From the NCBI GenBank assembly GCA_040757775.1, contig JBFLWQ010000005.1, forward strand, positions 72,295 to 136,294: a stretch of 64,000 nucleotides of DNA, given 5' to 3'. The first letter of the stretch is position 1; every line of letters starts with the position of its first letter. The stretch is from Thermodesulfobacteriota bacterium. Its GTDB lineage: Bacteria; Desulfobacterota; UBA8473. The notes beneath the pieces are model-generated. The model made no database searches. It saw only the letters and a program-made list of their open reading frames with translations, and had not been told where the DNA came from. Below, piece by piece: positions 1 through 64,000 of this stretch. The translations under genes were made by a program, and so were the position numbers.

Positions 1-2
1 GT

Positions 3-509
3 TATGGGGTTTTTTTATACACTCCGGAAGATCCAAGACAACGATACATTGCACTTTATCAAGGTGAAGATATTGAACTTGATTACAGGTATAGCGGCAG
101 CAGGAGAAATGTTTATGATATTGGTGTGCAGGCATTTCTCTCTTACCCCTTAATCGGGCTGGGTACAGGGGGGTTCTCTAATTACTCCGCAGTCAGTGAT
201 AACAAAATTTATCCTCATAATTTGATTCTGGAGGTGGCATCTGAGTTTGGTGTCATTGGATTATCAGTTATTGTGGTGTTCCTCTTTTTCAATTTTGTAA
301 TTGCTTTAAAGAGTATTTTCAAATATCGGGAGTTTAAGAAAAAACCTCTTGCCCTGTTTTTTGGAATTTTGACGTTTCTACTCGCTTTCTTAAACTCGAT
401 GACAACCGGTGACATAACAGACAACCCAATGATCTGGTTTGGCTCGGCATTGATGTGGACTGCGTGGAAAACCGAAGAATTGACCGGGGAAGCAAATTCA
501 GAGAGATAG
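3..509 (+). CDS. O-antigen ligase/polymerase (Wzy_C family), C-terminal part
   Basis: The reading frame is open to the left edge of the window, so only the C-terminal ~168 residues are present and the true start lies outside. The segment has the PLIGLGTGGF and PHNLILEVASEFGVIGL signatures of the Wzy_C/O-antigen ligase family, followed by two hydrophobic membrane segments (about residues 75-100 and 110-145 of the visible part). Such proteins polymerise or transfer lipid-linked O-units at the periplasmic face of the inner membrane. Four bases separate its TAG from the next glycosyltransferase, so the two are co-transcribed. Ligase and polymerase cannot be told apart from this fragment. Confidence 0.75.
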   Translation, partial: YGVFLYTPEDPRQRYIALYQGEDIELDYRYSGSRRNVYDIGVQAFLSYPLIGLGTGGFSNYSAVSDNKIYPHNLILEVASEFGVIGLSVIVVFLFFNFVIALKSIFKYREFKKKPLALFFGILTFLLAFLNSMTTGDITDNPMIWFGSALMWTAWKTEELTGEANSER

Positions 510-513
510 CGCT

Positions 514-1641
514 GTGCCAGATTTAAAAAATCGAAACAGGCTCTTCTATATAGGTTCACGACCAAATGATGAAACCACTGGTGGCGCAAAGTATATGAAT
601 GAAGTTCTTGATTATCTGGATAGTCATTTTTCATTGATTATTTTAAATCCTGAAGAAGAAAGGTTTTTCAAAGAGAGGGTTAACATATTGAATCTTGGTT
701 CAATAAAGGCTCAATTTTTATCCAACCTTTGGGCAATTAGAAAATTGAAGGAAATTGGGAAAAGTGAAATCATTATCATGAATTCTTACCTGAGGCATCG
801 GTTTCTATTTTTTGCCTTATGGGCTAGGAGCATAAAAAAATGTCAGCTTGTTATCTTTGTTAATGCAATCTATCATTATTCCCTGAGAAGCGGGTTTCTA
901 AACAGATTAGATAAGATTATTACAAGAATTTTACTCAACCAGGCAGTGCTTGTAATTGCAAACAGCAATGCTACAAAAGAAGAATTAATAAATCTGGGTG
1001 TAAAACCGGATAAGTTTGAGGTGATTTATCCCCGACTCGATATGCCTCCGGAAGTTGACTTGCCAGGTAAAGAAAAAGAGAACGGTATCTTTGATATCCT
1101 GTTTGTCGGTTACTGTGAACCCTTTAAGGAACTGCATGTCTTAATAAGAGCAATAGGTAGGCTAAAAGATCTGCCTGTTTGCTTACATATAGTAGGAGAA
1201 AATAAAGGCGAGCCAGAATATATGGATATGCTGAGAGATTTAATAGCAGATTTGGGACTTGAAGATAAGGTAATTTTTCATGGAAGGCTGGAAAAGGCTG
1301 AGCTATCTACCTGGTTCAAAAGAGCGGACCTCTTTGTTTCTCCCTCAAGGGGAGAGGGTTATGGAAGGGCACTGGCAGAGGCTATGTATTTTGGCCTCCC
1401 AGTAATAGGTGCAGATAAAGGGGCTTCCAAAGAGCTTATCGAGCATGGAATTAATGGTTTTTTGTTTGAAAGTGGGAATGATGAATCTCTGGCCACGTTT
1501 ATTTTTAACCAGTATAAAGATGAATCATTAAGACAGCAATTTGGTAAAACTGGTAAAGAGTTAATAAAAAATAAAGCAAATTTTAAAAGAAACATAGGTA
1601 AACAGTTTTTTAATATTCTACAAAAGTATTCCTTATTGTGA
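514..1641 (+). CDS. Glycosyltransferase family 4 (GT-B fold)
   Basis: A 375-residue retaining GT4-type glycosyltransferase with a GTG start. The C-terminal nucleotide-sugar domain carries FVGYCEPFK (start of the GT1-like domain, around residue 192) and the EX7E signature with E281 and E289 in GEGYGRALAEAM. The N-terminal half is the acceptor domain, with no signal peptide or transmembrane span, so it should act on lipid-linked sugars at the cytoplasmic membrane face. It sits 4 bases behind the ligase/polymerase in a cell-surface glycan cluster. Donor and acceptor cannot be read from the sequence. No convincing Shine-Dalgarno site precedes the GTG, as for several genes of this block. Confidence 0.85.
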   Translation: MPDLKNRNRLFYIGSRPNDETTGGAKYMNEVLDYLDSHFSLIILNPEEERFFKERVNILNLGSIKAQFLSNLWAIRKLKEIGKSEIIIMNSYLRHRFLFFALWARSIKKCQLVIFVNAIYHYSLRSGFLNRLDKIITRILLNQAVLVIANSNATKEELINLGVKPDKFEVIYPRLDMPPEVDLPGKEKENGIFDILFVGYCEPFKELHVLIRAIGRLKDLPVCLHIVGENKGEPEYMDMLRDLIADLGLEDKVIFHGRLEKAELSTWFKRADLFVSPSRGEGYGRALAEAMYFGLPVIGADKGASKELIEHGINGFLFESGNDESLATFIFNQYKDESLRQQFGKTGKELIKNKANFKRNIGKQFFNILQKYSLL

Positions 1642-1704
1642 AGCTTTTTAAAAGAATATAAGCTAAAATTAATAAGTTATCTTTACAATAATAAATATTA
1701 GTTT

Positions 1705-2718
1705 ATGAAGATTCTTTTTATAAGACAGTATGCACCAGGTTTTTTTAGTACTTTTATTGATAAAGATTTCGACATTTTGCGAGAGGAACATGAAGTAGTT
1801 CGATTCGATTTCAGGGGATTTCAAGATTTGCCAGCTATGGTGAAAAAAGTCCAATGGTGCGATTTAACCTTCTCGTGGTTTGGCAAACTCCACGCTTTTT
1901 TCGCAGTTCTGTTATCTAAGCTCCTTGATAAAAAATCGATTGTTGTTTCAGGAGATGATGATGTCACAAATTACATAGTTGCAGGTAAACCTTATGGGCT
2001 CTGTGCTCACCCCATAAAGAGATATTTTGCATATTTTATTTTTAGCCACACTGATCTTGCTATAGCCATCTCTGAATTTGGCTTACAGGAGACGATTTTT
2101 AACGCAAAAGCCGATCCAAAAAGAACAATGCTGATTTATCATGGTTTTGATCACTCGACATTTAAATTATTACCAGGAATCATAAAACAGGGAAATATTG
2201 TAATCACAGTTGCGCATATTAATGAGGAAAATTATCATAGAAAGGGACTTAAACTATTTGTTGATTGTGCAAATCTGATGAAGGATATCAATTTTATAAT
2301 AGTGGGGCCTTCGGATTTAAATACATTGAATTTATTAAAAAATAGAGCTGGCTCAAATGTTTCTTTTATTGGGCCCCAGTATGGGCAAAATTTAATAGAG
2401 ACTTTAGGCAAAGCATCAGTATACGTTCAAGCGTCGGAATGGGAAAGTTTTGGCTGTTCCGTTGCAGAAGCTATGTTGTGCGAGTGTGTTCCTGTGGTAT
2501 CTAAACGAACTGGTTTGCCAGAAGTTGTTGGTGATGCTGGTTATTATTTAGAGTATCTAAGCCCGCAAGAGTTGGCTGATACAATTAAAACTGCTCTCGT
2601 AAATCCTCAAGTTGGAAAGTTGGCACGCCAAAGAATTATAGAACACTTTCCATTGGAAAAACGAAGAAAAGAGCTGCTGGAAACGACAAAATCTTTAATG
2701 GGTGGTATGAAGTCGTGA
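1705..2718 (+). CDS. Glycosyltransferase family 4
   Basis: A 337-residue GT4-family transferase starting at ATG 1705. The C-terminal half has the usual GT-B nucleotide-sugar site: VTVAHINEE-like start of the second domain near residue 170, and the EX7E motif E247-E255 in WESFGCSVAEAM. No export signal is seen. It probably adds one sugar of the repeat unit made by this cluster; the specificity is unknown. The gene lies 63 bases after the preceding glycosyltransferase in AT-rich spacing with no clear ribosome binding site. Low GC compared with the ribosomal genes later in the window suggests an acquired polysaccharide block. Confidence 0.83.
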   Translation: MKILFIRQYAPGFFSTFIDKDFDILREEHEVVRFDFRGFQDLPAMVKKVQWCDLTFSWFGKLHAFFAVLLSKLLDKKSIVVSGDDDVTNYIVAGKPYGLCAHPIKRYFAYFIFSHTDLAIAISEFGLQETIFNAKADPKRTMLIYHGFDHSTFKLLPGIIKQGNIVITVAHINEENYHRKGLKLFVDCANLMKDINFIIVGPSDLNTLNLLKNRAGSNVSFIGPQYGQNLIETLGKASVYVQASEWESFGCSVAEAMLCECVPVVSKRTGLPEVVGDAGYYLEYLSPQELADTIKTALVNPQVGKLARQRIIEHFPLEKRRKELLETTKSLMGGMKS

Positions 2719-2814
2719 GGATCATCTATTGCACATCCTGACACATATTTTATCTATCATACGATTTGTTTTGGTCAAGACTATAATTATTTGTCTGATG
2801 TAAAAGGAGCGAAA

Positions 2815-3423
2815 ATGAATAATGTGTTTATTCATCCATCAGCAGAAGTTTCAAAAAATTCATCTATTGGTAAGGGGACAAAAATCTGGAATCATGTTCA
2901 AATAAGGGAAGGTGCAAAAATTGGAGACAACTGTATCGTAGGCAAGGATGTTTATATTGATAAGGGCGTAAAAATTGGAAATAATACGAAAATCCAAAAC
3001 GGAATTTCGCTTTACAATGGAATTATTATTGAAGATGATGTTTTATTAGGTCCACATTGTGTTTTTACAAATGATTTATATCCTAGGTCATTTATTGCAG
3101 ATTATAAAATTTATCCTATCCTTATCAAACGGGGGGCTTCAATAGGGGCTAATGCGACTATCGTATGTGGTATTACAATTGGGAAATATGCAATGATAGG
3201 AGCAGGATCAGTTGTCACAAAAAATGTTCCGGACCATGGGTTTGTTCTGGGCAATCCAGCTCGTCTCCGTGGTTTTGTTTGTCATTGTGGAAAACGTCTG
3301 AAAATTATGCGGAGACTTGATAATCATATGATCCTTATTTGTGAGCACTGCCATGAAAAACTTGATATTTCTTTATTAGCAATTGATGCTATAGTGGATA
3401 TCTACCAGCTTGAGGATGATTAA
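2815..3423 (+). CDS. Left-handed beta-helix acetyltransferase (WlbB/WbpD-like) with C-terminal zinc ribbon
   Basis: A hexapeptide-repeat (LbetaH) acyltransferase of 202 residues. Repeated (I/V)G-x4 units such as IGKGTKIWNHVQIREGAKIGDN run through residues 15-130, and the family motif VLGNPARLRG closes the helix. The C-terminal ~50 residues hold a CHCG...CEHCH four-ligand zinc-ribbon pattern, common in UDP-aminosugar N-acetyltransferases. ATG 2815 is chosen because AAAGGAG at 2803-2809 is ideally spaced; a TTG 24 bases upstream is possible but unsupported. It probably acetylates a UDP-amino-sugar precursor of the polysaccharide, using acetyl-CoA. The DegT aminotransferase further along could supply such an amino sugar (inference). 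Confidence 0.85.
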   Translation: MNNVFIHPSAEVSKNSSIGKGTKIWNHVQIREGAKIGDNCIVGKDVYIDKGVKIGNNTKIQNGISLYNGIIIEDDVLLGPHCVFTNDLYPRSFIADYKIYPILIKRGASIGANATIVCGITIGKYAMIGAGSVVTKNVPDHGFVLGNPARLRGFVCHCGKRLKIMRRLDNHMILICEHCHEKLDISLLAIDAIVDIYQLEDD

Positions 3424-3426
3424 ACA

Positions 3427-4470
3427 GTGAGTAAACTTGTTTCAATAATTATACCTTTTAAGGATGAGGAAAAGTATTTACAAAAGTGTCTAAACTCTGT
3501 AACCAGTCAGACATACAATAATATTGAGATTATTCTTGTTGATGGAATGTCTCAAGATAACTCAGCTAAGATCGCAACTAATTTTGTTGCTCTTCACCCG
3601 AACATTTATATTTATGAGAACCAAAAATTGAATTCGGCTGCCGGACTTAATATTGGCATAAAAAAATCTCGTGGGGAAATCGTTATTATTTTAGGGGCAC
3701 ATTCAGAAGTTTTTCCTGATTATGTTTCAAAAAGTGTAGACTTGTTAGAAAAAACTGAAGCGGTTGTAGTTGGGGGCGTGTTAAACACTATGGGAAATGG
3801 GTATTTTGGCGAAATTATTGCAGTTGTTCTTTCTTCGGCTTTCGGAACTGGGTCAAAATTCAGATTTAAACATTCTCCTCAGTTCGTTGATACAGTCCCG
3901 TTTGGAGCATACAGGGCAAGTATTTTTAAAGAAATTGGTTTGTTTAACGAGGATATTCCTAGATGCGAAGATCTAGAATTAAATCATAGGATAATAAATG
4001 CTGGTGGGAAAATATATATTCATCCTGATATCAAAGCTACTTATTATTGTCGCAGAAAATTAACTGGTTTTATGAAACAAAGTTATGGGAATGGATACGA
4101 TATAGTACGAGCGTTTTTACAAAACAGAAATGCGGTATCGATAAGGCATCTAGTACCATTTGTATTCTTATTTTCTATTATCATTCTATTAGCAACATCT
4201 TGTCTTTGGCGAATATCGAAAATTTTATTAATATCTGTCGTAAGCGTATATATCTTAAGCAGTATCTTTTTTTCAATTAAGTTGTCTTTTCATTATAAAA
4301 TAAAATATCTGCCATGTTTGCCTGTTGTGTTTGCGATTCTACATCTGAGTTACGGAGTAGGTTCGTTCGTTAGTTTTATAAAAAGTTTTCGAAGAGAAAT
4401 ATTAACAAAGCTCCTAAGTTTTTATCTATTTGCCTCATTTGCCCTTTGGTCTTTTAGGACACATATATAA
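3427..4470 (+). CDS. Glycosyltransferase family 2 with C-terminal membrane segments (ExoA-like)
   Basis: A 347-residue GT2 enzyme beginning at GTG 3427, three bases after the acetyltransferase stop. The N-terminal GT-A domain shows VSIIIPFKDEEKYL, VDGMSQDNSA and a LGAHSEVFPDYV stretch at the place of the usual DxD metal motif. CEDLELNHRI supplies the ED pair expected near the catalytic base. Residues ~240-340 form three hydrophobic helices, as in ExoA-type succinoglycan transferases that work on polyprenyl-linked intermediates. It presumably extends the lipid-linked oligosaccharide on the cytoplasmic side. The sugar used is unknown. Confidence 0.83.
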   Translation: MSKLVSIIIPFKDEEKYLQKCLNSVTSQTYNNIEIILVDGMSQDNSAKIATNFVALHPNIYIYENQKLNSAAGLNIGIKKSRGEIVIILGAHSEVFPDYVSKSVDLLEKTEAVVVGGVLNTMGNGYFGEIIAVVLSSAFGTGSKFRFKHSPQFVDTVPFGAYRASIFKEIGLFNEDIPRCEDLELNHRIINAGGKIYIHPDIKATYYCRRKLTGFMKQSYGNGYDIVRAFLQNRNAVSIRHLVPFVFLFSIIILLATSCLWRISKILLISVVSVYILSSIFFSIKLSFHYKIKYLPCLPVVFAILHLSYGVGSFVSFIKSFRREILTKLLSFYLFASFALWSFRTHI

Positions 4471-4473
4471 TTA

Positions 4474-5394
4474 ATGGTATTTTCATACCCAAAGCTGAGT
4501 GAATATGATTTTGGTATAATTCGTCTTTTTGGTTCAGGACTCGGCAATTTACTTTTCCCCTGGGCTCGCTTTATTGTTGCAACCAAAAAATATAATTTAA
4601 CACCTATTAACCCTACTTGGCCACAAATAAAAATAAGAACATTCGTTAGGGGAGATCGCGATAAAAGAAGTTACATTAACTTTTTTTGTACTCCTTCGAG
4701 ATATATTAAAGGAGTAAAAAAAATTTTATTATTATCGAAGCTATCAAAAATAACCGAAGAGGAATTTATTAAAAATCATAATAGAGACTATTCAGATACA
4801 ATAGTAATATTCGAAGGAATGAAAAATTTATTTCAGGATATTTTAAAAGACTCCAATATGATACTTAGTGAACTTGTCTCGATTACTAAGTCAAAACATA
4901 AGTCAGGGCTTTTGTTTGACTTCTCAGGTTCTATTTCTGTTCATGTTCGACTTGGTGATTTCAGGTCTTCCATGGTAAGTCGTTTAGGGAAAACCCTTGA
5001 AGAAGGCGGATGGAACCTCCGTATACCTATCTCTTGGTATGTAAGTAAAATAAACCAACTTCGTGATGAGTTGGGAAAACAAGTCAAAGTATTTGTGTTT
5101 TCAGATGGTACAGACGAAGAGCTTTATCCCTTGGTGAGTTTGCCAAATGCAGAGCGGATATTTTTTGGTTCAAGTATTGCTGATTTGCTTGCCCTAAGCC
5201 GTGCAAATATCTTGGTAGCATCAGGCTCTACCTTTAGCATGTGGGCATCTTACCTCGGCAGAATGCCAGTTATCTGGCACAAAGGGCAGCTTAGACAGAG
5301 ACTTTATGCTGAAAATGAGTCTTCTGAAATAGAGCTGTCTGAAGATGAAAATATTCCAAATCCATTTTTTCGTGTATTATGTGAACGAACTTAA
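4474..5394 (+). CDS. GT11-like fucosyltransferase-fold protein
   Basis: A 306-residue protein with the pattern of family GT11 (alpha-1,2-fucosyltransferase): an N-terminal SGLGNLLFPWARF like the usual GGLGNQLFQYA, a central SVHVRLGDF like HxRRGDY, a VFVFSDG segment, and ASGSTFSMWASYLG like the NSTFSWWGAWL motif. The canonical second Arg of HxRRGD is replaced (HVRLGD), so donor use may differ from GDP-fucose. No membrane segment is seen. It lies 3 bases after the GT2 gene and is followed by a membrane glycosyltransferase. The fold is reasonably clear; the exact reaction is not. Confidence 0.65.
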   Translation: MVFSYPKLSEYDFGIIRLFGSGLGNLLFPWARFIVATKKYNLTPINPTWPQIKIRTFVRGDRDKRSYINFFCTPSRYIKGVKKILLLSKLSKITEEEFIKNHNRDYSDTIVIFEGMKNLFQDILKDSNMILSELVSITKSKHKSGLLFDFSGSISVHVRLGDFRSSMVSRLGKTLEEGGWNLRIPISWYVSKINQLRDELGKQVKVFVFSDGTDEELYPLVSLPNAERIFFGSSIADLLALSRANILVASGSTFSMWASYLGRMPVIWHKGQLRQRLYAENESSEIELSEDENIPNPFFRVLCERT

Positions 5395-5422
5395 CAATAA
5401 GATCGAAAATATTGATTTACTA

Positions 5423-6706
5423 ATGGGGATAATTGGAAAAACTGCAAAATATTTTAACCAAAAAACTTTAAGGCTTTTAGCCTATAAAAATGAATATGAC
5501 CTTAGACCCTTTCTAATTTCTATAATAATTTTATATTTCTTAATCATATATATATCATCTTTTTTTATGTCCTATCATCTCTTCTGGCGAAATTATCTTG
5601 GAGTTCCTGCTTTAAGTCCTGGTTTTGCTGATCTTAGAGGTCTTCTTTCCGGAGTTGAATCATATCGAGAGGGTTATGACCCTTATCTTGACAACCCCCA
5701 TGATCCATTTGGAAGGAAGTTTAATTATCCAAGAATATGGCTTAACTTGAGTGTTTTAGGAATAACCCAGAGCTTAACAAATTTAGTTGGAATCATATTT
5801 GCCTTTCTTTTTTTTATTTTGTTGTTATTAATTTTTAATAAAATTAACCTTGGCGAGTTAGTTTTTTATGCATTAGCTATCATTTCCCCAACAGTTATGT
5901 TATCGGTTGAACGAGGAAATACTGATCTTGTTATTTTTATGTTGATAGTCTTAGGATTGTTAATTTTAAATTCAAAAAAAAATTCGAGTTTCTGGGGGTA
6001 TTTCCTATTAATTATTTCGACTATTCTTAAATTATTTCCCATTTTTGCATTTGCCAGTGTTTTAAGAGAGAAAAAAGGTGTTTGTATATTCACTTCTATT
6101 TTTGCATTAATAATTTTTTCTCTATATATTTATCTGAGCAACGATTTTTTTCTCATTAGCCGAAACACCCCTCGTTCTATGGGAATGTCTTATGGAGGAC
6201 TTATAACTTTTGATTGGATTAACACCATTATTAAAAGGGTTTTAGAATTTAATATACCCCGTCCAACAATAATAATCATTTATGGGATATTTATTTTCTT
6301 TATTTTTTTATTATCTTATGTCCTTGCTGCTAAATTTGGAGGTATTACTAAGGATTATGAACCCTCTTTACATCTGGACGCATATAGAACTGGATCTTTC
6401 ATTTTTATTGGTACATTTATCTATGGAAACAATTTTGATTATCGTCTTATTTTTTTGCTTATTGTATTGCCCCAAATGACATTATGGATTAAAGAACAAA
6501 AAGAATTCAGTAAAACATCTAAATATGCACTCATTTTATTGATTCTAACGCTCTACCTTTCCAGACTTGGCCCAAACTATAACCTCAATATTGATGAATT
6601 CATAAATTGGACACTGTTGATTTATTTTATATGGACAAACTTAGTGATATTACCCAATTGGGCCAAGAAAATTGTATTTCTTGGTCAGGTAAAGGTTTCT
6701 GTTTAG
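5423..6706 (+). CDS. Polytopic membrane glycosyltransferase, GT87/DUF2029-like
   Basis: A hydrophobic protein of about 427 residues with ten or more predicted membrane helices. It carries the ERGNTDLVIF segment typical of DUF2029/GT87 polyprenyl-phosphate-mannose-dependent transferases, and an early periplasmic-type loop with YDPYLDNPHDPFGRKFNYP. ATG 5423 is preferred because an ATG at 5345 would overlap the preceding gene by 50 bases; neither start has a strong Shine-Dalgarno site. Family members move a sugar from a polyprenyl phosphate donor to an acceptor on the outer face of the inner membrane. It closes the AT-rich glycosyltransferase block. Confidence 0.7.
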   Translation: MGIIGKTAKYFNQKTLRLLAYKNEYDLRPFLISIIILYFLIIYISSFFMSYHLFWRNYLGVPALSPGFADLRGLLSGVESYREGYDPYLDNPHDPFGRKFNYPRIWLNLSVLGITQSLTNLVGIIFAFLFFILLLLIFNKINLGELVFYALAIISPTVMLSVERGNTDLVIFMLIVLGLLILNSKKNSSFWGYFLLIISTILKLFPIFAFASVLREKKGVCIFTSIFALIIFSLYIYLSNDFFLISRNTPRSMGMSYGGLITFDWINTIIKRVLEFNIPRPTIIIIYGIFIFFIFLLSYVLAAKFGGITKDYEPSLHLDAYRTGSFIFIGTFIYGNNFDYRLIFLLIVLPQMTLWIKEQKEFSKTSKYALILLILTLYLSRLGPNYNLNIDEFINWTLLIYFIWTNLVILPNWAKKIVFLGQVKVSV

Positions 6707-6720
6707 ATTTTTTCTTAAAT

Positions 6721-6756
6721 GATTGCTTCATCCGCCTCTGGCGGGTTCACAATGAC
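6721..6756. repeat. Dispersed repeat containing the CCGCCTCTGGCGG palindrome
   Basis: These 36 bases match the inverted copy at 52469-52504 in 34 of 36 positions. The centre (6732-6744) is CCGCCTCTGGCGG, a hairpin with a TCT loop that recurs at 10545, 19697 and 52481, and with one change at 15295. It sits in the short gap between the GT87-like gene and the UbiA-like gene. Confidence 0.7.
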
Positions 6757-6799
6757 AAACTGGGCATTTTTAAAGGTCTCAGGAAAGGAATAAAACATA

Positions 6800-7678
6800 T
6801 TGCAAAACGTCTATGCTATGCTGGAAAGTCTACGCCCAAGGCATTGGATAAAAAACTTTGTTGTCTTCGCAGGGCTTTTATTTTCTCAAAACATTTTCAA
6901 TTTTCCCCTGTTATTCAAAGTAATATTTGCCTTTCTTATTTTTTGCCTTCTCTCCAGCTCCGTTTACATTCTCAATGACCTTACCGACCTGGAAGAAGAC
7001 AGACGCCATCCGGTTAAATCTCGCAGACCACTTGCTTCCGGAAGGCTTAAGGTCTCTCATGCCATATTAATACTGATATTTCTCATACCCTTCTTGCTGG
7101 GAATATCTTATTACCTTAGCCTGTCTTTTTTCCTTGTTGCGTTAGCTTATTTCTTACTTCAATTAGCTTACTCTTTTTCTCTGAAGCGCATAGTTATTTT
7201 AGATGTTTTTGCCATTGCCTGCGGTTTTGCACTCAGGGTTGTGGCTGGTGCAATGGTCATCGATGTAGAGATTTCCTCCTGGCTTCTAATCTGTACAATC
7301 CTTCTTGCTCTCTTCCTGGGATTTAGTAAGAGAAGACATGAATTGGTGGTGCTGGAAGGGGGGGCTCAGAAGCATAGAAAAGTTCTGACAGACTACAGCC
7401 CTTACCTGTTGGACCAGATGATCTCGGTAGTTACTGCTTCAACTGTGGTATCCTATGCCCTCTACACAATGTCCAGAGAAACGATAGAAAAGTTTGGCAC
7501 CAGAAACCTTATATTCACCATACCATTTGTCCTCTACGGGATTTTTCGGTACCTGTATCTCATTCATAAAAAGGAAGAGGGAGGCAACCCGGAGAGTATT
7601 TTAGTTACAGATAAGCCTTTAATAGTTAGTATCCTTTTGTGGGCGATAACAGTAGGAATAATATTATACGGGAGATAA
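6800..7678 (+). CDS. UbiA-family prenyltransferase, decaprenyl-phosphate phosphoribosyltransferase-like
   Basis: A 292-residue integral membrane protein with the N-terminal LRPRHWIKN motif characteristic of the 5-phosphoribosyl-1-pyrophosphate:decaprenyl-phosphate transferase branch of UbiA. The first Asp-rich motif is NDLTDLEED (residues 59-67), and DVFAIACGFALRVVAG near residue 140 is part of the second active-site helix. About eight membrane helices follow. TTG 6800 is used because AGGAAAGGA (6781-6789) is well placed; ATG 6818 is an alternative. The product would be polyprenyl-phosphoryl phosphoribose or a related lipid-linked sugar in the inner membrane. Its stop codon directly abuts the DUF362 gene, so the two are coupled. 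Confidence 0.75.
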   Translation: MQNVYAMLESLRPRHWIKNFVVFAGLLFSQNIFNFPLLFKVIFAFLIFCLLSSSVYILNDLTDLEEDRRHPVKSRRPLASGRLKVSHAILILIFLIPFLLGISYYLSLSFFLVALAYFLLQLAYSFSLKRIVILDVFAIACGFALRVVAGAMVIDVEISSWLLICTILLALFLGFSKRRHELVVLEGGAQKHRKVLTDYSPYLLDQMISVVTASTVVSYALYTMSRETIEKFGTRNLIFTIPFVLYGIFRYLYLIHKKEEGGNPESILVTDKPLIVSILLWAITVGIILYGR

Positions 7679-8752
7679 ATGCCAATATCAAAAGTGGCGG
7701 CACTAAAAACCAGCCCCGAGACAATCCTGGATGATTACAAGGACTTAATGCATCTTGCAGAATACGATAAGTTTATTTCCAAAGATAAAGACACCCTTTT
7801 GAAACTCAATCTTTCATGGACAAAGTACTTTCCTTCCTGTTCTTCCCAACCCTGGCAGGTGGAAGGGGTAGTAAAAACCCTTATTGATGACGGCTTTTCC
7901 AGAGAAAGGCTGTTCCCTGTCGAGAATAAGACCGTGGTAACCGATCCCAGAAAAGGCGCTGTTAGCAATAAGTGGCTCCCTATATTGGAGAAATATGGAC
8001 TCTCTTTCATACCGTTACCCGAGGTTAAATGGGTTAGATATGAGTTTAAAGAAAGACTTTTAAAACTGGACAAGATATTCCCTGAGGGAATTGAGATACC
8101 TGAGATGTTTATCGGGAAGAATGTTATTCACCTTCCAACGATAAAGACACATGGACATTCTATAACAACCGGAGCGGTTAAAAACTCCTTCGGGGGGCTG
8201 CTTAAAGAAGTAAGACACTATGCCCACAAGTATATTCATGAGGTTTTAGTCGATTTGATGATAATGCAGAGGGAGCTTCATCCCGGGATTTTTGCGGTAA
8301 TGGATGGAACGGTATGCGGTGATGGTGCAGGACCAAGGACAATGATCCCTGAGATTAAGAATTACATCTTAGCCAGCAGTGATTCAGTAGCCATAGATTC
8401 CATCGCTGCCAGAATGATGGGATTTAATCCCATGGAGATCCCTTATATTCGTATGTGTCATGAGATGGGACTGGGGGTTGGAAACCCTGATGATATAGAG
8501 GTAACAGGAGAAGATATTTCTGATATAAGCTTTGGTTTTAATACAAAAAGAAGTTTAGTTATATGGGGAGACCAGCTGCTTCGAAAAGGGTTTTTGAGAT
8601 TTTTGGAGAAACCCTTGCTTAATTCACCCTTAGTTTTCTGGGCACCGTTTGCCTCTAATCTTTACCATGATTATCTCTGGTATCCCCTAATTGGGAAGAA
8701 GAGAATCAGGGAATTTATGAAGACGGAGTGGGGAAAGCTGTTTAAAGGTTAA
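7679..8752 (+). CDS. DUF362 domain-containing protein
   Basis: A 357-residue soluble protein of the DUF362 family. Characteristic stretches are LKLNLSWTKYFPSCSSQPWQ at the N-terminus, HLPTIKTHGHSITTGAVKNSFGGLL in the middle, and the ASSDSVAIDSIAARMMG motif near residue 235. The ATG follows the UbiA-like stop with no gap, and GGGAG lies just upstream. No ferredoxin-type CxxCxxC cluster is present, unlike some DUF362 members. The biochemical role of DUF362 is not established; coupling to a polyprenyl-phosphate transferase suggests work in lipid-linked sugar metabolism here (inference). Confidence 0.8.
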   Translation: MPISKVAALKTSPETILDDYKDLMHLAEYDKFISKDKDTLLKLNLSWTKYFPSCSSQPWQVEGVVKTLIDDGFSRERLFPVENKTVVTDPRKGAVSNKWLPILEKYGLSFIPLPEVKWVRYEFKERLLKLDKIFPEGIEIPEMFIGKNVIHLPTIKTHGHSITTGAVKNSFGGLLKEVRHYAHKYIHEVLVDLMIMQRELHPGIFAVMDGTVCGDGAGPRTMIPEIKNYILASSDSVAIDSIAARMMGFNPMEIPYIRMCHEMGLGVGNPDDIEVTGEDISDISFGFNTKRSLVIWGDQLLRKGFLRFLEKPLLNSPLVFWAPFASNLYHDYLWYPLIGKKRIREFMKTEWGKLFKG

Positions 8753-8802
8753 GAATGATAGGCTTTAATTCTATCATTTAATCAAAATGAGACGTTTGCA
8801 AA

Positions 8803-9804
8803 ATGCGCAATTTGTATCTATTTTTTATTTCACTCTTAATATCATTCCTTTTTACCCCTTTGACCATAAGGTTGGCTAACATCTGGCAGGTAGTGGATAA
8901 TCCTGGTCAGGTCAAGATTCAAAAAGAGCCTACACCCCGCCTGGGCGGGCTTGCAATATTTTCAGGGGTTTTTCTTTCGCTCTTGTTTTATCTTATCCTG
9001 AAAGAGGGGGAGATTGGTCTTCAAGTATTGGGTGTCATGCTTGGTGCTATGGCAATCTTTCTGGTAGGCTTACTCGATGATATATTTGAGCTTAAACCCT
9101 TACTCAAGTTTTCTGGTCAGCTTTTGGCGGCTTTGATACCAATACTTTTTGGTTTAAGGATGGAAATTGCTGTGTCGCTATGGATATCTGTCCCCCTGAC
9201 CCTGTTTTTTGTCCTGGGAGCTTGTAACGCTTTAAATCTGATAGACGGTTTGGACGGGTTAGCTTCTGGGGTGACTATCCTGGTATCAACCTCCTTTCTC
9301 ACCCTCTTTTTGATACAGGGTAACCCTTTTGGTGCGCTTTTATCTTTAATGGTGATGGGGAGTAACATGGGATTTTTGAGATACAACTTCCATAAGGCTA
9401 AAACCTACATGGGAGATTCAGGGAGCCTGTTTCTGGGTTATATCCTTGCAATACTTGCAATTTTGTGCATAAATAGCTCTCAAAATAGACTGTCCTCCTT
9501 ACTGGCTGCTGTCCTGATTCTGGGGTTGCCTGTCTATGATACCGCCCTAAGCATCCTCCGCCGTTATCTTAACAAGAAGTCAATTTCCGTACCTGATCTG
9601 GGTCATTTTTATAACCGGTTGATGACAGGATACCACCTTTCCCACAGAAAGGCAGTAGGAGTATGCTGGATTATAAGTTCTGTATTTGGTCTTTTGGGGA
9701 TTTTTTCCTATATTTCAACCCTAAGGATCGGTCTGTTTATTCTCCTCTCTGTAGGGATAATATGCACCATTGGAACTTTCAGACTGGGGTTTTTAGAAGA
9801 ATAG
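8803..9804 (+). CDS. WecA/MraY-family polyprenyl-phosphate sugar-1-phosphate transferase
   Basis: A 333-residue polytopic membrane enzyme of the polyprenyl-phosphate N-acetylhexosamine-1-phosphate transferase superfamily. Seen are DNPGQVKIQKEPTPRLGGLA (cytoplasmic loop 1), LLDD with D92-D93, NLIDGLDGLA with D148 and D151, YMGDSGSLFLGY, and GHFYNRLM in the loop that helps select the donor. It links a UDP-activated amino sugar to undecaprenyl phosphate and so starts O-unit or capsule assembly. It lacks the peptide-recognition features of MraY and resembles WecA/TagO/WbpL. It is followed by the aminotransferase and the CapD-type dehydratase, which can make such amino sugars. Confidence 0.88.
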   Translation: MRNLYLFFISLLISFLFTPLTIRLANIWQVVDNPGQVKIQKEPTPRLGGLAIFSGVFLSLLFYLILKEGEIGLQVLGVMLGAMAIFLVGLLDDIFELKPLLKFSGQLLAALIPILFGLRMEIAVSLWISVPLTLFFVLGACNALNLIDGLDGLASGVTILVSTSFLTLFLIQGNPFGALLSLMVMGSNMGFLRYNFHKAKTYMGDSGSLFLGYILAILAILCINSSQNRLSSLLAAVLILGLPVYDTALSILRRYLNKKSISVPDLGHFYNRLMTGYHLSHRKAVGVCWIISSVFGLLGIFSYISTLRIGLFILLSVGIICTIGTFRLGFLEE

Positions 9805-9848
9805 ATGTGTTATAACAAAGGAGGGAGTTTAAAGAGGGAACTTTTATT

Positions 9849-11072
9849 ATGAGTAAGCTTGCCATTGATGGGGGAGTTCCTGTAAGAAGCAAGCCCTTCC
9901 CCCCCTGGCCTTATTTTTCTGAAGATGAAATCGGGGCAGTAACCAGGGTGCTTAAATCCGGGAAGGTCAATTACTGGACCGGGGAGGAAGGACATCTTTT
10001 TGAAAAGGAGTTTGCTGAATCTGTTGGTTGTAACTATGGGGTGACAGTTGCCAATGGATCGGTAGCCCTGGAGCTTGCCCTTATGGCATTGGGTATTGGT
10101 CATGGAGATGAAGTAGTTGTTACCCCCAGAACCTTTATCGCCTCGGCAAGCTGTATTGTAATCAGAGGGGCGAGGCCGGTCTTTGCCGATGTTGATTTGA
10201 ATAGCGGAAATATAAATGCAGAGACTATAAATGCAGTTTTAACACCTAAGACAAAAGCCATTATCTGTGTGCATCTAGCTGGCTGGCCCTGCGATATGGG
10301 CCCGATTATGGATCTGGCAAAAAAAAAGGGGCTTTTCGTCATCGAGGATTGTGCCCAGGCGCACGGTGCTAAATATAGAGGAAGACCTGTCGGAAGCTTT
10401 GGACATATTGCTTGTTTTTCCTTCTGCCAGGACAAGATACTGACTACAGGTGGTGAGGGCGGGATGCTCCTTACCAACGATGAAGCCGTATTTAAGAAGG
10501 CATGGAGCTATAAGGACCATGGAAAGAGTTTTGATGCGGTATATCCGCCTCTGGCGGATTCATCCAAAGCTTGCTGGCTTCACGAAAGCATCGGGACAAA
10601 CTTAAGGCTTACCGAGATGCAATCGGCTATCGGAAGGGTGGTCTTGAAGAAATTGCCCCACTGGGTAAAGCTCCGACGAAGGAATGCCGAAATATTAGAA
10701 GAGGGAGTCAAAGAATATTTTGCCTTAAGGGTTGCCATACCATCTGAAGACGTTTATAATTCATATTACAGATATTCTTCGTATATCCGCCCTGAGAGGT
10801 TAAATCCCGGTTGGGACAGGGACCGAATCGTAGCGGCTATCAATGCCGAGGGGATTCCGTCTTTTTCCTGGAACTGCTCCGAGGTATATCTGGAAAAGGC
10901 ATTTAATAACAGTCAAAAGTTAAAAGTCAAAAGTCAAAAGAGGTTGCCCAATGCGAAGGAGCTGGGGGAGACATCCCTTATATTTCTGGTGCATCCTACT
11001 TTGGCGGAAGAGGATATGGAAGATGTGCTCAAGGCGATAGATAAGGTGATGAGGGTAACGAGTCACAAGTAA
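9849..11072 (+). CDS. DegT/DnrJ/EryC1 PLP-dependent sugar aminotransferase
   Basis: A 407-residue type I PLP enzyme. The cofactor lysine is K196 in SFCQDKILTTGGEGGML, and D167 in VIEDCAQAHGA holds the pyridine nitrogen. ANGSVALELAL binds the phosphate. It transaminates a nucleotide-linked 4- or 3-keto sugar, which fits the CapD-like dehydratase next door. Two repeats lie in frame: the palindrome CCGCCTCTGGCGG (10545-10557, encoding PPLA) and four GTCAAAA-like heptamers (10912-10940, encoding SQKLKVKSQ). A third heptamer array (11055-11096) contains the stop codon. The enzyme otherwise appears intact. SD-like AGAGGGA precedes ATG 9849. Confidence 0.88.
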   Translation: MSKLAIDGGVPVRSKPFPPWPYFSEDEIGAVTRVLKSGKVNYWTGEEGHLFEKEFAESVGCNYGVTVANGSVALELALMALGIGHGDEVVVTPRTFIASASCIVIRGARPVFADVDLNSGNINAETINAVLTPKTKAIICVHLAGWPCDMGPIMDLAKKKGLFVIEDCAQAHGAKYRGRPVGSFGHIACFSFCQDKILTTGGEGGMLLTNDEAVFKKAWSYKDHGKSFDAVYPPLADSSKACWLHESIGTNLRLTEMQSAIGRVVLKKLPHWVKLRRRNAEILEEGVKEYFALRVAIPSEDVYNSYYRYSSYIRPERLNPGWDRDRIVAAINAEGIPSFSWNCSEVYLEKAFNNSQKLKVKSQKRLPNAKELGETSLIFLVHPTLAEEDMEDVLKAIDKVMRVTSHK

Positions 11073-11096
11073 CGAGTGACGAGTAACTCGTCACTA
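11055..11096. repeat. Degenerate heptamer tandem repeat (GTAACGA/GTCACAA type)
   Basis: Six consecutive 7-base units (GTAACGA, GTCACAA, GTAACGA, GTGACGA, GTAACTC, GTCACTA) run across the last codons and stop of the aminotransferase gene into the spacer. Similar arrays are at 10912, 15831, 16203, 17768 and 22153. Confidence 0.75.
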
Positions 11097-11115
11097 GCTA
11101 GGGATAATATATTTC

Positions 11116-13011
11116 ATGTATAATCTAACTCCCTTATTTAAAACCCTTTTCAAGAAGACAGTCCTGAAAAGGTTTTTATTCTTTTTGATTTCAGACGCCA
11201 TTCTTTTTAGTATGGCTCTTTATCTTTCCTTTTACCTTCGCTTTGAGGGTATTATACCCGATCGTTATCTGGTTCATTTTTATATCTCCCTCCCCCTGTT
11301 TATAAGCATCAAGATGCTGGTCTTCTACTTTTTTCAGATCTACCGATTTACGTGGTCATATATAGGTCTCTACGAACTCATAAAGGTGTTTATGGCTCAA
11401 ACTCTGAGCTTATTACTTATCTCAGCCTCCATCTTGTTTTTTGCTTATGGAGAGCCTTTACTGGGCTTCCCACGCTCGATATTTTTAATAGATTATGCCT
11501 TTTCACTGATCATGGTTGAGGTCTTGAGGGCCTCAAAGAGGGCTTATATTTATGTCAGGAGAGGCTCTGTAGCCGGGCGGAGCAGGACCCTGATAATTGG
11601 GGCGGGAGATGCAGGGGTACAGATTGTAAGGGAGATGAAGACAGCAAAAGATTCTCCGTATTTGCCGGTGGCCTTTATAGATGACGATCCGTCAAAAAAA
11701 AGGGTCTCTATACAAGGCGTAGAGGTAGCGGGGATGAGGATGGATATTACACGAATTTCAAAAAAGTTGGACATAGAATTGGCTGTAATTGCTATGCCTT
11801 CAGCCTCCCCTATGGAGATCAGGGATATTGTATCTTACCTTTATAAAGCAGGAATAAATGAGATTCGTGTTATACCAGGTACTAAAGAAATTATATCCAG
11901 GGATATCAGCATTCTGGATATAAAAAAGATTGAGGTGGAAGATTTACTGGGTCGGGAGCCTGTAGAGATTGAATACGCTGAAGTTGAAAGGAATTTAAAG
12001 GGCAAGCGGATTTTAGTAACGGGGGCAGGAGGCTCCATTGGCTCGGAACTTGTGAGACAGATTTCCCTGTTTGACCCCAAACTGCTGGTTATTTTAGACT
12101 GTAACGAGACGGCCCTTTTTCATATCAGCCGGGAGATAAAAGAACATTATCAGCATCTTTCTGTTTATCCTGTGCTGGGAGACATTCTGGATAAAGAAAA
12201 GATGGGTGTTGTTTTCAGGAATTTTGCCCCTCAGATAGTGTTTCATGCCGCTGCTTATAAGCATGTGCCTATTGTAGAGGATTTTCCTGAAGAGGCTGTC
12301 AGGGTGAACATCCTGGGCACGGAGATTCTGGCTAAGCTCTCCTATCAATATGGGGTAGAGAAATTCGTATTCATCTCTACGGATAAGGTTGTTAATCCGA
12401 CAAGCGTTATGGGTGCCAGTAAGAGGGTGGCCGAGATGATGATAACATACATTGACCAGCAACAGACAACTCACTTTATGGCTGTAAGGTTTGGAAATGT
12501 ATTGGGAAGCCGGGGTAGCGTTATCCCTCTGTTTCAGGAACAGATTCGGCAGGGTGGCCCATTGACCATCACCCACCCCGAGATGAAGCGCTATTTTATG
12601 ACGATAGCTGAGGCGGTTATTTTAGTCTTACAGGCCGGTACCATGGGAAAGGGTGGGGAGGTCTTTGTGCTGGATATGGGTGAACCGGTAAAGATATATG
12701 ATATAGCCTGTGAACTGATAAGGCTTTCTGGTCTGGAGCCTGAGAAGGATATCCCTATTGTCTTTAGCGGGATTAGGCCCGGAGAGAAGCTTTTTGAGGA
12801 GCTTTTGACCGCAGAGGAGGGGGTTGAGCCTACTGAACATCCAAAGATCTTCAAGGCCAGAATTAAAGAACCCTTTTCACAGGAATTTTTATTCAGGAAA
12901 ATCGAAGAGCTGGAAAACTTTGCGCGACTTCAGGACACACCTTCCATAATCACCACCTTAAAGGAAATTATTCCCACATATACGCCTAATCGTCTTAGTA
13001 AGTTAAGTTGA
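11116..13011 (+). CDS. Membrane-bound nucleotide-sugar 4,6-dehydratase, CapD/WbpM family
   Basis: A 631-residue full-length CapD/WbpM-type protein. Four N-terminal membrane helices (about residues 20-130) precede a CoA-binding-like Rossmann domain with LIIGAGDAGVQIV. The catalytic short-chain dehydrogenase domain starts near residue 298 with VTGAGGSIGSELVRQ. The catalytic triad is of the SMK kind, in STDKVVNPTSVMGASKR (S421 or T422, M432, K436), as known for WbpM/PglF/FlaA1 UDP-GlcNAc 4,6-dehydratases. It forms a UDP-4-keto-6-deoxy sugar that the adjacent DegT enzyme could aminate and the acetyltransferase at 2815 could acetylate, giving a bacillosamine- or QuiNAc-like unit (inference). Confidence 0.9.
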   Translation: MYNLTPLFKTLFKKTVLKRFLFFLISDAILFSMALYLSFYLRFEGIIPDRYLVHFYISLPLFISIKMLVFYFFQIYRFTWSYIGLYELIKVFMAQTLSLLLISASILFFAYGEPLLGFPRSIFLIDYAFSLIMVEVLRASKRAYIYVRRGSVAGRSRTLIIGAGDAGVQIVREMKTAKDSPYLPVAFIDDDPSKKRVSIQGVEVAGMRMDITRISKKLDIELAVIAMPSASPMEIRDIVSYLYKAGINEIRVIPGTKEIISRDISILDIKKIEVEDLLGREPVEIEYAEVERNLKGKRILVTGAGGSIGSELVRQISLFDPKLLVILDCNETALFHISREIKEHYQHLSVYPVLGDILDKEKMGVVFRNFAPQIVFHAAAYKHVPIVEDFPEEAVRVNILGTEILAKLSYQYGVEKFVFISTDKVVNPTSVMGASKRVAEMMITYIDQQQTTHFMAVRFGNVLGSRGSVIPLFQEQIRQGGPLTITHPEMKRYFMTIAEAVILVLQAGTMGKGGEVFVLDMGEPVKIYDIACELIRLSGLEPEKDIPIVFSGIRPGEKLFEELLTAEEGVEPTEHPKIFKARIKEPFSQEFLFRKIEELENFARLQDTPSIITTLKEIIPTYTPNRLSKLS

Positions 13012-13040
13012 CAGAAACGAAATTTTGCTAAGGCATTGAA

Positions 13041-14027
13041 GTGATAATGGTGTCGAGTCCTTGTATTAAAAAGGCAACATTAATAGTTTTTGCACTTGTA
13101 TTTCTCATCCTGTGTAATAAAGGATGGGGTAGGATAGTTATCGTAGATGTGGATGATAAGAGTATAGAAGAGCTGGGGATGTGGCCCTGGACAAGGGATA
13201 TACATGGCAGGTTAATAGATGTCTTGAACCAGTATGGTACGAAAGCTATAATCTTTGACATCATATTTTCTGAGCCTGATTCCAGGTATCCTGAAAAGGA
13301 TCAGGTTTTAATAGATGCAGTGAAGAAAAGCCAGAATATCTTTTTTGCATCGGTCTTTTATCCTCTAACTGAAGGGAAACCTCGAGTCATTGAAAGGATG
13401 AATCTGCTTGACAGATTCAAAATATCTTATCAAAAGACAATATCAGAAGATATACGATATATCAGAGGTGCCCTTCTCCCCATTGAAGGACTGTCTGTCC
13501 ATGCAAAAGGAGTGGGATTTGTAAATGTGTTTCCTGATGAAGAGGTGAAGTCTGTCCATGGCAAGGGGATGATAAGCATACCCCAAAGGGGGATGGTAAC
13601 GCAATTTCCACTTCTGATGATGTACAGAGGAAAAGCATATCCTTCTCTGCCTCTTTTGGTAGCATTGGATTATCTCAACCTTAAGCTGAATGCAATAAGG
13701 ATAAAGCCTGATAGTTACCTTCAGATAAATAACTTGCGGATACCGATTGATAGTAAAGGAGACTTTAAACTCAGATTTTCTACCCCTTATACCAGATTTA
13801 GCCACCACTCTTATATAGATGTCTTAAAAAGAAAGGATAATACCCTGCCCCGTATTCTTAAAGATGCCCTGGTTATCGTGAGTTACAATGCGACAGGGTT
13901 ATCTGACTTTAAGGTTACCCCGGTTTCCAGCTACTTTCCGGGCTCAGAGCTTATAGCTACTGCCATCGACAACATTGTTTTATTAGGACGTGCACATTTT
14001 GAAAAAAACCAGTTGCCTTTTAGGTAA
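13041..14027 (+). CDS. CHASE2 sensor-domain protein lacking output domain
   Basis: A 328-residue protein with one N-terminal hydrophobic segment followed by a CHASE2 extracytoplasmic domain: VIVDVDDKSIEELGMWPWTR, FDIIFSEPD, and VIVSYNATGLSDFKVTP near the end. CHASE2 is normally followed by three membrane helices and a cyclase, GGDEF or kinase module. Here the frame stops at NIVLLGRAHFEKNQLPFR, exactly where the membrane helices should begin, and an octamer repeat (14040-14076) follows the stop. It is probably a truncated receptor, or a periplasmic CHASE2-only protein. GTG 13041 or ATG 13047 could be the start. Confidence 0.7.
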   Translation: MIMVSSPCIKKATLIVFALVFLILCNKGWGRIVIVDVDDKSIEELGMWPWTRDIHGRLIDVLNQYGTKAIIFDIIFSEPDSRYPEKDQVLIDAVKKSQNIFFASVFYPLTEGKPRVIERMNLLDRFKISYQKTISEDIRYIRGALLPIEGLSVHAKGVGFVNVFPDEEVKSVHGKGMISIPQRGMVTQFPLLMMYRGKAYPSLPLLVALDYLNLKLNAIRIKPDSYLQINNLRIPIDSKGDFKLRFSTPYTRFSHHSYIDVLKRKDNTLPRILKDALVIVSYNATGLSDFKVTPVSSYFPGSELIATAIDNIVLLGRAHFEKNQLPFR

Positions 14028-14084
14028 CTAATTACTTACTTGAATCCTCGAATCCTTCACCCCTTGAATCCTTTATAAGATACA

Positions 14085-15206
14085 ATGAAAAGTTTATTGA
14101 TTATTTTCCTCTCGTGTATATTGTTGTTCTTTTCAGGTTGTAGCCAGAAGCCACCAGATACAGATACCCTGATATCCGAGCTCAAAAGTAAAAGTACCAG
14201 CAAAAGGGTTAGAGCTATAAAGTTATTGAGCACCCGAAAAGACAGGAAAGTGATTGAGCCAATGGTGGAGGCATTGGGCGACGAAGATGAAATGGTCAGG
14301 ATCTTTGCGGCAAAGGGGTTGGGTAATTTTAAAGACGGAAGGATTTTAAGCCCTTTAATTAAGGCATTAGAAGACGAAGATGAATGGGTCAGGATGTTTG
14401 CAGCGAACTCGCTGGGGACAGTGAATGATGAGAGTACGATAAAGCCTTTGTTGAAGGCATTTAAAAGGGATAAGGGAGGGGTGATTGATTATGCTGCTTT
14501 AGCAATACGATACCCCGGAAACAAGAAGGCAATCAAAGCAATACATGATATAAAAGATAGTAAGGGTGAGACAGAAAAGATTTTAGCTGAAGATGCGTTA
14601 GCCTTTTCTAATACCCTGAAAGGGGAAAAGAACCTGAATGAATTCCTGATTCATTCATTGAATAACAGAGATATTAAGGTTAGAAAATTGTCTGTCCTCG
14701 CCTGTAGTCTGATTAGAGATAACAGGGTTGTAGAGCCTTTGATAAGCTTCCTTAGAGATAAAAATGAAGAAATTAGAAGATTTTCTGCAAATGCCCTTGC
14801 TTATTTAGGGGATAAGAGGGCTGTTATTCCCTTGATCGACAGTTTAAGAGATAGAGATAAGGATGTTCGTAAAGCCTCTGCGTTTGCCCTGGGATTCTTA
14901 GGAGACGAAAGTGCTCTAAAACCGTTAATTAAAATAGTACAGAGGGAAGATGATGAAGATGTGAAGGCTTTTGCCGCCCTGGCACTGGGTTTTCTGGGTA
15001 GCAAGAAGGCATTAAAACCACTTATTAAAGCTTTGAATGACCCAAGAGTCTGGGTTAGAGCCTTTACCGCTGAATCTCTCGGCAGATTAAGGGACAGAAA
15101 GGCTATAAAGAAATTAGAATTGATGTTGAATAAAGGGGAGGAAGAAAGGGAGGTAAGAAAGAGGGTAGAATGGGCGATTGTACAGATCCAAAAATACGGA
15201 AATTGA
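14085..15206 (+). CDS. HEAT/PBS-lyase repeat lipoprotein
   Basis: A 373-residue predicted lipoprotein: the signal peptide ends in the lipobox FSGC (Cys at about residue 19). It is followed by about ten HEAT-like (PBS lyase) repeats of ~31 residues, with units of the form VIPLIDSLRDRDKDVRKASA and ALKPLIKALNDPRVWVRAFTA. Such repeats build a curved alpha-solenoid for protein binding. Location at the outer or inner membrane follows from lipidation; no Asp is obvious at +2 (Ser-Gln follow the Cys), so outer-membrane sorting is plausible. Being inside the polysaccharide locus, it may scaffold assembly or export proteins (inference). Confidence 0.82.
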   Translation: MKSLLIIFLSCILLFFSGCSQKPPDTDTLISELKSKSTSKRVRAIKLLSTRKDRKVIEPMVEALGDEDEMVRIFAAKGLGNFKDGRILSPLIKALEDEDEWVRMFAANSLGTVNDESTIKPLLKAFKRDKGGVIDYAALAIRYPGNKKAIKAIHDIKDSKGETEKILAEDALAFSNTLKGEKNLNEFLIHSLNNRDIKVRKLSVLACSLIRDNRVVEPLISFLRDKNEEIRRFSANALAYLGDKRAVIPLIDSLRDRDKDVRKASAFALGFLGDESALKPLIKIVQREDDEDVKAFAALALGFLGSKKALKPLIKALNDPRVWVRAFTAESLGRLRDRKAIKKLELMLNKGEEEREVRKRVEWAIVQIQKYGN

Positions 15207-15211
15207 TCAGA

Positions 15212-15401
15212 GAGCTTTAAAGAAGTACCCTTTCGCTTCAGCATACATTTTTTGACCCATCTAAGCTCACTCCTTTGAAAATTCACAAACTCCCCGCCTC
15301 TGGCGAGTCAAACATGTGAATTTTCTACATTCCGCTCGCTAAGAAGGGTTCCCCAAAAAATCTATGAATTCGCTCTCAGGTGACTTCTTCAAAGCTATTG
15401 C
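15212..15401. repeat. Long imperfect palindrome (about 190 bp)
   Basis: Nested arms pair across the whole spacer. AGCTTTAAAGAAGT (15213-15226) matches the reverse complement of ACTTCTTCAAAGCT near 15387-15400 with one mismatch. CATACATTTTTT (15242) pairs with AAAAAATCTATG (15355). GAAAATTCAC (15277-15286) pairs perfectly with GTGAATTTTC (15316-15325). The tip is the CGCCTCTGGCG hairpin seen elsewhere in the window. It may be a miniature mobile element or a large RNA hairpin between the HEAT gene and the next operon. Confidence 0.6.
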
Positions 15402-15440
15402 TAGGTTGTGTAAAGGTCTAAATCAAAAGAGGTTAAATAA

Positions 15441-16964
15441 ATGGCTCCAAATCTTAAGGTATTTGACAGGATTATAGAAGGCGGCTTGATTTTCATAATT
15501 GTATTTACCCCTCTTGCCTTTGGAGCAGTGCATGTCGCTACTTACACTGTAATGGAACTTACTGTTATCTTCCTGATTGTATTGTGGGTTCTGAAATTAT
15601 TCCTTGTAAATCAGAAAGTAGCGGAGAGGAAAATCGAGATTCGCTACTCATTGCTTTTGCCATTCTTTCTTTTTATTGTTTTAATCCTGTTTCAGATGCT
15701 TCCCTTACCACCGTCAGTAATTAAATACCTGTCGCCGAACACCTATAAGCTATACGAACAGACCCTTCCCAGCTGGCATTCCTCAATTAACTCAAACTTT
15801 ATAAACTCAGATAACTCAACAAACCGTGAAGTTGCAAGTTGCAAGTCGCAAGTCGCGATTCAAAATTGGATGCCAATCTCTATCTATAAACACACTACTA
15901 AGGCAGAACTATTTAAGATATTGGCATACATTGGGGTCTTTTTCTTGATAATCAATAATCTGGTAACAGAGGAACAGATAAAACGACTTGTTGTTGCTAT
16001 AATAATAATGGGATCCATTATAGCCTTTTTGGGAATCATTCAGATGGCAAGCGGGACAGACAAAATATATTGGTTCTGGCAATCTGTATATTGGAAAGGA
16101 AAACCTCCTGGTTTTTTTGGGACATATGTCAATAGAAATCACTTCGCTGGATATATGGAGATGGTAATCCCTTTAGCCATCGGCTTTCTGATTTCCTATC
16201 TTCCGGTTTCCAGTTTCCAGGGTGGTAGTTGGAGGGCTAGGATTGCTTCCCTTGAATCCCGAATCTCGAAGAACATTCTTTTTATATTTGTTATAGTTCT
16301 CATGATTGCTGCCTTATTCTTGTCTCTTTCTCGTGGTGGAATTATATGTTTTTTGTTATCCATACTCTTTTTGGTAAATTTCCTTTTGTTTTATCACAGG
16401 CGAAGAAAGAGGAGCACCGCAGTTTTTCTCATTTCCATTTTTATTGTTTCTGCCTTATTTTTGGTTTGGGTGGGTATTAGCCCGCTATTAGACAGGCTGG
16501 CTAGTCTGAGGGAGCCTGATAAAGTCAGCCCTCTGAGACCGGTAGTCTATAAGGATACTATCAATATAGTTAGTGATTTCCCATTAGTTGGGACAGGCTT
16601 GGGTACTTTTGAATATATCTATCCTCGGTATAAAACAGTAAAAACCAATCTCTTTTTCGAGCATACTCATAATGATTATTTAGAGCTGCTTTCAGATACA
16701 GGCATTTCAGGGACACTCTTTCTTGTTGGAGGGGTTCTGCTTTTCCTTATTGTAATTATGAAGAGATGGGCAAAGAGAAGGAACCCTTTTGTGGTAGGCA
16801 TGGCACTAGGTGGGACAACAGGGATTCTATCCATCCTGTTTCACAGCACAGTGGACTTCAATATGCATATTCCGGCAAATGCAATGCTGTTTTTCATCAT
16901 ACTTGCGCTGAGTTATGCTGCCGTTCACATGAGGAGTCATCATAGAGAGACTCTCAGGCACTGA
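15441..16964 (+). CDS. O-antigen ligase/polymerase family membrane protein (Wzy_C)
   Basis: A 507-residue polytopic protein with about ten membrane helices. The Wzy_C core is recognisable from GTYVNRNHFAGYMEMVIPLA, LSLSRGG and DFPLVGTGLGTFEYIYPRY, followed by EHTHNDYLELLSDTGISG (functional His and Arg-rich periplasmic loops). It polymerises or ligates lipid-linked glycan on the periplasmic side. The large periplasmic loop before residue 150 contains a heptamer array (15831-15856, GTTGCAA/GTCGCAA) coding for SCKSQ, so this loop tolerates repeat expansion. AGAGG at 15429-15433 supports ATG 15441. It is the second such enzyme in the window after the one at the left edge. Confidence 0.83.
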   Translation: MAPNLKVFDRIIEGGLIFIIVFTPLAFGAVHVATYTVMELTVIFLIVLWVLKLFLVNQKVAERKIEIRYSLLLPFFLFIVLILFQMLPLPPSVIKYLSPNTYKLYEQTLPSWHSSINSNFINSDNSTNREVASCKSQVAIQNWMPISIYKHTTKAELFKILAYIGVFFLIINNLVTEEQIKRLVVAIIIMGSIIAFLGIIQMASGTDKIYWFWQSVYWKGKPPGFFGTYVNRNHFAGYMEMVIPLAIGFLISYLPVSSFQGGSWRARIASLESRISKNILFIFVIVLMIAALFLSLSRGGIICFLLSILFLVNFLLFYHRRRKRSTAVFLISIFIVSALFLVWVGISPLLDRLASLREPDKVSPLRPVVYKDTINIVSDFPLVGTGLGTFEYIYPRYKTVKTNLFFEHTHNDYLELLSDTGISGTLFLVGGVLLFLIVIMKRWAKRRNPFVVGMALGGTTGILSILFHSTVDFNMHIPANAMLFFIILALSYAAVHMRSHHRETLRH

Positions 16965-16978
16965 GGGGATTTTAAAAT

Positions 16979-18907
16979 ATGGTGGGAGATGTGAAAAGTT
17001 TATTGCTAATAGTAATAACCATGATATTTGTGTTACTGCCATCTACTTCATGGGAGATGTTTCCCAACCTTATCCCTAACCCCGGCTTTGAGGAAGACTT
17101 TGACAGAAATGGGATTCCTGACTGCTGGTATAAGACAGCTGGGGGGGAAGGTTTTTTGCATGAAGGTAATCATGTGCTCAAAGGTGGAAAGGCGGTATTT
17201 ATATACGGGGAAGGGGTTTGGCGATGCAGGATCAAGGATATTAAACCAAACAGGTACTATCTCTTTTCCCTCAGAATCAAACGGGATGGATGGAGAGACG
17301 GAGAATATCCTGAGATTGCGATATTTGATAAAGAATTGTATCTGAATGAACTCTTTTCATGGGGAGGATGGATTAAGTTAAGCTGGCTTATTAAATCTGG
17401 AGACTATAAGTATACCACCCTTTCCCTGAAAAGTCCTGGAATGAGTCACAGGGTATGGTTCGATGACCTCTATCTGACAGAATTCACTATACAACCTGTC
17501 CTTCCTATACAGGGGGAGACCTTTAAAGGAGATATGCCAAGGTTTGAATGGTTGCTTCCTGAAGATGATATGATTCTTTCTAATGAGTTACATCTCTCTC
17601 AGGATGAGAATTTCAGGAATGTTATAATCCTTGAAAGGTTTAGTCCCCAGGGAAATTCCCATCAGATAGCAGAGAATTTGAAAAGCGGGAAATGGTACTG
17701 GAAAACAAAGGTCTACAAGAATAGAAATGAGATAGCCTCCTCAGATGTTCGATATTTCATTGTTGAAAGTCAACAGTCAACAGACATAAGTCCATCAACC
17801 TGCAATTTAAAGCATAGTTATAAGGGGCTGGCAAATGAAATGCTGGCGAATTTTTTCCCCATAGGTATTTACGGAGCTGATGTTAAGGACTTGTCTGAAC
17901 TTAAAGAAGCTGGTTTTAACAGTGTACAGGCATACTCTTCAAATGTGGGTCTTTTAAGTTTTCTTATACTGGAAGCTGAAAGGCATCATCTGAAGTTAAT
18001 GATAAGGGTTCCAGACGAGGTGTGGGAACGGGATATAACCCCATTCTTTTCTAGGGTCAGGAACTCTCCGGGTATACTTTCCTGGTATCTGGCTGATGAA
18101 CCAGAGGGAAGAGGGATTCCTCCAAGCTATATATGGAGATTAAACGACTATGTCCATAAAATGGATTCTACCCATCCAACCAGCCTGGTGCTTGTAAGAT
18201 CAAAAAAGGCATATGACTATGGGGATGGAGTGGATATACTCATGGTTGACCCATATCCCATCCCTAAGATGCCCATAACCTGGCTTTCTGAATCCATAGA
18301 TGAAGCAAGGGTAGCCACATTCGATGAGAAGCCGATCCTTGCTGTAATCCAGGCATTTGATTGGTCGGCTTTCCCTGTAGGGGAATATAAAAGGGAGTGG
18401 GGCAGGAATCCTACTTATGAGGAAGAGAGATGCCTTACCTATCTTGCTATAGTTCATGGAGCAAAGGGGATATTCTACTATACCTATAAAGGAGGGAAAT
18501 ACAACATAAGGGATTACCCTGAGCACTGGAAGGGGATTAAAAGGATCGTTTGGGAATTAAATCAAATCTATCCGTTACTCCTTGCCCCTTCTGCAAATCA
18601 GGAACTAGATATAGAGATTGAATCAGAAAATCTGGAAGGTGTAAAGCTTCAAAATAAGCCTTCAGATATTCACTATACAGTGAAATTTGTGGATAATATG
18701 CCTTCTAAAAAGCATCCTTTTGTCATTAAGAAAGGGATGTACATCATAGCCGTAAATGTTAGTGATAAGCCGGCAAAGGTCAAGATGTACGGCTCTTTTT
18801 TAAAGGATAAGGTAAATGTTGTATTTGAAAATAGGGTACTCTCTATAAAAGAAAGAAAACTTGCAGATTACTTTGGGCCTTATGAGGTTCATATATATGA
18901 AATGTAG
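16979..18907 (+). CDS. Secreted glycoside-hydrolase-like protein with N-terminal carbohydrate-binding-type domain
   Basis: A 642-residue exported protein. After a signal peptide (hydrophobic residues 5-20), NLIPNPGFEEDFDRNGIPDCWY begins a jelly-roll domain of the carbohydrate-binding type (to about residue 175). A fibronectin-like segment (about 180-270) follows, then a TIM-barrel domain from residue 290: PIGIYGADVKDLSELKEAGFNSV, SWYLADEPEG (a candidate acid/base Glu) and GIFYYTYKGG. It may trim or cleave the exopolysaccharide in the periplasm, a role often seen in export clusters. The exact GH family is not recognised. Start ATG 16979 follows AGGGGA; GTG 16991 is an alternative. Confidence 0.65.
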   Translation: MVGDVKSLLLIVITMIFVLLPSTSWEMFPNLIPNPGFEEDFDRNGIPDCWYKTAGGEGFLHEGNHVLKGGKAVFIYGEGVWRCRIKDIKPNRYYLFSLRIKRDGWRDGEYPEIAIFDKELYLNELFSWGGWIKLSWLIKSGDYKYTTLSLKSPGMSHRVWFDDLYLTEFTIQPVLPIQGETFKGDMPRFEWLLPEDDMILSNELHLSQDENFRNVIILERFSPQGNSHQIAENLKSGKWYWKTKVYKNRNEIASSDVRYFIVESQQSTDISPSTCNLKHSYKGLANEMLANFFPIGIYGADVKDLSELKEAGFNSVQAYSSNVGLLSFLILEAERHHLKLMIRVPDEVWERDITPFFSRVRNSPGILSWYLADEPEGRGIPPSYIWRLNDYVHKMDSTHPTSLVLVRSKKAYDYGDGVDILMVDPYPIPKMPITWLSESIDEARVATFDEKPILAVIQAFDWSAFPVGEYKREWGRNPTYEEERCLTYLAIVHGAKGIFYYTYKGGKYNIRDYPEHWKGIKRIVWELNQIYPLLLAPSANQELDIEIESENLEGVKLQNKPSDIHYTVKFVDNMPSKKHPFVIKKGMYIIAVNVSDKPAKVKMYGSFLKDKVNVVFENRVLSIKERKLADYFGPYEVHIYEM

Positions 18908-19505
18908 CCGATTCCCCCTGGTTAGATTTAAGAAATATCTGTCATTGACTTCAGTATTTGTTATAGTATTACTACTTTGTTTTCATCTGGTAAGAGGATG
19001 CAACTCTCATTATGTTTATCAAATGGGTAAAGGGTATCTGAAGATAGTAATTTCTGATAAAATGTACAATAGCAACCTGGCAAAATTGGCTGAGTTTTAC
19101 CTTAAAGAGGCGCTGCGCTCTGATCCGGGTAATGCAGATATATTATATGAATTAGGAAAGCTGTACTATTACAGGGCTTATTATAGTGAAGATGTCAACA
19201 CAAAAGAATCCCGAATTGAAGCACTGATGAATGCGAGACAGCAATTTGAACGGGCACTCCGTATGAAGCCGACTGATGGCTACTATCATATCTATTATGC
19301 CCTGGTTATCACCAATATTCTTGAAAACTGGATTTCGAGTTCTCAGCCTCAGGCCACGTCGGTTTTGGAACAACGTAATTGTATGGATCTGGCCAGGAAA
19401 CACTTTGAAGCTGCTATAGCTCTTGATCCGAATAATCGATACATTAATAAACAATACAAGATATCAAAAGCCAGATTGGCTGGATATTTGAATAAAAGTA
19501 ATTAA
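18897..19505 (+). CDS. Membrane-anchored TPR protein
   Basis: A 202-residue protein. It has one N-terminal membrane segment (about residues 15-33) followed by an alpha-helical region with tetratricopeptide-type units: FYLKEALRSDPGNADILYELGKLYY, FERALRMKPTDGYYHIYYAL and FEAAIALDPNNRY. ATG 18897 overlaps the end of the upstream hydrolase-like gene by 11 bases; upstream in-frame ATGs (18861, 18882) would enlarge the overlap. The topology places the TPR domain in the periplasm. It resembles TPR proteins found in PEP-CTERM/exopolysaccharide clusters, where they hold the export complex together; this role is inferred from context. Confidence 0.7.
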   Translation: MKCSRFPLVRFKKYLSLTSVFVIVLLLCFHLVRGCNSHYVYQMGKGYLKIVISDKMYNSNLAKLAEFYLKEALRSDPGNADILYELGKLYYYRAYYSEDVNTKESRIEALMNARQQFERALRMKPTDGYYHIYYALVITNILENWISSSQPQATSVLEQRNCMDLARKHFEAAIALDPNNRYINKQYKISKARLAGYLNKSN

Positions 19506-19826
19506 AGAAACGATTGACATTAATCTATGATATTGATATTTTTATTATCTTCTTCGGAGAATGGGAGAAAAATCCTTCCACCTGAGGCGGAAAGACTTCA
19601 GTTTGATATTTTGCACCGTAAGGGTTCTAGAGGTCGAGGATTCCAGGATTCGAGAATAGTAAAGAAAAGATTTCCCCTTGATCTCTTGACCCCTTTCCGC
19701 CTCTGGCGGACTCGAACCCTCAAACCATCGGCTTTAGCTGATGGTGGCTGATTTAAACATCTATATAGGACTATCAAAGGAGGATAAAATAAGAGTTTTA
19801 TATAATTATAAGAATAAGGAGGGTAA
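19506..19826. other. Non-coding spacer with inverted repeats and a palindromic repeat copy
   Basis: No convincing gene is seen in these 321 bases. GAGGCGGAAAG (19584-19594) is the inverse of CTTTCCGCCTC (19693-19703), and the latter overlaps a CCGCCTCTGGCGG copy (19697-19709). GATTCCAG/GATTCGAG octamers lie between them. Short frames here repeat the same palindromic words and look non-coding. Confidence 0.6.
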
Positions 19827-20177
19827 ATGGTTTTAGACTCGAAGGAGAAATCCCTTCTTTGTGCCAATGCCGCTTTAGACAAGAAGGCTTTAAATTTAGT
19901 CGTATTAGAAATAAAAGAGATGTCTTCAATAGCTGATTACTTTATAATATGCAGTGGAAAATCAGATCGTCAGGTTCGGGGAATTGCCTATTCGATAGAG
20001 GAGAGTTTGAAAAAAAAAGGAATCTACCCCTTGGGTGTTGAGGGATTTTCTGCGGCGAAATGGATACTGTTAGATTACGATGATGTTGTCGTGCATGTAT
20101 TTTATGAGCCTATTAGAGAGTTCTATGATTTAGAGGGCCTCTGGGTTGATGTTCCGAGAATCGAGGTTAACGGCTAA
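19827..20177 (+). CDS. rsfS: Ribosomal silencing factor RsfS
   Basis: A 116-residue RsfS/Iojap protein of normal length. Residues 25-60 hold the family core KEMSSIADYFIICSGKSDRQVRGIAYSI (cited in part), and DVVVHVFYEPIREFYDLEGLW is the conserved C-terminal motif. It binds ribosomal protein L14 on the 50S subunit and blocks subunit joining when nutrients are low. A strong GGAGGG site (19817-19822) precedes ATG 19827. The comF gene starts 16 bases downstream, which suggests one transcript. Usual partners nadD and obgE are not adjacent here. Confidence 0.93.
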   Translation: MVLDSKEKSLLCANAALDKKALNLVVLEIKEMSSIADYFIICSGKSDRQVRGIAYSIEESLKKKGIYPLGVEGFSAAKWILLDYDDVVVHVFYEPIREFYDLEGLWVDVPRIEVNG

Positions 20178-20193
20178 GTAACTAAGTATAATT

Positions 20194-20916
20194 ATGGTGC
20201 AGTTTTTTAATGCTTTCCTGGATTTCTTCTTTCCTGCAAGATGCCTTATCTGTGAGAAAGACATTGTCAATACCCGGTCCCAGGGAATTTGTGAATCATG
20301 CCTTTCTAGTATAAGGTACATTTCATCTCCGATTTGCCTTAAATGTGGCATACCTTTTAACTCTGATATAGGAAGAGACCATCTTTGCGGGACTTGTTTA
20401 ACCTTCAGGGTATACTTTGCTAAAGCCAGAGCAGTTGGATTTTATGAAGGGGTGTTGCAAGAGGCTATCCATGAGTTTAAGTACAACAGGAGGACCATCC
20501 TGGCTAAGCCTTTAGGTGCTCTTATGATGGGTTCTCGTCCTGGTTCTATTGATTTCAAATCCTATGACTTTTTAATCCCCGTCCCTCTTCATTTTAAAAG
20601 ATTAAGAGAAAGGGGGTTTAACCAGGCTCTTTCCCTGGCTAAGTATATAGGAAAGAAACACAGGATTCCCATTGATTACATGAACCTTAAAAGGATTAAA
20701 TGGGAGTCTCCCCAGATTAATCTCAGCAAAGAAGAAAGAGAAAAGAATGTAAAAGGGGTCTTTTTCCTTTATAATAAGAGTAGATTTAAGGACAAGAGTA
20801 TTTTATTAATTGATGATGTTTATACAAGTGGCGCAACCGTTAATGAATGTGCAAGGGTGTTAACAAAGGCGGGGACAGGCAGGGTAGATGTGTTAACCTT
20901 AGCCAGGGCAGTATAA
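20194..20916 (+). CDS. ComF-family phosphoribosyltransferase-like protein
   Basis: A 240-residue ComF/GntX-like protein. The N-terminus has a double zinc-ribbon: CLIC...CESC and CLKCG...CGTC (residues 13-70). A type I phosphoribosyltransferase domain follows, with the PRPP loop ILLIDDVYTSGATVNEC near residue 205 and LIPVPLHFKRLRERGFNQA near residue 128. ComF in naturally competent bacteria takes part in DNA uptake; elsewhere its role is unclear. It is probably co-transcribed with rsfS. A decayed comEC tail is present at 43967, so any competence role in this organism is uncertain. Confidence 0.9.
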   Translation: MVQFFNAFLDFFFPARCLICEKDIVNTRSQGICESCLSSIRYISSPICLKCGIPFNSDIGRDHLCGTCLTFRVYFAKARAVGFYEGVLQEAIHEFKYNRRTILAKPLGALMMGSRPGSIDFKSYDFLIPVPLHFKRLRERGFNQALSLAKYIGKKHRIPIDYMNLKRIKWESPQINLSKEEREKNVKGVFFLYNKSRFKDKSILLIDDVYTSGATVNECARVLTKAGTGRVDVLTLARAV

Positions 20917-20993
20917 CATGTGATTCGGATTTTTGATGCGGTATATGCGCATTTAACTTGATAATTCCCTGTACTTGCTACAGGATTTCAATA

Positions 20994-21060
20994 GTCATTC
21001 CTGCGAAAGCAGGAATCCAGAAAACTAAAAGACTGGATTCCGTGTCAAGCACGGAATGAC
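20994..21060. repeat. Palindromic dispersed repeat (GTCATTCC...GGAATGAC)
   Basis: The element starts with GTCATTCCTGCGAAAGCAGG, a hairpin, and ends with GGAATGAC. A second internal hairpin is TTCCGTGTCAAGCACGGAA. A related element with the same end pattern is at 27547-27648. It lies in the 253-base spacer between comF and the polyprenyl synthase gene. Confidence 0.7.
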
Positions 21061-21169
21061 AGAATACAGAATAGCGAAAATTTATAATATTTTTGGATAC
21101 CCCGCAGCTTGCTGCCGGGAGGTTCATTTTTATGCCGTTCTATATAATTTGAGTTGATACGGGGTTTAG

Positions 21170-22144
21170 ATGGAACTTGAAGAGGTTTTTGATTTAGTCA
21201 GGGATGACCTTCAAAAGGTTGAGATCGAGCTTTCAAAAAATGTGTTATCATATGTTTCATTGATACCGGACGTGGGGAAATACGTCCTGCTAAGTGGTGG
21301 AAAGCGTTTCAGACCTTTGGTATTGATCCTTTCTGCAAAATTCTGTGGTTACACAGGCAGCTGCCATATCCCCCTTGCCAGCATATTTGAGTTCATCCAT
21401 ACAGCTTCACTCCTTCATGACGATGTTGTGGACAATGCTGAAGTAAGAAGGGGCAATTCTTCAGTTAACTCTGTGTGGGGAAATGAAGCCAGTGTTTTAA
21501 TTGGAGACTATCTTTTCTCTAAATCTTTTTCTTTATTAACGTCTATTGGTGATTTAAAGATATTGAGGGTATTGTCTGATGCAACGACCCGTTTGGCTGA
21601 AGGAGAAATCATGGAGTTGCTAAAACATGGAGACCCCCATACTACTGAAGAGGAGTATATCTCTATTGTAACTGAGAAGACAGCGGTTTTGATCTCAGCA
21701 GCATGTCAGGTTGGGGCTATCCTGGGCAATGCCCCTGGTGAGAAAGAAAAGGCATTAAAAGGTTTCGGTCTAAATCTCGGCATTGCTTTTCAGTTGGTGG
21801 ATGATATCCTTGACTATATCTCCACTGAGGAAGAATTTGGCAAGACTATTGGAAAAGATCTATATGAAGGGAAGATTACTCTGCCATTAATATATACCTT
21901 AAGTGTCTGCAACCACTCCGATAGAGAAAAGATTGTAAATATTATTGAATCCAGTAACCATGGGGACAGGGGGTTATCAACAATAATTGATCTGATCAGG
22001 CGATATAAAGGAGTGGACCATGCCTTTAAACGAGCAGGGGGCTATATTGAAATAGCAAAGGGATTTCTGCAAGAGTTTGATGCCTCTACAGAGAGACAAG
22101 CCCTTTTAGCAACGGCTGATTATGTTATTAGAAGAAAGTGGTGA
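21170..22144 (+). CDS. Trans-polyprenyl diphosphate synthase
   Basis: A 324-residue isoprenoid chain-elongating enzyme. Both Asp-rich motifs are intact: FARM as LLHDDVVDNAEVRRG (about residue 83) and SARM as QLVDDILDY (about residue 212). GGKRFRPLVLIL near residue 43 binds the pyrophosphate. The residues before the first Asp motif (FIHTASLLHDD) are small-to-medium, as in octaprenyl/heptaprenyl synthases, so a long-chain quinone side chain is the likely product; the sequence cannot fix the chain length. It lies downstream of comF and is followed by a heptamer array at 22153. Confidence 0.88.
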   Translation: MELEEVFDLVRDDLQKVEIELSKNVLSYVSLIPDVGKYVLLSGGKRFRPLVLILSAKFCGYTGSCHIPLASIFEFIHTASLLHDDVVDNAEVRRGNSSVNSVWGNEASVLIGDYLFSKSFSLLTSIGDLKILRVLSDATTRLAEGEIMELLKHGDPHTTEEEYISIVTEKTAVLISAACQVGAILGNAPGEKEKALKGFGLNLGIAFQLVDDILDYISTEEEFGKTIGKDLYEGKITLPLIYTLSVCNHSDREKIVNIIESSNHGDRGLSTIIDLIRRYKGVDHAFKRAGGYIEIAKGFLQEFDASTERQALLATADYVIRRKW

Positions 22145-22196
22145 GTTAAATTCAGAGGTCAGAAATCAGGAGTCAGGGGTCAGAAGGAGATGTGTC

Positions 22197-22475
22197 ATGT
22201 CCGGAATAGAACCCTATTTCAACGAATTGATACACAGAGTCAGGGATAGTATCGTATTAAGAAGGGTTACACTAATATTCTTCTTGGTTCTGGTTAATGT
22301 CCTGAAGTTTGGGGTAAAAGCCCCTCTTTCAAATGCAGTTTTCTTTTTGCTGGTTGTCTGGTTCTTGACGACCTTTATTTTTGCATACGTGATAAAAATT
22401 CTACAGTCATTAATTATAGGGGAAAACCTGCAATTCAAGTCTCTATTAGAGATATTACAGAGAGAAAAAGGTTAG
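22197..22475 (+). CDS. Small two-helix membrane protein
   Basis: A 92-residue hypothetical protein with two membrane helices (about residues 25-42 and 48-72). ATG 22197 is selected because AAGGAGA (22184-22190) is ideally placed; the in-frame sequence upstream is only the GGAGTCA-type heptamer array. The family is not recognised. Its last ~23 codons (from about 22406) overlap, in another frame, a clear PAS-tail coding fragment. The C-terminus may therefore be foreign sequence acquired by frame change. Confidence 0.6.
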   Translation: MSGIEPYFNELIHRVRDSIVLRRVTLIFFLVLVNVLKFGVKAPLSNAVFFLLVVWFLTTFIFAYVIKILQSLIIGENLQFKSLLEILQREKG

Positions 22476-22597
22476 AAGATGAGATTAAGATAAGGCTGGA
22501 AGAGCTGGAGAGGTGGCACAAACTAACGGTTGACAGGGAGATGAAGATGGTAGAGCTTAAGAAGAGAATACGGGAATTGGAAAACGGGAGGTCGTAA
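22406..22597 (+). pseudogene. Fragment of a PAS/PAC domain end plus coiled-coil linker
   Basis: Read in the frame of the TAA at 22595-22597, the sequence encodes NYRGKPAIQVSIRDITERKR followed by LEDEIKIRLEELERW and VDREMKMVELKKRIRELEN. This is the usual end of a PAS/PAC sensor domain and its coiled-coil linker in histidine kinases. There is no start codon in a sensible place and no PAS core upstream. It overlaps the 3' end of the small membrane protein gene in a different frame. The remnant ends just before aspS and contains that gene's Shine-Dalgarno site. Confidence 0.65.
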
Positions 22598-24382
22598 TTG
22601 GGTGATTCGATGGAAGGTTTCAATAGAACCCACCACTGCGGTCAGTTAAGGGTGGATGATATAAACAGTGAAGTTACTCTAATGGGATGGGTACAACGAA
22701 GGAGGGACCACGGAGGTCTTATATTTGTCGACCTGCGGGACAGGTACGGTATTACCCAGGTAGTCTTTAACCCGGATGTGGACAGGGATTCCCACGAGAA
22801 GGCGGCTCTGCTTCGTAGTGAATACGTTATAGCGATTAAAGGCAGCATCTCTAAAAGGCCCGAAGGGACCAAAAACCCCAATCTGGCTACAGGGGAGATA
22901 GAGGTGCTGGTCAAAGAACTGAAAGTGTTAAACGAGGCAAAAACCCCTCCCTTTCCCATTGAAGAAGATACAGATGTGGGAGAAGATACCCGTCTAAAAT
23001 ACAGATACATGGACCTGAGGAGGAGAAGGCTCCAGGGGAATCTGATCTTGAGAAACAAAGCCGCAAAGACCATAAGGGATTATCTTTATAATAAGGGCTT
23101 CCTGGAGATCGAAACCCCTTTTTTAACTAAAAGCACACCTGAGGGAGCCAGAGATTATCTGGTTCCCAGCCGGGTAAATCCTGGCAACTTCTACGCGTTA
23201 CCCCAGTCCCCTCAATTATTTAAGCAGTTGTTGATGATAGCAGGTTACGACAGGTATTTTCAGATCGTGAAGTGTTTCAGGGACGAAGACCTGAGAGCAG
23301 ACAGACAGCCTGAATTCACACAGATAGATATGGAGCTGTCCTTTATTGCCCGTGAAGATATATTTAGAATCGTAGAAGGCATGATGTCCTTGGTTTTCAG
23401 AGAGGTCTTGAATGTAGATATAAAAGCCCCCTTTAAGAGGCTAACCTACGATGATGCTCTGGAAAGGTATGGCGTGGACAATCCGGACACCAGATTCGGG
23501 TTAGAGTTGGAGGACGTCTCTGATATATTCGAAAAATCCGAGTTTAAGGTCTTTGCAGATGCGGTTAAGCAGGGTGGGGTTGTTAAGGCAGTGAATGCGA
23601 AGGGTTGTTCCGGCTTTTCCAGAAAGGACCTGGATAACCTGGTGGACCTTGCCAGGGTCTATGGTGCTAAGGGATTGGCATGGTTGAAATACGAATCCGG
23701 AACCTGGCAATCCCCTGTCGCCAAGTTCCTGAACGACTCAGATAAAACTGCCCTTTGTGAAAGGATGAATTTATCTGAAGGTGATATGCTACTTCTGGTA
23801 GCAGATCAGACGAAGATAGCGAACGGGGCATTGGGACGGTTAAGGCTCAATATAGCTGAGAGATTAGGCATTATTAAGCAGAACACTTTTGACTTTACAT
23901 GGATTGTAGACTTCCCCTTACTGGAATACGATCAGGATGAAATGAGGTATACGGCAGTGCATCACCCTTTTACGGCACCTGTTGATGAGGACATACCGAA
24001 ACTAAGGACAGAACCGGACAGAGTGAGGGCCAAGGCGTATGACCTTGTTTTAAATGGCTCTGAGATAGGGGGCGGAAGCCTCAGAATCTATCAAAGGGAA
24101 TTACAGTCAGCGATGTTTGAAATTCTGAAGATTGGCAAAGAAGAGGCAAGGGCAAAATTTGGCTTCTTGCTGGATGCATTAATGTATGGAGCGCCCCCTC
24201 ATGGCGGTATGGCAATTGGTTTTGACCGCCTGATTATGATACTTGCCGGAGCCGAGTCTATCAGGGATGTAATAGCCTTTCCAAAGACCCAGAAGGCTAC
24301 CTGTTTAATGACAGAAGCCCCTTCAAAGGTGGACAGCAAGCAGCTTGCAGAATTGTCTTTAAGATTAAATGTTCTGAAGTAA
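22598..24382 (+). CDS. aspS: Aspartyl-tRNA synthetase
   Basis: A 594-residue bacterial-type AspRS: N-terminal OB-fold anticodon-binding domain ([20 protein letters not shown], residues 30-49), class II motif 2 with [20 protein letters not shown], a GAD insertion domain (about residues 290-420), and motif 3 [14 protein letters not shown]38 in RRDHGG and the RPEGTKNPN stretch match positions reported to mark non-discriminating AspRS, which also charges tRNA-Asn. TTG 22598 sits six bases after GGGAGGT and is the best-supported start; ATG 22610 is the alternative. It attaches Asp to tRNA in the cytoplasm. Confidence 0.95.
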
Positions 24383-24630
24383 AAAGTGAGAGGTCATCTG
24401 TACCTATTCAATTCAGTTTGATACTGCTGGCCAGAGGTCGGTTTGATTGAATGCTTAGGCAACCTTCTGTTCTTTTCATTTCACGTAGTTCGATAAATAA
24501 ATCTGTCCTGTCCCCTTAATGTCCGATCTAAGCAAAATGTCAGCTTGCACTTGTAATTTTTTGTACTTATGTGGTAAAGTGCAGAAAACTAGATACTAAC
24601 TTGTTGGACGTCAGAAATATATAAATTGCC

Positions 24631-25296
24631 ATGCAAGGGGACCTTACACAATTGAATAAAGAACAATTGGAATTATTAAATAATCTCATTGAATTTGGGA
24701 AAATTGCAGTTCCTTCTCTCATTACACTGTTGGCTGTGTTTTTAGGCGCTCGTGTAGGGTATCGTTTTTCATTAAAGCGTTTTAACCTTGAAAAAAGACT
24801 CGATTTTATTAGTCAACAGGTGACGGAATTCTATTCCCCCATGGTGGGGTTCAGAATGCGTATTAGAGCAAGCAGTGAACTGAGGGTTGAGTTGTCAAGT
24901 GCCTGCGGAACTGCATGGGGAAAAATATGTGAAGAGCAACCTACGCCATTTCTTGAACATGAAAAACATTTTGAACCTTTTAAAAAACAGATCGAAGATG
25001 AAAACCAGAGATTCCCGAAGTACCTTTTGCCATTATATGATCAAATGGTTGATAACTTCGCTAAAAAATACTGGCTTGCGGAAAATAGCACAAAAGAATT
25101 TTACAAACCATTTTGCACGTATGTCGAATTATGGCACAGATTTTATGACGATGCTATACCTCCACGAGCACTAGAGGAAGTGAAAATTGAGGAAAAGGAT
25201 TTACTGCCCTTTTATGAAAATCTAGAAGAAACCTTAAACTCTCTTAGAGGCGAATTGGCTCAAAAAGAGGAACGTCGAACCTGTAAGTCCACTTGA
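24631..25296 (+). CDS. Hypothetical protein with one N-terminal membrane helix
   Basis: A 221-residue protein of no recognised family. A membrane helix at about residues 30-50 (IAVPSLITLLAVFLGARVGYRF) is followed by a positively charged stretch and a soluble, mostly helical domain rich in aromatic residues (KYWLAENSTKEFYKPFCTYVELW). The layout suggests an inner-membrane anchor with a cytoplasmic domain. It is isolated: 248 bases from aspS and followed by a large palindrome. The AT-rich codon use differs from aspS, so it may be acquired. No function can be assigned. Confidence 0.65.
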   Translation: MQGDLTQLNKEQLELLNNLIEFGKIAVPSLITLLAVFLGARVGYRFSLKRFNLEKRLDFISQQVTEFYSPMVGFRMRIRASSELRVELSSACGTAWGKICEEQPTPFLEHEKHFEPFKKQIEDENQRFPKYLLPLYDQMVDNFAKKYWLAENSTKEFYKPFCTYVELWHRFYDDAIPPRALEEVKIEEKDLLPFYENLEETLNSLRGELAQKEERRTCKST

Positions 25297-25337
25297 CCGG
25301 TGTTTCGCTGCGCTTCCCACCGTCAGGTAACTTCTAC

Positions 25338-25467
25338 ATTCTCCCCTCGATCCGCTCGGGGAGAATGCGGCAGTTAAGCCGGAACTCCTGTTCCCTTTCG
25401 CTCCGCTCAGGGAGAACAAGGAGTTCAAGACCAATGCCCCTTCGGGGCACGGCTTAACTGCCGCATT
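25338..25467. repeat. Complex palindrome with perfect 18-bp arms
   Basis: AATGCGGCAGTTAAGCCG (25364-25381) and its exact inverse CGGCTTAACTGCCGCATT (25450-25467) enclose further pairs: GAACTCCTGTTCCC against GGGAGAACAAGGAGTTC, and the hairpin GCCCCTTCGGGGC (about 25436-25448). Just upstream ATTCTCCCC pairs with GGGGAGAAT (25338-25366). It ends about 30 bases before the amber-interrupted lipoprotein gene. The shape suggests a miniature transposable or folding element. Confidence 0.7.
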
Positions 25468-25495
25468 ATACATTAAATCGAGAAAGAGGCATGAC

Positions 25496-25816
25496 ATGAG
25501 AAACGTCCTCGTATGTTTTCTTTGTTGTCTACTGTTTTCATGTGCCACGACCGGCTAGAAGATGTCGCGGATGTCGCCAGGCATGGCAAAGGCAGAGGTA
25601 ATCAATACCTTGGGAAACCCGGACGGATTTAAGAAAGTCGGTGATTATGAAGTTTTTACCTATACTCACCGCCTTGTAACTGGATGGGCATGGGACCGCG
25701 CTGACTACCACATAATTCTGAAGGACGGGAAAGTCACCGAATACGGTGCAGGTGAGGTGCGTGTAAAGGATATGAACACTATTCTCTTAGTTCCCTTGCG
25801 GCTACCGCGGCATTGA
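25496..25816 (+). pseudogene. Lipoprotein gene (BamE/SmpA-like) interrupted by an in-frame TAG
   Basis: ATG 25496 opens a lipoprotein signal peptide with lipobox FSCA. After 20 codons an in-frame TAG (25556-25558) interrupts the gene. The same frame continues as KMSRMSPGMAKAEVINTLGNPDG and EVFTYTHRLV..., the GMTxxEVxxxLGxP pattern of BamE/SmpA-like small lipoproteins, and ends at 25816. Translation from ATG 25562 would give an 84-residue product without a secretion signal. Other genes in the window use TAG as a normal stop, so recoding is unlikely. A nonsense mutation or sequencing error is the simplest reading. Confidence 0.65.
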
Positions 25817-25919
25817 GAGAGGCACCAGCATCCCCTTTCTACCCCGATGTGGCATTTTTAGCTCCTCGTCTTTATGATATTATTATGGAAAAAGATCATG
25901 GTTTGTTAGAGGTGAGAAA

Positions 25920-26117
25920 ATGGAAGCAAAATTAAAAATGATTTACTGGAAAGGTGAAAGGTTTTGGGTAGGTAAGCTACTGGAACATCCTGAAATCATG
26001 ACACAGGGAGAAACCTTGGAGGAACTTGAGGAAAACATGAGGGATGCGTATATGCTTATGGCGATGGATGATGTTCCTGACGAGCATGAAGTAAAAGAGC
26101 TTGCTTTGACGGTATGA
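25920..26117 (+). CDS. hicB: HicB-family antitoxin
   Basis: A 65-residue short HicB-type antitoxin: KMIYWKGERFWVGKLLEHPE followed by TQGETLEELEENMRDAYMLM, the usual partial RNase H-like fold that covers the toxin. No C-terminal DNA-binding domain is visible, so autoregulation would need another factor or the complex. Its TGA overlaps the hicA ATG by the sequence ATGA (26114-26117), so the two are translationally coupled. Antitoxin-first order is common for such pairs. SD-like GAGGTGAG lies upstream of ATG 25920. Confidence 0.85.
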   Translation: MEAKLKMIYWKGERFWVGKLLEHPEIMTQGETLEELEENMRDAYMLMAMDDVPDEHEVKELALTV

Positions 26118-26287
26118 AGAGAAAAGAACTTATCAAGAAAATCACTTCGACTGGGTGTGTGCTTGTAAGGCATGGCGGCCGTCATGATCTTTACAGAAAT
26201 CCAAAAACTGGCAAAAAGCAACCCGTCCCAAGGCATGAGGAGATAGATGAAAACCTTGCAAGGCACATAATAAAGGAACTGGCATAA
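26114..26287 (+). CDS. hicA: HicA-family mRNA interferase toxin
   Basis: A 57-residue protein beginning MKRKELIKKITSTGCVLVRH and continuing GGRHDLYRNPKTGKK, then VPRHEEIDENLARHIIKEL. This is the double-stranded-RNA-binding-like HicA fold, with the catalytic His expected in the G-G-R-H segment (H24). HicA cleaves mRNA and tmRNA and is neutralised by HicB. The gene overlaps hicB by four bases. It is complete in length for the family. A possible attC-like fold follows immediately after the stop. Confidence 0.85.
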   Translation: MKRKELIKKITSTGCVLVRHGGRHDLYRNPKTGKKQPVPRHEEIDENLARHIIKELA

Positions 26288-26341
26288 AGAGATAATCCAG
26301 CCGACCGCTTCCAGCGTTGGCTGATTTTGGTCGTTGAGTCT
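26281..26341 (+). other. attC-like folded site after hicA
   Basis: CAGCCGACCGC (about 26297-26307) pairs with GCGTTGGCTG (about 26313-26322) leaving an unpaired G. The right end is GTTGAGT, which fits the integron core GTTRRRY. The left partner, GCATAAA at the hicA stop, only partly fits RYYYAAC. No integrase gene is in the window. This is a suggestive but degenerate match. Confidence 0.3.
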
Positions 26342-26475
26342 GTAGAAAAAGACCATTTTAAAGATTTTTTAAAAAATAATATTCAATAAAAACAGTGGGT
26401 TACAAAGTCTCCAATTGCTGATTCATGGCTTTTTCTGCGGACTCGTTATGTGTATAATATAAATGGGAGTGGCAA

Positions 26476-26775
26476 GTGCGATACTATTTTGATTGGCATC
26501 CCAATAAGGCAAAAGCAAACCGAAAAAAACATGGAATTGGTTTTGAGCAGGCATCCACTATTTTTCTTGATCCAAGAATGATAGCCGTCTTCGACAGTGA
26601 GCATGGCGAACAGGAAGACCGATGGGCTACAATTGGAATTGACAGGAACGGTATTTTGTTGGTTGTAGTACATACTTTCCAGCAGTTGGATGCCGACTGT
26701 TGCAGGATTAGAATTATTTCTGCCCGCAAGGCAACCAGAAAAGAGGCAAAACAGTATCGGGAGGAAAATAAATGA
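26476..26775 (+). CDS. brnT: BrnT-family ribonuclease toxin
   Basis: A 99-residue BrnT toxin. Seen are FDWHPNKAKANRKKHGIGFEQA at the N-terminus, FLDPRM, the DRWATIGID strand, and RIISARKATRKEAKQYRE at the end. Together these form the compact RelE-like fold with basic catalytic residues. It cleaves RNA and is held by BrnA. The GTG start at 26476 follows GGGAG by six bases. Its stop overlaps the brnA start (ATGA, 26772-26775). It is separated from hicBA by about 190 bases holding the attC-like fold, so the two toxin-antitoxin modules form an accessory cluster in one orientation. Confidence 0.9.
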   Translation: MRYYFDWHPNKAKANRKKHGIGFEQASTIFLDPRMIAVFDSEHGEQEDRWATIGIDRNGILLVVVHTFQQLDADCCRIRIISARKATRKEAKQYREENK

Positions 26776-26975
26776 AAAAAGAATACGATTTTTCCAAAGG
26801 TGAGAGAGGTAAGTTTTATCGTCCAGATGCAGAATTGTACCTACCTATTTACATCGAGCCGGAAATGATGGAAGTACTGAGAAGATTCTCAAAGAAAAAA
26901 GGCGTTGAAGTTGCGACAATAGTAAATGAATGGATAAAAAAAGACATATCCATAGTAGAAACAATAACAAAATAA
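26772..26975 (+). CDS. brnA: BrnA-family antitoxin
   Basis: A 67-residue antitoxin that begins MKKEYDFSKGERGKFYRPDA, the well-conserved BrnA N-terminal toxin-binding segment, and ends with a ribbon-helix-helix-type region (LYLPIYIEPEMMEVLRRFSKK, then VNEWIKKDI). The RHH part binds the module's own promoter. It is translationally coupled to brnT by a four-base overlap. It appears intact. Confidence 0.9.
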   Translation: MKKEYDFSKGERGKFYRPDAELYLPIYIEPEMMEVLRRFSKKKGVEVATIVNEWIKKDISIVETITK

Positions 26976-27126
26976 CACATAACCAATTACTACCTTTAGG
27001 TAAAAAGAGTCAAGTGCAGCGGTAAAAATTCAGCCTTGACATACAGTCTGGTGATTTCAATTTCTAACCTGTCAAAAAGCTGCCCACAGTATGTTCTGGG
27101 ATGAATAAAAAATAAAGGAGAGATTT

Positions 27127-27522
27127 ATGGTAAGAAGACAATTGGCTTTGTTGGTATTTTTGGGGTTATTTACTTTAATTACCAGTTGTGGTCCCCTTCT
27201 TATAGCGGGTGGTGCCGGTCTCGGTGCAGGAGGAGTGATATGGTATAAGGGAGAACTGGAAACAACATTACAGGCATCAATACATCAAACACGGAGTGCT
27301 ACGCTGGACGCCTTAAAAGATTTCAAGTTACCTGTTGCGTCGGAAAAGAAGGATAACCTTGTTGTAATAATTGATTCGGAGATATCTGATGGCACAAGGA
27401 TATGGATAAAACTCAATTCACTTGCCGAGTCGGCGACGAAGGTAAATATACGAGTGGGTATTCTGGGGGATGAAGCTATGTCTAATAGAATATTGGAAGC
27501 AATTAAAAGAAACCTAAAATAG
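27127..27522 (+). CDS. DUF3568-like lipoprotein
   Basis: A 131-residue lipoprotein: hydrophobic signal with lipobox ITSC (Cys ~21), a glycine-rich segment (LIAGGAGLGAGGVIWYKGEL), and a soluble alpha/beta domain in which DALKDFKLPV, VIIDSEISDGTRIWIKL and VNIRVGILGDEAMSNRILEAI fit the DUF3568 pattern. Family members are small periplasmic or outer-membrane lipoproteins of unknown function. A strong AAAGGAGA site precedes the ATG. The gene is a single transcription unit between the TA cluster and a glycosyltransferase, and the palindromic repeat at 27547 follows it. Confidence 0.75.
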   Translation: MVRRQLALLVFLGLFTLITSCGPLLIAGGAGLGAGGVIWYKGELETTLQASIHQTRSATLDALKDFKLPVASEKKDNLVVIIDSEISDGTRIWIKLNSLAESATKVNIRVGILGDEAMSNRILEAIKRNLK

Positions 27523-27546
27523 ATAGACTTACTACGAAAATAGATC

Positions 27547-27648
27547 GTCATTCCGGCGGAAGCCGGAATCCAGACAGAACTCAACTATTTAAAAGAACTG
27601 GATGCCGGATCAAGCTTGCCCTTTACTTGATACGGGGTCCGGCATGAC
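27547..27648. repeat. Palindromic dispersed repeat (GTCATTCCGG...CCGGCATGAC)
   Basis: The element begins GTCATTCCGGCGGAAGCCGG, a hairpin, and ends GGGTCCGGCATGAC, with GGATGCCGGATCAAGC between. It belongs to the same class as 20994-21060. It fills most of the gap between the lipoprotein and the glycosyltransferase gene. Confidence 0.65.
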
Positions 27649-27687
27649 AGTAAAAAGACAAAATAGGGTTGCGGGGGGGAGATAAAA

Positions 27688-28944
27688 ATGGATATCATAG
27701 TTGAGAACCCGGATCATGTTGAGAGCGTGGACATTATTGTAGGTATCCCTTCCTACAATGAGGCTGATTCTATTGCATATCCCACTGATGTTGCCAGTCG
27801 GGGACTGATAGAGTACTTCCCCGATAAAAAGTCAGTAATTATCAATGTGGACAATAATTCACCGGATGGGACGATAGATGCCTTTATGAATACCCCGACA
27901 AAAGTTCCTAAAATCTATATCTCTACTCCAAAAGGGGTAAAAGGGAAGGGGAATAATCTCAAGAATATATTTGAGGCAGCTGTTGAACTCCAGGCCAAGG
28001 CAGTGGTGGTAGTTGATGCTGATTTAAAAAGTATTACCCCCCAGTGGATCCAATACTTGGGCGAACCCCTTTTTACAGGTTTTAATTACGTTACCCCGAT
28101 TTACGTTCGCCATAAGTATGATGGTTCTATTACCAATCATATTGCCTATCCGTTGCTGAGAACTCTTTTCGGGCTGAGGGTCAGGCAGCCTATCGGGGGA
28201 GATTTTGGGTTTTGCGGAAGAATGGCCAGGGCATTTTTGTCGGAGAAACTCTGGAATGAAAAGGTTGCCAATTTTGGGATCGACATCTGGATGACCACCA
28301 TTGCTATTGCCCGCCGTTTTAAAGTATGTCAGACCTTTTTGGGGTCTCCTAAGAGTCATAGGGCTAAGGACCCTGCTAAGGATCTGGGTCCCATGTTTAA
28401 ACAGGTGGTTATGACCTTTTTTGATTTGATGATTGATTTTGAATATCTCTGGAAGGATACTTCAGCGAGTTTGCCAAGCAGTATCTTTGGATTTGGTCTT
28501 GGGAGCGACGAGAAGCCCCCTGTAGTAAATGTCAACAAAGATGCCCTATATGACAGTTTTATCTCCGGTTTTGAAAAATACGGTAAGGAGTGGGAAAAGA
28601 TTATTCCACAACCAGAGTTGATTGAGGTTAGTAAGACTAAAAAAATGCCCCAGGAGGTATTTTATTATCACAGTGATCTTTGGGCCAGGATCCTGTTTAA
28701 CTTTGCTATTGCTTATCGAAACAATGAGATTCCTCAGGAGCAGATTCTTGAAGCAATGGTTCCTTTTTATCATTCCCGAATTTTATCATTTGTTAACAAA
28801 ACAGGTCATATGGGAATAAAGGAATGTGAAGAGTATTTTGAGAGTATTGTTCGTGTATTTGAGGGTGAAAAGTACTATTTGATAAAGCGCTGGGACCAGG
28901 ACAGAAAGAAACTGGGTCAAAAACTCTTTGGTTGTTCGAGGTGA
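27688..28944 (+). CDS. GT-A glycosyltransferase resembling glucosyl-/mannosylglycerate synthases
   Basis: A 418-residue cytosolic transferase. Seen are VGIPSYNEADSI at the N-terminus, PKGVKGKGNNLKNI, the metal motif VVVDADLKSI (about residue 112), and IGGDFGFCGRMARAFL near residue 171. FGIDIWMTTIAIAR comes before a helical C-terminal domain. The layout resembles GT78/GT81 enzymes that make glucosyl-3-phosphoglycerate, glucosylglycerate or mannosylglycerate, compatible solutes. No phosphatase gene is beside it, so a direct synthase or another acceptor is possible. GGGGGGAGA precedes ATG 27688. Confidence 0.65.
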   Translation: MDIIVENPDHVESVDIIVGIPSYNEADSIAYPTDVASRGLIEYFPDKKSVIINVDNNSPDGTIDAFMNTPTKVPKIYISTPKGVKGKGNNLKNIFEAAVELQAKAVVVVDADLKSITPQWIQYLGEPLFTGFNYVTPIYVRHKYDGSITNHIAYPLLRTLFGLRVRQPIGGDFGFCGRMARAFLSEKLWNEKVANFGIDIWMTTIAIARRFKVCQTFLGSPKSHRAKDPAKDLGPMFKQVVMTFFDLMIDFEYLWKDTSASLPSSIFGFGLGSDEKPPVVNVNKDALYDSFISGFEKYGKEWEKIIPQPELIEVSKTKKMPQEVFYYHSDLWARILFNFAIAYRNNEIPQEQILEAMVPFYHSRILSFVNKTGHMGIKECEEYFESIVRVFEGEKYYLIKRWDQDRKKLGQKLFGCSR

Positions 28945-28992
28945 ATAGCCGAAGAATAAACCGCGGAAGAACCCACATATTCTGGGGGAATT

Positions 28993-31527
28993 ATGGGAAA
29001 ATGTTTACTTGAGAAATGTTCATATGCCATTCTCTGCCTGGTTATTGTTGTATTATCGGCATGTACTCATATGCCGGGACCACCAAAATGGCTTGCCAAA
29101 ATAGAGTTGAACGGTCCATACGATAACGAGCTGCCCCAAAAATATATAGCTCAGTTAAGAGGAGCCAGCTTAACCTCTGACTGGGGTATCCCTTATATAT
29201 TTATGAGCGTTGGGCTTCACTACGAGTCAATTGGCGATGAAGTGAGGTCTATACATTATTTTGACAGGGCAATAGAAGAGTTTCGAAAGAGAAATAATCT
29301 TTATGGTGAAGGGACGGCAACCTCCAGAAAGATATTCACGTTATATGAATTTGGCAGGATACAGGACGCCTTTAACCTTATCAAGGAAAAAGAGAAAGAG
29401 TGGAAGACCCTGCCGATGAAGGTTTTTGTAAATCACAACTACGGACATTACTTCCTGATGAATGGTGATTATGCTATGGCAGCAACTTATTTTAAACAGG
29501 CCATAGATGAGAACAGTGATTACAAAGATGAGTTTAATCTACAGGTTATAAGGAGAGACTCAGAACTCGAGTATGGTATATCGCTTATACTGACAGATTA
29601 TGTAAGCAAGATGCTTAAGAAATACAGATTAATGGAATTCGATCAGGCGTTCTATGATGCCGTTAGAACAAAAAACATAGACAACGGAATATCTCATTTA
29701 AATCAAGTCTTAGTGATGAATAAAGAGATAAGAAAAACTAAAATAGGAGGTTATACCCCTGAGAATGTGTTTCAGATGATGGAAACGAATGTTTTTAACT
29801 TTCTGGGGTTGGCAAATGGTATAAAAGGAAACTGGAAGGATTCTCATAGTTATTTAGAAAAGGCAACAGAACTTGCAGGAAAGGCAAGCTTCCGCATTGG
29901 AGAAATGGATGCCCTGCTATTTTTTAATCAGGTGTATATTCTGGAGAAGAACATCAATGATGGGAAAAAGGCCGCTGAGAAATTGAACGAGATGGGGGAT
30001 AAATACCACCTTCCCTTTTATCAGATATGGGCAAAGTACATCCTTTCCAGATATTTTCTGGGATTTGGCGATTCACAGAAGGCAATTGATGTGCTGAAAG
30101 AGGCAGCAGCAATCATCGAACAACAGCGGTCAACCTTAATTATTGACAAATTAAAGGAGACCTATCTGTTCAACCGACAGGTAATCTATGAGTCTTTGAT
30201 TTATGTACTATCCCGAGAAGGAGATTTCAAAGGAGCCATGGAGATGGCGGAAAGGGCCAAATCAAGGGTTATGGTAGACCTTCTGGCCGGAAAGGATGTT
30301 AGCAGAGACAAAGACGAGGAAGAACTTTTGAAGAAGGAAGGAGAATACAGCAAGGATATCCTTAAGATTAAGAAACAACTGGTTAAGACATACGACGAAG
30401 AAGAGATAAAGGAGATTTCATCAAAGCTCATAAATGCGGAACGTGGCTATAGGGATCTGGTTATTAAGGTAAAAAACAAAAACGAAGAACTATTTTCTAT
30501 GATATCTGTTCAATCTTTGGGGTCGTCAGATATACAGAATATGCTGGATGAAGACACTACGCTTGTCGATTATTTTGTAACAGACGATCTGCTTTACATC
30601 TGGTCAATAGATAAAGGCAGGGTTCATTTAGAACGGGTAAAGATCCCCGGTGGTGAACTTAGAGACCTCGTATCTTCCTTCCTGTCTTCCATCTCTTCAA
30701 AAAACAGAGAAAAGACAGAAAACCTTTCCCAGAGGATATATGATATAATTTTAAAACCCGTTATACCTTTTGTGTCTAAAGGAAGGATAGGATTTATACC
30801 ACATGACTTTCTGTATTATCTGCCAATTGCAGCACTGAGCAATAATGGAAAATACCTTGTAGAGGACTACTCCATATTCTATGTCCCCAGCGCAACGGTT
30901 TTTAAGTACACAATGGAGAAAAAAGGGGAAAAAGGGCTAAAGCCCCTCCTTGCCTTTGGAAATCCCTTTCTGGGAGACGAGAGTTTAAGCCTGCCTTATG
31001 CTGAAATAGAAGTGGAAAGGATACAAAAACGGATAGACAAAGCCAGTGTCTTTCTAAAAGCAGATGCCACAGAGACAAAGGCAAAGGAATTGTTGAATTC
31101 CTATGATATTGTCCACTTTGCAACCCATGGCCATTTTGCAGAACAAGACCCTGTTAATTCCAGTCTTTTGTTAGCCCCTGGTAATGGAGATGATGGCAGG
31201 CTTTCAGCTTTAGAGATATTCAAACTCCATTTTAAAGGCAGGGCGGTTGTTTTAAGTGCATGTAAGACTGCTTTGGGCAAGTCCTCTACCGGGAGTGAGA
31301 TAATAGGGCTGAACAGGTCTTTCTTATACGCAGGCAGCCCCTCGGTCGTTTCTACTCTGTGGAGTATCGATGATAAGGTAACAGCCGATTTCATGGATGA
31401 TTTTTATAAGCAGATTGAAGGCGGTAAAGGGATAGCCCATTCTCTGAAACAGGCTCAGGTGGATATGATTAAAAGAAAGTACGAGCCGTATTACTGGGCT
31501 CCCTTTATTTTGACTGGGCGGTATTAA
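28993..31527 (+). CDS. CHAT-domain protease lipoprotein with TPR repeats
   Basis: An 844-residue protein with a lipoprotein signal (lipobox LSAC, Cys ~24). A long TPR-like helical region (about residues 60-420) and a coiled coil (about 430-500) come before a C-terminal CHAT domain. The caspase-like dyad is present: H712 in VHFATHGHFAEQDP and C757 in VLSACKTALG. STLWSIDD and the final PYYWAPFILTG are also typical of CHAT. CHAT proteases cleave after a trigger sensed by partner domains. The lipid anchor would put this one in the periplasm or outer membrane rather than the cytosol. GGGGGAATT precedes ATG 28993. Confidence 0.88.
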   Translation: MGKCLLEKCSYAILCLVIVVLSACTHMPGPPKWLAKIELNGPYDNELPQKYIAQLRGASLTSDWGIPYIFMSVGLHYESIGDEVRSIHYFDRAIEEFRKRNNLYGEGTATSRKIFTLYEFGRIQDAFNLIKEKEKEWKTLPMKVFVNHNYGHYFLMNGDYAMAATYFKQAIDENSDYKDEFNLQVIRRDSELEYGISLILTDYVSKMLKKYRLMEFDQAFYDAVRTKNIDNGISHLNQVLVMNKEIRKTKIGGYTPENVFQMMETNVFNFLGLANGIKGNWKDSHSYLEKATELAGKASFRIGEMDALLFFNQVYILEKNINDGKKAAEKLNEMGDKYHLPFYQIWAKYILSRYFLGFGDSQKAIDVLKEAAAIIEQQRSTLIIDKLKETYLFNRQVIYESLIYVLSREGDFKGAMEMAERAKSRVMVDLLAGKDVSRDKDEEELLKKEGEYSKDILKIKKQLVKTYDEEEIKEISSKLINAERGYRDLVIKVKNKNEELFSMISVQSLGSSDIQNMLDEDTTLVDYFVTDDLLYIWSIDKGRVHLERVKIPGGELRDLVSSFLSSISSKNREKTENLSQRIYDIILKPVIPFVSKGRIGFIPHDFLYYLPIAALSNNGKYLVEDYSIFYVPSATVFKYTMEKKGEKGLKPLLAFGNPFLGDESLSLPYAEIEVERIQKRIDKASVFLKADATETKAKELLNSYDIVHFATHGHFAEQDPVNSSLLLAPGNGDDGRLSALEIFKLHFKGRAVVLSACKTALGKSSTGSEIIGLNRSFLYAGSPSVVSTLWSIDDKVTADFMDDFYKQIEGGKGIAHSLKQAQVDMIKRKYEPYYWAPFILTGRY

Positions 31528-31748
31528 CAAAAATTTCCGTGAAAACAAAATCTATCCATAGTGCCATGGTGTTAGGTATCTGTTCCATCATTTTGTTCGG
31601 CTAATGCTTTCCTGACTTTCATTGCTTTACTGCTTATTTTTTCAACGCTTTGGTTATCCCACAAATCTCTTTGTCACTTAGTGTAGTCAAGTGGTTCATG
31701 CTGGATTAAGGCAATAAATAATTAGCTTCCATTGTAAAGAGACTTAAC

Positions 31749-31779
31749 GCAGTTCAGCCCTCCTTATCGGCTGAACTGC
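31749..31779. other. Perfect 11-bp stem hairpin
   Basis: GCAGTTCAGCC (31749-31759) and GGCTGAACTGC (31769-31779) flank a nine-base loop. No T-run follows on either strand, so a rho-independent terminator is doubtful. It is the only notable structure in the 282-base spacer after the CHAT gene, which otherwise shows nothing recognisable. Confidence 0.5.
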
Positions 31780-31809
31780 TTGTTGGCAGATTTCCAAGTT
31801 TGCTTGCTG

Positions 31810-32111
31810 TCAACCCCGGTCTTGCCAAACTCGCGGGTTACGCTTCGCGTGGACCACCCCAATAACGGAGATACTTTGCTCCCCTTCGATAAAAAACACT
31901 CCATAGGGAAACCGCCGCATCAGAGCGCGCCGAATGACACCTTTGTGAATAAAACTGGAAAAAGCTGAGGATTCCTTTCGATTGACGCCATCACAGCATC
32001 CACACACAAGAGAAACTGCGCACCCAAACCATGAACTTGTTGTTCATACCACTGGTATGCCTGGGCCAGATCGACTTCTGCTTCTGGTCTGACTATCAGG
32101 GGCTTTTTCAT
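31810..32111 (-). pseudogene. parE: ParE/RelE-type toxin gene with a frameshift
   Basis: On the minus strand, ATG 32111 begins LIVRPEAEVDLAQAYQWYEQQ and runs to NPQLFP, the first half of a ParE toxin. The frame then ends prematurely in FTKVSFGAL. The second half, HKGVIRRALMRRFPYGVFFIE and HAKRNPRVW, continues in another frame to the stop at 31810. The change of frame lies near 31945-31955, in a T-rich stretch. The start overlaps the antitoxin stop by ATGA. The toxin is probably inactive unless the break is an assembly error. Confidence 0.8.
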
Positions 32112-32332
32112 GATGTGAACCAGTTGCGGATTCGTTCTCTAACCTCGATCCAAGGAGCCCCAACGTCAGGATTCAGATGATATGCTTCCAGTCTGCGATC
32201 AAGTTCCAGTTTTTGATCTTCGCTGAGCAGTACTGCCTCCGGGACGGCTGCAATGCTGTCCCATATGTCTTCAACCATTTGAATCCGCTCAGCAACGCTC
32301 AGTTCAAGAATATCTGCTGTTTTAATGCTCAT
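32108..32332 (-). CDS. Addiction-module antitoxin (PF09720-type) for ParE
   Basis: A 74-residue antitoxin: MSIKTADILELSVAERIQMV, EDIWDSIAAVPEAVLLSEDQ, then LELDRRLEAYHLNP and GAPWIEVRERI. This is the pattern of the PF09720 addiction-module family found before ParE/RelE toxins. ATG 32332 is preferred because GAAGGAGAAGGT lies just before it. Its TGA overlaps the toxin ATG by four bases. The start region sits right behind the truncated HepT gene, suggesting that this module inserted there or was joined by deletion. Confidence 0.8.
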   Translation of the reverse strand: MSIKTADILELSVAERIQMVEDIWDSIAAVPEAVLLSEDQKLELDRRLEAYHLNPDVGAPWIEVRERIRNWFTS

Positions 32333-32352
32333 ACCTTCTCCTTCTCCCATCA

Positions 32353-32586
32353 TCATGTTTGATGCATGCTTACAATGCTTGCCCATGGGATTTCATTATG
32401 ACTGTCACGAAAATCTTTTGTTACGGTAGAAGCTGCTTCACCGATTATCTCAATAGACTTTATTATAGAAAGAGCAAGCATACGGTCTGAATGAAGATCA
32501 TTCTTTGTCTTATTTTCAGAGAAGGATATAGCTTCTTTTGCAGCTTCAAGCATATGCCTTAATCGTATAATATTATCCTTCCGCAT
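32353..32586 (-). pseudogene. hepT: HepT-like (DUF86) toxin gene, C-terminally truncated
   Basis: The first 70 residues match the DUF86/HepT fold: KDNIIRLRHMLEAAKEAISF, MLALSIIKSIEIIGEAASTV and IPWASIV. A normal HepT continues with MRNRLIHGY, the RX4HXY RNase motif. Here it ends in SMHQT, so the catalytic motif and the last helix are missing. The gene overlaps the start-side partner mntA by 14 bases. The truncation point abuts the antitoxin gene of the ParE module. The protein would be catalytically dead. Confidence 0.78.
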
Positions 32587-32881
32587 ACTGAACCTCTGCG
32601 ACTGAAAGCACCTCAGCTCTGAAGTAACGGCTTAAATCAGCGGGCGTTCTCAAATCTACTTTACGACCTAAAATATCTGAAAGTTCAATTTCAATGGAAG
32701 CAAGGCGCAACAAACCTACAACTTGGCCCTGCTCAAATTCAACAAGCACGTCAACATCGCTGTCCTGTGTAAAATGATCGCTTATGACCGATCCGAAGAA
32801 AGAAAGCCTGCGGATATGATGCTTTCTGCAAAATTCTGCAACTCTTTCTCCGGGTATTTCTATCCTTGTCTTAGTAGCCAT
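32573..32881 (-). CDS. mntA: MntA-type minimal nucleotidyltransferase antitoxin
   Basis: A 102-residue minimal nucleotidyltransferase. GSVISDHFTQDSDVDVLVEF holds the GSx(10)DxD active site that binds ATP and metal. MntA antitoxins inactivate HepT by adding AMP to a tyrosine. Here the partner HepT is truncated and lacks that motif, so MntA probably has no target or is a relic. The reading frame itself is intact. It is the first gene of the minus-strand pair. Confidence 0.82.
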   Translation of the reverse strand: MATKTRIEIPGERVAEFCRKHHIRRLSFFGSVISDHFTQDSDVDVLVEFEQGQVVGLLRLASIEIELSDILGRKVDLRTPADLSRYFRAEVLSVAEVQYAEG

Positions 32882-32926
32882 GACTACCTCCGAAACCTGC
32901 CTGCTCTTATTTTACCTCAATATTCT

Positions 32927-33256
32927 TTAAATCATCAATGTTGAATAGTTTGCAATGTCAAGAATCAAGACCTGATCCCTATACCCCCCTATTTTTCCAA
33001 TTGTTTTTTTCATTTCCTCAGCAGCCTTCATCATATCTCTGCCGGCATTCTCTAGTTCATCGCCGGCTTTCCAGCAACTTCTTGCCCACATAATAATTAG
33101 CACCAAGAGAGCTATTGTTAGTATAGTTGTTATAGATTTTGCTGTTTCTGCTTGTTGTTTTGTAAAACCAGGCGTTTCCCCTCCGCAATGAGGGCATTTT
33201 TCCGCAGAAACTGCAACCTCTTTCTCACAATGCCTACAAGTTGTTGTATTCTTCAT
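32927..33256 (-). CDS. Zinc-ribbon membrane protein
   Basis: A 109-residue protein. The N-terminal zinc ribbon has CRHC and CPHCG (residues 7-25). A membrane helix at about residues 42-60 (TTILTIALLVLIIMW) is followed by an amphipathic helix (MMKAAEEMKKTIGKIGG). It is a common type of small bacterial zinc-ribbon membrane protein of unknown function. It lies nine bases downstream of the next small gene on the same strand and is probably co-transcribed with it. Confidence 0.65.
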   Translation of the reverse strand: MKNTTTCRHCEKEVAVSAEKCPHCGGETPGFTKQQAETAKSITTILTIALLVLIIMWARSCWKAGDELENAGRDMMKAAEEMKKTIGKIGGYRDQVLILDIANYSTLMI

Positions 33257-33265
33257 ATCTGCCTC

Positions 33266-33478
33266 TTATCGTTGATAACCATGTTTTTGCATAATTTCAT
33301 CAAATTCTTTCCATGACAAATGGAATCCATAAGTATAGTTTGCTGGTGCCCACTCAATCGTTCCTTTGCTAATTTTTAATGTACCCAATTTATTGCCATC
33401 TGAATATATTTCAAAATCTGTATCCTTGTTGAGCACAATTTTTGTGGGCATATTCATATAGATTTCATGTGTTGGCAT
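33266..33478 (-). CDS. Small conserved hypothetical protein
   Basis: A 70-residue soluble protein: THEIYMNMPTKIVLNKDTD, FEIYSDGNKLGTLKISKGT, then EWAPANYTYGFHLSWKEFDE. ATG 33478 is preferred because CAAAGGAGGATAA stands directly before it. A longer frame upstream would overlap the MEMO1-AMMECR1 gene. The beta-rich first part (DGxKLGTLxISKG) recurs in small proteins of unknown function. It precedes the zinc-ribbon gene on the same strand. Confidence 0.65.
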   Translation of the reverse strand: MPTHEIYMNMPTKIVLNKDTDFEIYSDGNKLGTLKISKGTIEWAPANYTYGFHLSWKEFDEIMQKHGYQR

Positions 33479-33563
33479 TTTATCCTCCTTTGCACAAGTT
33501 ATTCTATAGTTCTGTACATCCCCACATCCGTAGTGATATACAGAAAGAATGCAAGCTACTGTC

Positions 33564-35012
33564 TTACAGTTCTCCCTCAGAGAAGATATCTGCCGAGAAG
33601 ATATATATGCGTGTGTCTTTATCCTTCCATGCGCTCTTTGGCAACCCTGCCTTATTACAGGTCTGTTCCAGAAAGGTGTTTCTGTCCCATCCATACTCAG
33701 TAGCCACCTGAGGAAGGAGCAACCCTGAATAGTAACCTTTTTCTATATATATTCCATGCTTCCCCACTTGAATATCTTCAACGTCATCTATCTTTCTTAA
33801 AGGTGTCAGTACAGAAATCTCGATATCCAGATCCCTGAACTCTCCCTCTGTAACAGGCTTAAATCTCGGGTCATTGAAGGCAGAAGCTATTGCCATCTCT
33901 TCAATGGTTATATAGAGAGGCTTGTTACCATGGATATTTCCAATACACCCCCTTAAGCTGCCATGTTTATGAAGGGTTACAAAAGCGCCTCTCTTTTCTT
34001 TTAAAGTATCTGAGCTTATATCAAACTTGGGTAAGTTTTGATTTTTTAGCCTACATTCGATAGCGGTTTTGGCGATGCTGAGGATAGTCCTCTTTTCCTC
34101 TACGGTAAGCCCGAGGTTTACACCTGCTCTTTCCATCTGTTTGTATTCAGTCTCTCCCTTGTTTTCATACAGAACAGCAGATGCATATCCAACAACCCCA
34201 CTTTTATCACCGGCTACATCGCCTGAATTGGCATAGTTCAATACTCCGGCTTTATTAGCTCCTAACTTCCCTGAAATCAACATAGCAGTGACTATTGGTC
34301 CTCCTCCACAAGCCTCACACCTACCGTCTTTCAGGTCCTGTGCAAGTCCACTAGAATCAAATTTATCAATGTGATGCAGAACTATTTTGTCAAGACTTAC
34401 TGCCTTATCATAACGATGGAAATGAGAAAGGTCTGAACTGGCAACGATAAGTGCCGTTTTATCCTTTATCGCCTGCACAATAGCTTCGCTCAAAATCCTA
34501 CATGTATTGAAATCCTGACTGCCCATTACTATGGGGACTAATTTAAATTCTTTTAAAACTGTCTGCAAAAAAGGAACCTGTACCTCTAATGAATGCTCCT
34601 GGATATGAGCCTGGGGGTAGTAACTTATCATCTCATTCTGGGCAATAATCCTATTGCAAAGATCGCGATCAACAGGAACTATTCCAAGGGGGGTTTTATA
34701 GCCAGTCTTATTATACACCGAAGCCCCATGAAAATGGGCTCTGTGACTGGGGGCAATTACTATAACCCTGTTGAAATCTGATCCTTCAAGCAATTTATAC
34801 CCAAAGGCTGCTACCTGTCCTGAGTACATATACCCAGCATGGGGAGAGATGAGAGCTATTATCTTTCCCTCAATTTTCTCCTCCGGGACATTGTTTAAAA
34901 AATCCTTTATCTGTTTCTTCAAAATTACTGGATCATTCGGATAAAAGGCACCGGCTACAGCAGGTTCCCTTATCTCCTCTCTTTCACTATATGATGCAGT
35001 CAATTGTTTCAC
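33564..35012 (-). CDS. MEMO1-AMMECR1 fusion (AmmeMemoRadiSam proteins B and A)
   Basis: A 482-residue fusion. The MEMO1 half (about residues 15-285) has VAGAFYPNDP, LISPHAGYMYSGQVAAFGY, IAPSHRAHFHG and SSDLSHFHRYDKA; the His residues form a metal site in this class III dioxygenase-like fold. The AMMECR1 half (about 300-480) has HGSLRGCIGNIHG and GLLLPQVATEYGWDRNTF. In bacteria the two occur with a radical SAM protein (AmrS); none is adjacent here. The GTG start at 35012 follows AGGAAAGGGG. The reaction of the system is not established. Confidence 0.9.
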   Translation of the reverse strand: MKQLTASYSEREEIREPAVAGAFYPNDPVILKKQIKDFLNNVPEEKIEGKIIALISPHAGYMYSGQVAAFGYKLLEGSDFNRVIVIAPSHRAHFHGASVYNKTGYKTPLGIVPVDRDLCNRIIAQNEMISYYPQAHIQEHSLEVQVPFLQTVLKEFKLVPIVMGSQDFNTCRILSEAIVQAIKDKTALIVASSDLSHFHRYDKAVSLDKIVLHHIDKFDSSGLAQDLKDGRCEACGGGPIVTAMLISGKLGANKAGVLNYANSGDVAGDKSGVVGYASAVLYENKGETEYKQMERAGVNLGLTVEEKRTILSIAKTAIECRLKNQNLPKFDISSDTLKEKRGAFVTLHKHGSLRGCIGNIHGNKPLYITIEEMAIASAFNDPRFKPVTEGEFRDLDIEISVLTPLRKIDDVEDIQVGKHGIYIEKGYYSGLLLPQVATEYGWDRNTFLEQTCNKAGLPKSAWKDKDTRIYIFSADIFSEGEL

Positions 35013-35128
35013 CCCCTTTCCTGTTTCTCCCTTTCCTGTGCTAATTAGGAAACGCTACGCTTATCAGTAATACTAATACTACTACCCTTAGCCTGGAAAG
35101 TAAAGAAAAAGCAAAAGCGCCCCTCACC

Positions 35129-36082
35129 TTAAAAAAGTGCCTCTACAAACTCTTTAGCATTAAACACTTTCAGATCATCCATCCCCTCGCCAATCCCCAC
35201 GTATCTTAAAGGGATCTTTAGCTCATCGGAAATACCTACAATAATCCCACCTTTAGCTGTGCCGTCGAGTTTTGTCAGAGCTATCCCTGTAATATTTGTG
35301 GCATCTTTGAATAGTTTAGCCTGAGAAATAGCATTCTGACCGGTAGTAGCATCCAGGACCAGGAGAACTTCATGGGGGGCGCCTGGCAGCTCCCTTCCAA
35401 TAATCCTTTGAATCTTCTTTAGCTCTTCCATCAGATTTACTTTGGTATGCAGTCTGCCCGCAGTATCAATTATGAGGACATCAATATCTCTTGCCTGTGC
35501 CGCCTTTATGGAATCAAAAACAACTGCCGAAGGATCAGACCCGTTCTGATGTTTAATAACTTTGCAACCTGCCCTTTCTCCCCATATCTCAAGCTGCTCT
35601 ATAGCAGCAGCCCGGAATGTATCTGCTGCAGCAAGAAGAACGCTCTTTCCTTCCTCCTTAAGCCTGTTTGCCATCTTTGCAATAGTAGTTGTCTTCCCAA
35701 CCCCGTTGACTCCAACAACCATTATGACAAATGGACAGGAATTTGAAATCTCAAGAGGTTTTTCCTCAGCCTTTAGTATATCTAAAATTTCTCTCTGAAT
35801 ATACTCTTTCAGAAGGTTTGGGTCATCAAGCTCCTTTCTTTTAATCTTTTCCTTCATGTTTTCGATTAATCTGTAGCTGACCTGAACCCCCAAATCAGAA
35901 GTAATCAGTATTTCTTCAAGCTCTTCTAACAGGTCATCATCTATCTTCTTTTTACCAAGTACAACCCGATCCACCCTGCTTACAAAGCCTTCTCTGGTCT
36001 TTGATAATCGCTCTTTTAACCTGTTAAGGACGCCCTTTCCTCCCTTGTCCTTATTTGTGGTGTCTTTTTTTAACCACAGCAA
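35129..36082 (-). CDS. ftsY: Signal recognition particle receptor FtsY
   Basis: A 317-residue SRP GTPase of the FtsY type. Behind a short basic N-terminus (no long acidic A domain) come the N domain and the G domain: GVNGVGKTTTIAKMA (G1), AADTFRAAAIEQLE, VLIIDTAGRLHTKVNLMEEL (G3), LTKLDGTAKGG (G4) and YVGIGEGMDDLKVF (G5). With Ffh and 4.5S RNA it delivers nascent membrane proteins to SecYEG. The length fits FtsY with a reduced A domain. It is flanked by the MEMO1-AMMECR1 gene and an acyl-CoA dehydrogenase on the same strand. Confidence 0.95.
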   Translation of the reverse strand: MLWLKKDTTNKDKGGKGVLNRLKERLSKTREGFVSRVDRVVLGKKKIDDDLLEELEEILITSDLGVQVSYRLIENMKEKIKRKELDDPNLLKEYIQREILDILKAEEKPLEISNSCPFVIMVVGVNGVGKTTTIAKMANRLKEEGKSVLLAAADTFRAAAIEQLEIWGERAGCKVIKHQNGSDPSAVVFDSIKAAQARDIDVLIIDTAGRLHTKVNLMEELKKIQRIIGRELPGAPHEVLLVLDATTGQNAISQAKLFKDATNITGIALTKLDGTAKGGIIVGISDELKIPLRYVGIGEGMDDLKVFNAKEFVEALF

Positions 36083-36210
36083 AACCCAAAACCCTCCTTA
36101 TGTGTTTTAATATAAATATTGAGTCTCTACTTAACAGTTTGGACTGTAGGCTATATAAAATATTTTTTGGTAAGTCTTTGCCCTTTCTAAAGGAAGGGGT
36201 AAAATTGCCC

Positions 36211-37356
36211 TTACGACTTTAATATATCTCTCGCAATTATAATACGTTGAATCTGGTTTGTTCCCTCGATTATCTGGGTCACTTTAGCGTCTCTCATCAT
36301 CCTTTCCACCGGATACTCCTTTATTATCCCGTATCCACCCAGGATCTGTACGGCATCTGTGGTAACCTTCATTGCTACGTCAGAGGCAAAACACTTTGAG
36401 ATGGCAGCAAAGGGTGCCAACTCCTTGCCTGCTTTTCCATGACCTATAGATTCACTTGTTGTATAGATCATTCTTTTTGCAACTTCGATATTCATCACCA
36501 TATCGGCAATCATAAACTGAATCCCTTGAAACTCAGAGATGGTTTTTCCGAATTGTGTCCTTTCTTTAGCATATCTCACCGCTTCATCAAGCCCTCCTCT
36601 GGCAATACCCAGCGCCATAGCTGCAACAAGCAATCGACTTTTCATGAACTCGGTCATAACAATCTTGAAGCCTGTACCTTCATCGCTCAGGAGGTTTTGC
36701 GCCTGGATTTGAGCATTATCAAAGATGAGTTCTCTGGTGGAAGAACCCACGACAGACATTTTTTCTTCTTCTTTGCCGAATTTAATACCGGGGGTATCTC
36801 TGTCAACAATAAACGCACTTATACCCTTATCCCTCATCCCAGGTCCAGTAACAGCAAAGACCAAAAAGACATGGGCAACCCCGGCATTGGTAATTAATAT
36901 CTTGTTTCCGTTTATTATGTAATTTTGACCTGAACGTTCTGCTCTGGTCTTAATCGAAGCAGCATCAGAACCTGCGTTGGGTTCCGTAAGGGCTACGCCA
37001 AAATATGCCCCCTCCTGGGCAATCTTTCGATAATATCTCTCTTTCTGCTCTTGAGATGCCCAATCAACTATAAAAAAAACCCCGGTAGTATGGGTTGCAT
37101 AGCTTATGCCTACTGATCCATCTACCCTGGATAGTTCTTCAACAGTCAGGCAACATGTGGTTAAGTCAGCATTGGCTCCACCCAATTCCACAGGGAGCAA
37201 AAGGCTTAATAGACCATTTTCGCCCAGAATCTTCAACAACTTTGGATCAAAACTATGCCTCCTTTCTGCTTCTATGGCAATGGCTTGTATTTTCTCCCTT
37301 GCTAACCTGGACACCATGTCCCGAACCATTATCTGCTCATCGCTAAATCGAATCAT
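36211..37356 (-). CDS. Acyl-CoA dehydrogenase
   Basis: A 381-residue flavoprotein of the acyl-CoA dehydrogenase family. FAD-binding and substrate motifs are FGVALTEPNAGSDAASIKTRA (about residue 120) and QILGGYGIIKEYPVERMMRDA (about 335). The catalytic Glu is in IIEGTNQIQRIII near residue 365, as in butyryl/medium-chain enzymes. It oxidises acyl-CoA to enoyl-CoA and passes electrons to an ETF. No etfAB gene is adjacent. The ATG follows GGAGGGGTT. With the carboxylase subunit at the right edge it points to fatty-acid or branched-chain acyl metabolism. Confidence 0.93.
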   Translation of the reverse strand: MIRFSDEQIMVRDMVSRLAREKIQAIAIEAERRHSFDPKLLKILGENGLLSLLLPVELGGANADLTTCCLTVEELSRVDGSVGISYATHTTGVFFIVDWASQEQKERYYRKIAQEGAYFGVALTEPNAGSDAASIKTRAERSGQNYIINGNKILITNAGVAHVFLVFAVTGPGMRDKGISAFIVDRDTPGIKFGKEEEKMSVVGSSTRELIFDNAQIQAQNLLSDEGTGFKIVMTEFMKSRLLVAAMALGIARGGLDEAVRYAKERTQFGKTISEFQGIQFMIADMVMNIEVAKRMIYTTSESIGHGKAGKELAPFAAISKCFASDVAMKVTTDAVQILGGYGIIKEYPVERMMRDAKVTQIIEGTNQIQRIIIARDILKS

Positions 37357-37506
37357 AACCCCTCCATTTAATTGAAGATAAAATATAATTGCCTGGTGTC
37401 TACCTTAAGAAAACAACATTATGGCTTGTTTTCCCTTCCCTTGTAGCATAATAGGACTTTGATGACAAGGTTAAAAACCTTCAGGAACTAGAGTGAGAGC
37501 ATTTTG

Positions 37507-37535
37507 TTGACACTTGCTTCCATATCTATTATAAT
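37507..37535 (+). promoter_or_regulatory. Consensus sigma-70 promoter
   Basis: TTGACA (37507-37512) and TATAAT (37530-37535) are both perfect, with the ideal 17-base spacer. Transcription would begin near 37542 and cover the secreted-protein genes from 37659, perhaps reaching the hxs genes. It lies just upstream of a segment duplicated at 38414-38500. Confidence 0.65.
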
Positions 37536-37540
37536 TCAAT

Positions 37541-37627
37541 TAAAATTATTTATGCTCAAAAAACAAACCTGTAGATTTTCATATAAAATGGTAAGGTTGT
37601 TGATATGATACTTAAACTGTAATAAGT
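37541..37627 (+). repeat. Direct repeat copy A (leader segment)
   Basis: About 87 bases that align with 38414-38500 at roughly three quarters identity, including the shared blocks CAAAAAACAAACCT and AAGGTTGTT. In copy B the same bases encode the end of a truncated nuclease-like leader. Copy A is non-coding and forms part of the untranslated leader. Confidence 0.6.
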
Positions 37628-37658
37628 TTCTAAAAAATCTATTAAAAGAGGAGGATTT

Positions 37659-37997
37659 ATGAAAAAAGTAATGGCAGGTTTAACAACATTGATTTTACTG
37701 TTTTCATTCATTGGAGTTGTTTTAGCAAAAGATGTCCATGTTAAGGGGTATTATCGAAAAGATGGCACCTACGTACAACCTCACTATCGCACAGCCCCTA
37801 ACAAGAGCGTTTGGGATAATTACAGCACAAAGGGGAATATCAATCCTTATACGGGGAAAGAGGGCACTGTTGATCCATATAACTTAAATAACTCTTTTGG
37901 GGACAGGTCATACAAGAATAATTCGTTTAATAATAATTTATATACGCCTCAACGACCTTACAACTTTTATAGTATTGACCAGGATTCCAATGATTAA
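37659..37997 (+). CDS. Secreted small protein with HVxGYYRKDGTYVxPHxRxAP motif
   Basis: A 112-residue exported protein. A cleavable signal peptide (residues 1-23, ending VLAKD) is followed by HVKGYYRKDGTYVQPHYRTA, a motif found in many small secreted proteins of unknown role. A low-complexity Asn/Tyr-rich tail (SFGDRSYKNNSFNNNLYTP) follows. AGAGGAGG precedes ATG 37659, and the perfect promoter at 37507 should drive it. It is the first of several exported small proteins upstream of the Hxs genes. Confidence 0.75.
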   Translation: MKKVMAGLTTLILLFSFIGVVLAKDVHVKGYYRKDGTYVQPHYRTAPNKSVWDNYSTKGNINPYTGKEGTVDPYNLNNSFGDRSYKNNSFNNNLYTPQRPYNFYSIDQDSND

Positions 37998-38033
37998 TTG
38001 ATGAGATTGATTAATAACGAAGGAGGTCTTATT

Positions 38034-38276
38034 ATGAAGAAAATTAGAATTTCATTGTCTATAATTGTTTTGGTAGTTTTCTCTGTTATCTGTTTAGCCA
38101 TTGCAGCCGACTATAAATATGTAGGCTCTGCCAAGTCTAATAAGTATCACTATCCTAATTGTAGATGGGCGCAAAAAATCAAATCAGAGAATCTAGTAAC
38201 CTTTAAATCAGCAAAAGAGGCTTTAGCGACCGGGTATGTTCCTTGTAAAGTCTGTAAACCACCGACTACAGATTGA
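38034..38276 (+). CDS. Secreted Cys-rich (Ada-like metal-binding) small protein
   Basis: An 80-residue exported protein: signal peptide to about residue 25 (CLAIAAD), then YVGSAKSNKYHYPNCRWAQK and FKSAKEALATGYVPCKVCKP. Spacing of His, Cys and the CxxC resembles the zinc-binding Ada-type domain seen in small secreted proteins. ATG 38034 is used because GAAGGAGGTC stands before it. It follows the preceding gene by 36 bases. The function is unknown; metal binding is a family-based inference. Confidence 0.75.
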   Translation: MKKIRISLSIIVLVVFSVICLAIAADYKYVGSAKSNKYHYPNCRWAQKIKSENLVTFKSAKEALATGYVPCKVCKPPTTD

Positions 38277-38298
38277 TTGAAAAACTTCTACCCCATTA

Positions 38299-38502
38299 TT
38301 GGATACATATTTTATGGGACACAAACATACAAAGAAGTTATTACGGCTAATTGCGTCTCCGCTAGGAATTATTGCATTCCTTTTCCTTCTAACATGGATT
38401 CTAGTTGCACAGGATTTTTATTTATGCACAAAAAACAAACCTATTGATTTCCGTACAATTGGCAAGGTTGTTAACATGATATCCAATCTGTATAGGAGTT
38501 AA
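38299..38502 (+). pseudogene. Truncated nuclease-like N-terminal remnant
   Basis: A 67-codon frame with one membrane/signal segment (IIAFLFLLTWILVAQDFYLCT) that resembles the start of the thermonuclease at 39268 (LLVGVAVAQNLYLCT). It ends after a short unrelated tail encoded by repeat copy B (38414-38500). The nuclease domain is missing. It looks like a remnant from a duplication of the nuclease gene's beginning; it may or may not be translated. Confidence 0.5.
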
Positions 38503-38503
38503 T

Positions 38504-39259
38504 ATGAAAAGCCGAACAATAATAACATGCATCATTTTTATTGCGGTCTTAACTGGTAACGCTGTTGGCGGAAACTTGTTTTTTGCAACGATAAAAAAGG
38601 GGGACATTAGATCAGGGCCGGGGATTAACTATAAAATTGTGGGTAAAGTAAATGCATTGGAACTTCTGGAATTACCCGAAGATTTTACTGACTATAATGC
38701 AGAGTGGATACCTATTGAAACAAAAATTAAATATACCGAAGGTGAAAGACAAGGTTGGTATTCCGATGACCTTGATAGGGAGACTTTATCGACTGAAAAT
38801 CTTCAGGAAGGTAAGGAGTTAACTTTCTTTGCCAAAATTAATTTCGACTGGGTAAGAGAAAGAGGGTTCTTATTGAAAATATTACCTGAGACAAAAAAAT
38901 TATTTGGAAACTATACTTATCAAGCAGTTCTTTATAAAACTAAACAGAAGGATATAGTTTATACAAAATACCTCCATTGTAGCATAGGCAAAATTGGACG
39001 TGAATCCCATGATGACAATTTAAAATTACGAATAGCAACGATAAGAGCTAATCCAACTTGGTCAAACGAAATGATAAAGATTATTCTAAATGAAAAAATC
39101 AAATTGGGAATGACTAAGGAACAAATCGTCGCATCTTGGGGGTATCCTAAGAGTATAAACAGGAATGTAGGCAGTTGGGGTATTTATGAACAATGGGTTT
39201 ATGGCAATAGCGTATATCTGTATTTGGAAAATGGAATTTTAAAATCATTTCAAGACTAG
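38504..39259 (+). CDS. Secreted SH3-domain protein with BamE-like C-terminus
   Basis: A 251-residue exported protein. The signal peptide (to about residue 22) is followed by a bacterial SH3 domain, FATIKKGDIRSGPGINYKIV to about residue 90. A middle region of unknown fold leads to a C-terminal SmpA/BamE-like unit, KLGMTKEQIVASWGYPKSIN, ending in YLENGILKSFQD. SH3 domains often bind peptidoglycan. ATAGGAGTT precedes ATG 38504. It is followed within nine bases by the thermonuclease gene, so it belongs to the same transcript. Confidence 0.75.
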   Translation: MKSRTIITCIIFIAVLTGNAVGGNLFFATIKKGDIRSGPGINYKIVGKVNALELLELPEDFTDYNAEWIPIETKIKYTEGERQGWYSDDLDRETLSTENLQEGKELTFFAKINFDWVRERGFLLKILPETKKLFGNYTYQAVLYKTKQKDIVYTKYLHCSIGKIGRESHDDNLKLRIATIRANPTWSNEMIKIILNEKIKLGMTKEQIVASWGYPKSINRNVGSWGIYEQWVYGNSVYLYLENGILKSFQD

Positions 39260-39267
39260 AAAGAAGT

Positions 39268-39753
39268 ATGAGTAAAATATTGCGATGGAGCATTAAGCCT
39301 TACCTCTTGGTGTCAATAATCTCCTTACTTCTTGTTGGGGTAGCTGTCGCACAAAACCTTTACTTATGCACCCGTGCCGTTGATGGTGATACCATTGTCG
39401 TTAATATAGAAGGAAAACATGAGAATGTCCGTCTTATTGGAGTTGATACCCCTGAAACCGTTCATCCCTTTAAGCCAGTTGAATACTATGGCAAAGAAGC
39501 ATCTGAGTTTACAAAAAGTATGGTTGAAGGTAAGCAAGTCCGTCTTGAATATGACTGGCAAAAAAGGGATAAATATGGAAGGCTTTTAGCCTATGTATTC
39601 CTGACAGACGGCACTTTTATAAATGCTGAGATTGTTAAACAGGGTTACGGGCATGCATATACGAGATTCCCTTTCAAGTATTTGGAGGAGTTTAGAAGAT
39701 ATGAGAGGGAGGCAAGAGAAAATAATAGAGGACTATGGAAAGAAGATAAATAG
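39268..39753 (+). CDS. Secreted thermonuclease (SNase family)
   Basis: A 161-residue exported nuclease. An N-terminal hydrophobic signal (about residues 12-29) is followed by the staphylococcal-nuclease domain: RAVDGDTIVVNIEG, VRLIGVDTPETVHP (catalytic Arg, Asp and Glu), DKYGRLLAYVFLTDG (second Arg) and YEREARENNRGLW. It cleaves DNA or RNA with calcium outside the cytoplasm. Its TAG is part of the TAGGAGA ribosome binding site of hxsD, which begins 12 bases later, so the nuclease and the Hxs genes share a transcript. Confidence 0.88.
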   Translation: MSKILRWSIKPYLLVSIISLLLVGVAVAQNLYLCTRAVDGDTIVVNIEGKHENVRLIGVDTPETVHPFKPVEYYGKEASEFTKSMVEGKQVRLEYDWQKRDKYGRLLAYVFLTDGTFINAEIVKQGYGHAYTRFPFKYLEEFRRYEREARENNRGLWKEDK

Positions 39754-39765
39754 GAGATAATGTAA

Positions 39766-40083
39766 ATGGAAATGATGAAAGAATTAGAGAGCGGCAAATT
39801 ATTATTAAAAGTTAATAAGAACCTTTATAAATCAAAAGAAGTCATTTTTTCTGCAGCATATAAATTTACAGACAACTGCTATATCCAAATTGACTCAATA
39901 GATCCCGATTATTATGGTGTTTTTTTTCAGGTAAAGAAATCGGATATAGATTTAATTTCCGAGGTAAACGAGTTTTGTAATGAACTTATTGACCAGCAAA
40001 TCCGATACGATCTCAATAATTCAAACAGTTCAATAAAAGAACTAATCATAAAAAAAGCCTTTTCCCCATTTCAAAATGATTAA
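39766..40083 (+). CDS. hxsD: His-Xaa-Ser system protein HxsD
   Basis: A 105-residue protein matching HxsD: AAYKFTDNCYIQIDSIDPDY, FFQVKKSD, and NELIDQQIRYDLNNSNSSIK followed by ELIIKKAFS. HxsD always accompanies the two radical SAM proteins HxsB and HxsC; by analogy with other modified-peptide systems it may help recognise the substrate (inference). TAGGAGA (39751-39757) precedes ATG 39766. Its last eight bases overlap the hxsB start. The identification rests on the characteristic LxDQQxRYDL segment together with the full gene set. Confidence 0.88.
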   Translation: MEMMKELESGKLLLKVNKNLYKSKEVIFSAAYKFTDNCYIQIDSIDPDYYGVFFQVKKSDIDLISEVNEFCNELIDQQIRYDLNNSNSSIKELIIKKAFSPFQND

Positions 40084-41541
40084 TCAAAATAATTCAACCC
40101 ACTATATCATTCTGCCTTTTAATTTTTTAAGACATAATAAAAATCACATCCTTTTAGTTAATTTAGTAGGAGAATATTTATCCTTATCAGAAAGTGACTT
40201 TGAAAAATTAATTACCTACAGTATTGGGGAAACATCGGCACTTTATCCATACTTAAAAGGAAAGCATATTATTGCTGAGACAATATCCGACCCTGCAATT
40301 GAGCTTCTTTCGGTTAAATACAGAACAAAAAAAGAATTTCTCTCTTTTTTTACATCCTTGCATATGATTGAATTAACCATAAGATGTAACCAAAAATGTA
40401 TCTATTGTCATGCATCTTCAAAGGATTTAGACAAAACCAAATATGATATGAGCATAGATACTTCCGAAAAGGTAGTCGAAGTTATCTTTATGAGTCCCTC
40501 AAATTCTATAAAAATAGAGTTCCAAGGTGGTGAACCTCTTCTAAATTATGAAACCATCAAGTACATAATAGAATACGCAAACAAGTTGGCGTTACTTAAA
40601 AAGAAAGAAATAGAATTTGTGGTATGCACTAATTTAACATTAGTAACTAATGAAATGTTAGAATATTTTGCTGACAAGAATATCTGTATTTCCACTTCTC
40701 TAGATGGTCCAGAACATGTTCATAATTTCAATAGACGCTATCGTAATGGAGCAGCTACTTATGAAGATGTCATTAGAAACTTGGAAAAAGCTAAAAAATT
40801 TATTGACCCATCAAGAATATCAGCATTGATGACTCCCACAGAATATAGTCTTAATTACGTAGAAGAGATTGTGGACGAATACATTAGAAATGGATTTAAT
40901 TCAATCTTCATCCGCCCGCTAAATCCTTTTGGGTATGCTCTGCAGAAAATTAGTGCAATTGGATATGATCCCAATAAATTTGTTACATTTTATAAGAGGA
41001 TACTCGAATATATTATCAAGATTAATCTGGAAGGATATTTCTTAGAAGAGTCATTCACCTCTCTTTTACTTACAAGAATATTAACCCATTTTCCACCGGT
41101 TTTGTCGATCTCCAATTTCCTGCCGGAACAGGTATTTCTGGTGTGATGTATGGCTATAATGGAAATGTCTATCTTTCGGATGAATCAAGAATGCTAGCAC
41201 ATATGGGAGATGAAAAGTTTTGCATAGGTAATGTTAACGAAGATTCATATAAGGACATCTTTTACAATGATATTATTTTGGATATTATAAACAATTCAAT
41301 GGCTGAATCGTTACCTGGCTGTTCTGATTGTGCATTCCAAATGTATTGCGGGAACGACCCTATACGTAATTTTGCGACACAGAAAGATATTATAGGCCAC
41401 AGACCTACAAGCGATTTATGCCTAATTCATAAACAAATAATAAAATATCTTTTTGAAATTGTTTTAAAAAATGACTCAACTCAAATGGATGTTTTCTGGT
41501 CTTGGATAACTGATCGCAGCCTTTCTGAAATAAGGATTTAA
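40076..41541 (+). pseudogene. hxsB: His-Xaa-Ser system radical SAM protein HxsB, with a one-base frame break
   Basis: From ATG 40076 the frame encodes the N-terminal half (HYIILPFNFLRHNKNHILLV), the radical SAM cluster site CNQKCIYCH (C104, C108, C111), the FQGGEPLLN motif and most of the barrel. Near 41085 the frame breaks. The other frame reads NPFSTGFVDLQFPAGTGISG, then MYGYNGNVYLSDESRMLAHM and a SPASM-like Cys-rich end (CSDCAFQMYCGNDP) to TAA 41541. A C missing from the run at 41085-41087 (ACCCC to ACCC) restores the fusion. The defect is either real or an assembly error. Translated without repair, it would lose the C-terminal Cys cluster. Confidence 0.85.
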
Positions 41542-41548
41542 TGTTTAA

Positions 41549-42688
41549 ATGCTAACTCTTCAGGGTATTTCGAAAAACATAAAAGAGCCGATAATCGGAA
41601 AACTTTCTTTTTCGCCTGTAGAAAAAGAAGAGATATGGCAAACAATATATGTAATTTCTGAGTCAATTCAACATGAATTAAAGGGTTGTATTGGATTAGT
41701 GGTGAGAAATAATGAAATTGAAGATGCATTAAGACAACATAATCTTCCTCTGGTTTACAACGTTAAAAATATAGATTTGTTATCGGATGGGGATGTTATT
41801 GAAATATTACCTAATGGTTTAATTAATGTCCTATATCGAATAAACTCAGATGATAACTTAATCTTTGTTACGTCGAAGTGTGATTGTAAATGCATAATGT
41901 GTCCTCAGCCGATTGATTATGATGAAGGGGATTTAACGGAATTAAATCTAAAACTTATTTCTTCAATAAGCACATCAACAAAGGAGTTAGCTTTGACTGG
42001 TGGTGAGCCAACTATAGTAGGCAATGATTTATTTCGTTTAATTCTTGCATGTAAAAATCTACTCCCCGACACTTCTTTACTTTTGTTAACTAACGGAAGA
42101 AAATTTAGTAATTTTGAATATACACACATTTTCAGCAGTATTGGTCATCCCGATATTACTATTGGGATAGCTCTTTATGGTGATAATGATATTGAACATG
42201 ATTTTATTGTTGGTTCAAAAGGCGCTTTTAATGACACTGTTAGAGGCATAATTAATTTGGCTTCATTTAGTAATCCAATTGAGATTCGGATAGTGACCCA
42301 TAAATTTACGTACAATAGGTTGCTAAGAATCTCTGATTTTATCTATAGGAATATGACATTTGTAAAACACATTGTGTTTATGGGGTTAGAAACTATTTGG
42401 CGTGCAAGGGAAAACTTAAAAATCCTTTGGATTGAGCCAGAGGAATTGATTCCCCATTTAGAAGAAGCTATTCATTATTTGATCCAAAGAGGAATGAATG
42501 TATCTATTTATAATATTCCATTGTGTTTATTACCAGAAAAATTTTGGATTTATGCGAGGAAATCTATAACGGGTTGGAAGAATTCGTTTGATTTAAAATG
42601 TTTTGAATGTTCAGTAAAGGAGGAGTGTTCGGGGTTATTTGATTCGGGGGTTGACATATATAGGAAATATCTAAAACCGATCTATTAG
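41549..42688 (+). CDS. hxsC: His-Xaa-Ser system radical SAM protein HxsC
   Basis: A 379-residue radical SAM enzyme matching HxsC. After an N-terminal domain of about 100 residues comes CDCKCIMCPQP (C111, C115, C118), which binds the 4Fe-4S cluster and SAM. LALTGGEPTIVG and LLLLTNGRKFS follow. The end carries CFECSVKEECSGLFDSG, a further Cys cluster typical of HxsC. It should work with HxsB to modify HxsA. It begins eight bases after the hxsB stop. The hxsA gene faces it, ending only four bases away. Confidence 0.92.
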   Translation: MLTLQGISKNIKEPIIGKLSFSPVEKEEIWQTIYVISESIQHELKGCIGLVVRNNEIEDALRQHNLPLVYNVKNIDLLSDGDVIEILPNGLINVLYRINSDDNLIFVTSKCDCKCIMCPQPIDYDEGDLTELNLKLISSISTSTKELALTGGEPTIVGNDLFRLILACKNLLPDTSLLLLTNGRKFSNFEYTHIFSSIGHPDITIGIALYGDNDIEHDFIVGSKGAFNDTVRGIINLASFSNPIEIRIVTHKFTYNRLLRISDFIYRNMTFVKHIVFMGLETIWRARENLKILWIEPEELIPHLEEAIHYLIQRGMNVSIYNIPLCLLPEKFWIYARKSITGWKNSFDLKCFECSVKEECSGLFDSGVDIYRKYLKPIY

Positions 42689-42692
42689 AGGG

Positions 42693-43244
42693 CTATTTCC
42701 ACATCAACGTTTTAATGTCTTCCAATTTAATCCATTCTTTTGTTTTATTAATATTTTCAGTAACTTCAATAGCATCATCTCTACACTCGGTTACTAAACC
42801 ATTAAATCCATCGCCATTCTTTAAAACAATTAAAACTTCGTGTTGATATAGTTTGTATGGGACTTTGATCCATTCAGTAGTTGTTTTCCATTTCCTTATG
42901 TGTGAATCAGAAGGCTTAGGAGGAAGTATGACATCCGAATGTGTGCTCGGTTTATAAGTTGATCCAGAATAATGAGAAGCATGAGAACGATGAGAAGCAT
43001 GAGAACGATGAGAAGAGTGAGAGCGATGTCCTGCAAACATACCATCAGTATTGAAATCAGCTTGTTTTAATACAAGAGGAGGCGGTTTTTTAATTAGCTC
43101 AATTTTGTCTAAACTGGTAATTTTAAGAATATCGGGAATATGATATTCGTTAGATACTTTAGTTAGTTTCTTAGACTCAGCAGAAGAAGAAAAGATAAGC
43201 AATACTGAAATGACACCAAGAATGGTTTCATATAATTTCTTCAT
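42693..43244 (-). CDS. hxsA: His-Xaa-Ser repeat protein HxsA
   Basis: A 183-residue exported protein, the presumed substrate of the Hxs system. A signal peptide (residues 1-23) is followed by a spacer ending in DFNTDGMFAG, then seven uninterrupted His-Xaa-Ser triplets at residues 73-93 (positions 42966-43028). An exact 18-base tandem duplication lies inside the array. A C-terminal domain of about 60 residues (HEVLIVLKNGDGFNGLVTEC, ending IKLEDIKTLMWK) looks like a small Sm/SH3-type beta barrel. The gene is on the opposite strand, tail to tail with hxsC, so it must have its own promoter. Confidence 0.92.
   Translation of the reverse strand: MKKLYETILGVISVLLIFSSSAESKKLTKVSNEYHIPDILKITSLDKIELIKKPPPLVLKQADFNTDGMFAGHRSHSSHRSHASHRSHASHYSGSTYKPSTHSDVILPPKPSDSHIRKWKTTTEWIKVPYKLYQHEVLIVLKNGDGFNGLVTECRDDAIEVTENINKTKEWIKLEDIKTLMWK
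42966..43028 (-). repeat. His-Xaa-Ser codon array in hxsA
   Basis: Seven consecutive HxS codon triplets with Xaa = Arg, Ser, Arg, Ala, Arg, Ala, Tyr. The unit CATCGTTCTCATGCTTCT occurs twice in perfect tandem, a sign of recent copy-number change. Confidence 0.9.
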
Positions 43245-43523
43245 TGAATTGCCCTATAAAGATTTGTTTCTTTGAGGCAGGAATCTACAAAATCTCTTAA
43301 TAAACTTTATTCCAATGAATTTATTTTAGCCCTCCTTGCCAGCTTAACAGGACTTCTACCCAGAAGTGTTTCAATGTCATTAGTTTTCTCGTAAGCATGC
43401 GCAGAAATTTTATCATTTCTCCCATTATATTTATGTTTAAACTATACTGCCAAATATTGATACTTTTTGTCAAGGAATTTTTACATTTTAGAGGGGGGTA
43501 GACAATCAAAAAAGGAGTAACCT

Positions 43524-43712
43524 ATGGCCAAAAAATTAGACACTAGAGAAATGGTTGATTCTGAGGAACTTCTAATGTCGGAAATCATAACAACCGAAGC
43601 ACTTATAAACGTCTTAGATAGAAAAGGGCTTATTACTAAAGCAGAAGTACTTGAGGAAATAAAGGCTGTAAAGGAAAGAGTAGTAAAAAATGAGGCAGAC
43701 GACAAAAGCTAA
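43524..43712 (+). CDS. Small hypothetical protein
   Basis: A 62-residue charged, helical protein: MVDSEELLMSEIITTEALIN, VLDRKGLITKAEVLEEIKAV, then KERVVKNEADDKS. The segment DRKGLITKAEVLEEIK recurs in small bacterial proteins of unknown function. AAAAAAGGAG before ATG 43524 supports translation. It stands alone beyond hxsA, upstream of decayed sequence. No function can be given. Confidence 0.65.
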   Translation: MAKKLDTREMVDSEELLMSEIITTEALINVLDRKGLITKAEVLEEIKAVKERVVKNEADDKS

Positions 43713-43966
43713 CAATTCTTGACATTGCAGAGATAAAGAGGATTTAGAATGAATTCCAATAGCAACCACAGACTAAAAAGTTTCTGTTATATTCCATCAG
43801 CATCTTGACGGTCTTACTTTCCACCGACTTATCAATAGCTAAACAGGTGACACCTTTGAAAGAGATTACACCTACCATGCTAGAGAGATAGAAAACAAGG
43901 TTTCATGCAGAGTCAATGCTTTAGAACGGGTAAAAAGGCTTCTTTTAGAGGAGTTGTTGACATATC
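43713..43966 (+). other. Spacer holding an unassigned decayed coding fragment
   Basis: From 43849, one frame reads DTFERDYTYHAREIENKVSC and then NALERVKRLLLEELLTYLE. It looks protein-coding, but a stop lies just upstream and there is no start codon, and the family is not recognised. It is followed directly by the comEC tail, so this stretch is probably gene debris. Confidence 0.4.
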
Positions 43967-44176
43967 TTGAGATCCAGTACAGAGGAGTTTTTAGGCAAGG
44001 TTCATCCCACTTATGCTGTATTTAGCGTTGGATATAAAAACAGATTTGGTTTTCCCCATAAGAGGATTCTTGAGAGATATAGAGATTTAGGCAGCAGAAC
44101 ATATCGGACGGACAAAGACGGTGCAATTACAGTGGTAACAGATGGAGTGCTATTAAGAGTAGAGAAGTTTTTCTGA
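43967..44176 (+). pseudogene. comEC: C-terminal remnant of ComEC/Rec2
   Basis: A 69-codon stretch encodes EEFLGKVHPTYAVFSVGYKN, RFGFPHKRILERYRDLGSRT and YRTDKDGAITVVTDG. This is the end of the metallo-beta-lactamase-like domain of the DNA-uptake channel ComEC. The rest of the gene (a full ComEC has about 750 residues) is missing, with a stop just upstream in the same frame. It therefore marks a deleted comEC gene. Confidence 0.8.
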
Positions 44177-44232
44177 ACAAAGTAGAATGCTGATTTGCTA
44201 CTTGTTAACAAGATATAAGAGATATTTTTTCT

Positions 44233-44333
44233 GCGAGGGGTGGCGGGCACCCTCGCTATCGAAAGGAGTCTTACAGAAGTGAAAAGAATAAAGCTTCTGT
44301 AAGAGTCACCACCCCGCCTTTTTTTGTGGTGAC
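44233..44333 (+). ncRNA. Possible structured RNA or terminator complex
   Basis: Hairpin 1 is GCGAGGG (44233-44239) with CCCTCGC (44250-44256). Hairpin 2 is TCTTACAGAAG (44269-44279) with CTTCTGTAAGA (44294-44304). GTCACCAC (44305-44312) pairs with GTGGTGAC (44326-44333) around a seven-T run. An alternative pairing joins GGGGTGG (44237-44243) to CCACCCC (44309-44315), competing with the other stems. No known RNA family is recognised, and no plus-strand gene follows. Confidence 0.35.
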
Positions 44334-44339
44334 GAACCT

Positions 44340-44717
44340 CGTATAAATGTAAAGCGCCCCTCTCTATCTTAATTAACTTGTTACTACTCTAACAGAAAGC
44401 TTGATTAATAACTTTATCTCTCTCAGCTCCAAGGGGGATGATCAACTACAACATACGGAATCAAATCCAATTCGCATATTATGAGAGGGACGCCTGATTA
44501 TTCACCTATAAAAAAGAACAAGCAATTACCGTGCCAGTATTTTCCACTTATGATAAAATCATGGGATGACCTTTTCAGTTGGTGTTTTAGGGGTTTTAGT
44601 AATATATAACTAGATTGGCCATTGCAGGTAAAGGGACAGACTTATATGGGGCAGGTTAGTATAATTGGGGCATTTTGTCCGCATTTGATGGACTTGCAAG
44701 AAGTCAAAATTCAGTCT
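44340..44717. other. Spacer without a recognised gene
   Basis: No convincing gene is seen. One plus-strand frame (about 44481-44610) reads MRGTPDYSPIKKNKQLPCQY to a TAA after 42 codons, with no ribosome binding site; it may be a remnant. The region separates the comEC debris from the convergent two-component genes. Confidence 0.4.
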
Positions 44718-46085
44718 TTAATACTCCATGCTGTACTTCTTTAATTTTCTATAGAGTGTTCTTCGATCGATCCCTAATATCCTGGCTGTATTTATTTTGT
44801 GTCCTTTTGTCTTTTTTAATATTTTGGTAATGTAATCCCTCTCAAGCTCCTCAATGGTAGCATTTTCAGGCAAAGTTTCTTTCAATACAGATATCATTTG
44901 GCTATTTCTAATATTTAATGGGAGATCCTCTGGTAATATCTCTTCGTAACGACCAAGAGCTATGGCTCGCTCGATTACGTTCTCAAGTTCTCTTACATTT
45001 CCTGGCCAGTTATAGTTCAAAAGCAGATTCATTGCCTCTTTGGAGATAGACTTGATCTTTTCATTCTCCTCCTTAGTGTATTTCTTCAGGAAATAATTTG
45101 CTAACAGAGATACATCATCTTGGCGTTCTTTAAGCTCAGGCAAATTTATGGTAATAACATTTAAACGGTAATAAAGGTCATCTCTAAATTCGCCTCTCTT
45201 AACAGCCTCTTCCAGATTCTGATTGCTGGCTGCTATAAGCCTGATGTCAACCTTAATATTCTCTGTTCCACCTACTCGTCTTATTTCCCTTTCCTGTAAA
45301 ACCCTTAAGAGTTTTATCTGCATGGCAAGGCTGACATTCCCAATCTCATCCAGAAATATAGTCCCTCCATTGGCTTCCTCAAACAACCCCTTTCTTGTTG
45401 CTATTGCCCCTGTAAACGCCCCCTTTACATGACCAAACAGTTCGCTCTCTAAAAGGGTTTCTGGTATAGCACTACAATTAACAGCCACAAAGGGGTTGTC
45501 TTTTCTTGGACTATTGTAGTGTACTGCTTTGGCTACAAGTTCCTTTCCTGTTCCACTCTTACCATATATTAAGACGGTACTTTTGCTGTTAGAAACACGT
45601 CTTATCAAATCGAAGACATCATGCATTACTTTGCTTTTTCCAACGAGATTGTCAAACCTGTATTTACCCCTAACCTCATTACGAAGGGATGCAACTTCCT
45701 TACGAAGCCTCTTTTCTTCTAAAGCTTTTTTAATAGCAAGTATTATTTCGTCCATCTTAAAAGGCTTGGTTATATAGTCGTAGGCTCCTTTTTTCATAGC
45801 TTCAACAGCAGAGTCAATAGAACCAAAGGCAGTCATCAAGATTACATAGATGTCTGGCCTAGTTTCTTTGACGGCTTTCAAAACTTCCATTCCATTTATC
45901 TCAGGCATGCGTATGTCTGCTATAATAATGTCAAAGGGGGTGTCTTCAACTTTTCTCAGGGCATCTATCCCATTAGGTGATGTTTGAACAGAAAGCCCCT
46001 GTTTCGTCAACACCTTCTTCAAGAGGTTTAGCATCCTCTCCTCATCATCGACTACAAGGATTTGGGTATCTGCATTATTGGACAT
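44718..46085 (-). CDS. Sigma-54-dependent response regulator (NtrC family)
   Basis: A 455-residue regulator with three domains. The receiver (residues 5-120) has VVDDEERM, the phospho-acceptor Asp in IIADIRMPEINGM, and ITKPFK. The AAA+ domain (about 145-380) has the Walker A GKSGTGKE, ELFGHVKGAFTGA with the GAFTGA loop that contacts sigma-54, and DEIGNVSLAMQ. The Fis-type HTH at the end reads ARILGIDRRTLYRKLKKY. ATG 46085 is preferred because GTGAGGAT precedes it; a GTG at 46097 is possible. It overlaps the histidine kinase gene by about 11 bases. The target promoters are unknown. Confidence 0.93.
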   Translation of the reverse strand: MSNNADTQILVVDDEERMLNLLKKVLTKQGLSVQTSPNGIDALRKVEDTPFDIIIADIRMPEINGMEVLKAVKETRPDIYVILMTAFGSIDSAVEAMKKGAYDYITKPFKMDEIILAIKKALEEKRLRKEVASLRNEVRGKYRFDNLVGKSKVMHDVFDLIRRVSNSKSTVLIYGKSGTGKELVAKAVHYNSPRKDNPFVAVNCSAIPETLLESELFGHVKGAFTGAIATRKGLFEEANGGTIFLDEIGNVSLAMQIKLLRVLQEREIRRVGGTENIKVDIRLIAASNQNLEEAVKRGEFRDDLYYRLNVITINLPELKERQDDVSLLANYFLKKYTKEENEKIKSISKEAMNLLLNYNWPGNVRELENVIERAIALGRYEEILPEDLPLNIRNSQMISVLKETLPENATIEELERDYITKILKKTKGHKINTARILGIDRRTLYRKLKKYSMEY

Positions 46086-47229
46086 TGGTATCCTCACGAA
46101 TTTGAATAGGTAATTTCACTTTGAAGCGCGTTCCTTCATTGACCTTACTCTCTACATCAATATTACCACCATGATCTTCAACTATTCGATGACTTACAGT
46201 CAATCCTAAACCAGTCCCTTTGTCTATGTCCTTGGTTGTAAAAAAGGGATCGAATATTTTTGGAATGTTTTTGGGAGGGATTCCACAGCCCGTATCAGAG
46301 ATACTGATCTCTACGAATCCACTGTCATGGGGAACCGAAGATGCAGACATATTCAACCTGTTAGCTATGGTTAGTGTCCCTCCTTGAGGCATAGCGTGTA
46401 CTGCATTTACGATTATATTTATAAAGACCTGTTGAAGTTGGTTATCATCTCCTATTATTGATGGTATATCCGACTGAAGATCGGTAAGTACTTTAACCTT
46501 CTCTTTTACTATCTGAAGGTCCGTTAACTTCAATACATCTCTAATAAGACTGTTTATGTCTACAGATTTGAATTCGGGTTTATTGTATCGTGAAAAATTC
46601 AGCAATTGATGTATTAATTTGGTTATATGCTCTGCCTGAGAAACTATGACCTTTAACTCCTCAATCTTGGGGTCATCTTCTTCCATTTCCATCATTAGAT
46701 ACTCTGCAGTACCCAATATCACATTAAGCGGAGTCCCTACTTCATGGGCTATTCCTGCTGCCAATTCTCCAACAGTAGCCAATTTCTCGGATTGTTGAAG
46801 TTGCCGTTCTATTCGTTTATATTCTGTAAAGTCTTTACCTATTCCCAGTGTTCCAATTGGCTCTCCATTACTATTCTTCAGTAAAGATACAGAGAGATTC
46901 ATATTGACCTTTTTGCCATCCCTTATGATCATTTCAGTTTCATAGTTCTGTAATCTTCCTTCTTCATACAGTATTTTCATTATCTTTTTTGCTTCGTCTC
47001 TTCCCATTACATAATAATTGGATATCGGGGTCCCTAATACTTCTTGCGCTTTGCACCCGAAGATATTTTCAGAGCCCTTGCTGAAAAGAGTTATTATTCC
47101 TTTCATGTCAGTGGCTATAAAGGCATCTACAGAGCTGCTAACGAGGAGTTCTAAATAAGACTCCTGTCTCTTGATATCCTTAGCTCTCATATTTTCCTTT
47201 TTCTGTATAATTTTTGTTTCTGTATCCAT
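46075..47229 (-). CDS. PAS-domain histidine kinase
   Basis: A 384-residue kinase without membrane segments. The PAS domain (about residues 25-140) reads SSVDAFIATDMKGIITLFSK and ends GTLGIGKDFTEYKR. The HisKA H box is AAGIAHEVGTPLNVILG. The HATPase_c domain has NIIVNAVHAMPQGG (N box), ISDTGCGIPP (G1) and KGTGLGLTVSHRIVEDHGG (G2). It phosphorylates the NtrC-type regulator whose gene overlaps its 3' end. A soluble PAS sensor suggests a cytoplasmic signal such as redox state or a small ligand. The signal cannot be read from the sequence. Confidence 0.93.
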   Translation of the reverse strand: MDTETKIIQKKENMRAKDIKRQESYLELLVSSSVDAFIATDMKGIITLFSKGSENIFGCKAQEVLGTPISNYYVMGRDEAKKIMKILYEEGRLQNYETEMIIRDGKKVNMNLSVSLLKNSNGEPIGTLGIGKDFTEYKRIERQLQQSEKLATVGELAAGIAHEVGTPLNVILGTAEYLMMEMEEDDPKIEELKVIVSQAEHITKLIHQLLNFSRYNKPEFKSVDINSLIRDVLKLTDLQIVKEKVKVLTDLQSDIPSIIGDDNQLQQVFINIIVNAVHAMPQGGTLTIANRLNMSASSVPHDSGFVEISISDTGCGIPPKNIPKIFDPFFTTKDIDKGTGLGLTVSHRIVEDHGGNIDVESKVNEGTRFKVKLPIQIREDTNVQ

Positions 47230-47338
47230 AAATATATGATACCAGAGCGGCTTGTTAAGGTCAATCCATTTTTGAATAACGGTCAGCCAAATATTAACGT
47301 TGATATGAATGATAAAGCAAGAGGACTGTGTTTGGGAA

Positions 47339-47366
47339 TTGACTTTTAATGCTTTTACGGTATAAT
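47339..47366 (+). promoter_or_regulatory. Probable sigma-70 promoter of hisS
   Basis: TTGACT (47339-47344) and TATAAT (47361-47366) are 16 bases apart, upstream of hisS and in the divergent gap to the histidine kinase gene. The -10 box is perfect and the -35 differs at one base. Confidence 0.5.
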
Positions 47367-47434
47367 AATATTCACTCAGGGAAGACAGAAATCATAGTCT
47401 GTAAGAATTAATTATTGGAGGTGTTCTTATATTA

Positions 47435-48697
47435 ATGCTTAATGCCATTAAAGGATTCCATGATATATTGCCAGGGGAGGTTGAAAAATGGCAATTTGCT
47501 GAAGCTAATGCCAGAAAAATCTTTGAAGATTTTGGATTTTCTGAAATAAAGATCCCTATTGCCGAAAAGACAGAATTATTTACCCGAAGTATTGGAGAAG
47601 CTACCGATATAGTCGAAAAAGAGATGTATACCTTTTCTGATCGAAAGGGAGAATTGATTACTCTTCGTCCTGAAGCTACTGCCTCTGTTGGCAGAGCATA
47701 TATTGAACACAGACTTTATGAGAATAACCGGGTAGCAAAGTTATATTGTATTGGCCCTATGTTTAGGTACGAAAGGCCTCAAAAGGGTAGATACAGACAA
47801 TTTCACCAAATAAATGCAGAAGTCTTAGGGACAGTTGATCCAATTATTGATGCTGAAATAATTGCTATGTTGAACCATTTTTTGGTTGAGACAGGTATAA
47901 ATGGGGTTGAACTTCAGATTAACTCTCTGGGCTGCAGGGACTGCAGGGCTCATTATAGAGAAAAATTAAGGGAATTTCTAAAAGATAAATCAGCAGATTT
48001 ATGTGTTGATTGCCATCGAAGGATTTGGACCAATCCCTTGAGAACCTTTGATTGTAAAAACAAAGCCTGCCAGGAGATTACTTCCCTAGCTCCAAAGGTT
48101 CTGGAGTACATATGCTCCAATTGTGCTGAGAACTTTGAAGATGTTAAAAGGAATTTAAAACAACTGGGAATATCTTATAGAATCAACCCTCAATTGGTGA
48201 GAGGACTTGACTACTACACCAGAACTACATTTGAAGTTATAACGGATAAATTGGGAGCCCAAAATGCTGTGGCCGCAGGAGGTAGATATGATGGTCTAAT
48301 TCAAGAACTTGGTGGTCCTGATATGCCTGGTTTGGGGTTTGCTATTGGACTGGAGAGGTTAATTTCCCTGATTCCCAAAGAGAAGTGTTTTTCTACCCCC
48401 TGTTATTTATTCATTGCTCCCATTGGGAACGCAGCTAAAGATAGAGCTTTACAGTTAGCCAATAAATTCCGAATTATGGGGATTAGAACCGAAATAGGGT
48501 ATGAAGGGAAAAGCTTAAAAAGTCAGATGAGATGGGCTGATAAATTAAATACTAAATTTGTTATAATCATTGGCGATAAGGAACTAGCCTCTGGCAGGGT
48601 GATCTTCAGAGATATGGAAAGGCAAAAACAAGAGGATGTTGAGATAGAGAAGATAATTGAAGAGGTGAAATGGAGGAAAAGAAATAACCTAAAATAA
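47435..48697 (+). CDS. hisS: Histidyl-tRNA synthetase
   Basis: A 420-residue class IIa synthetase of normal length. It begins MLNAIKGFHDILPGEVEKW. Motif 2 is YCIGPMFRYERPQKGRYRQF, and the His-specific signatures are LVRGLDYYTRTTFE and AAGGRYDGL. The C-terminal anticodon-binding domain starts near residue 325 (PCYLFIAPIGNAAKD). It charges tRNA-His in the cytoplasm. GGAGGT lies 13 bases before the ATG, a wide but usable spacing. It is transcribed away from the two-component genes, with its own promoter at 47339. Confidence 0.95.
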   Translation: MLNAIKGFHDILPGEVEKWQFAEANARKIFEDFGFSEIKIPIAEKTELFTRSIGEATDIVEKEMYTFSDRKGELITLRPEATASVGRAYIEHRLYENNRVAKLYCIGPMFRYERPQKGRYRQFHQINAEVLGTVDPIIDAEIIAMLNHFLVETGINGVELQINSLGCRDCRAHYREKLREFLKDKSADLCVDCHRRIWTNPLRTFDCKNKACQEITSLAPKVLEYICSNCAENFEDVKRNLKQLGISYRINPQLVRGLDYYTRTTFEVITDKLGAQNAVAAGGRYDGLIQELGGPDMPGLGFAIGLERLISLIPKEKCFSTPCYLFIAPIGNAAKDRALQLANKFRIMGIRTEIGYEGKSLKSQMRWADKLNTKFVIIIGDKELASGRVIFRDMERQKQEDVEIEKIIEEVKWRKRNNLK

Positions 48698-48729
48698 CTT
48701 GATTTATCTTTATCAATGTAGTAAAAAAA

Positions 48730-48811
48730 TGTCTTTGGTTTTTACATTATAGGAGGAGACTCCTTGCTCTAAACTCGTTTTAGGGCCATTAAGACCGGAA
48801 GGAGGGTATAT
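48730..48811 (+). promoter_or_regulatory. Possible S6:S18 operon leader
   Basis: A small hairpin CTAAA-CTCG-TTTAG and a downstream CCG (in GACCGGAAGGAGG) stand just before rpsF. Known S6:S18 leaders combine a hairpin with an exposed CCG that the S6-S18 complex binds for feedback. The match is by feature only. Confidence 0.3.
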
Positions 48812-49192
48812 ATGAAGGCTTATGAAACCGTTTTTATAACGGATCCTGATGTCCCCGAAGAGGACCTGGATAAGATTATAGAGAGGCTTACGGGGATAGT
48901 GGATAACTTCAATGGGAAGATTATCAGGGTAAAGAAGTGGGGCAAGAAAAAACTCGCCTATAGAATTAAAAAGAGGAGCAAAGGGTGCTATTTTATCTTA
49001 AATTTTTTGGGTAATCGCGATTTAACCACTGAACTGGAAAGGGTCCTTAAACTGGATGACAGGATTCTAAAGTATTTAACACTTAAGGCTGATGAAGATG
49101 CTGAACTCGATTCAGGGGACGAAAAAGGGCCAGAACAGGAAGAGAAAACTGAAGATACGGATACTCAGAACGAGGATATTAAAGGTGAATAG
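48812..49192 (+). CDS. rpsF: 30S ribosomal protein S6
   Basis: A 126-residue S6. The core starts [20 protein letters not shown] and contains [20 protein letters not shown]. An acidic C-terminal tail (about residues 98-126, [15 protein letters not shown]) has the variable form usual for S6. It binds 16S rRNA in the platform together with S18. GGAAGGAGGG precedes the ATG. The order rpsF-rpsR-DUF2232-rplI-dnaB is the one common in deltaproteobacteria. Confidence 0.97.
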
Positions 49193-49218
49193 TAACCAAC
49201 TATTATATGGAGGGGTCG

Positions 49219-49470
49219 ATGGTACGACAGCAAAACGTAAGAAAACGAACTTTTACCAGGCGAAAAATTTGCCGTTTTTGCGCTGATAGAAATTTAAAAA
49301 TAGATTATAAAGACTATCAAACTCTGCGTATTTTTACCACAGAGAGAGGCAAAATAATCCCCCGCAGGATTTCTGGGGCTTGTGCTAAGCACCAAAGAAA
49401 GGTTACAAAGGCAATCAAGATTGCAAGGAATATTGCCCTTTTGCCTTTTACCACAACCGGTACCCGTTAA
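49219..49470 (+). CDS. rpsR: 30S ribosomal protein S18
   Basis: An 83-residue S18: [40 protein letters not shown] and [23 protein letters not shown] 49219 is chosen because GGAGGGG (49209-49215) stands before it; an upstream ATG at 49207 would sit inside that site. CRFC together with C56 and H58-like residues may hold zinc. It forms the S6-S18 heterodimer on the small subunit. Confidence 0.97.
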
Positions 49471-49535
49471 AACCTACGTTTTTGGGAGTGTACGAGATGG
49501 GGTTTTAGATAACATTTCTATTATGAGGATCATCT

Positions 49536-50498
49536 TTGTTGTTTAAAGACGTTAAAGGAGATTTTAATAGAAGTCTTATCTCTGGTATTTTTTTAACAAC
49601 CCTCTTTCTTCTTGCACATGTATTTATTCCATTCCTGGGCATCTTTATAAGTCTTATTACACCGTTGCCAATTTTATTTTATTACCAAAAGTTGGGAAGA
49701 TTACCAGGTATATTCATTTCTTTTGTAGCATCAATAGTAGCGATATCTCTTTTGAAGCTTTTTAAAACTCAACTGGGAGTGTTTTTTATCGTGGAATTTG
49801 GGATTATAGGTCTTACCCTTTCTGAGATATTACGGAAAAACCTATCCATTGAAAAAACAGTCTTGTATTCTGTCTTTATCATTTTGGGGACAGGGACTAT
49901 ACTTTTCTCTCTATACAGTGCTATTAATCTTGTTAGCCCCTGGGCATTTATCGTACAGCAAATAAATGAAAAAGTGAATCAAGCTGTTAACTTATCTAAT
50001 GGATTAGGAATGTCTGCTGAGAATTTTGAGTTATTGAAGGCTTCTTCACAAAACCTGGCGAACTTTTTGATCAGGTCTTTTCCGTCCTTTGCAGTTGTCG
50101 GAATGATTTTTATCATATGGATAAATCTTGTGATGGCAAAAGAGGTCTATAAAATTCTAAAACTGGAATTTCCTGACTTTGGTGACTTGTCTAATTGGAA
50201 AGCTCCAGATGTTTTAGTATGGGGTATAATTGTTAGCGGGCTACTTTTACTTTCCAGGGTGTTAATACTGAAAACTATCGGTTTGAATATGTTGATAATG
50301 TTTCTCTGCGTTTTCTTTTTTCAAGGCATGGCCATTGTCTCTCACTTTTTTTACAAGAAGAATGTACCTGTTATTTTGAGGAGTTTGGGCTATATGTTGA
50401 TATTTTTTCAACAGGTTTTTTTGCTCATTGTAATCGGGTTAGGGTTGTTCGATGTTTGGGCAGATTTCAGAAGATTAAAAAAACAAAAACTATCATGA
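49536..50498 (+). CDS. DUF2232 (YybS-like) membrane protein
   Basis: A 320-residue polytopic membrane protein with about eight helices and no charged enzymatic motif. It belongs to the DUF2232/YybS family, which lies between rpsR and rplI in many deltaproteobacteria and Firmicutes. The start is TTG (49536 or 49539) after GAGGATC. Function unknown. The hydrophobic segments with Pro/Phe bends (FLGIFISLITPLPILFYYQK) are shared with other YybS proteins. The conserved place in a ribosomal operon suggests a general role in envelope or translation-linked physiology (inference). Confidence 0.8.
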   Translation: MLFKDVKGDFNRSLISGIFLTTLFLLAHVFIPFLGIFISLITPLPILFYYQKLGRLPGIFISFVASIVAISLLKLFKTQLGVFFIVEFGIIGLTLSEILRKNLSIEKTVLYSVFIILGTGTILFSLYSAINLVSPWAFIVQQINEKVNQAVNLSNGLGMSAENFELLKASSQNLANFLIRSFPSFAVVGMIFIIWINLVMAKEVYKILKLEFPDFGDLSNWKAPDVLVWGIIVSGLLLLSRVLILKTIGLNMLIMFLCVFFFQGMAIVSHFFYKKNVPVILRSLGYMLIFFQQVFLLIVIGLGLFDVWADFRRLKKQKLS

Positions 50499-50540
50499 TA
50501 AATCCCGTCAGAGATTTATCTTTAAACGGGATAAATGGAG
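50499..50540 (+). promoter_or_regulatory. Hairpin before rplI
   Basis: GATAAATC and GATTTATC pair around CCGTCAGA just after the DUF2232 stop, and a second pair CCCGT/ACGGG can form across it. It may attenuate transcription or control L9 translation; no T-run is present. Confidence 0.35.
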
Positions 50541-50547
50541 GCTAACT

Positions 50548-50991
50548 GTGAATGTTATCTTGTTAGAAGAAATGCCATCCCTTGGTAAGGCAGGGGATGT
50601 GATTAAGGTTGCTGATGGATATGGAAGAAACTATTTAATTCCCCAAAAGAAGGCTATAGAAGCAACTTCTAAGAACATGAAAGTATGGGAATATCAAAAA
50701 AACTTGCTGAAAGATAAAATCGGTAAGGCCAAAAAAGAGGCTGAAAAACTTGCCGAAAAAATAGAAGGGCTCTCCTGTACGATTTCTAAACAAACCGGGG
50801 AAGGAAATAAACTTTTTGGTTCAGTAACATCCATGGATATTGAAGAAAGCTTAAAAGGGGAAGGTATTGAGGTTGACAGGAAGAAGATCCTCCTGGATGA
50901 ACCGATTAAAAAACTGGGTGTATATACAATTTCCATAAAACTCTATCCAGAAGTCATTGCCAATCTGAAGGTATGGGTTGTTAATGCCTGA
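50548..50991 (+). CDS. rplI: 50S ribosomal protein L9
   Basis: A 147-residue L9. The N-domain reads NVILLEEMPSLGKAGDVIKV and ADGYGRNYLIPQKKAIEAT. It is followed by the long linker helix and a C-domain with KLFGSVTSMDIEESLKGEGI and GVYTISIKLYPEV. It binds 23S rRNA near the L1 stalk. GTG 50548 follows GGAGG with normal spacing. It lies in the S6-S18-L9-DnaB operon. Confidence 0.97.
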   Translation: MNVILLEEMPSLGKAGDVIKVADGYGRNYLIPQKKAIEATSKNMKVWEYQKNLLKDKIGKAKKEAEKLAEKIEGLSCTISKQTGEGNKLFGSVTSMDIEESLKGEGIEVDRKKILLDEPIKKLGVYTISIKLYPEVIANLKVWVVNA

Positions 50992-51008
50992 CACACCAGA
51001 GGCGTGAT

Positions 51009-52388
51009 TTGACTAGATACTGGGATTTTAAAATGGTCGATAAAGAGCTACCACAATTCAAACTTCCACCTCAGAATATAGAAGCTGAACAGTCCATACT
51101 AGGTGGCATATTACTGGATAATGAAGCATTTCATCGCGTATTAGAAGTCTTGGATGAAGACGATTTTTACCATGCTGCTCATCGCAAAGTCTTTCTCTCT
51201 ATGATTGAACTTTATGAAAACAATGAGCCAGTAGATCTTATAACTCTAACTAATACTTTGAAGAATAAAAACCAGCTAAACGAAATCGGAGGGGTCTCAT
51301 ATTTAACATCCTTAGTTGATAGCATTCCCACCACCGCTAATATATCCTACTATGCAAAGATCGTAAAAGAAAAATCGACCCTTAGAAGATTAATCAGTAA
51401 AACTGCTGAGATTGCCTCCATGAGTTATGAGAATACTGGTGATGTGGATGAGGTATTGGATCAGGCAGAAAGGGCGATTTTTGAAATCTCAGAAAATAAA
51501 ATTAAACCCTCATTTTACCCGATAAAAGAAATGATCAAACACAGCTTCAAAGCTATTGAAAGACTCTATGAGAAAAAAGAGCTTATAACTGGAGTGCCTA
51601 CCGGCTTTGAAGGGATAGACAGGTTTACTTCTGGTTTTCAACTTTCTGATCTTATTATTATTGCTGGTCGTCCCAGTATGGGGAAAACCAGTTTTGCCCT
51701 TAATATTGCCCAATATGCTGCTATTGAGGCCAATGTACCGGTTGGAATATTTTCACTAGAAATGTCTAAAGAACAGCTCTCTTTACGAATGCTATGTTCA
51801 GAGGCAAAAGTTGATGCCCAGAAATTACGAAGCGGATTCCTGAGTGAAAGCGATTGGCCTAAACTTACCAGAGCAGCGGGGAGTCTCTCCGAAGCCCCCA
51901 TATTTGTGGATGACACCCCGGCTTTGTCTGTTTTGGAAATGAGAGCAAAAGCAAGGAGATTAAAAAGCGAAAAAGAATTGGGATTGATTATAGTTGACTA
52001 TCTTCAATTGATGCGGGGGAGAGTTAATGTTGAAAGAAGGGAACAGGAAATATCTGAGATTTCCCGATCTTTAAAGGCACTTGCTAAAGAGCTAAACCTT
52101 CCAGTAGTTGCCCTTTCCCAACTTAACCGCAGGGTTGAAGACAGGCATGACAGAAGACCTCAGCTTGCTGATTTGCGGGAATCAGGGGCAATAGAACAGG
52201 ATGCAGATGTAATCATCTTTATTTATCGTGATGAGATATACAACAAATCAGAAGATAATGAGAATAAAGGGACTGCAGAAATCATCATTGGCAAGCAGAG
52301 AAACGGGCCTATTGGTATCACAAAATTAGCATTTATAGACAAATTTGCTACCTTCGAAAACTTAGCTCCATTTGCAAAAGATTTTTAA
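51009..52388 (+). CDS. dnaB: Replicative DNA helicase DnaB
   Basis: A 459-residue hexameric helicase. The N-terminal primase-interacting domain begins LPPQNIEAEQSILGGILLDN. The RecA-like domain carries Walker A IAGRPSMGKTSFALNIA, Walker B LGLIIVDYLQLM, the arginine and DNA-binding loops (EISRSLKALAKELNLPVVAL) and SQLNRRVEDRHDRRP. No intein is present. The TTG start at 51009 has AGAGG six bases before it; ATG 51033 is an alternative without a good site. It unwinds DNA at the replication fork. It ends the ribosomal/replication operon. Confidence 0.96.
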   Translation: MTRYWDFKMVDKELPQFKLPPQNIEAEQSILGGILLDNEAFHRVLEVLDEDDFYHAAHRKVFLSMIELYENNEPVDLITLTNTLKNKNQLNEIGGVSYLTSLVDSIPTTANISYYAKIVKEKSTLRRLISKTAEIASMSYENTGDVDEVLDQAERAIFEISENKIKPSFYPIKEMIKHSFKAIERLYEKKELITGVPTGFEGIDRFTSGFQLSDLIIIAGRPSMGKTSFALNIAQYAAIEANVPVGIFSLEMSKEQLSLRMLCSEAKVDAQKLRSGFLSESDWPKLTRAAGSLSEAPIFVDDTPALSVLEMRAKARRLKSEKELGLIIVDYLQLMRGRVNVERREQEISEISRSLKALAKELNLPVVALSQLNRRVEDRHDRRPQLADLRESGAIEQDADVIIFIYRDEIYNKSEDNENKGTAEIIIGKQRNGPIGITKLAFIDKFATFENLAPFAKDF

Positions 52389-52435
52389 AATATTGCAAAT
52401 TACCAAACCCCATGGTAAAATTTTTTTGATTATAG

Positions 52436-52561
52436 TGAACGACTTAAATAAGTTGACATCCACCATTTGTCATTGCGAACCCGCCAGAGGCGGGTGAAGC
52501 AATCTATGGGGATTGCCACGTTGCTTCGCTCCTCGCAATGACTACTTTTCGAGGTCGTTCA
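52436..52561. repeat. Nested palindromic repeat element
   Basis: Outer arms TGAACGAC (52436-52443) and GTCGTTCA (52554-52561) enclose inner arms GTCATTGCGA (52469-52478) and TCGCAATGAC (52533-52542). The left half holds CCGCCAGAGGCGG (52481-52493). Bases 52469-52504 are a near-identical inverted copy of 6721-6756. The element fills the gap between dnaB and the Clp gene. Confidence 0.75.
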
Positions 52562-52666
52562 TTGTAAGTACCCACGCATCGAAGAGAGGGTGAATAAACT
52601 TTTAAACCCTATTTCGAACGAAGTGAGAAATCATCATTCTTGAGATAAAAAGAAAGGTATCTCTTA

Positions 52667-54919
52667 ATGCTAGACTTAACTGAGTATAGAGATCATCTCT
52701 CTGATAGAACATTTCAGATTTTGACTTTGGCAGTTGAGGAGTCAAGAAAAAGGAAGCATTGCTATTTAGGTATTGAGCATATATTTTTAGCGTTTATTAA
52801 GATAGAGGATGCCTTTTTCCGTGATATCATGTCTGAATTAAACATTGATCCCCAAAATATAACTCATTTTCTGAATGAACACTTAAGTGTTTCTAAACAG
52901 TATCTGGGTGTTGGGTTAAAGGTTCTTCCTGCTACGAAGGCTGTTTTGAAACTTGCATGGGGAGAGGCTAATCGCTTTGGAAGAGACATGATAGAACCTG
53001 TAGATATATTTGCAGCCCTTTTACAAGAAGACCAGGGAATTCCGGTCAAAATATTTAAGAATTTCGGGATAGAGCCTGATATTGTTTTGCAGTTAATTGT
53101 CATTAAAGTAGGAAACCTTGAGAAGAAGGGGGAAGAATTCAAGAGGAAATTTGAACTTCCTCCCCATCTTAAATATTTTGGAGTAAACCTGAATAAATTA
53201 GCACGGTTAGGAAAGTTGCCGTTTATCATTGGTAGAGATAATGAAATCAATCAAATGATAGAAATACTTTGCCATCGAGAGAGGGCAAACTCAGTTATGA
53301 TTATTGGAGAGCCGGGCGTAGGCAAGACAGCAATTGTAGAAGGACTGGCAATGAAGCTGGAATTCGAACCTGAATCTGTAGCATTACGTTTAAGTAACCA
53401 TCAAATAGTAAATTTACAGATGAATTCACTGGTGGCTGGGACAATCTTTAGGGGCATGTTTGAAGATAGGATGGATAAAGTTATCAGAGAGCTTAAGGAC
53501 CGGAAGAATTTGATACTATTTGTTGATGAAGCCCATAGTTTAATTGGAGCTGGCTCGGCAATGGGGGTACCAGCTGATGCTGCTAATATATTCAAGTCAA
53601 GCCTAGCCAGAGGGGAGATACAGATTATAGGAGCAACAACAGGCGCGGAATATAAAACCTATATACAGGAAGATGAAGCTTTAGCCCGACGTTTTCGTGT
53701 TATTCATCTTACAGAACCCTCTCTGGAGGAAACAAGAATGATTCTAAATGGAATCCGCCCAAGGGTAGAGAGAAATTACGGAGTTCAAATAACTGATGAA
53801 GCTGTTGAAACTTCTCTGACAATGTCCCAAAGGTATATGCGGTCTGTCAGAATGCCAGATAAGCCTATTTCCTGGATCAACACTGCATCAGTAAAAGCAG
53901 AGATTGGAAAGAAAAAGAAAGTTTTGCCGGAGGATATTATTAATGTGATTTCTCAAGAAGCCAGAATTCCTTTAGACATGGTCTCAAGGGATACTATAGA
54001 GAGATTTAAAGATATACAGACTGCTTTAGCTAAAAGGGTTGTAGGTCAAGAAGAGGCCGTTTCATCGGTAGCCCGGCACCTAAGACTGAATAAAGGGCCT
54101 TTAAAAGAAAACTTTGACAGACCGGATGGAGTCCTTCTTTTTCTTGGCCCCACTGGTGTTGGTAAAACTGAATTAGCAAAGGCATTGACTGAATTTCTCT
54201 TTGGAGATGATAAGAAGATGGTTCGTCTCGATATGTCAGAATACAAGGACTCTACAGCTGCGGTTGACAAACTTATAGGTATGCCCCGTGGAATTGTAGG
54301 TTCAGAGAGAGGAGGGATTCTATCCAATCAGATTAGGGATAATCCTTATACAGTTGTTCTGCTGGATGAGATAGAAAAAGCAAATCATTATGTCATTAAC
54401 CTCTTCTTACAGGTTTTTGATGAAGGGTGGCTAACAGATGGAAGGGGCAAAAGGGTGTATTTTAGTGATGCAGTGGTTATAATGACTTCAAACCTTGGTT
54501 CAGACGAATTCAAACGTTTTACCAAACCAATGGGTTTCCTCGACGAAGGACACAAGCATGATTCTATAAAAAAAGCAATATTGAAAGAGGTAGAGAATAC
54601 CTTCTCCCCTGAATTTATTAACCGTATAGATGATATTGTTGTGTTCTCTCCCCTTACCAGGGGAGATGTAAAGAAGATAGCAACAATGTACATAAAGAAG
54701 ATAGAAACGTCTTTAGAAGATCAAAATAAGGGGATAAAGATAACCGATGAGGCTTTAAATTGTCTGGTAGAGGATGGTTATAGTCCTAAATACGGTGCCC
54801 GCTTTTTGAAGAGAACCATCGATGAAAAGATTAAGATACCTATTACCCTTCATTGGAAAGAGGGATCATATTTCACGGTAGATGTCGAGAATGGGGATCT
54901 ATTGATCAGTTGGAATTAA
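52667..54919 (+). CDS. Clp-family AAA+ ATPase (ClpC/ClpA-like)
   Basis: A 750-residue double-AAA+ unfoldase. The Clp N-domain (about 1-145) is followed by AAA-1 (Walker A IIGEPGVGKTAIVEG, Walker B LILFVDEAHSLIGAG) and, with almost no coiled-coil middle domain, AAA-2 (FLGPTGVGKTELAKALTEF, VVLLDEIEKANHYV). In AAA-2, KPMGFLDEG aligns with the ClpP-binding (I/L/V)-G-(F/L) loop, so ClpP pairing is likely; a disaggregase such as ClpB would have a long middle domain. The C-terminal D2 domain is intact. SD-like GAAAGG precedes ATG 52667. No clpP or adaptor is adjacent. Confidence 0.88.
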   Translation: MLDLTEYRDHLSDRTFQILTLAVEESRKRKHCYLGIEHIFLAFIKIEDAFFRDIMSELNIDPQNITHFLNEHLSVSKQYLGVGLKVLPATKAVLKLAWGEANRFGRDMIEPVDIFAALLQEDQGIPVKIFKNFGIEPDIVLQLIVIKVGNLEKKGEEFKRKFELPPHLKYFGVNLNKLARLGKLPFIIGRDNEINQMIEILCHRERANSVMIIGEPGVGKTAIVEGLAMKLEFEPESVALRLSNHQIVNLQMNSLVAGTIFRGMFEDRMDKVIRELKDRKNLILFVDEAHSLIGAGSAMGVPADAANIFKSSLARGEIQIIGATTGAEYKTYIQEDEALARRFRVIHLTEPSLEETRMILNGIRPRVERNYGVQITDEAVETSLTMSQRYMRSVRMPDKPISWINTASVKAEIGKKKKVLPEDIINVISQEARIPLDMVSRDTIERFKDIQTALAKRVVGQEEAVSSVARHLRLNKGPLKENFDRPDGVLLFLGPTGVGKTELAKALTEFLFGDDKKMVRLDMSEYKDSTAAVDKLIGMPRGIVGSERGGILSNQIRDNPYTVVLLDEIEKANHYVINLFLQVFDEGWLTDGRGKRVYFSDAVVIMTSNLGSDEFKRFTKPMGFLDEGHKHDSIKKAILKEVENTFSPEFINRIDDIVVFSPLTRGDVKKIATMYIKKIETSLEDQNKGIKITDEALNCLVEDGYSPKYGARFLKRTIDEKIKIPITLHWKEGSYFTVDVENGDLLISWN

Positions 54920-54933
54920 AAGGAGGGTTTATA

Positions 54934-55371
54934 ATGGACAAAGAACCCAAAGATAAAGGATTTAAGATTACTGACAAAAGGCATTTTGCTGCGAAAGAAC
55001 CCGAAGATAAAGAAAAAAAAGACGAAAAAGTTGTGGCAGAAGGGAAAGAAGAGGAGATAAAAGAAGAGAGCAAAAAGAAAGAAGAGGGTAAAAAAGAGAA
55101 AAAGCAAGAGCAAATCCCATTGCCGGAGATGAACTTTTCTACCTTTATCTTTTCTCTCAATTCATCTGCGCTGTTCCATTTTGGTGAGATACCGGATCCT
55201 GCAACCAACGAGAGAAATAAAAATTTGCCTGTGGCAAAACAAACCATAGATATTATTGGCATGTTAAAAGAGAAGACAAAAGGTAACCTGACAAATGATG
55301 AAGAAATGTTAATAGACCACATCCTTTATGATTTAAGGATGAGGTACGTCGAACAAATGAAGAAGAAATAA
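54934..55371 (+). CDS. DUF1844 protein with charged N-terminal region
   Basis: A 145-residue protein. The N-terminal 60 residues are a low-complexity Lys/Glu stretch. The DUF1844 domain (about residues 65-140) reads MNFSTFIFSLNSSALFHFGE, DPATNERNKNLPVAKQTIDI and LKEKTKGNLTNDEEMLID. ATG 54934 follows AAAAGGAGGG; a longer frame from 54853 would begin inside the Clp gene. DUF1844 is conserved in delta- and other proteobacteria without a known role. It may share a transcript with the Clp gene, 14 bases upstream. Confidence 0.8.
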   Translation: MDKEPKDKGFKITDKRHFAAKEPEDKEKKDEKVVAEGKEEEIKEESKKKEEGKKEKKQEQIPLPEMNFSTFIFSLNSSALFHFGEIPDPATNERNKNLPVAKQTIDIIGMLKEKTKGNLTNDEEMLIDHILYDLRMRYVEQMKKK

Positions 55372-55413
55372 GATGTTCGATTTCCGGTTTTTACGATAGC
55401 AGGATAGACTCAC

Positions 55414-56304
55414 TTGAACTCCTTAAAGTTACTGTCCCCGGCAAAAGTAAATCTCAGGCTTGATGTTTTAAGCAAAAGAAATGACGGATACCATGAGATA
55501 AGAACTGTAATGCAGCGAATAGGTATTTGCGATGAACTGGAGATTTCTTTGAGGAGGAGAGACATTGATATCCTATCTGACAGTAGAGATGTGCCCCAGA
55601 ATATTGAGAATATAGCCTACCGTGCAGCAAAGAGCATACTGGATAGATTTAAGATTGATGTTGGAGTCAGGGTCTTTATAAAGAAGAAAATTCCTATAGC
55701 AGCCGGGTTAGGTGGGGGAAGCAGTAATGCCGCAACGACGTTAATTGGATTGAATAGACTCTTAAAACTTGGGCTAACAAGGAAAGAACTCATTAAAATG
55801 GGGACGTTGCTAGGAGCAGATGTCCCCTTTTTTATCTTTGAAAAGCCTGCCTTGGCTACTGGGATTGGCGATAGGTTACAGAGGATTAAACTGCCTTCCC
55901 CTATATGGATGGTGCTGGTTAACCCAAAAATTCAGGTTTCGACTTCCTGGGCATACAAAAATTTAAATTTAAATATAGGGTTGACAAAGAAAAAAAATAA
56001 TATTAGTATACTGCCGCCTGTTGCACAGCTTTCCGATGTTGTAAATTTTTTACATAATGATCTGGAAGATGTGACCGTAAAAAGATACCCTGAGATACAA
56101 ATGATAAAGGAAGAACTGATTGGCAAAGGGGCAGAAGGAGCATTGATGTCAGGGAGCGGACCCTCTGTATTTGGGATTTTTTCAAATAGAGAACGAGCCG
56201 AGAAAGCCTTTGATCAACTAAGATTTACTAACCATGACTATACTTTATTTTTATCTTCTAGCTTCGACAATAAAAACCAAGGAGGCGTAAATGGAAGTAA
56301 CTGA
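55414..56304 (+). CDS. ispE: 4-diphosphocytidyl-2-C-methyl-D-erythritol kinase
   Basis: A 296-residue GHMP kinase of the MEP isoprenoid pathway. Motifs are LLSPAKVNLRLDVLSKRNDG at the N-terminus, the ATP loop IPIAAGLGGGSSNAATTLIG (about residues 95-114), GADVPFFIF, and ALMSGSGPSVFGIF near the end. It phosphorylates the 2-hydroxyl of CDP-ME. TTG 55414 follows AGGAT. The end overlaps spoVG by 14 bases. Block order ispE-spoVG-tRNA-Gln-prs-rplY-pth-ychF is typical of deltaproteobacteria. Confidence 0.95.
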   Translation: MNSLKLLSPAKVNLRLDVLSKRNDGYHEIRTVMQRIGICDELEISLRRRDIDILSDSRDVPQNIENIAYRAAKSILDRFKIDVGVRVFIKKKIPIAAGLGGGSSNAATTLIGLNRLLKLGLTRKELIKMGTLLGADVPFFIFEKPALATGIGDRLQRIKLPSPIWMVLVNPKIQVSTSWAYKNLNLNIGLTKKKNNISILPPVAQLSDVVNFLHNDLEDVTVKRYPEIQMIKEELIGKGAEGALMSGSGPSVFGIFSNRERAEKAFDQLRFTNHDYTLFLSSSFDNKNQGGVNGSN

Positions 56305-56566
56305 AGTTAGGGTATTCCCTGTTAATGAAGAAAAATTAAAGGCCTATGTGACGATTACCTTTGATGATTGCTTCGTGGTTCGTGATCTAAAGGTGATTAA
56401 TGGAAACGATGGCTTGTTCGTTGCAATGCCCAGCAAGAAAAGGAAAGATGGGACTTTCAGAGACACTGCCCATCCATTGAATAACAGGACAAGAGAGATT
56501 ATTGAGTCCAAGGTTTTGGAGGAGTATAAAAAGGAAATCGAAAAAGATACATCCTTCACAGTTTGA
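56291..56566 (+). CDS. spoVG: SpoVG-family RNA/DNA-binding regulator
   Basis: A 91-residue SpoVG. MEVTEVRVFPVNEEKLKAYV, ITFDDCFVVRDLKVINGNDG and LFVAMPSKKRKDGTFRDTAH are the conserved family sequence, and HPLNNRTREIIESKVLEEYK ends it. SpoVG binds nucleic acid and acts as a regulator in Firmicutes and spirochaetes; non-sporulating deltaproteobacteria also keep it next to prs. AAGGAGG precedes ATG 56291. Confidence 0.96.
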   Translation: MEVTEVRVFPVNEEKLKAYVTITFDDCFVVRDLKVINGNDGLFVAMPSKKRKDGTFRDTAHPLNNRTREIIESKVLEEYKKEIEKDTSFTV

Positions 56567-56655
56567 ATAAAATCACCCCCAAGCTTAAAAGCCGAACATA
56601 AGGTTGAATGAAAGCTTGCCTACGTGAGAAACGGTGTAATACTGAGTCTGTTGTT

Positions 56656-56727
56656 TGGGGCGTCGACAAGCGGTAAGTCACAGGATTTTGGTTCCTGTAT
56701 TCGGAGGTTCGAATCCTCCCGCCCCAG
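56656..56727 (+). tRNA. tRNA-Gln (TTG anticodon)
   Basis: The acceptor stem pairs TGGGGCG (56656-56662) with CGCCCCA (56720-56726), with G as discriminator at 56727. The anticodon arm is CAGGA-TTTTGGT-TCCTG with TTG at 56688-56690. The T arm holds GGTTCGAATCC. CCA is not encoded. A tRNA-Gln before prs is usual in deltaproteobacteria. Confidence 0.96.
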
Positions 56728-56834
56728 CTGGTCTTTTTTGATACAAAATAATCCATAGAATTATTTCTCTTTCAATTTTGTGAGTTCCCAGTATTGGTCA
56801 TTTGATTAATAAACAAAGAGAAGGGAATTTTTTT

Positions 56835-57776
56835 ATGCTAAGTAAGTTAAGACTTTTCTCTGGAAATTCAAATATCGCTTTGGCTGAAAAGATATGCCAA
56901 TACTTAGAAATTCCACTGGGCAAAGTTAGAGTTAAAAGCTTCAGTGATGGAGAAACAGCAGTAGAAATAGATGAAAGTGTACGAGGAATGGATGTTTTTG
57001 CAGTCCAATCCACATGTACACCAGGCAATACAAACCTTATGGAACTTCTGATAATGATAGATGCCCTTAAGAGAGCTTCTGCCCGAAGGATAACCGCTGC
57101 CCTCCCATACTATGGGTATGCTAGACAGGATAGGAAGGTATCTCCAAGGGCACCTATAACAGCAAAGTTAGTGGCCGACCTTATCGCAGCAGCTGGAGCA
57201 GACAGGGTTCTTACTGTAGATCTCCATGCAGGTCAAATTCAAGGTTTCTTCAATATCCCCGTTGATCATCTATATGCCACACCTGTAATTTTGAAGTATA
57301 TGAAGGAAAGATTCCAAAATGATCTTACTGTTGTTTCTCCAGATGCTGGTGGAGTGGAAAGGGCCAGAGCCTTTGCAAAAAGACTCAATTCTTCGTTAGC
57401 CATTATTGACAAACGAAGGGTAGATTTTAATGTAGCAGAGGTGATGAATATTATTGGTGAAGTTGATGGCAAAAAGGTTGTTATCTTAGATGATATGGTT
57501 GATACCGCAGGTACTCTTACTCAAGCGGCTGATGCTTTGTCCCAAAAAGGGGCAGTAAAGGTCTATGCCTGTTGTACCCACCCTGTTCTTTCTGGTCAAG
57601 CTATAAGTAGGATTAAGGATTCCGCCATAGAGGAACTGGTTGTGACTGATACTATTCCCTTGGTGGAAGAAGGAAGGCTTTGCAAAAAAATAAAGGTACT
57701 GTCAGTTGCAGAGCTTCTGGGTGAAGCTGTAAAAAGTATCCATGAAGAGGGTTCTGTAAGCAGGTTATTTGTCTAG
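56835..57776 (+). CDS. prs: Ribose-phosphate pyrophosphokinase
   Basis: A 313-residue PRPP synthase. It starts [20 protein letters not shown] and carries [20 protein letters not shown] (flexible ATP loop), [31 protein letters not shown] and the PRPP-binding [17 protein letters not shown] 56835 follows AAGGGA; an ATG at 56802 gives an unusual extension. It makes PRPP from ribose 5-phosphate and ATP for nucleotide, His and Trp biosynthesis. It lies directly after tRNA-Gln and before rplY. Confidence 0.97.
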
Positions 57777-57818
57777 GAGCCCCTGAAGTATTATTAGGAG
57801 CGATTCTGGGAGGAAAAA

Positions 57819-58466
57819 GTGAAACAAGTCAGTTTAAATGCAGAGCTACGTACCGAATGTGGCAAAAGTGCTGTTAGAAAACTACGAAGAGAAGGACTAA
57901 TCCCCGCCATTCTTTACGGGCATAAAAAAGAATCTATCCCTCTTAGTTTAAGTTCCCTTCTTTTAAATAGGATAATGACTGATGAAGCCATAGAAAGCAC
58001 TTTAATTGACCTTACTATTAAGGCTGGTGAAAAGGAAGAAAAAAAGACTGTTGTGTTAAAGGATATACAAGTCAGCCCTGTAAAGAGGGATTACCTCCAT
58101 GTGGATTTTTATGAAGTTGACATGAGTGAAAAAATCGTGGTGCCTATTTCTATTCACCTTATTGGTAAGGCAAAAGGTGTGGAGACTGGAGGAATCCTCC
58201 AGCAGATTAAAAGGGAAGTTGAAGTTAAATGTCTGCCTTCCGAAATCCCAGAACGCTTTGATATCGATGTCAGCAATTTAGAAGTCGGTGGTTCAGTTCA
58301 TCTGAGTGAAATTAGCCTGGATGAAGGGGTTGAGATTTTAGAAGATTTAAGTCTTGTTGTGGCGGCTGTTTTAACACCTACTGTTATGAAAGAAGAGGAA
58401 AGAGAAATAGGTATTGAAGAAGACAGAGGAGAGGAAGGGGATAAAGAAGAAAAGGAGAGTAAATAA
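57819..58466 (+). CDS. rplY: 50S ribosomal protein L25 (Ctc form)
   Basis: A 215-residue L25 of the long TL5/Ctc type. The N-domain begins LNAELRTECGKSAVRKLRRE and GLIPAILYGHKKESIPLSLS and binds 5S rRNA. The C-domain (about residues 100-190) has HLIGKAKGVETGGILQQIKR and LSEISLDEGVEILEDLSLVV. An acidic tail follows. GTG 57819 follows GGGAGG. It sits between prs and pth, as is usual. Confidence 0.95.
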   Translation: MKQVSLNAELRTECGKSAVRKLRREGLIPAILYGHKKESIPLSLSSLLLNRIMTDEAIESTLIDLTIKAGEKEEKKTVVLKDIQVSPVKRDYLHVDFYEVDMSEKIVVPISIHLIGKAKGVETGGILQQIKREVEVKCLPSEIPERFDIDVSNLEVGGSVHLSEISLDEGVEILEDLSLVVAAVLTPTVMKEEEREIGIEEDRGEEGDKEEKESK

Positions 58467-58585
58467 GGGATCAGTTAAAACTTCTTGAAAAATCCTTAAT
58501 AGCGTAAAAGAGGGAAAGGGGAATTTTCTATTTTTTTTGCAGGATAAGCTGGGTAGTTACTAAAAAATAGATTAAGGTATTCTCG

Positions 58586-59197
58586 GTGAAATTGGTAGTT
58601 GGCCTTGGGAACCCTGGTGAGTATTATAGGCTAACCAGACATAATATTGGTTTTTTAACAGTTGAAAGATTGGCTCAAGAGAATAATATTGAATTTTCGC
58701 AAAAAAAGTTCCATTCCGTAATCGGGGAGGGGCATATAATTGATCAGAGGGTAATTTTGGCTAAGCCTTTGACTTATATGAATCTGTGTGGTGAGGCAAT
58801 AAAAAAGCTGTTAAGCTATTTTAGGGTAGACCCAGAAGATTTTATTGTTGTACATGATGATTTGGATATGGAATTTGGGAAAATTAAGATAAAAGAAAAA
58901 GGAGGGCATGGTGGTCACAATGGTGTTAGGTCAATCATCAGTATCTTGGGAACAAATTGTTTTTTAAGGTTAAAATTAGGGATTGGCCGTCCAGCCACCA
59001 ATAAAACAGCGAAAGACTATGTCCTCAGTTCTTTCGAGGGAGGACAGTTGGATTTTCTTCCTGAACTGGTCCATTTAGGAGAAAAAGCGCTGGTTTCTAT
59101 TATCACGCAGGGTGCGCAGGTAGCAATTAATAAGTTTAACCGGCAACGCTGCAAGACTATAAGTACCCAATTGGCTAATTTCGGGATTTTTGGGTAA
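58586..59197 (+). CDS. pth: Peptidyl-tRNA hydrolase
   Basis: A 203-residue Pth: KLVVGLGNPGEYYRLTRHNI with the catalytic His in TRHNIGF, AKPLTYMNLCGEAIKKLLSY, DDLDMEFGKIKIKEKGGHGG and HNGVRSII. It frees tRNA from stalled peptidyl-tRNA. GTG 58586 is the start. The gene ends at 59197, 24 bases before ychF. Confidence 0.96.
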   Translation: MKLVVGLGNPGEYYRLTRHNIGFLTVERLAQENNIEFSQKKFHSVIGEGHIIDQRVILAKPLTYMNLCGEAIKKLLSYFRVDPEDFIVVHDDLDMEFGKIKIKEKGGHGGHNGVRSIISILGTNCFLRLKLGIGRPATNKTAKDYVLSSFEGGQLDFLPELVHLGEKALVSIITQGAQVAINKFNRQRCKTISTQLANFGIFG

Positions 59198-59221
59198 TTG
59201 ATAACTTTGGAGGTACTCCAA

Positions 59222-60313
59222 TTGGGTTTTACCTGTGGAATAGTTGGTCTGCCCAATGTGGGGAAGACTACCATATTCAATGCCTTAACCTCTGGTAAAG
59301 CCGAAGCCTCTAACTATCCATTCTGCACTATTAATCCAAATTTAGGTATTGTCAGGGTGCCTGATGAGCGTCTGTATAAGATTTCTAAAATAATCAACCC
59401 ACCAAAAGTAACTCCTACCACCCTTGAATTTCTGGACATTGCTGGTTTGGTAAAGGGAGCAAGCCAGGGTGAGGGGTTGGGCAATCAGTTTCTGGGGCAT
59501 ATACGTAACGTTGACGTGATTACTCATGTTGTTCGTTGCTTTGATAACCCTGATGTGCCTCATGTCAATAGTATCGTAAATCCAAAACGAGATATAGATA
59601 TTTTAAATACCGAATTGATACTGGCCGACATTGATACCGTTGATAGAAGGCTGGCTAAAACAGAAAAACTCTTGAAGACAGGTGATAAAAAGATGGCTAA
59701 TGCTTTAAAGGTATATAAAAAGACCAGAGAGGGATTGAATATTGGGAACCCTGCTAAAAACCTGGAGTTTGAGGAGGATGAAAAGGAGGTTATTGAGGAG
59801 TTAAACCTCCTTACCTTTAAGCCCATTTTTTATGTGGCTAATGTTGATGAAGAGGAACTCAAAAAGGGCAAGTATACCCAATCCATTAAAGAGATTTCCG
59901 AAAAAGAGCGTACTAGTGTAATTGTTATATGTGGTGATATAGAGGCAGAGATAGCAGAACTGGAAGAGGATGAAAGAGATGTTTTCCTGAAGGAGCTTGG
60001 ACTTGAGCAATCTGGATTGGATAAACTGGTAAAAATTGGGTATAACCTTTTGAAATTAATAACCTTTTATACTACTGTTGGATCAGAGCTGAGGGCATGG
60101 ACTGTACCAGAGGGGACAAAGGCACAAAAGGCTGCAGGAAAGATCCATTCAGACATGGAAAAAGGGTTCATTAAGGCAGAGGTGATACCATATAACGATT
60201 TTTTGGAGGCAGGATCAATGACTGTAGCAAAAGAAAGAGGGCTTATCCATTTAGAAGGCAGGGAGTATCTTGTCCAGGATGGAGACATAATCCACTTTAG
60301 ATTTAATCCCTAA
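59222..60313 (+). CDS. ychF: Ribosome-binding ATPase YchF
   Basis: A 363-residue YchF/OLA1 ATPase of the Obg family. It begins GFTCGIVGLPNVGKTTIFNA (P loop), then FLDIAGLVKGASQGEGLGNQ and FIHRNVD-like HIRNVDVITHVVRCF. The helical arm (about 130-190) and the C-terminal TGS domain (TFYTTVGSELRAWTVPEGTK) follow. TTG 59222 has GGAGGT eight bases upstream and gives the usual MGFxCGIVGLPNVGK start; a start at 59198 would add eight unusual residues. It binds ribosomes and hydrolyses ATP. Confidence 0.96.
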   Translation: MGFTCGIVGLPNVGKTTIFNALTSGKAEASNYPFCTINPNLGIVRVPDERLYKISKIINPPKVTPTTLEFLDIAGLVKGASQGEGLGNQFLGHIRNVDVITHVVRCFDNPDVPHVNSIVNPKRDIDILNTELILADIDTVDRRLAKTEKLLKTGDKKMANALKVYKKTREGLNIGNPAKNLEFEEDEKEVIEELNLLTFKPIFYVANVDEEELKKGKYTQSIKEISEKERTSVIVICGDIEAEIAELEEDERDVFLKELGLEQSGLDKLVKIGYNLLKLITFYTTVGSELRAWTVPEGTKAQKAAGKIHSDMEKGFIKAEVIPYNDFLEAGSMTVAKERGLIHLEGREYLVQDGDIIHFRFNP

Positions 60314-60315
60314 CT

Positions 60316-60858
60316 CTATTTCTCTATACCCTTTCTAGACTCTATACCCCCTGCATAATAGTGTTTTATATCCAGCATCTCCGTGACCAGGTCAGCCTTT
60401 TGCACCACTTCAGGTTTTGCATACCTCCCGGTTAAGACCAGTTCCACATTTTCTGGTTTATCTTGCATCAACGCCAACAGGTCTTCCAGCACAACCAATC
60501 CAAAGTCAACAGCTACATTGACCTCGTCCAGTATGACCACATCATATTCTCCACTCAAGACTACTTCCTGGGCTAGCTTGAATGCCTTTTTAGCCCAGTC
60601 AACATCGACCTTCTCAGGGTTTTCTCTATTGACAAAGTCAGCCCTTCCCATCTGTTTAATAGTCAAATAAGGGGCAAGTAGTTTTTTTGCTGATATCAAC
60701 TCACCATATTCAATGTTACCTTTCATGAATTGTATCATATAAACCCTATACCCATGTCCTATTGCCCTGAGAGCCAGACCCAAAGAAGCAGTAGTCTTCC
60801 CCTTCCCATTGCCAGTATAAACCTGGATCATCCCTCTTTCCAATCTCTCCCTTTCCAT
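60316..60858 (-). CDS. cobO: Cob(I)yrinic acid a,c-diamide adenosyltransferase
   Basis: A 180-residue CobO/BtuR-type enzyme. The P-loop is VYTGNGKGKTTASLGLALRA (about residues 14-33), and VILDEVNVAVDFGLV and ELVLTGRYAKPEVVQKADLV follow. It transfers the adenosyl group of ATP to cobalt during adenosyl-B12 synthesis or salvage. It ends two bases from ychF, convergent with it, and no other cob gene is beside it. B12 use fits an anaerobe with acyl-CoA metabolism. Confidence 0.95.
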   Translation of the reverse strand: MERERLERGMIQVYTGNGKGKTTASLGLALRAIGHGYRVYMIQFMKGNIEYGELISAKKLLAPYLTIKQMGRADFVNRENPEKVDVDWAKKAFKLAQEVVLSGEYDVVILDEVNVAVDFGLVVLEDLLALMQDKPENVELVLTGRYAKPEVVQKADLVTEMLDIKHYYAGGIESRKGIEK

Positions 60859-60887
60859 ATTAATCTCCCTTTCGATAAGTAGGATAT

Positions 60888-60915
60888 GTAGGGGCGCAGC
60901 GCACCGTGCCCCTAC
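60888..60915. repeat. Short inverted repeat (GTAGGGGC...GCCCCTAC)
   Basis: GTAGGGGC (60888-60895) and GCCCCTAC (60908-60915) form an 8-bp stem around GCAGCGCACCGT, upstream of cobO. The rest of the 285-base spacer up to the cyclase gene shows nothing recognisable beyond the ribosome site AAAGGAGC. Confidence 0.6.
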
Positions 60916-61143
60916 TCCTTTTTATGAGTCCTCATTGAAAGATACTAGTTTTACGTTCTTTTGTCAAGAAAGGGATGGCGGGTGTCTGATTTTCTCAGCC
61001 GCAAGGTTTTTATGGAACTTCTGCCCTTTCTTATATTGACTTGAAATCGACTTTACTTTATATTATGGACAAATAAAATACTATTTTTCTCATTATTTTT
61101 ATAATTCCATTCACTTCTTATATCAAATGAAAAGGAGCAATAG

Positions 61144-63120
61144 ATGCGAGGGTTAAAAGATTATGTTATAAATAACTTTGAGCGTGTATTTATATTGGTT
61201 ATCTTAATCAGCGTTTTGGTGATCTATTACTTTGTACCTTATAAACTTGCCTTTCTGAATGTATTTTACCTGCCTGTTCTTCTTTCAGGTTATTTTTCAG
61301 GGAGACGGTACGCTACCCTGGGAGCTTTCCTTTCTATACTTTTAGTTGCAATTTTTTTCTATTATTTCCCGGAATCTTTCATTACTGGCGAGAGCAGGTT
61401 TGATACACTGTTCAAAATAATCCTCTGGGGTAGTTTCCTTTTGGTGGCGGCTTACCTTACAGGCTTATTGCATGAAAAATTGGCAGAGGAAAATAGAAAT
61501 ACTTTGGCTTTAAATGAAACCTTAAAGGAAACCAATAAAGAATTGGAAGTGGCTAATGAGAGTTTGAAAAGTTATACCGAGGATTTAGATAAAAAGGCGG
61601 CAGAATTGAGGGAAAAAAATGAGGTTATACTCCATCTTAAAGAGAGAATTGAAAATGCCTTATATTCTACTATGGATAGTACTTTGGCCAAGTTAATTAT
61701 TGAGAGACGAGTACGTAATGAAAAGACTAACATAAGTGTCCTTTTCAGCGACCTGGTTGGATTTTCTACATTTTCAGACAAAAAGCGTCCGGAAATAGTT
61801 GTCGAAGAGCTAAATAAATACTTTGGGGAAATGGAGAGCATTGTAGTTAAATATAAAGGGCATATTGATAAATACCTTGGTGACGGAATGATGTGTGAGT
61901 TTGGTGCCCCTGTTGCTGATTATAGGTTACATGCTCTACATGCTGTGGTAGCTGGTATTAATATGCAAGACCGTTTGAGGGACATTAAGTTGCCCTTGCG
62001 AATGAGGATTGGAGTATCTACTGGCTATGCTATTACTGGATTAATAGGTCAGCAGAAAAAGAGTTACACAGCGATTGGAGATGTTGTCAACTTAGCTAAA
62101 AGACTGGAAGAAATATGTCCTCCAAGTGGTATATTTGTGGATGAAGAGACTTTAATCCGTGTTAAGCAATATGTTAATTTTGAGAGGGTAAGAGTTATGG
62201 ATATCAGGGACGAACATGAGGAAGAATACTCTAGAGTAAAAAATGAGATCGAATCCTGTTTGCAGGAGTTAGAAAGAAACCCAAAAGATGTAAGCCTTCT
62301 GTATAGAATAGGAAAACTCTATTTTGAAACTTACGATATTAGTACTGCCATAGGTTTTTTTAAAAAGGCTTTAGAGTTAGATCCAGACAATAATGAGGTG
62401 AAAATTGCATATGCTGATGCTACGTTGAACAGAGATACATTTGAGAAAATAGAGATTAAAGGTAGGAAGGAAAGGGTTGCCGTTTACAAAATTTTAGGAT
62501 TGAAAGACCCATTACAGGACCGTAGTAAAATCCCTGAATCTTTTTATAATCAGTACAAATATGTTCTGGATATTATTAAGGTTCCCTATGATGTGATTTT
62601 ACCAACAGAGGTTATTGATGGCAATATAGGGTCATCAAAGGTAGGAGCCATTATTGCCTATGCCATTGCCAGTAAATTGAATTTACCGGATTCAGAAAAA
62701 GAAAGAATAATGACTGCTGCTTTTTTTCGGGATATCGGCAAAGAGATGGTTCCTGCCTATCTGCTAAATCGAGAAGGTACACTGACTGATTTGGAGCTTA
62801 AAGAAATCAGGAAGCATACGTTGGAGGGTGTGGTAACACTGCAGACTATGGGCTATAAGGATGAAAAAATGCTGAGTTATATTAGAGATCATCATGAACG
62901 TTATGATGGAAATGGCTACCCTAATGGGAAAAAGGGTGATGAGATTTCCACTGGAGCAAGGATTGTGGGAATAGCAGATTCTTTTAATGCCCTTATCTCT
63001 GTTAGACCGTATCGTGATTCTTGGGATAGAGATATGGCAGTAAGAGAATTAGAGAGAGAGTTTATGCAAGACCAGGATAATAAGGGGATAGTAGACGCTT
63101 TGGCTGGATTGATTAGTTAA
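61144..63120 (+). CDS. Membrane class III nucleotide cyclase fused to TPR and HD-GYP-like domains
   Basis: A 658-residue signalling protein. Three N-terminal membrane helices (about residues 15-110) are followed by a coiled coil (115-175) and a class III cyclase domain (about 190-365). Its metal Asp residues are present: D203 in LFSDLVGFS and D247 in YLGDGMMCEFG. A TPR unit (about 375-430, FFKKALELDPDNNEVKIAYA) leads to an HD-GYP-like domain (about 490-650). HHERYDGNGYPNG (HH 583-584, GYP 591-593) is conserved, but the usual HD is RD (R529-D530, FFRDIGK), so one metal ligand is missing. AAAGGAGC precedes ATG 61144. Confidence 0.88.
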   Translation: MRGLKDYVINNFERVFILVILISVLVIYYFVPYKLAFLNVFYLPVLLSGYFSGRRYATLGAFLSILLVAIFFYYFPESFITGESRFDTLFKIILWGSFLLVAAYLTGLLHEKLAEENRNTLALNETLKETNKELEVANESLKSYTEDLDKKAAELREKNEVILHLKERIENALYSTMDSTLAKLIIERRVRNEKTNISVLFSDLVGFSTFSDKKRPEIVVEELNKYFGEMESIVVKYKGHIDKYLGDGMMCEFGAPVADYRLHALHAVVAGINMQDRLRDIKLPLRMRIGVSTGYAITGLIGQQKKSYTAIGDVVNLAKRLEEICPPSGIFVDEETLIRVKQYVNFERVRVMDIRDEHEEEYSRVKNEIESCLQELERNPKDVSLLYRIGKLYFETYDISTAIGFFKKALELDPDNNEVKIAYADATLNRDTFEKIEIKGRKERVAVYKILGLKDPLQDRSKIPESFYNQYKYVLDIIKVPYDVILPTEVIDGNIGSSKVGAIIAYAIASKLNLPDSEKERIMTAAFFRDIGKEMVPAYLLNREGTLTDLELKEIRKHTLEGVVTLQTMGYKDEKMLSYIRDHHERYDGNGYPNGKKGDEISTGARIVGIADSFNALISVRPYRDSWDRDMAVRELEREFMQDQDNKGIVDALAGLIS

Positions 63121-63715
63121 GTAACATGGTGTATGCATATAAAACAGACCATAACCACGGGCCGAACTGGATGCGCGGAAAAATCGCTACACACCTATTA
63201 GCCCTGCCGTTAGGGGCATCTGAAGGAAATAGTTACAGTTTTCATAATACTTTTTTTCGGAACAGTCTCTACTAAATATATTAAAGATTGCCACAGATTC
63301 TTACTTGGTTTCCCAACACGGTTTCAGACAAAGAGTCTGCACCCAAAAAATTACCTAATTACTGAGCGTAATTAGTTGTCTAATTTTTCTGTATATCATT
63401 CCAAAAGTGATGTCCCGTGAGGCAGCTTCATCGGAACGGAAATTATAGAAGGTGGTAACTATAGAACAAAGCCGAAGAAAGCCTAAGAATTCTCCACCGT
63501 TAGGGAAAAAACCCAAGCTTTTCTTTAAGAATGTTGTGCAATACTTAGTTCGATTTTTCTCTTCCATCTAATCAAGATAGACACCTAAGAAATCATGATA
63601 ATTTTTGCCTAATAAGAAATTTTATTCTTTTTCGGGACGAGATAATTAGCGTTTTAAGAGGGTAGAAGGAGAACCTTTTGGAAGGCAGATAATCTGAACA
63701 AGAAGAGGTGGCTTT
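63121..63715. other. Non-coding spacer of about 595 bases
   Basis: No gene is supported on either strand; the longest frames have no ribosome site or recognisable family. The sequence GCCGTTAGGGGCATCTGAAGG and nearby short inverted pieces could be RNA structure, but no known riboswitch is recognised. The spacer ends with the ribosome binding region of the carboxylase gene. Confidence 0.45.
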
Positions 63716-64000
63716 ATGGATTATGAAGAGGGGCGTAAAAAGCTTGAACAAGAGCGTTTATGGGTTCAGGAAAAAAGTAGCCAGAAGCAATTGGAACGAC
63801 ATCGAAAGAAAAGGAAATACCATGTCTCGGAAAGAATAGAGAAGCTCGTAGACCCGGGAAGCTGGCTGGAATACGGCCAATTTGCTCGCTCACTTGAGCC
63901 TGCTCATAAGGAACGGTCACGAAGAGATGCAGTAATGACAGGTTTAGGCAAGATTAACGGACGAACGATTGCTATTCTTGGAGACGATATTACGTCAATG
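63716..64000 (+). CDS. Acyl-CoA carboxylase carboxyltransferase subunit, N-terminal part
   Basis: The frame starts at ATG 63716 after AGAAGAGGTGG and is open to the right edge, so only the first 95 residues are seen. They contain HVSERIEKLVDPGSWLEYGQ, ERSRRDAVMTGLGKINGRTI and AILGDDITSM, which match the N-terminal region of propionyl/acetyl-CoA carboxylase carboxyltransferase (beta) subunits. The long charged N-terminal helix is also typical. The enzyme moves a carboxyl group from biotin to an acyl-CoA. The acyl substrate cannot be judged from this part. Confidence 0.82.
   Translation, partial: MDYEEGRKKLEQERLWVQEKSSQKQLERHRKKRKYHVSERIEKLVDPGSWLEYGQFARSLEPAHKERSRRDAVMTGLGKINGRTIAILGDDITSM

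Follow-up and report, generated by a model that had tools for sequence, protein, structure and literature searches.

A foreign segment of 6,420 bp has replaced comEC, the gene of the DNA-uptake channel, in a Thermodesulfobacteriota bacterium (GCA_040757775.1). The segment lies in the analysed window, a 64,000-nt stretch of contig JBFLWQ010000005.1, and carries a His-Xaa-Ser (Hxs) peptide-modification module directly behind an exported nuclease gene. Exported nucleases of unrelated families recur beside hxs in other genomes. The preferred reading, to which a probability of roughly 0.45 is given, is that of a laterally acquired cassette in which an hxs maturation module joined an exported-nuclease cassette and which replaced comEC; its products would act on extracellular or incoming DNA.

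Gene content of the segment

The original prediction described a complete Hxs system in a unit from 37507 to 43244. The hxs genes do lie inside these limits, but the foreign DNA begins at about 37547 and reaches 43966, while the site at 37507, which had been counted as part of the locus, belongs to the displaced native comEC. The replacement of comEC by the segment had been overlooked. The features are:

37507..37535, + strand: promoter-like TTGACA-17-TATAAT, native comEC promoter (12/12 consensus matches)
37547..43966, no strand: foreign segment in place of comEC, 6,420 bp (limits from the L150 homology; GC content 33.5%)
37659..37997, + strand: small exported protein of the KGYYRKDGTYVQPHYRT type (relatives close to hxs in L086 and L097)
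38034..38276, + strand: small exported protein with an Ada_Zn_binding-like domain (PF02805, 34 bits, cut-off 23); start codon chosen by comparison with the paralogue in L206
38299..38502, + strand: SNase gene copy cut down to its 5' part, signal peptide retained (repeats D1 and D2; comparison with L206)
38504..39259, + strand: exported protein with a weak SH3_3 match (17.7 bits, below the cut-off of 27)
39268..39753, + strand: exported staphylococcal-nuclease-family protein, SNase (PF00565, 100.3 bits, cut-off 21)
39766..40083, + strand: hxsD (TIGR03976, 78.4 bits, cut-off 50; predicted fold, pLDDT 90)
40076..41146, + strand: hxsB N-terminal part, radical SAM domain (TIGR03978 profile 1-327, 380.9 bits)
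41143..41541, + strand, -1 frame: hxsB C-terminal part, SPASM domain (TIGR03978 profile 346-466, 158.8 bits)
41549..42688, + strand: hxsC (TIGR03977, 331 bits, cut-off 267.9)
42693..43244, - strand: hxsA-like gene (signal peptide, seven HxS triplets, C-terminal small beta barrel)
43524..43712, + strand: small KAEVLEE-type protein (relatives beside hxs in L033 and in the nuclease cassette of L206)
43967..44176, + strand: remnant of about 70 codons from the 3' end of native comEC, which code for the end of the MBL domain (87% DNA identity to sister-species comEC)

The secreted nuclease and the other exported proteins that had been placed ahead of hxsD are indeed there. The SNase belongs to PF00565 and has the catalytic motifs DGDT, RLIGVDTPE and DKYGR; an additional degenerate SNase copy lies at 37546-37621. 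HxsD and HxsC both exceed their NCBIfam cut-offs, and the CxxxCxxC motifs fall where they had been predicted, at C104/C108/C111 in HxsB and C111/C115/C118 in HxsC. The hxsA and hxsC genes are convergent, and their stop codons are 4 nt apart. All four hxs genes can be recognised, but the set cannot be called complete as sequenced, since a frameshift splits hxsB into two ORFs, between which its profile match is divided. An Rfam scan of the segment matched no RNA element.

Replacement of comEC

DNA homology to the sister-species locus L150 reaches 37546, about 3 nt short of the comEC start codon, and restarts at 43967. The segment has a GC content of 33.5%, against 39.1% for the window. The promoter-like site is nearly identical upstream of comEC in the sister-species loci L149 and L150, and the remnant matches the C-terminal part of the L102 ComEC with 55.7 bits. 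In the sister species G003 an intact comEC lies between an acyl-CoA dehydrogenase and a response regulator, the same flanks as at the window locus. The ComEC competence domain was found in the sister species G001, G003 and G004, and none is left in the bacterium's own genome (completeness estimate 100%). Together these alignments support a replacement of comEC by foreign DNA in which the comEC promoter was kept, so that it now precedes the foreign genes. HxsB above the cut-off was found in none of the other searched genomes of the genus or family, and of the 395 genomes of the phylum 10 were found to carry hxsC.

A second case was found in L102, a locus from a genome titled Thermodesulfovibrionia (Nitrospirota), where SNase-hxsD-hxsB-hxsC and a convergent hxsA lie between N- and C-terminal fragments of ComEC. 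The two cassettes share 71% DNA identity across 3.4 kb, and in the HxsB tree the window, L102 and L115 group together with full support. The two comEC disruptions look like separate events, because their breakpoints differ and the comEC remnant in the window is native. With comEC-splitting cases numbering two, no firm statistics can be drawn, and misassembly of the L102 contig is possible in principle.

Loss of comEC as a general trait of hxs hosts was considered and rejected, because among 40 other hxs genomes searched at least 35 keep the competence domain above the cut-off (a count that includes G170, the broken comEC copy of L102), nearly always within a long open frame. This counts against the preferred reading.

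The break in hxsB

Alignment with homologues shows that one base is absent near 41090, within THFP|TGFVDLQ, and hxsB is uninterrupted in four relatives of the same phylum. The N-terminal ORF by itself reaches 380.9 bits against the TIGR03978 cut-off of 370, with the gene split in two ORFs. If the base call is right, the frameshift points to a loss of maturation in this bacterium.

That the locus is here no more than a decaying relic without present function is quite possible, if short of an even chance. The frameshift and the truncated SNase copies both fit decay, and an unrelated genome, G045, has an IS21-type insertion in hxsB (istA/istB, L035 8485-10848). However, dN against L102 is far below dS, itself near saturation, in hxsD, both hxsB parts, hxsC and hxsA. 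The frameshift therefore either arose recently or is a sequencing error. All other frames are still open, and the deletion may be an error of sequencing or assembly.

That the two ORFs work in their present form, whether through programmed -1 frameshifting or as a pair of subunits produced by stop-start coupling, is very improbable. They overlap as GTGATG (TGATG at 41144-41148) and the C-terminal part is still constrained, but intact homologues have no break at the corresponding place, no canonical slippery heptamer is visible, and without frameshifting about 18 conserved residues between the two parts would be missing. Programmed frameshifting is not supported.

HxsA and HxsD

HxsA has the seven predicted HxS triplets (residues 73-93, one per three residues), and its membership stands on these repeats and on context. 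Its score of 57.9 bits is under the TIGR03979 cut-off of 121.65, and the protein is therefore called HxsA-like. All nine other HxsA proteins of hxs loci that were tested are also under this cut-off. The full-length fold prediction has low confidence except for the C-terminal domain, a predicted small barrel resembling Hfq/Sm (a weak match, best E 2.2e-3). Nucleic-acid binding does not follow from this predicted resemblance. At other loci some HxsA proteins have PG_binding_1 or bacterial Ig-like domains at the C-terminus, which suggests envelope attachment.

HxsD is predicted to form a small alpha/beta fold, for which structure comparison found no close solved relative. The predicted fold gives no support to HxsD as a winged-helix peptide-recognition element.

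HxsA could also be a secreted antimicrobial or metal-binding peptide, with the nuclease an independent weapon or nutrient scavenger. A small exported His-rich protein with radical SAM maturation would suit such a product, as in RiPP pathways, and the His-rich repeats might bind metal. The explanation is improbable: none of the segment's genes was recognised as one for a transporter, a protease or immunity, and HxsA proteins often carry the envelope-anchoring ends described above, unlike a released peptide.

Nucleases beside hxs

The adjoining nuclease had been taken as a hint of function, and this idea gained ground, as several lineages show the link at a frequency far beyond chance and with nuclease families that are unrelated to each other. 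Two phyla, that of the window and that of L102, provided 16 assessable hxs genomes. Of these, 8 have an SNase gene no more than 3 kb from hxs, where 0.14 would be expected (P 1.3e-13, a value that overstates independence since related loci share history), and 9 have one within 6 kb. Across 123 hxs loci, 23 nuclease ORF matches were found in the 862 kb of sequence up to 4.5 kb away and none in the 532 kb at 4.5-9 kb, although the queries were partly taken from those loci, so that near matches are favoured. The contrast has a binomial P of 1.6e-5 with hits counted, subject to the same shared history, and compares near with far positions around hxs, not hxs with other cargo of mobile elements. 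The matches represent about 19 distinct loci of the 123; most hxs loci have no close nuclease, which again speaks against the preferred reading.

Four unrelated families are involved: SNase, Endonuclease_NS (L040, L048, L111, L164, L228), PLD-like proteins (L059, L114) and Endonuclease I. The last (PF04231), the family of Dns, replaces SNase beside hxs in G081 and G664, both of one genus. SNase is also present at the plasmid hxs loci of Nostoc and Methylobacter. The arrangement is operon-like at several loci: in the window, L102, L048 and L180 a gene for SNase, Endonuclease_NS or Endonuclease I immediately precedes hxsD, and in L212 an SNase follows hxsC after 15 nt.

The hxs-adjacent SNases do not form one dedicated clade. 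They are intermixed with unlinked SNases of the same genomes, which implies repeated recruitment, and the HxsB tree likewise requires several changes in nuclease linkage. The recurrence of exported nucleases at these loci is a strong hint that the role of Hxs concerns DNA outside the cell.

Several neighbouring proteins were seen in passing. In L164 (7619-8881) SNase and Endonuclease_NS domains are fused in one exported protein directly after hxsA. Two unrelated exported enzymes by hxs, a PLD-like protein in L114 (6377-7177) and an SNase in L033 (7638-8330), have the same Ada_Zn-like C-terminal domain. The neighbour of hxsA in L097 (13458-14522) is a protein predicted to be exported and to have a metallo-beta-lactamase fold, and it shares the DVGQGD motif with the C-terminal domain of ComEC.

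Cassette origin and mobility

The same genome contains a second cassette (L206, on contig C1 of G000) with small exported, Ada_Zn-like, SNase and KAEVLEE-type proteins but no hxs. These genes share 74-82% DNA identity with those of the window, and the window locus therefore looks like that nuclease cassette with an hxs module added. The L206 cassette (8446-10488) is near RadC-like, DnaN-like and methyltransferase genes, and similar genes (RadC-DnaN-ParB) are found beside hxs in L164. At 31920-32881 of the window, small minus-strand ORFs resemble by eye toxin-antitoxin pairs (RelE/ParE-like with a partner; HepT/MntA-like).

Other hxs loci lie on plasmids or in phage records, or have integrases, mobilisation genes or transposases as neighbours, which fits the mobile cargo of the preferred reading. 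Hxs and exported nucleases might also be common cargo of mobile elements that merely travel together, without joint function, the loss of comEC being incidental. Such hitchhiking would account for the mobile settings of hxs, for the cassette without hxs in the bacterium's own genome and for the absence of a nearby nuclease from most hxs loci. We consider it unlikely on balance, since the sharp fall of matches with distance (23 near, 0 far) is unlike loose co-carriage, and operon-like spacing with four unrelated nuclease families at one place also argues against it.

Proposed function and known systems

In the preferred reading, HxsB and HxsC, with HxsD as accessory, would be the maturases of the seven HxS triplets in HxsA, perhaps introducing His-to-Ser i/i+2 cross-links. 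HxsA would be exported and then retained at the envelope by its C-terminal domain, where it and the exported nuclease would jointly target extracytoplasmic DNA. Carried as mobile cargo, the two would break down incoming DNA. Where comEC is lost, DNA uptake would end altogether and transformation may be blocked, from which the element might gain.

The locus shares with the Hxs system (TIGR03976-TIGR03979) the order hxsD-hxsB-hxsC, the two radical SAM maturases and the exported HxS-repeat protein. It differs in the frameshifted hxsB, in an hxsA that is read from the other strand and whose product has a predicted small barrel as C-terminal domain, in the exported SNase directly upstream and in its insertion in place of comEC.

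For the cross-link, the nearest comparison is with triceptide enzymes (3-CyFEs), of which MscB forms a Phe-to-Ser i/i+2 cross-link (PMC11002830). A radical SAM/SPASM maturase and the aromatic-x-Ser substrate spacing (i to i+2) are common to both, and a His-to-Ser equivalent is plausible by analogy, the HxS spacing being the sole feature compatible with an i to i+2 cross-link. Unlike the 3-CyFEs, HxsB is an equivalog family of its own, the residue is histidine and not Phe/Trp, and two maturases are paired.

Mobile elements are known to disrupt competence genes, including comEC, and to secrete DNases, for example CJIE1 Dns and IdeA (PMC4774983). The C-terminal domain of ComEC is itself a nuclease with an important part in transformation (PMC8579336). 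With transformation-blocking elements the segment has in common a competence gene destroyed by foreign DNA and an exported nuclease on that DNA. It differs in that no recognisable mobility gene was found within the 6.4 kb (family profiles matched no integrase or transposase among its ORFs), in that comEC is partly deleted and not simply interrupted, and in that a peptide-modification module is carried. The missing integrase and the frameshifted hxsB both count against the preferred reading.

A wider version, in which Hxs systems are mobile modules whose radical-SAM-modified envelope protein and interchangeable exported nucleases control or destroy incoming DNA, some of them replacing comEC, is doubtful at present. 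In the literature searched, which covered few subscription journals, no paper establishes the chemistry or role of Hxs (two name the system, neither giving a function), and neither the nuclease linkage nor the comEC replacement appears in any searchable paper. The Hxs family itself is known and widespread; the linkage and the replacement are the new findings here. The operon-like pairing with unrelated exported nucleases offers a testable functional hypothesis for Hxs, with named operons. Should the link to comEC prove true, peptide-modifying enzymes would gain a place in the contest of mobile elements with natural transformation.
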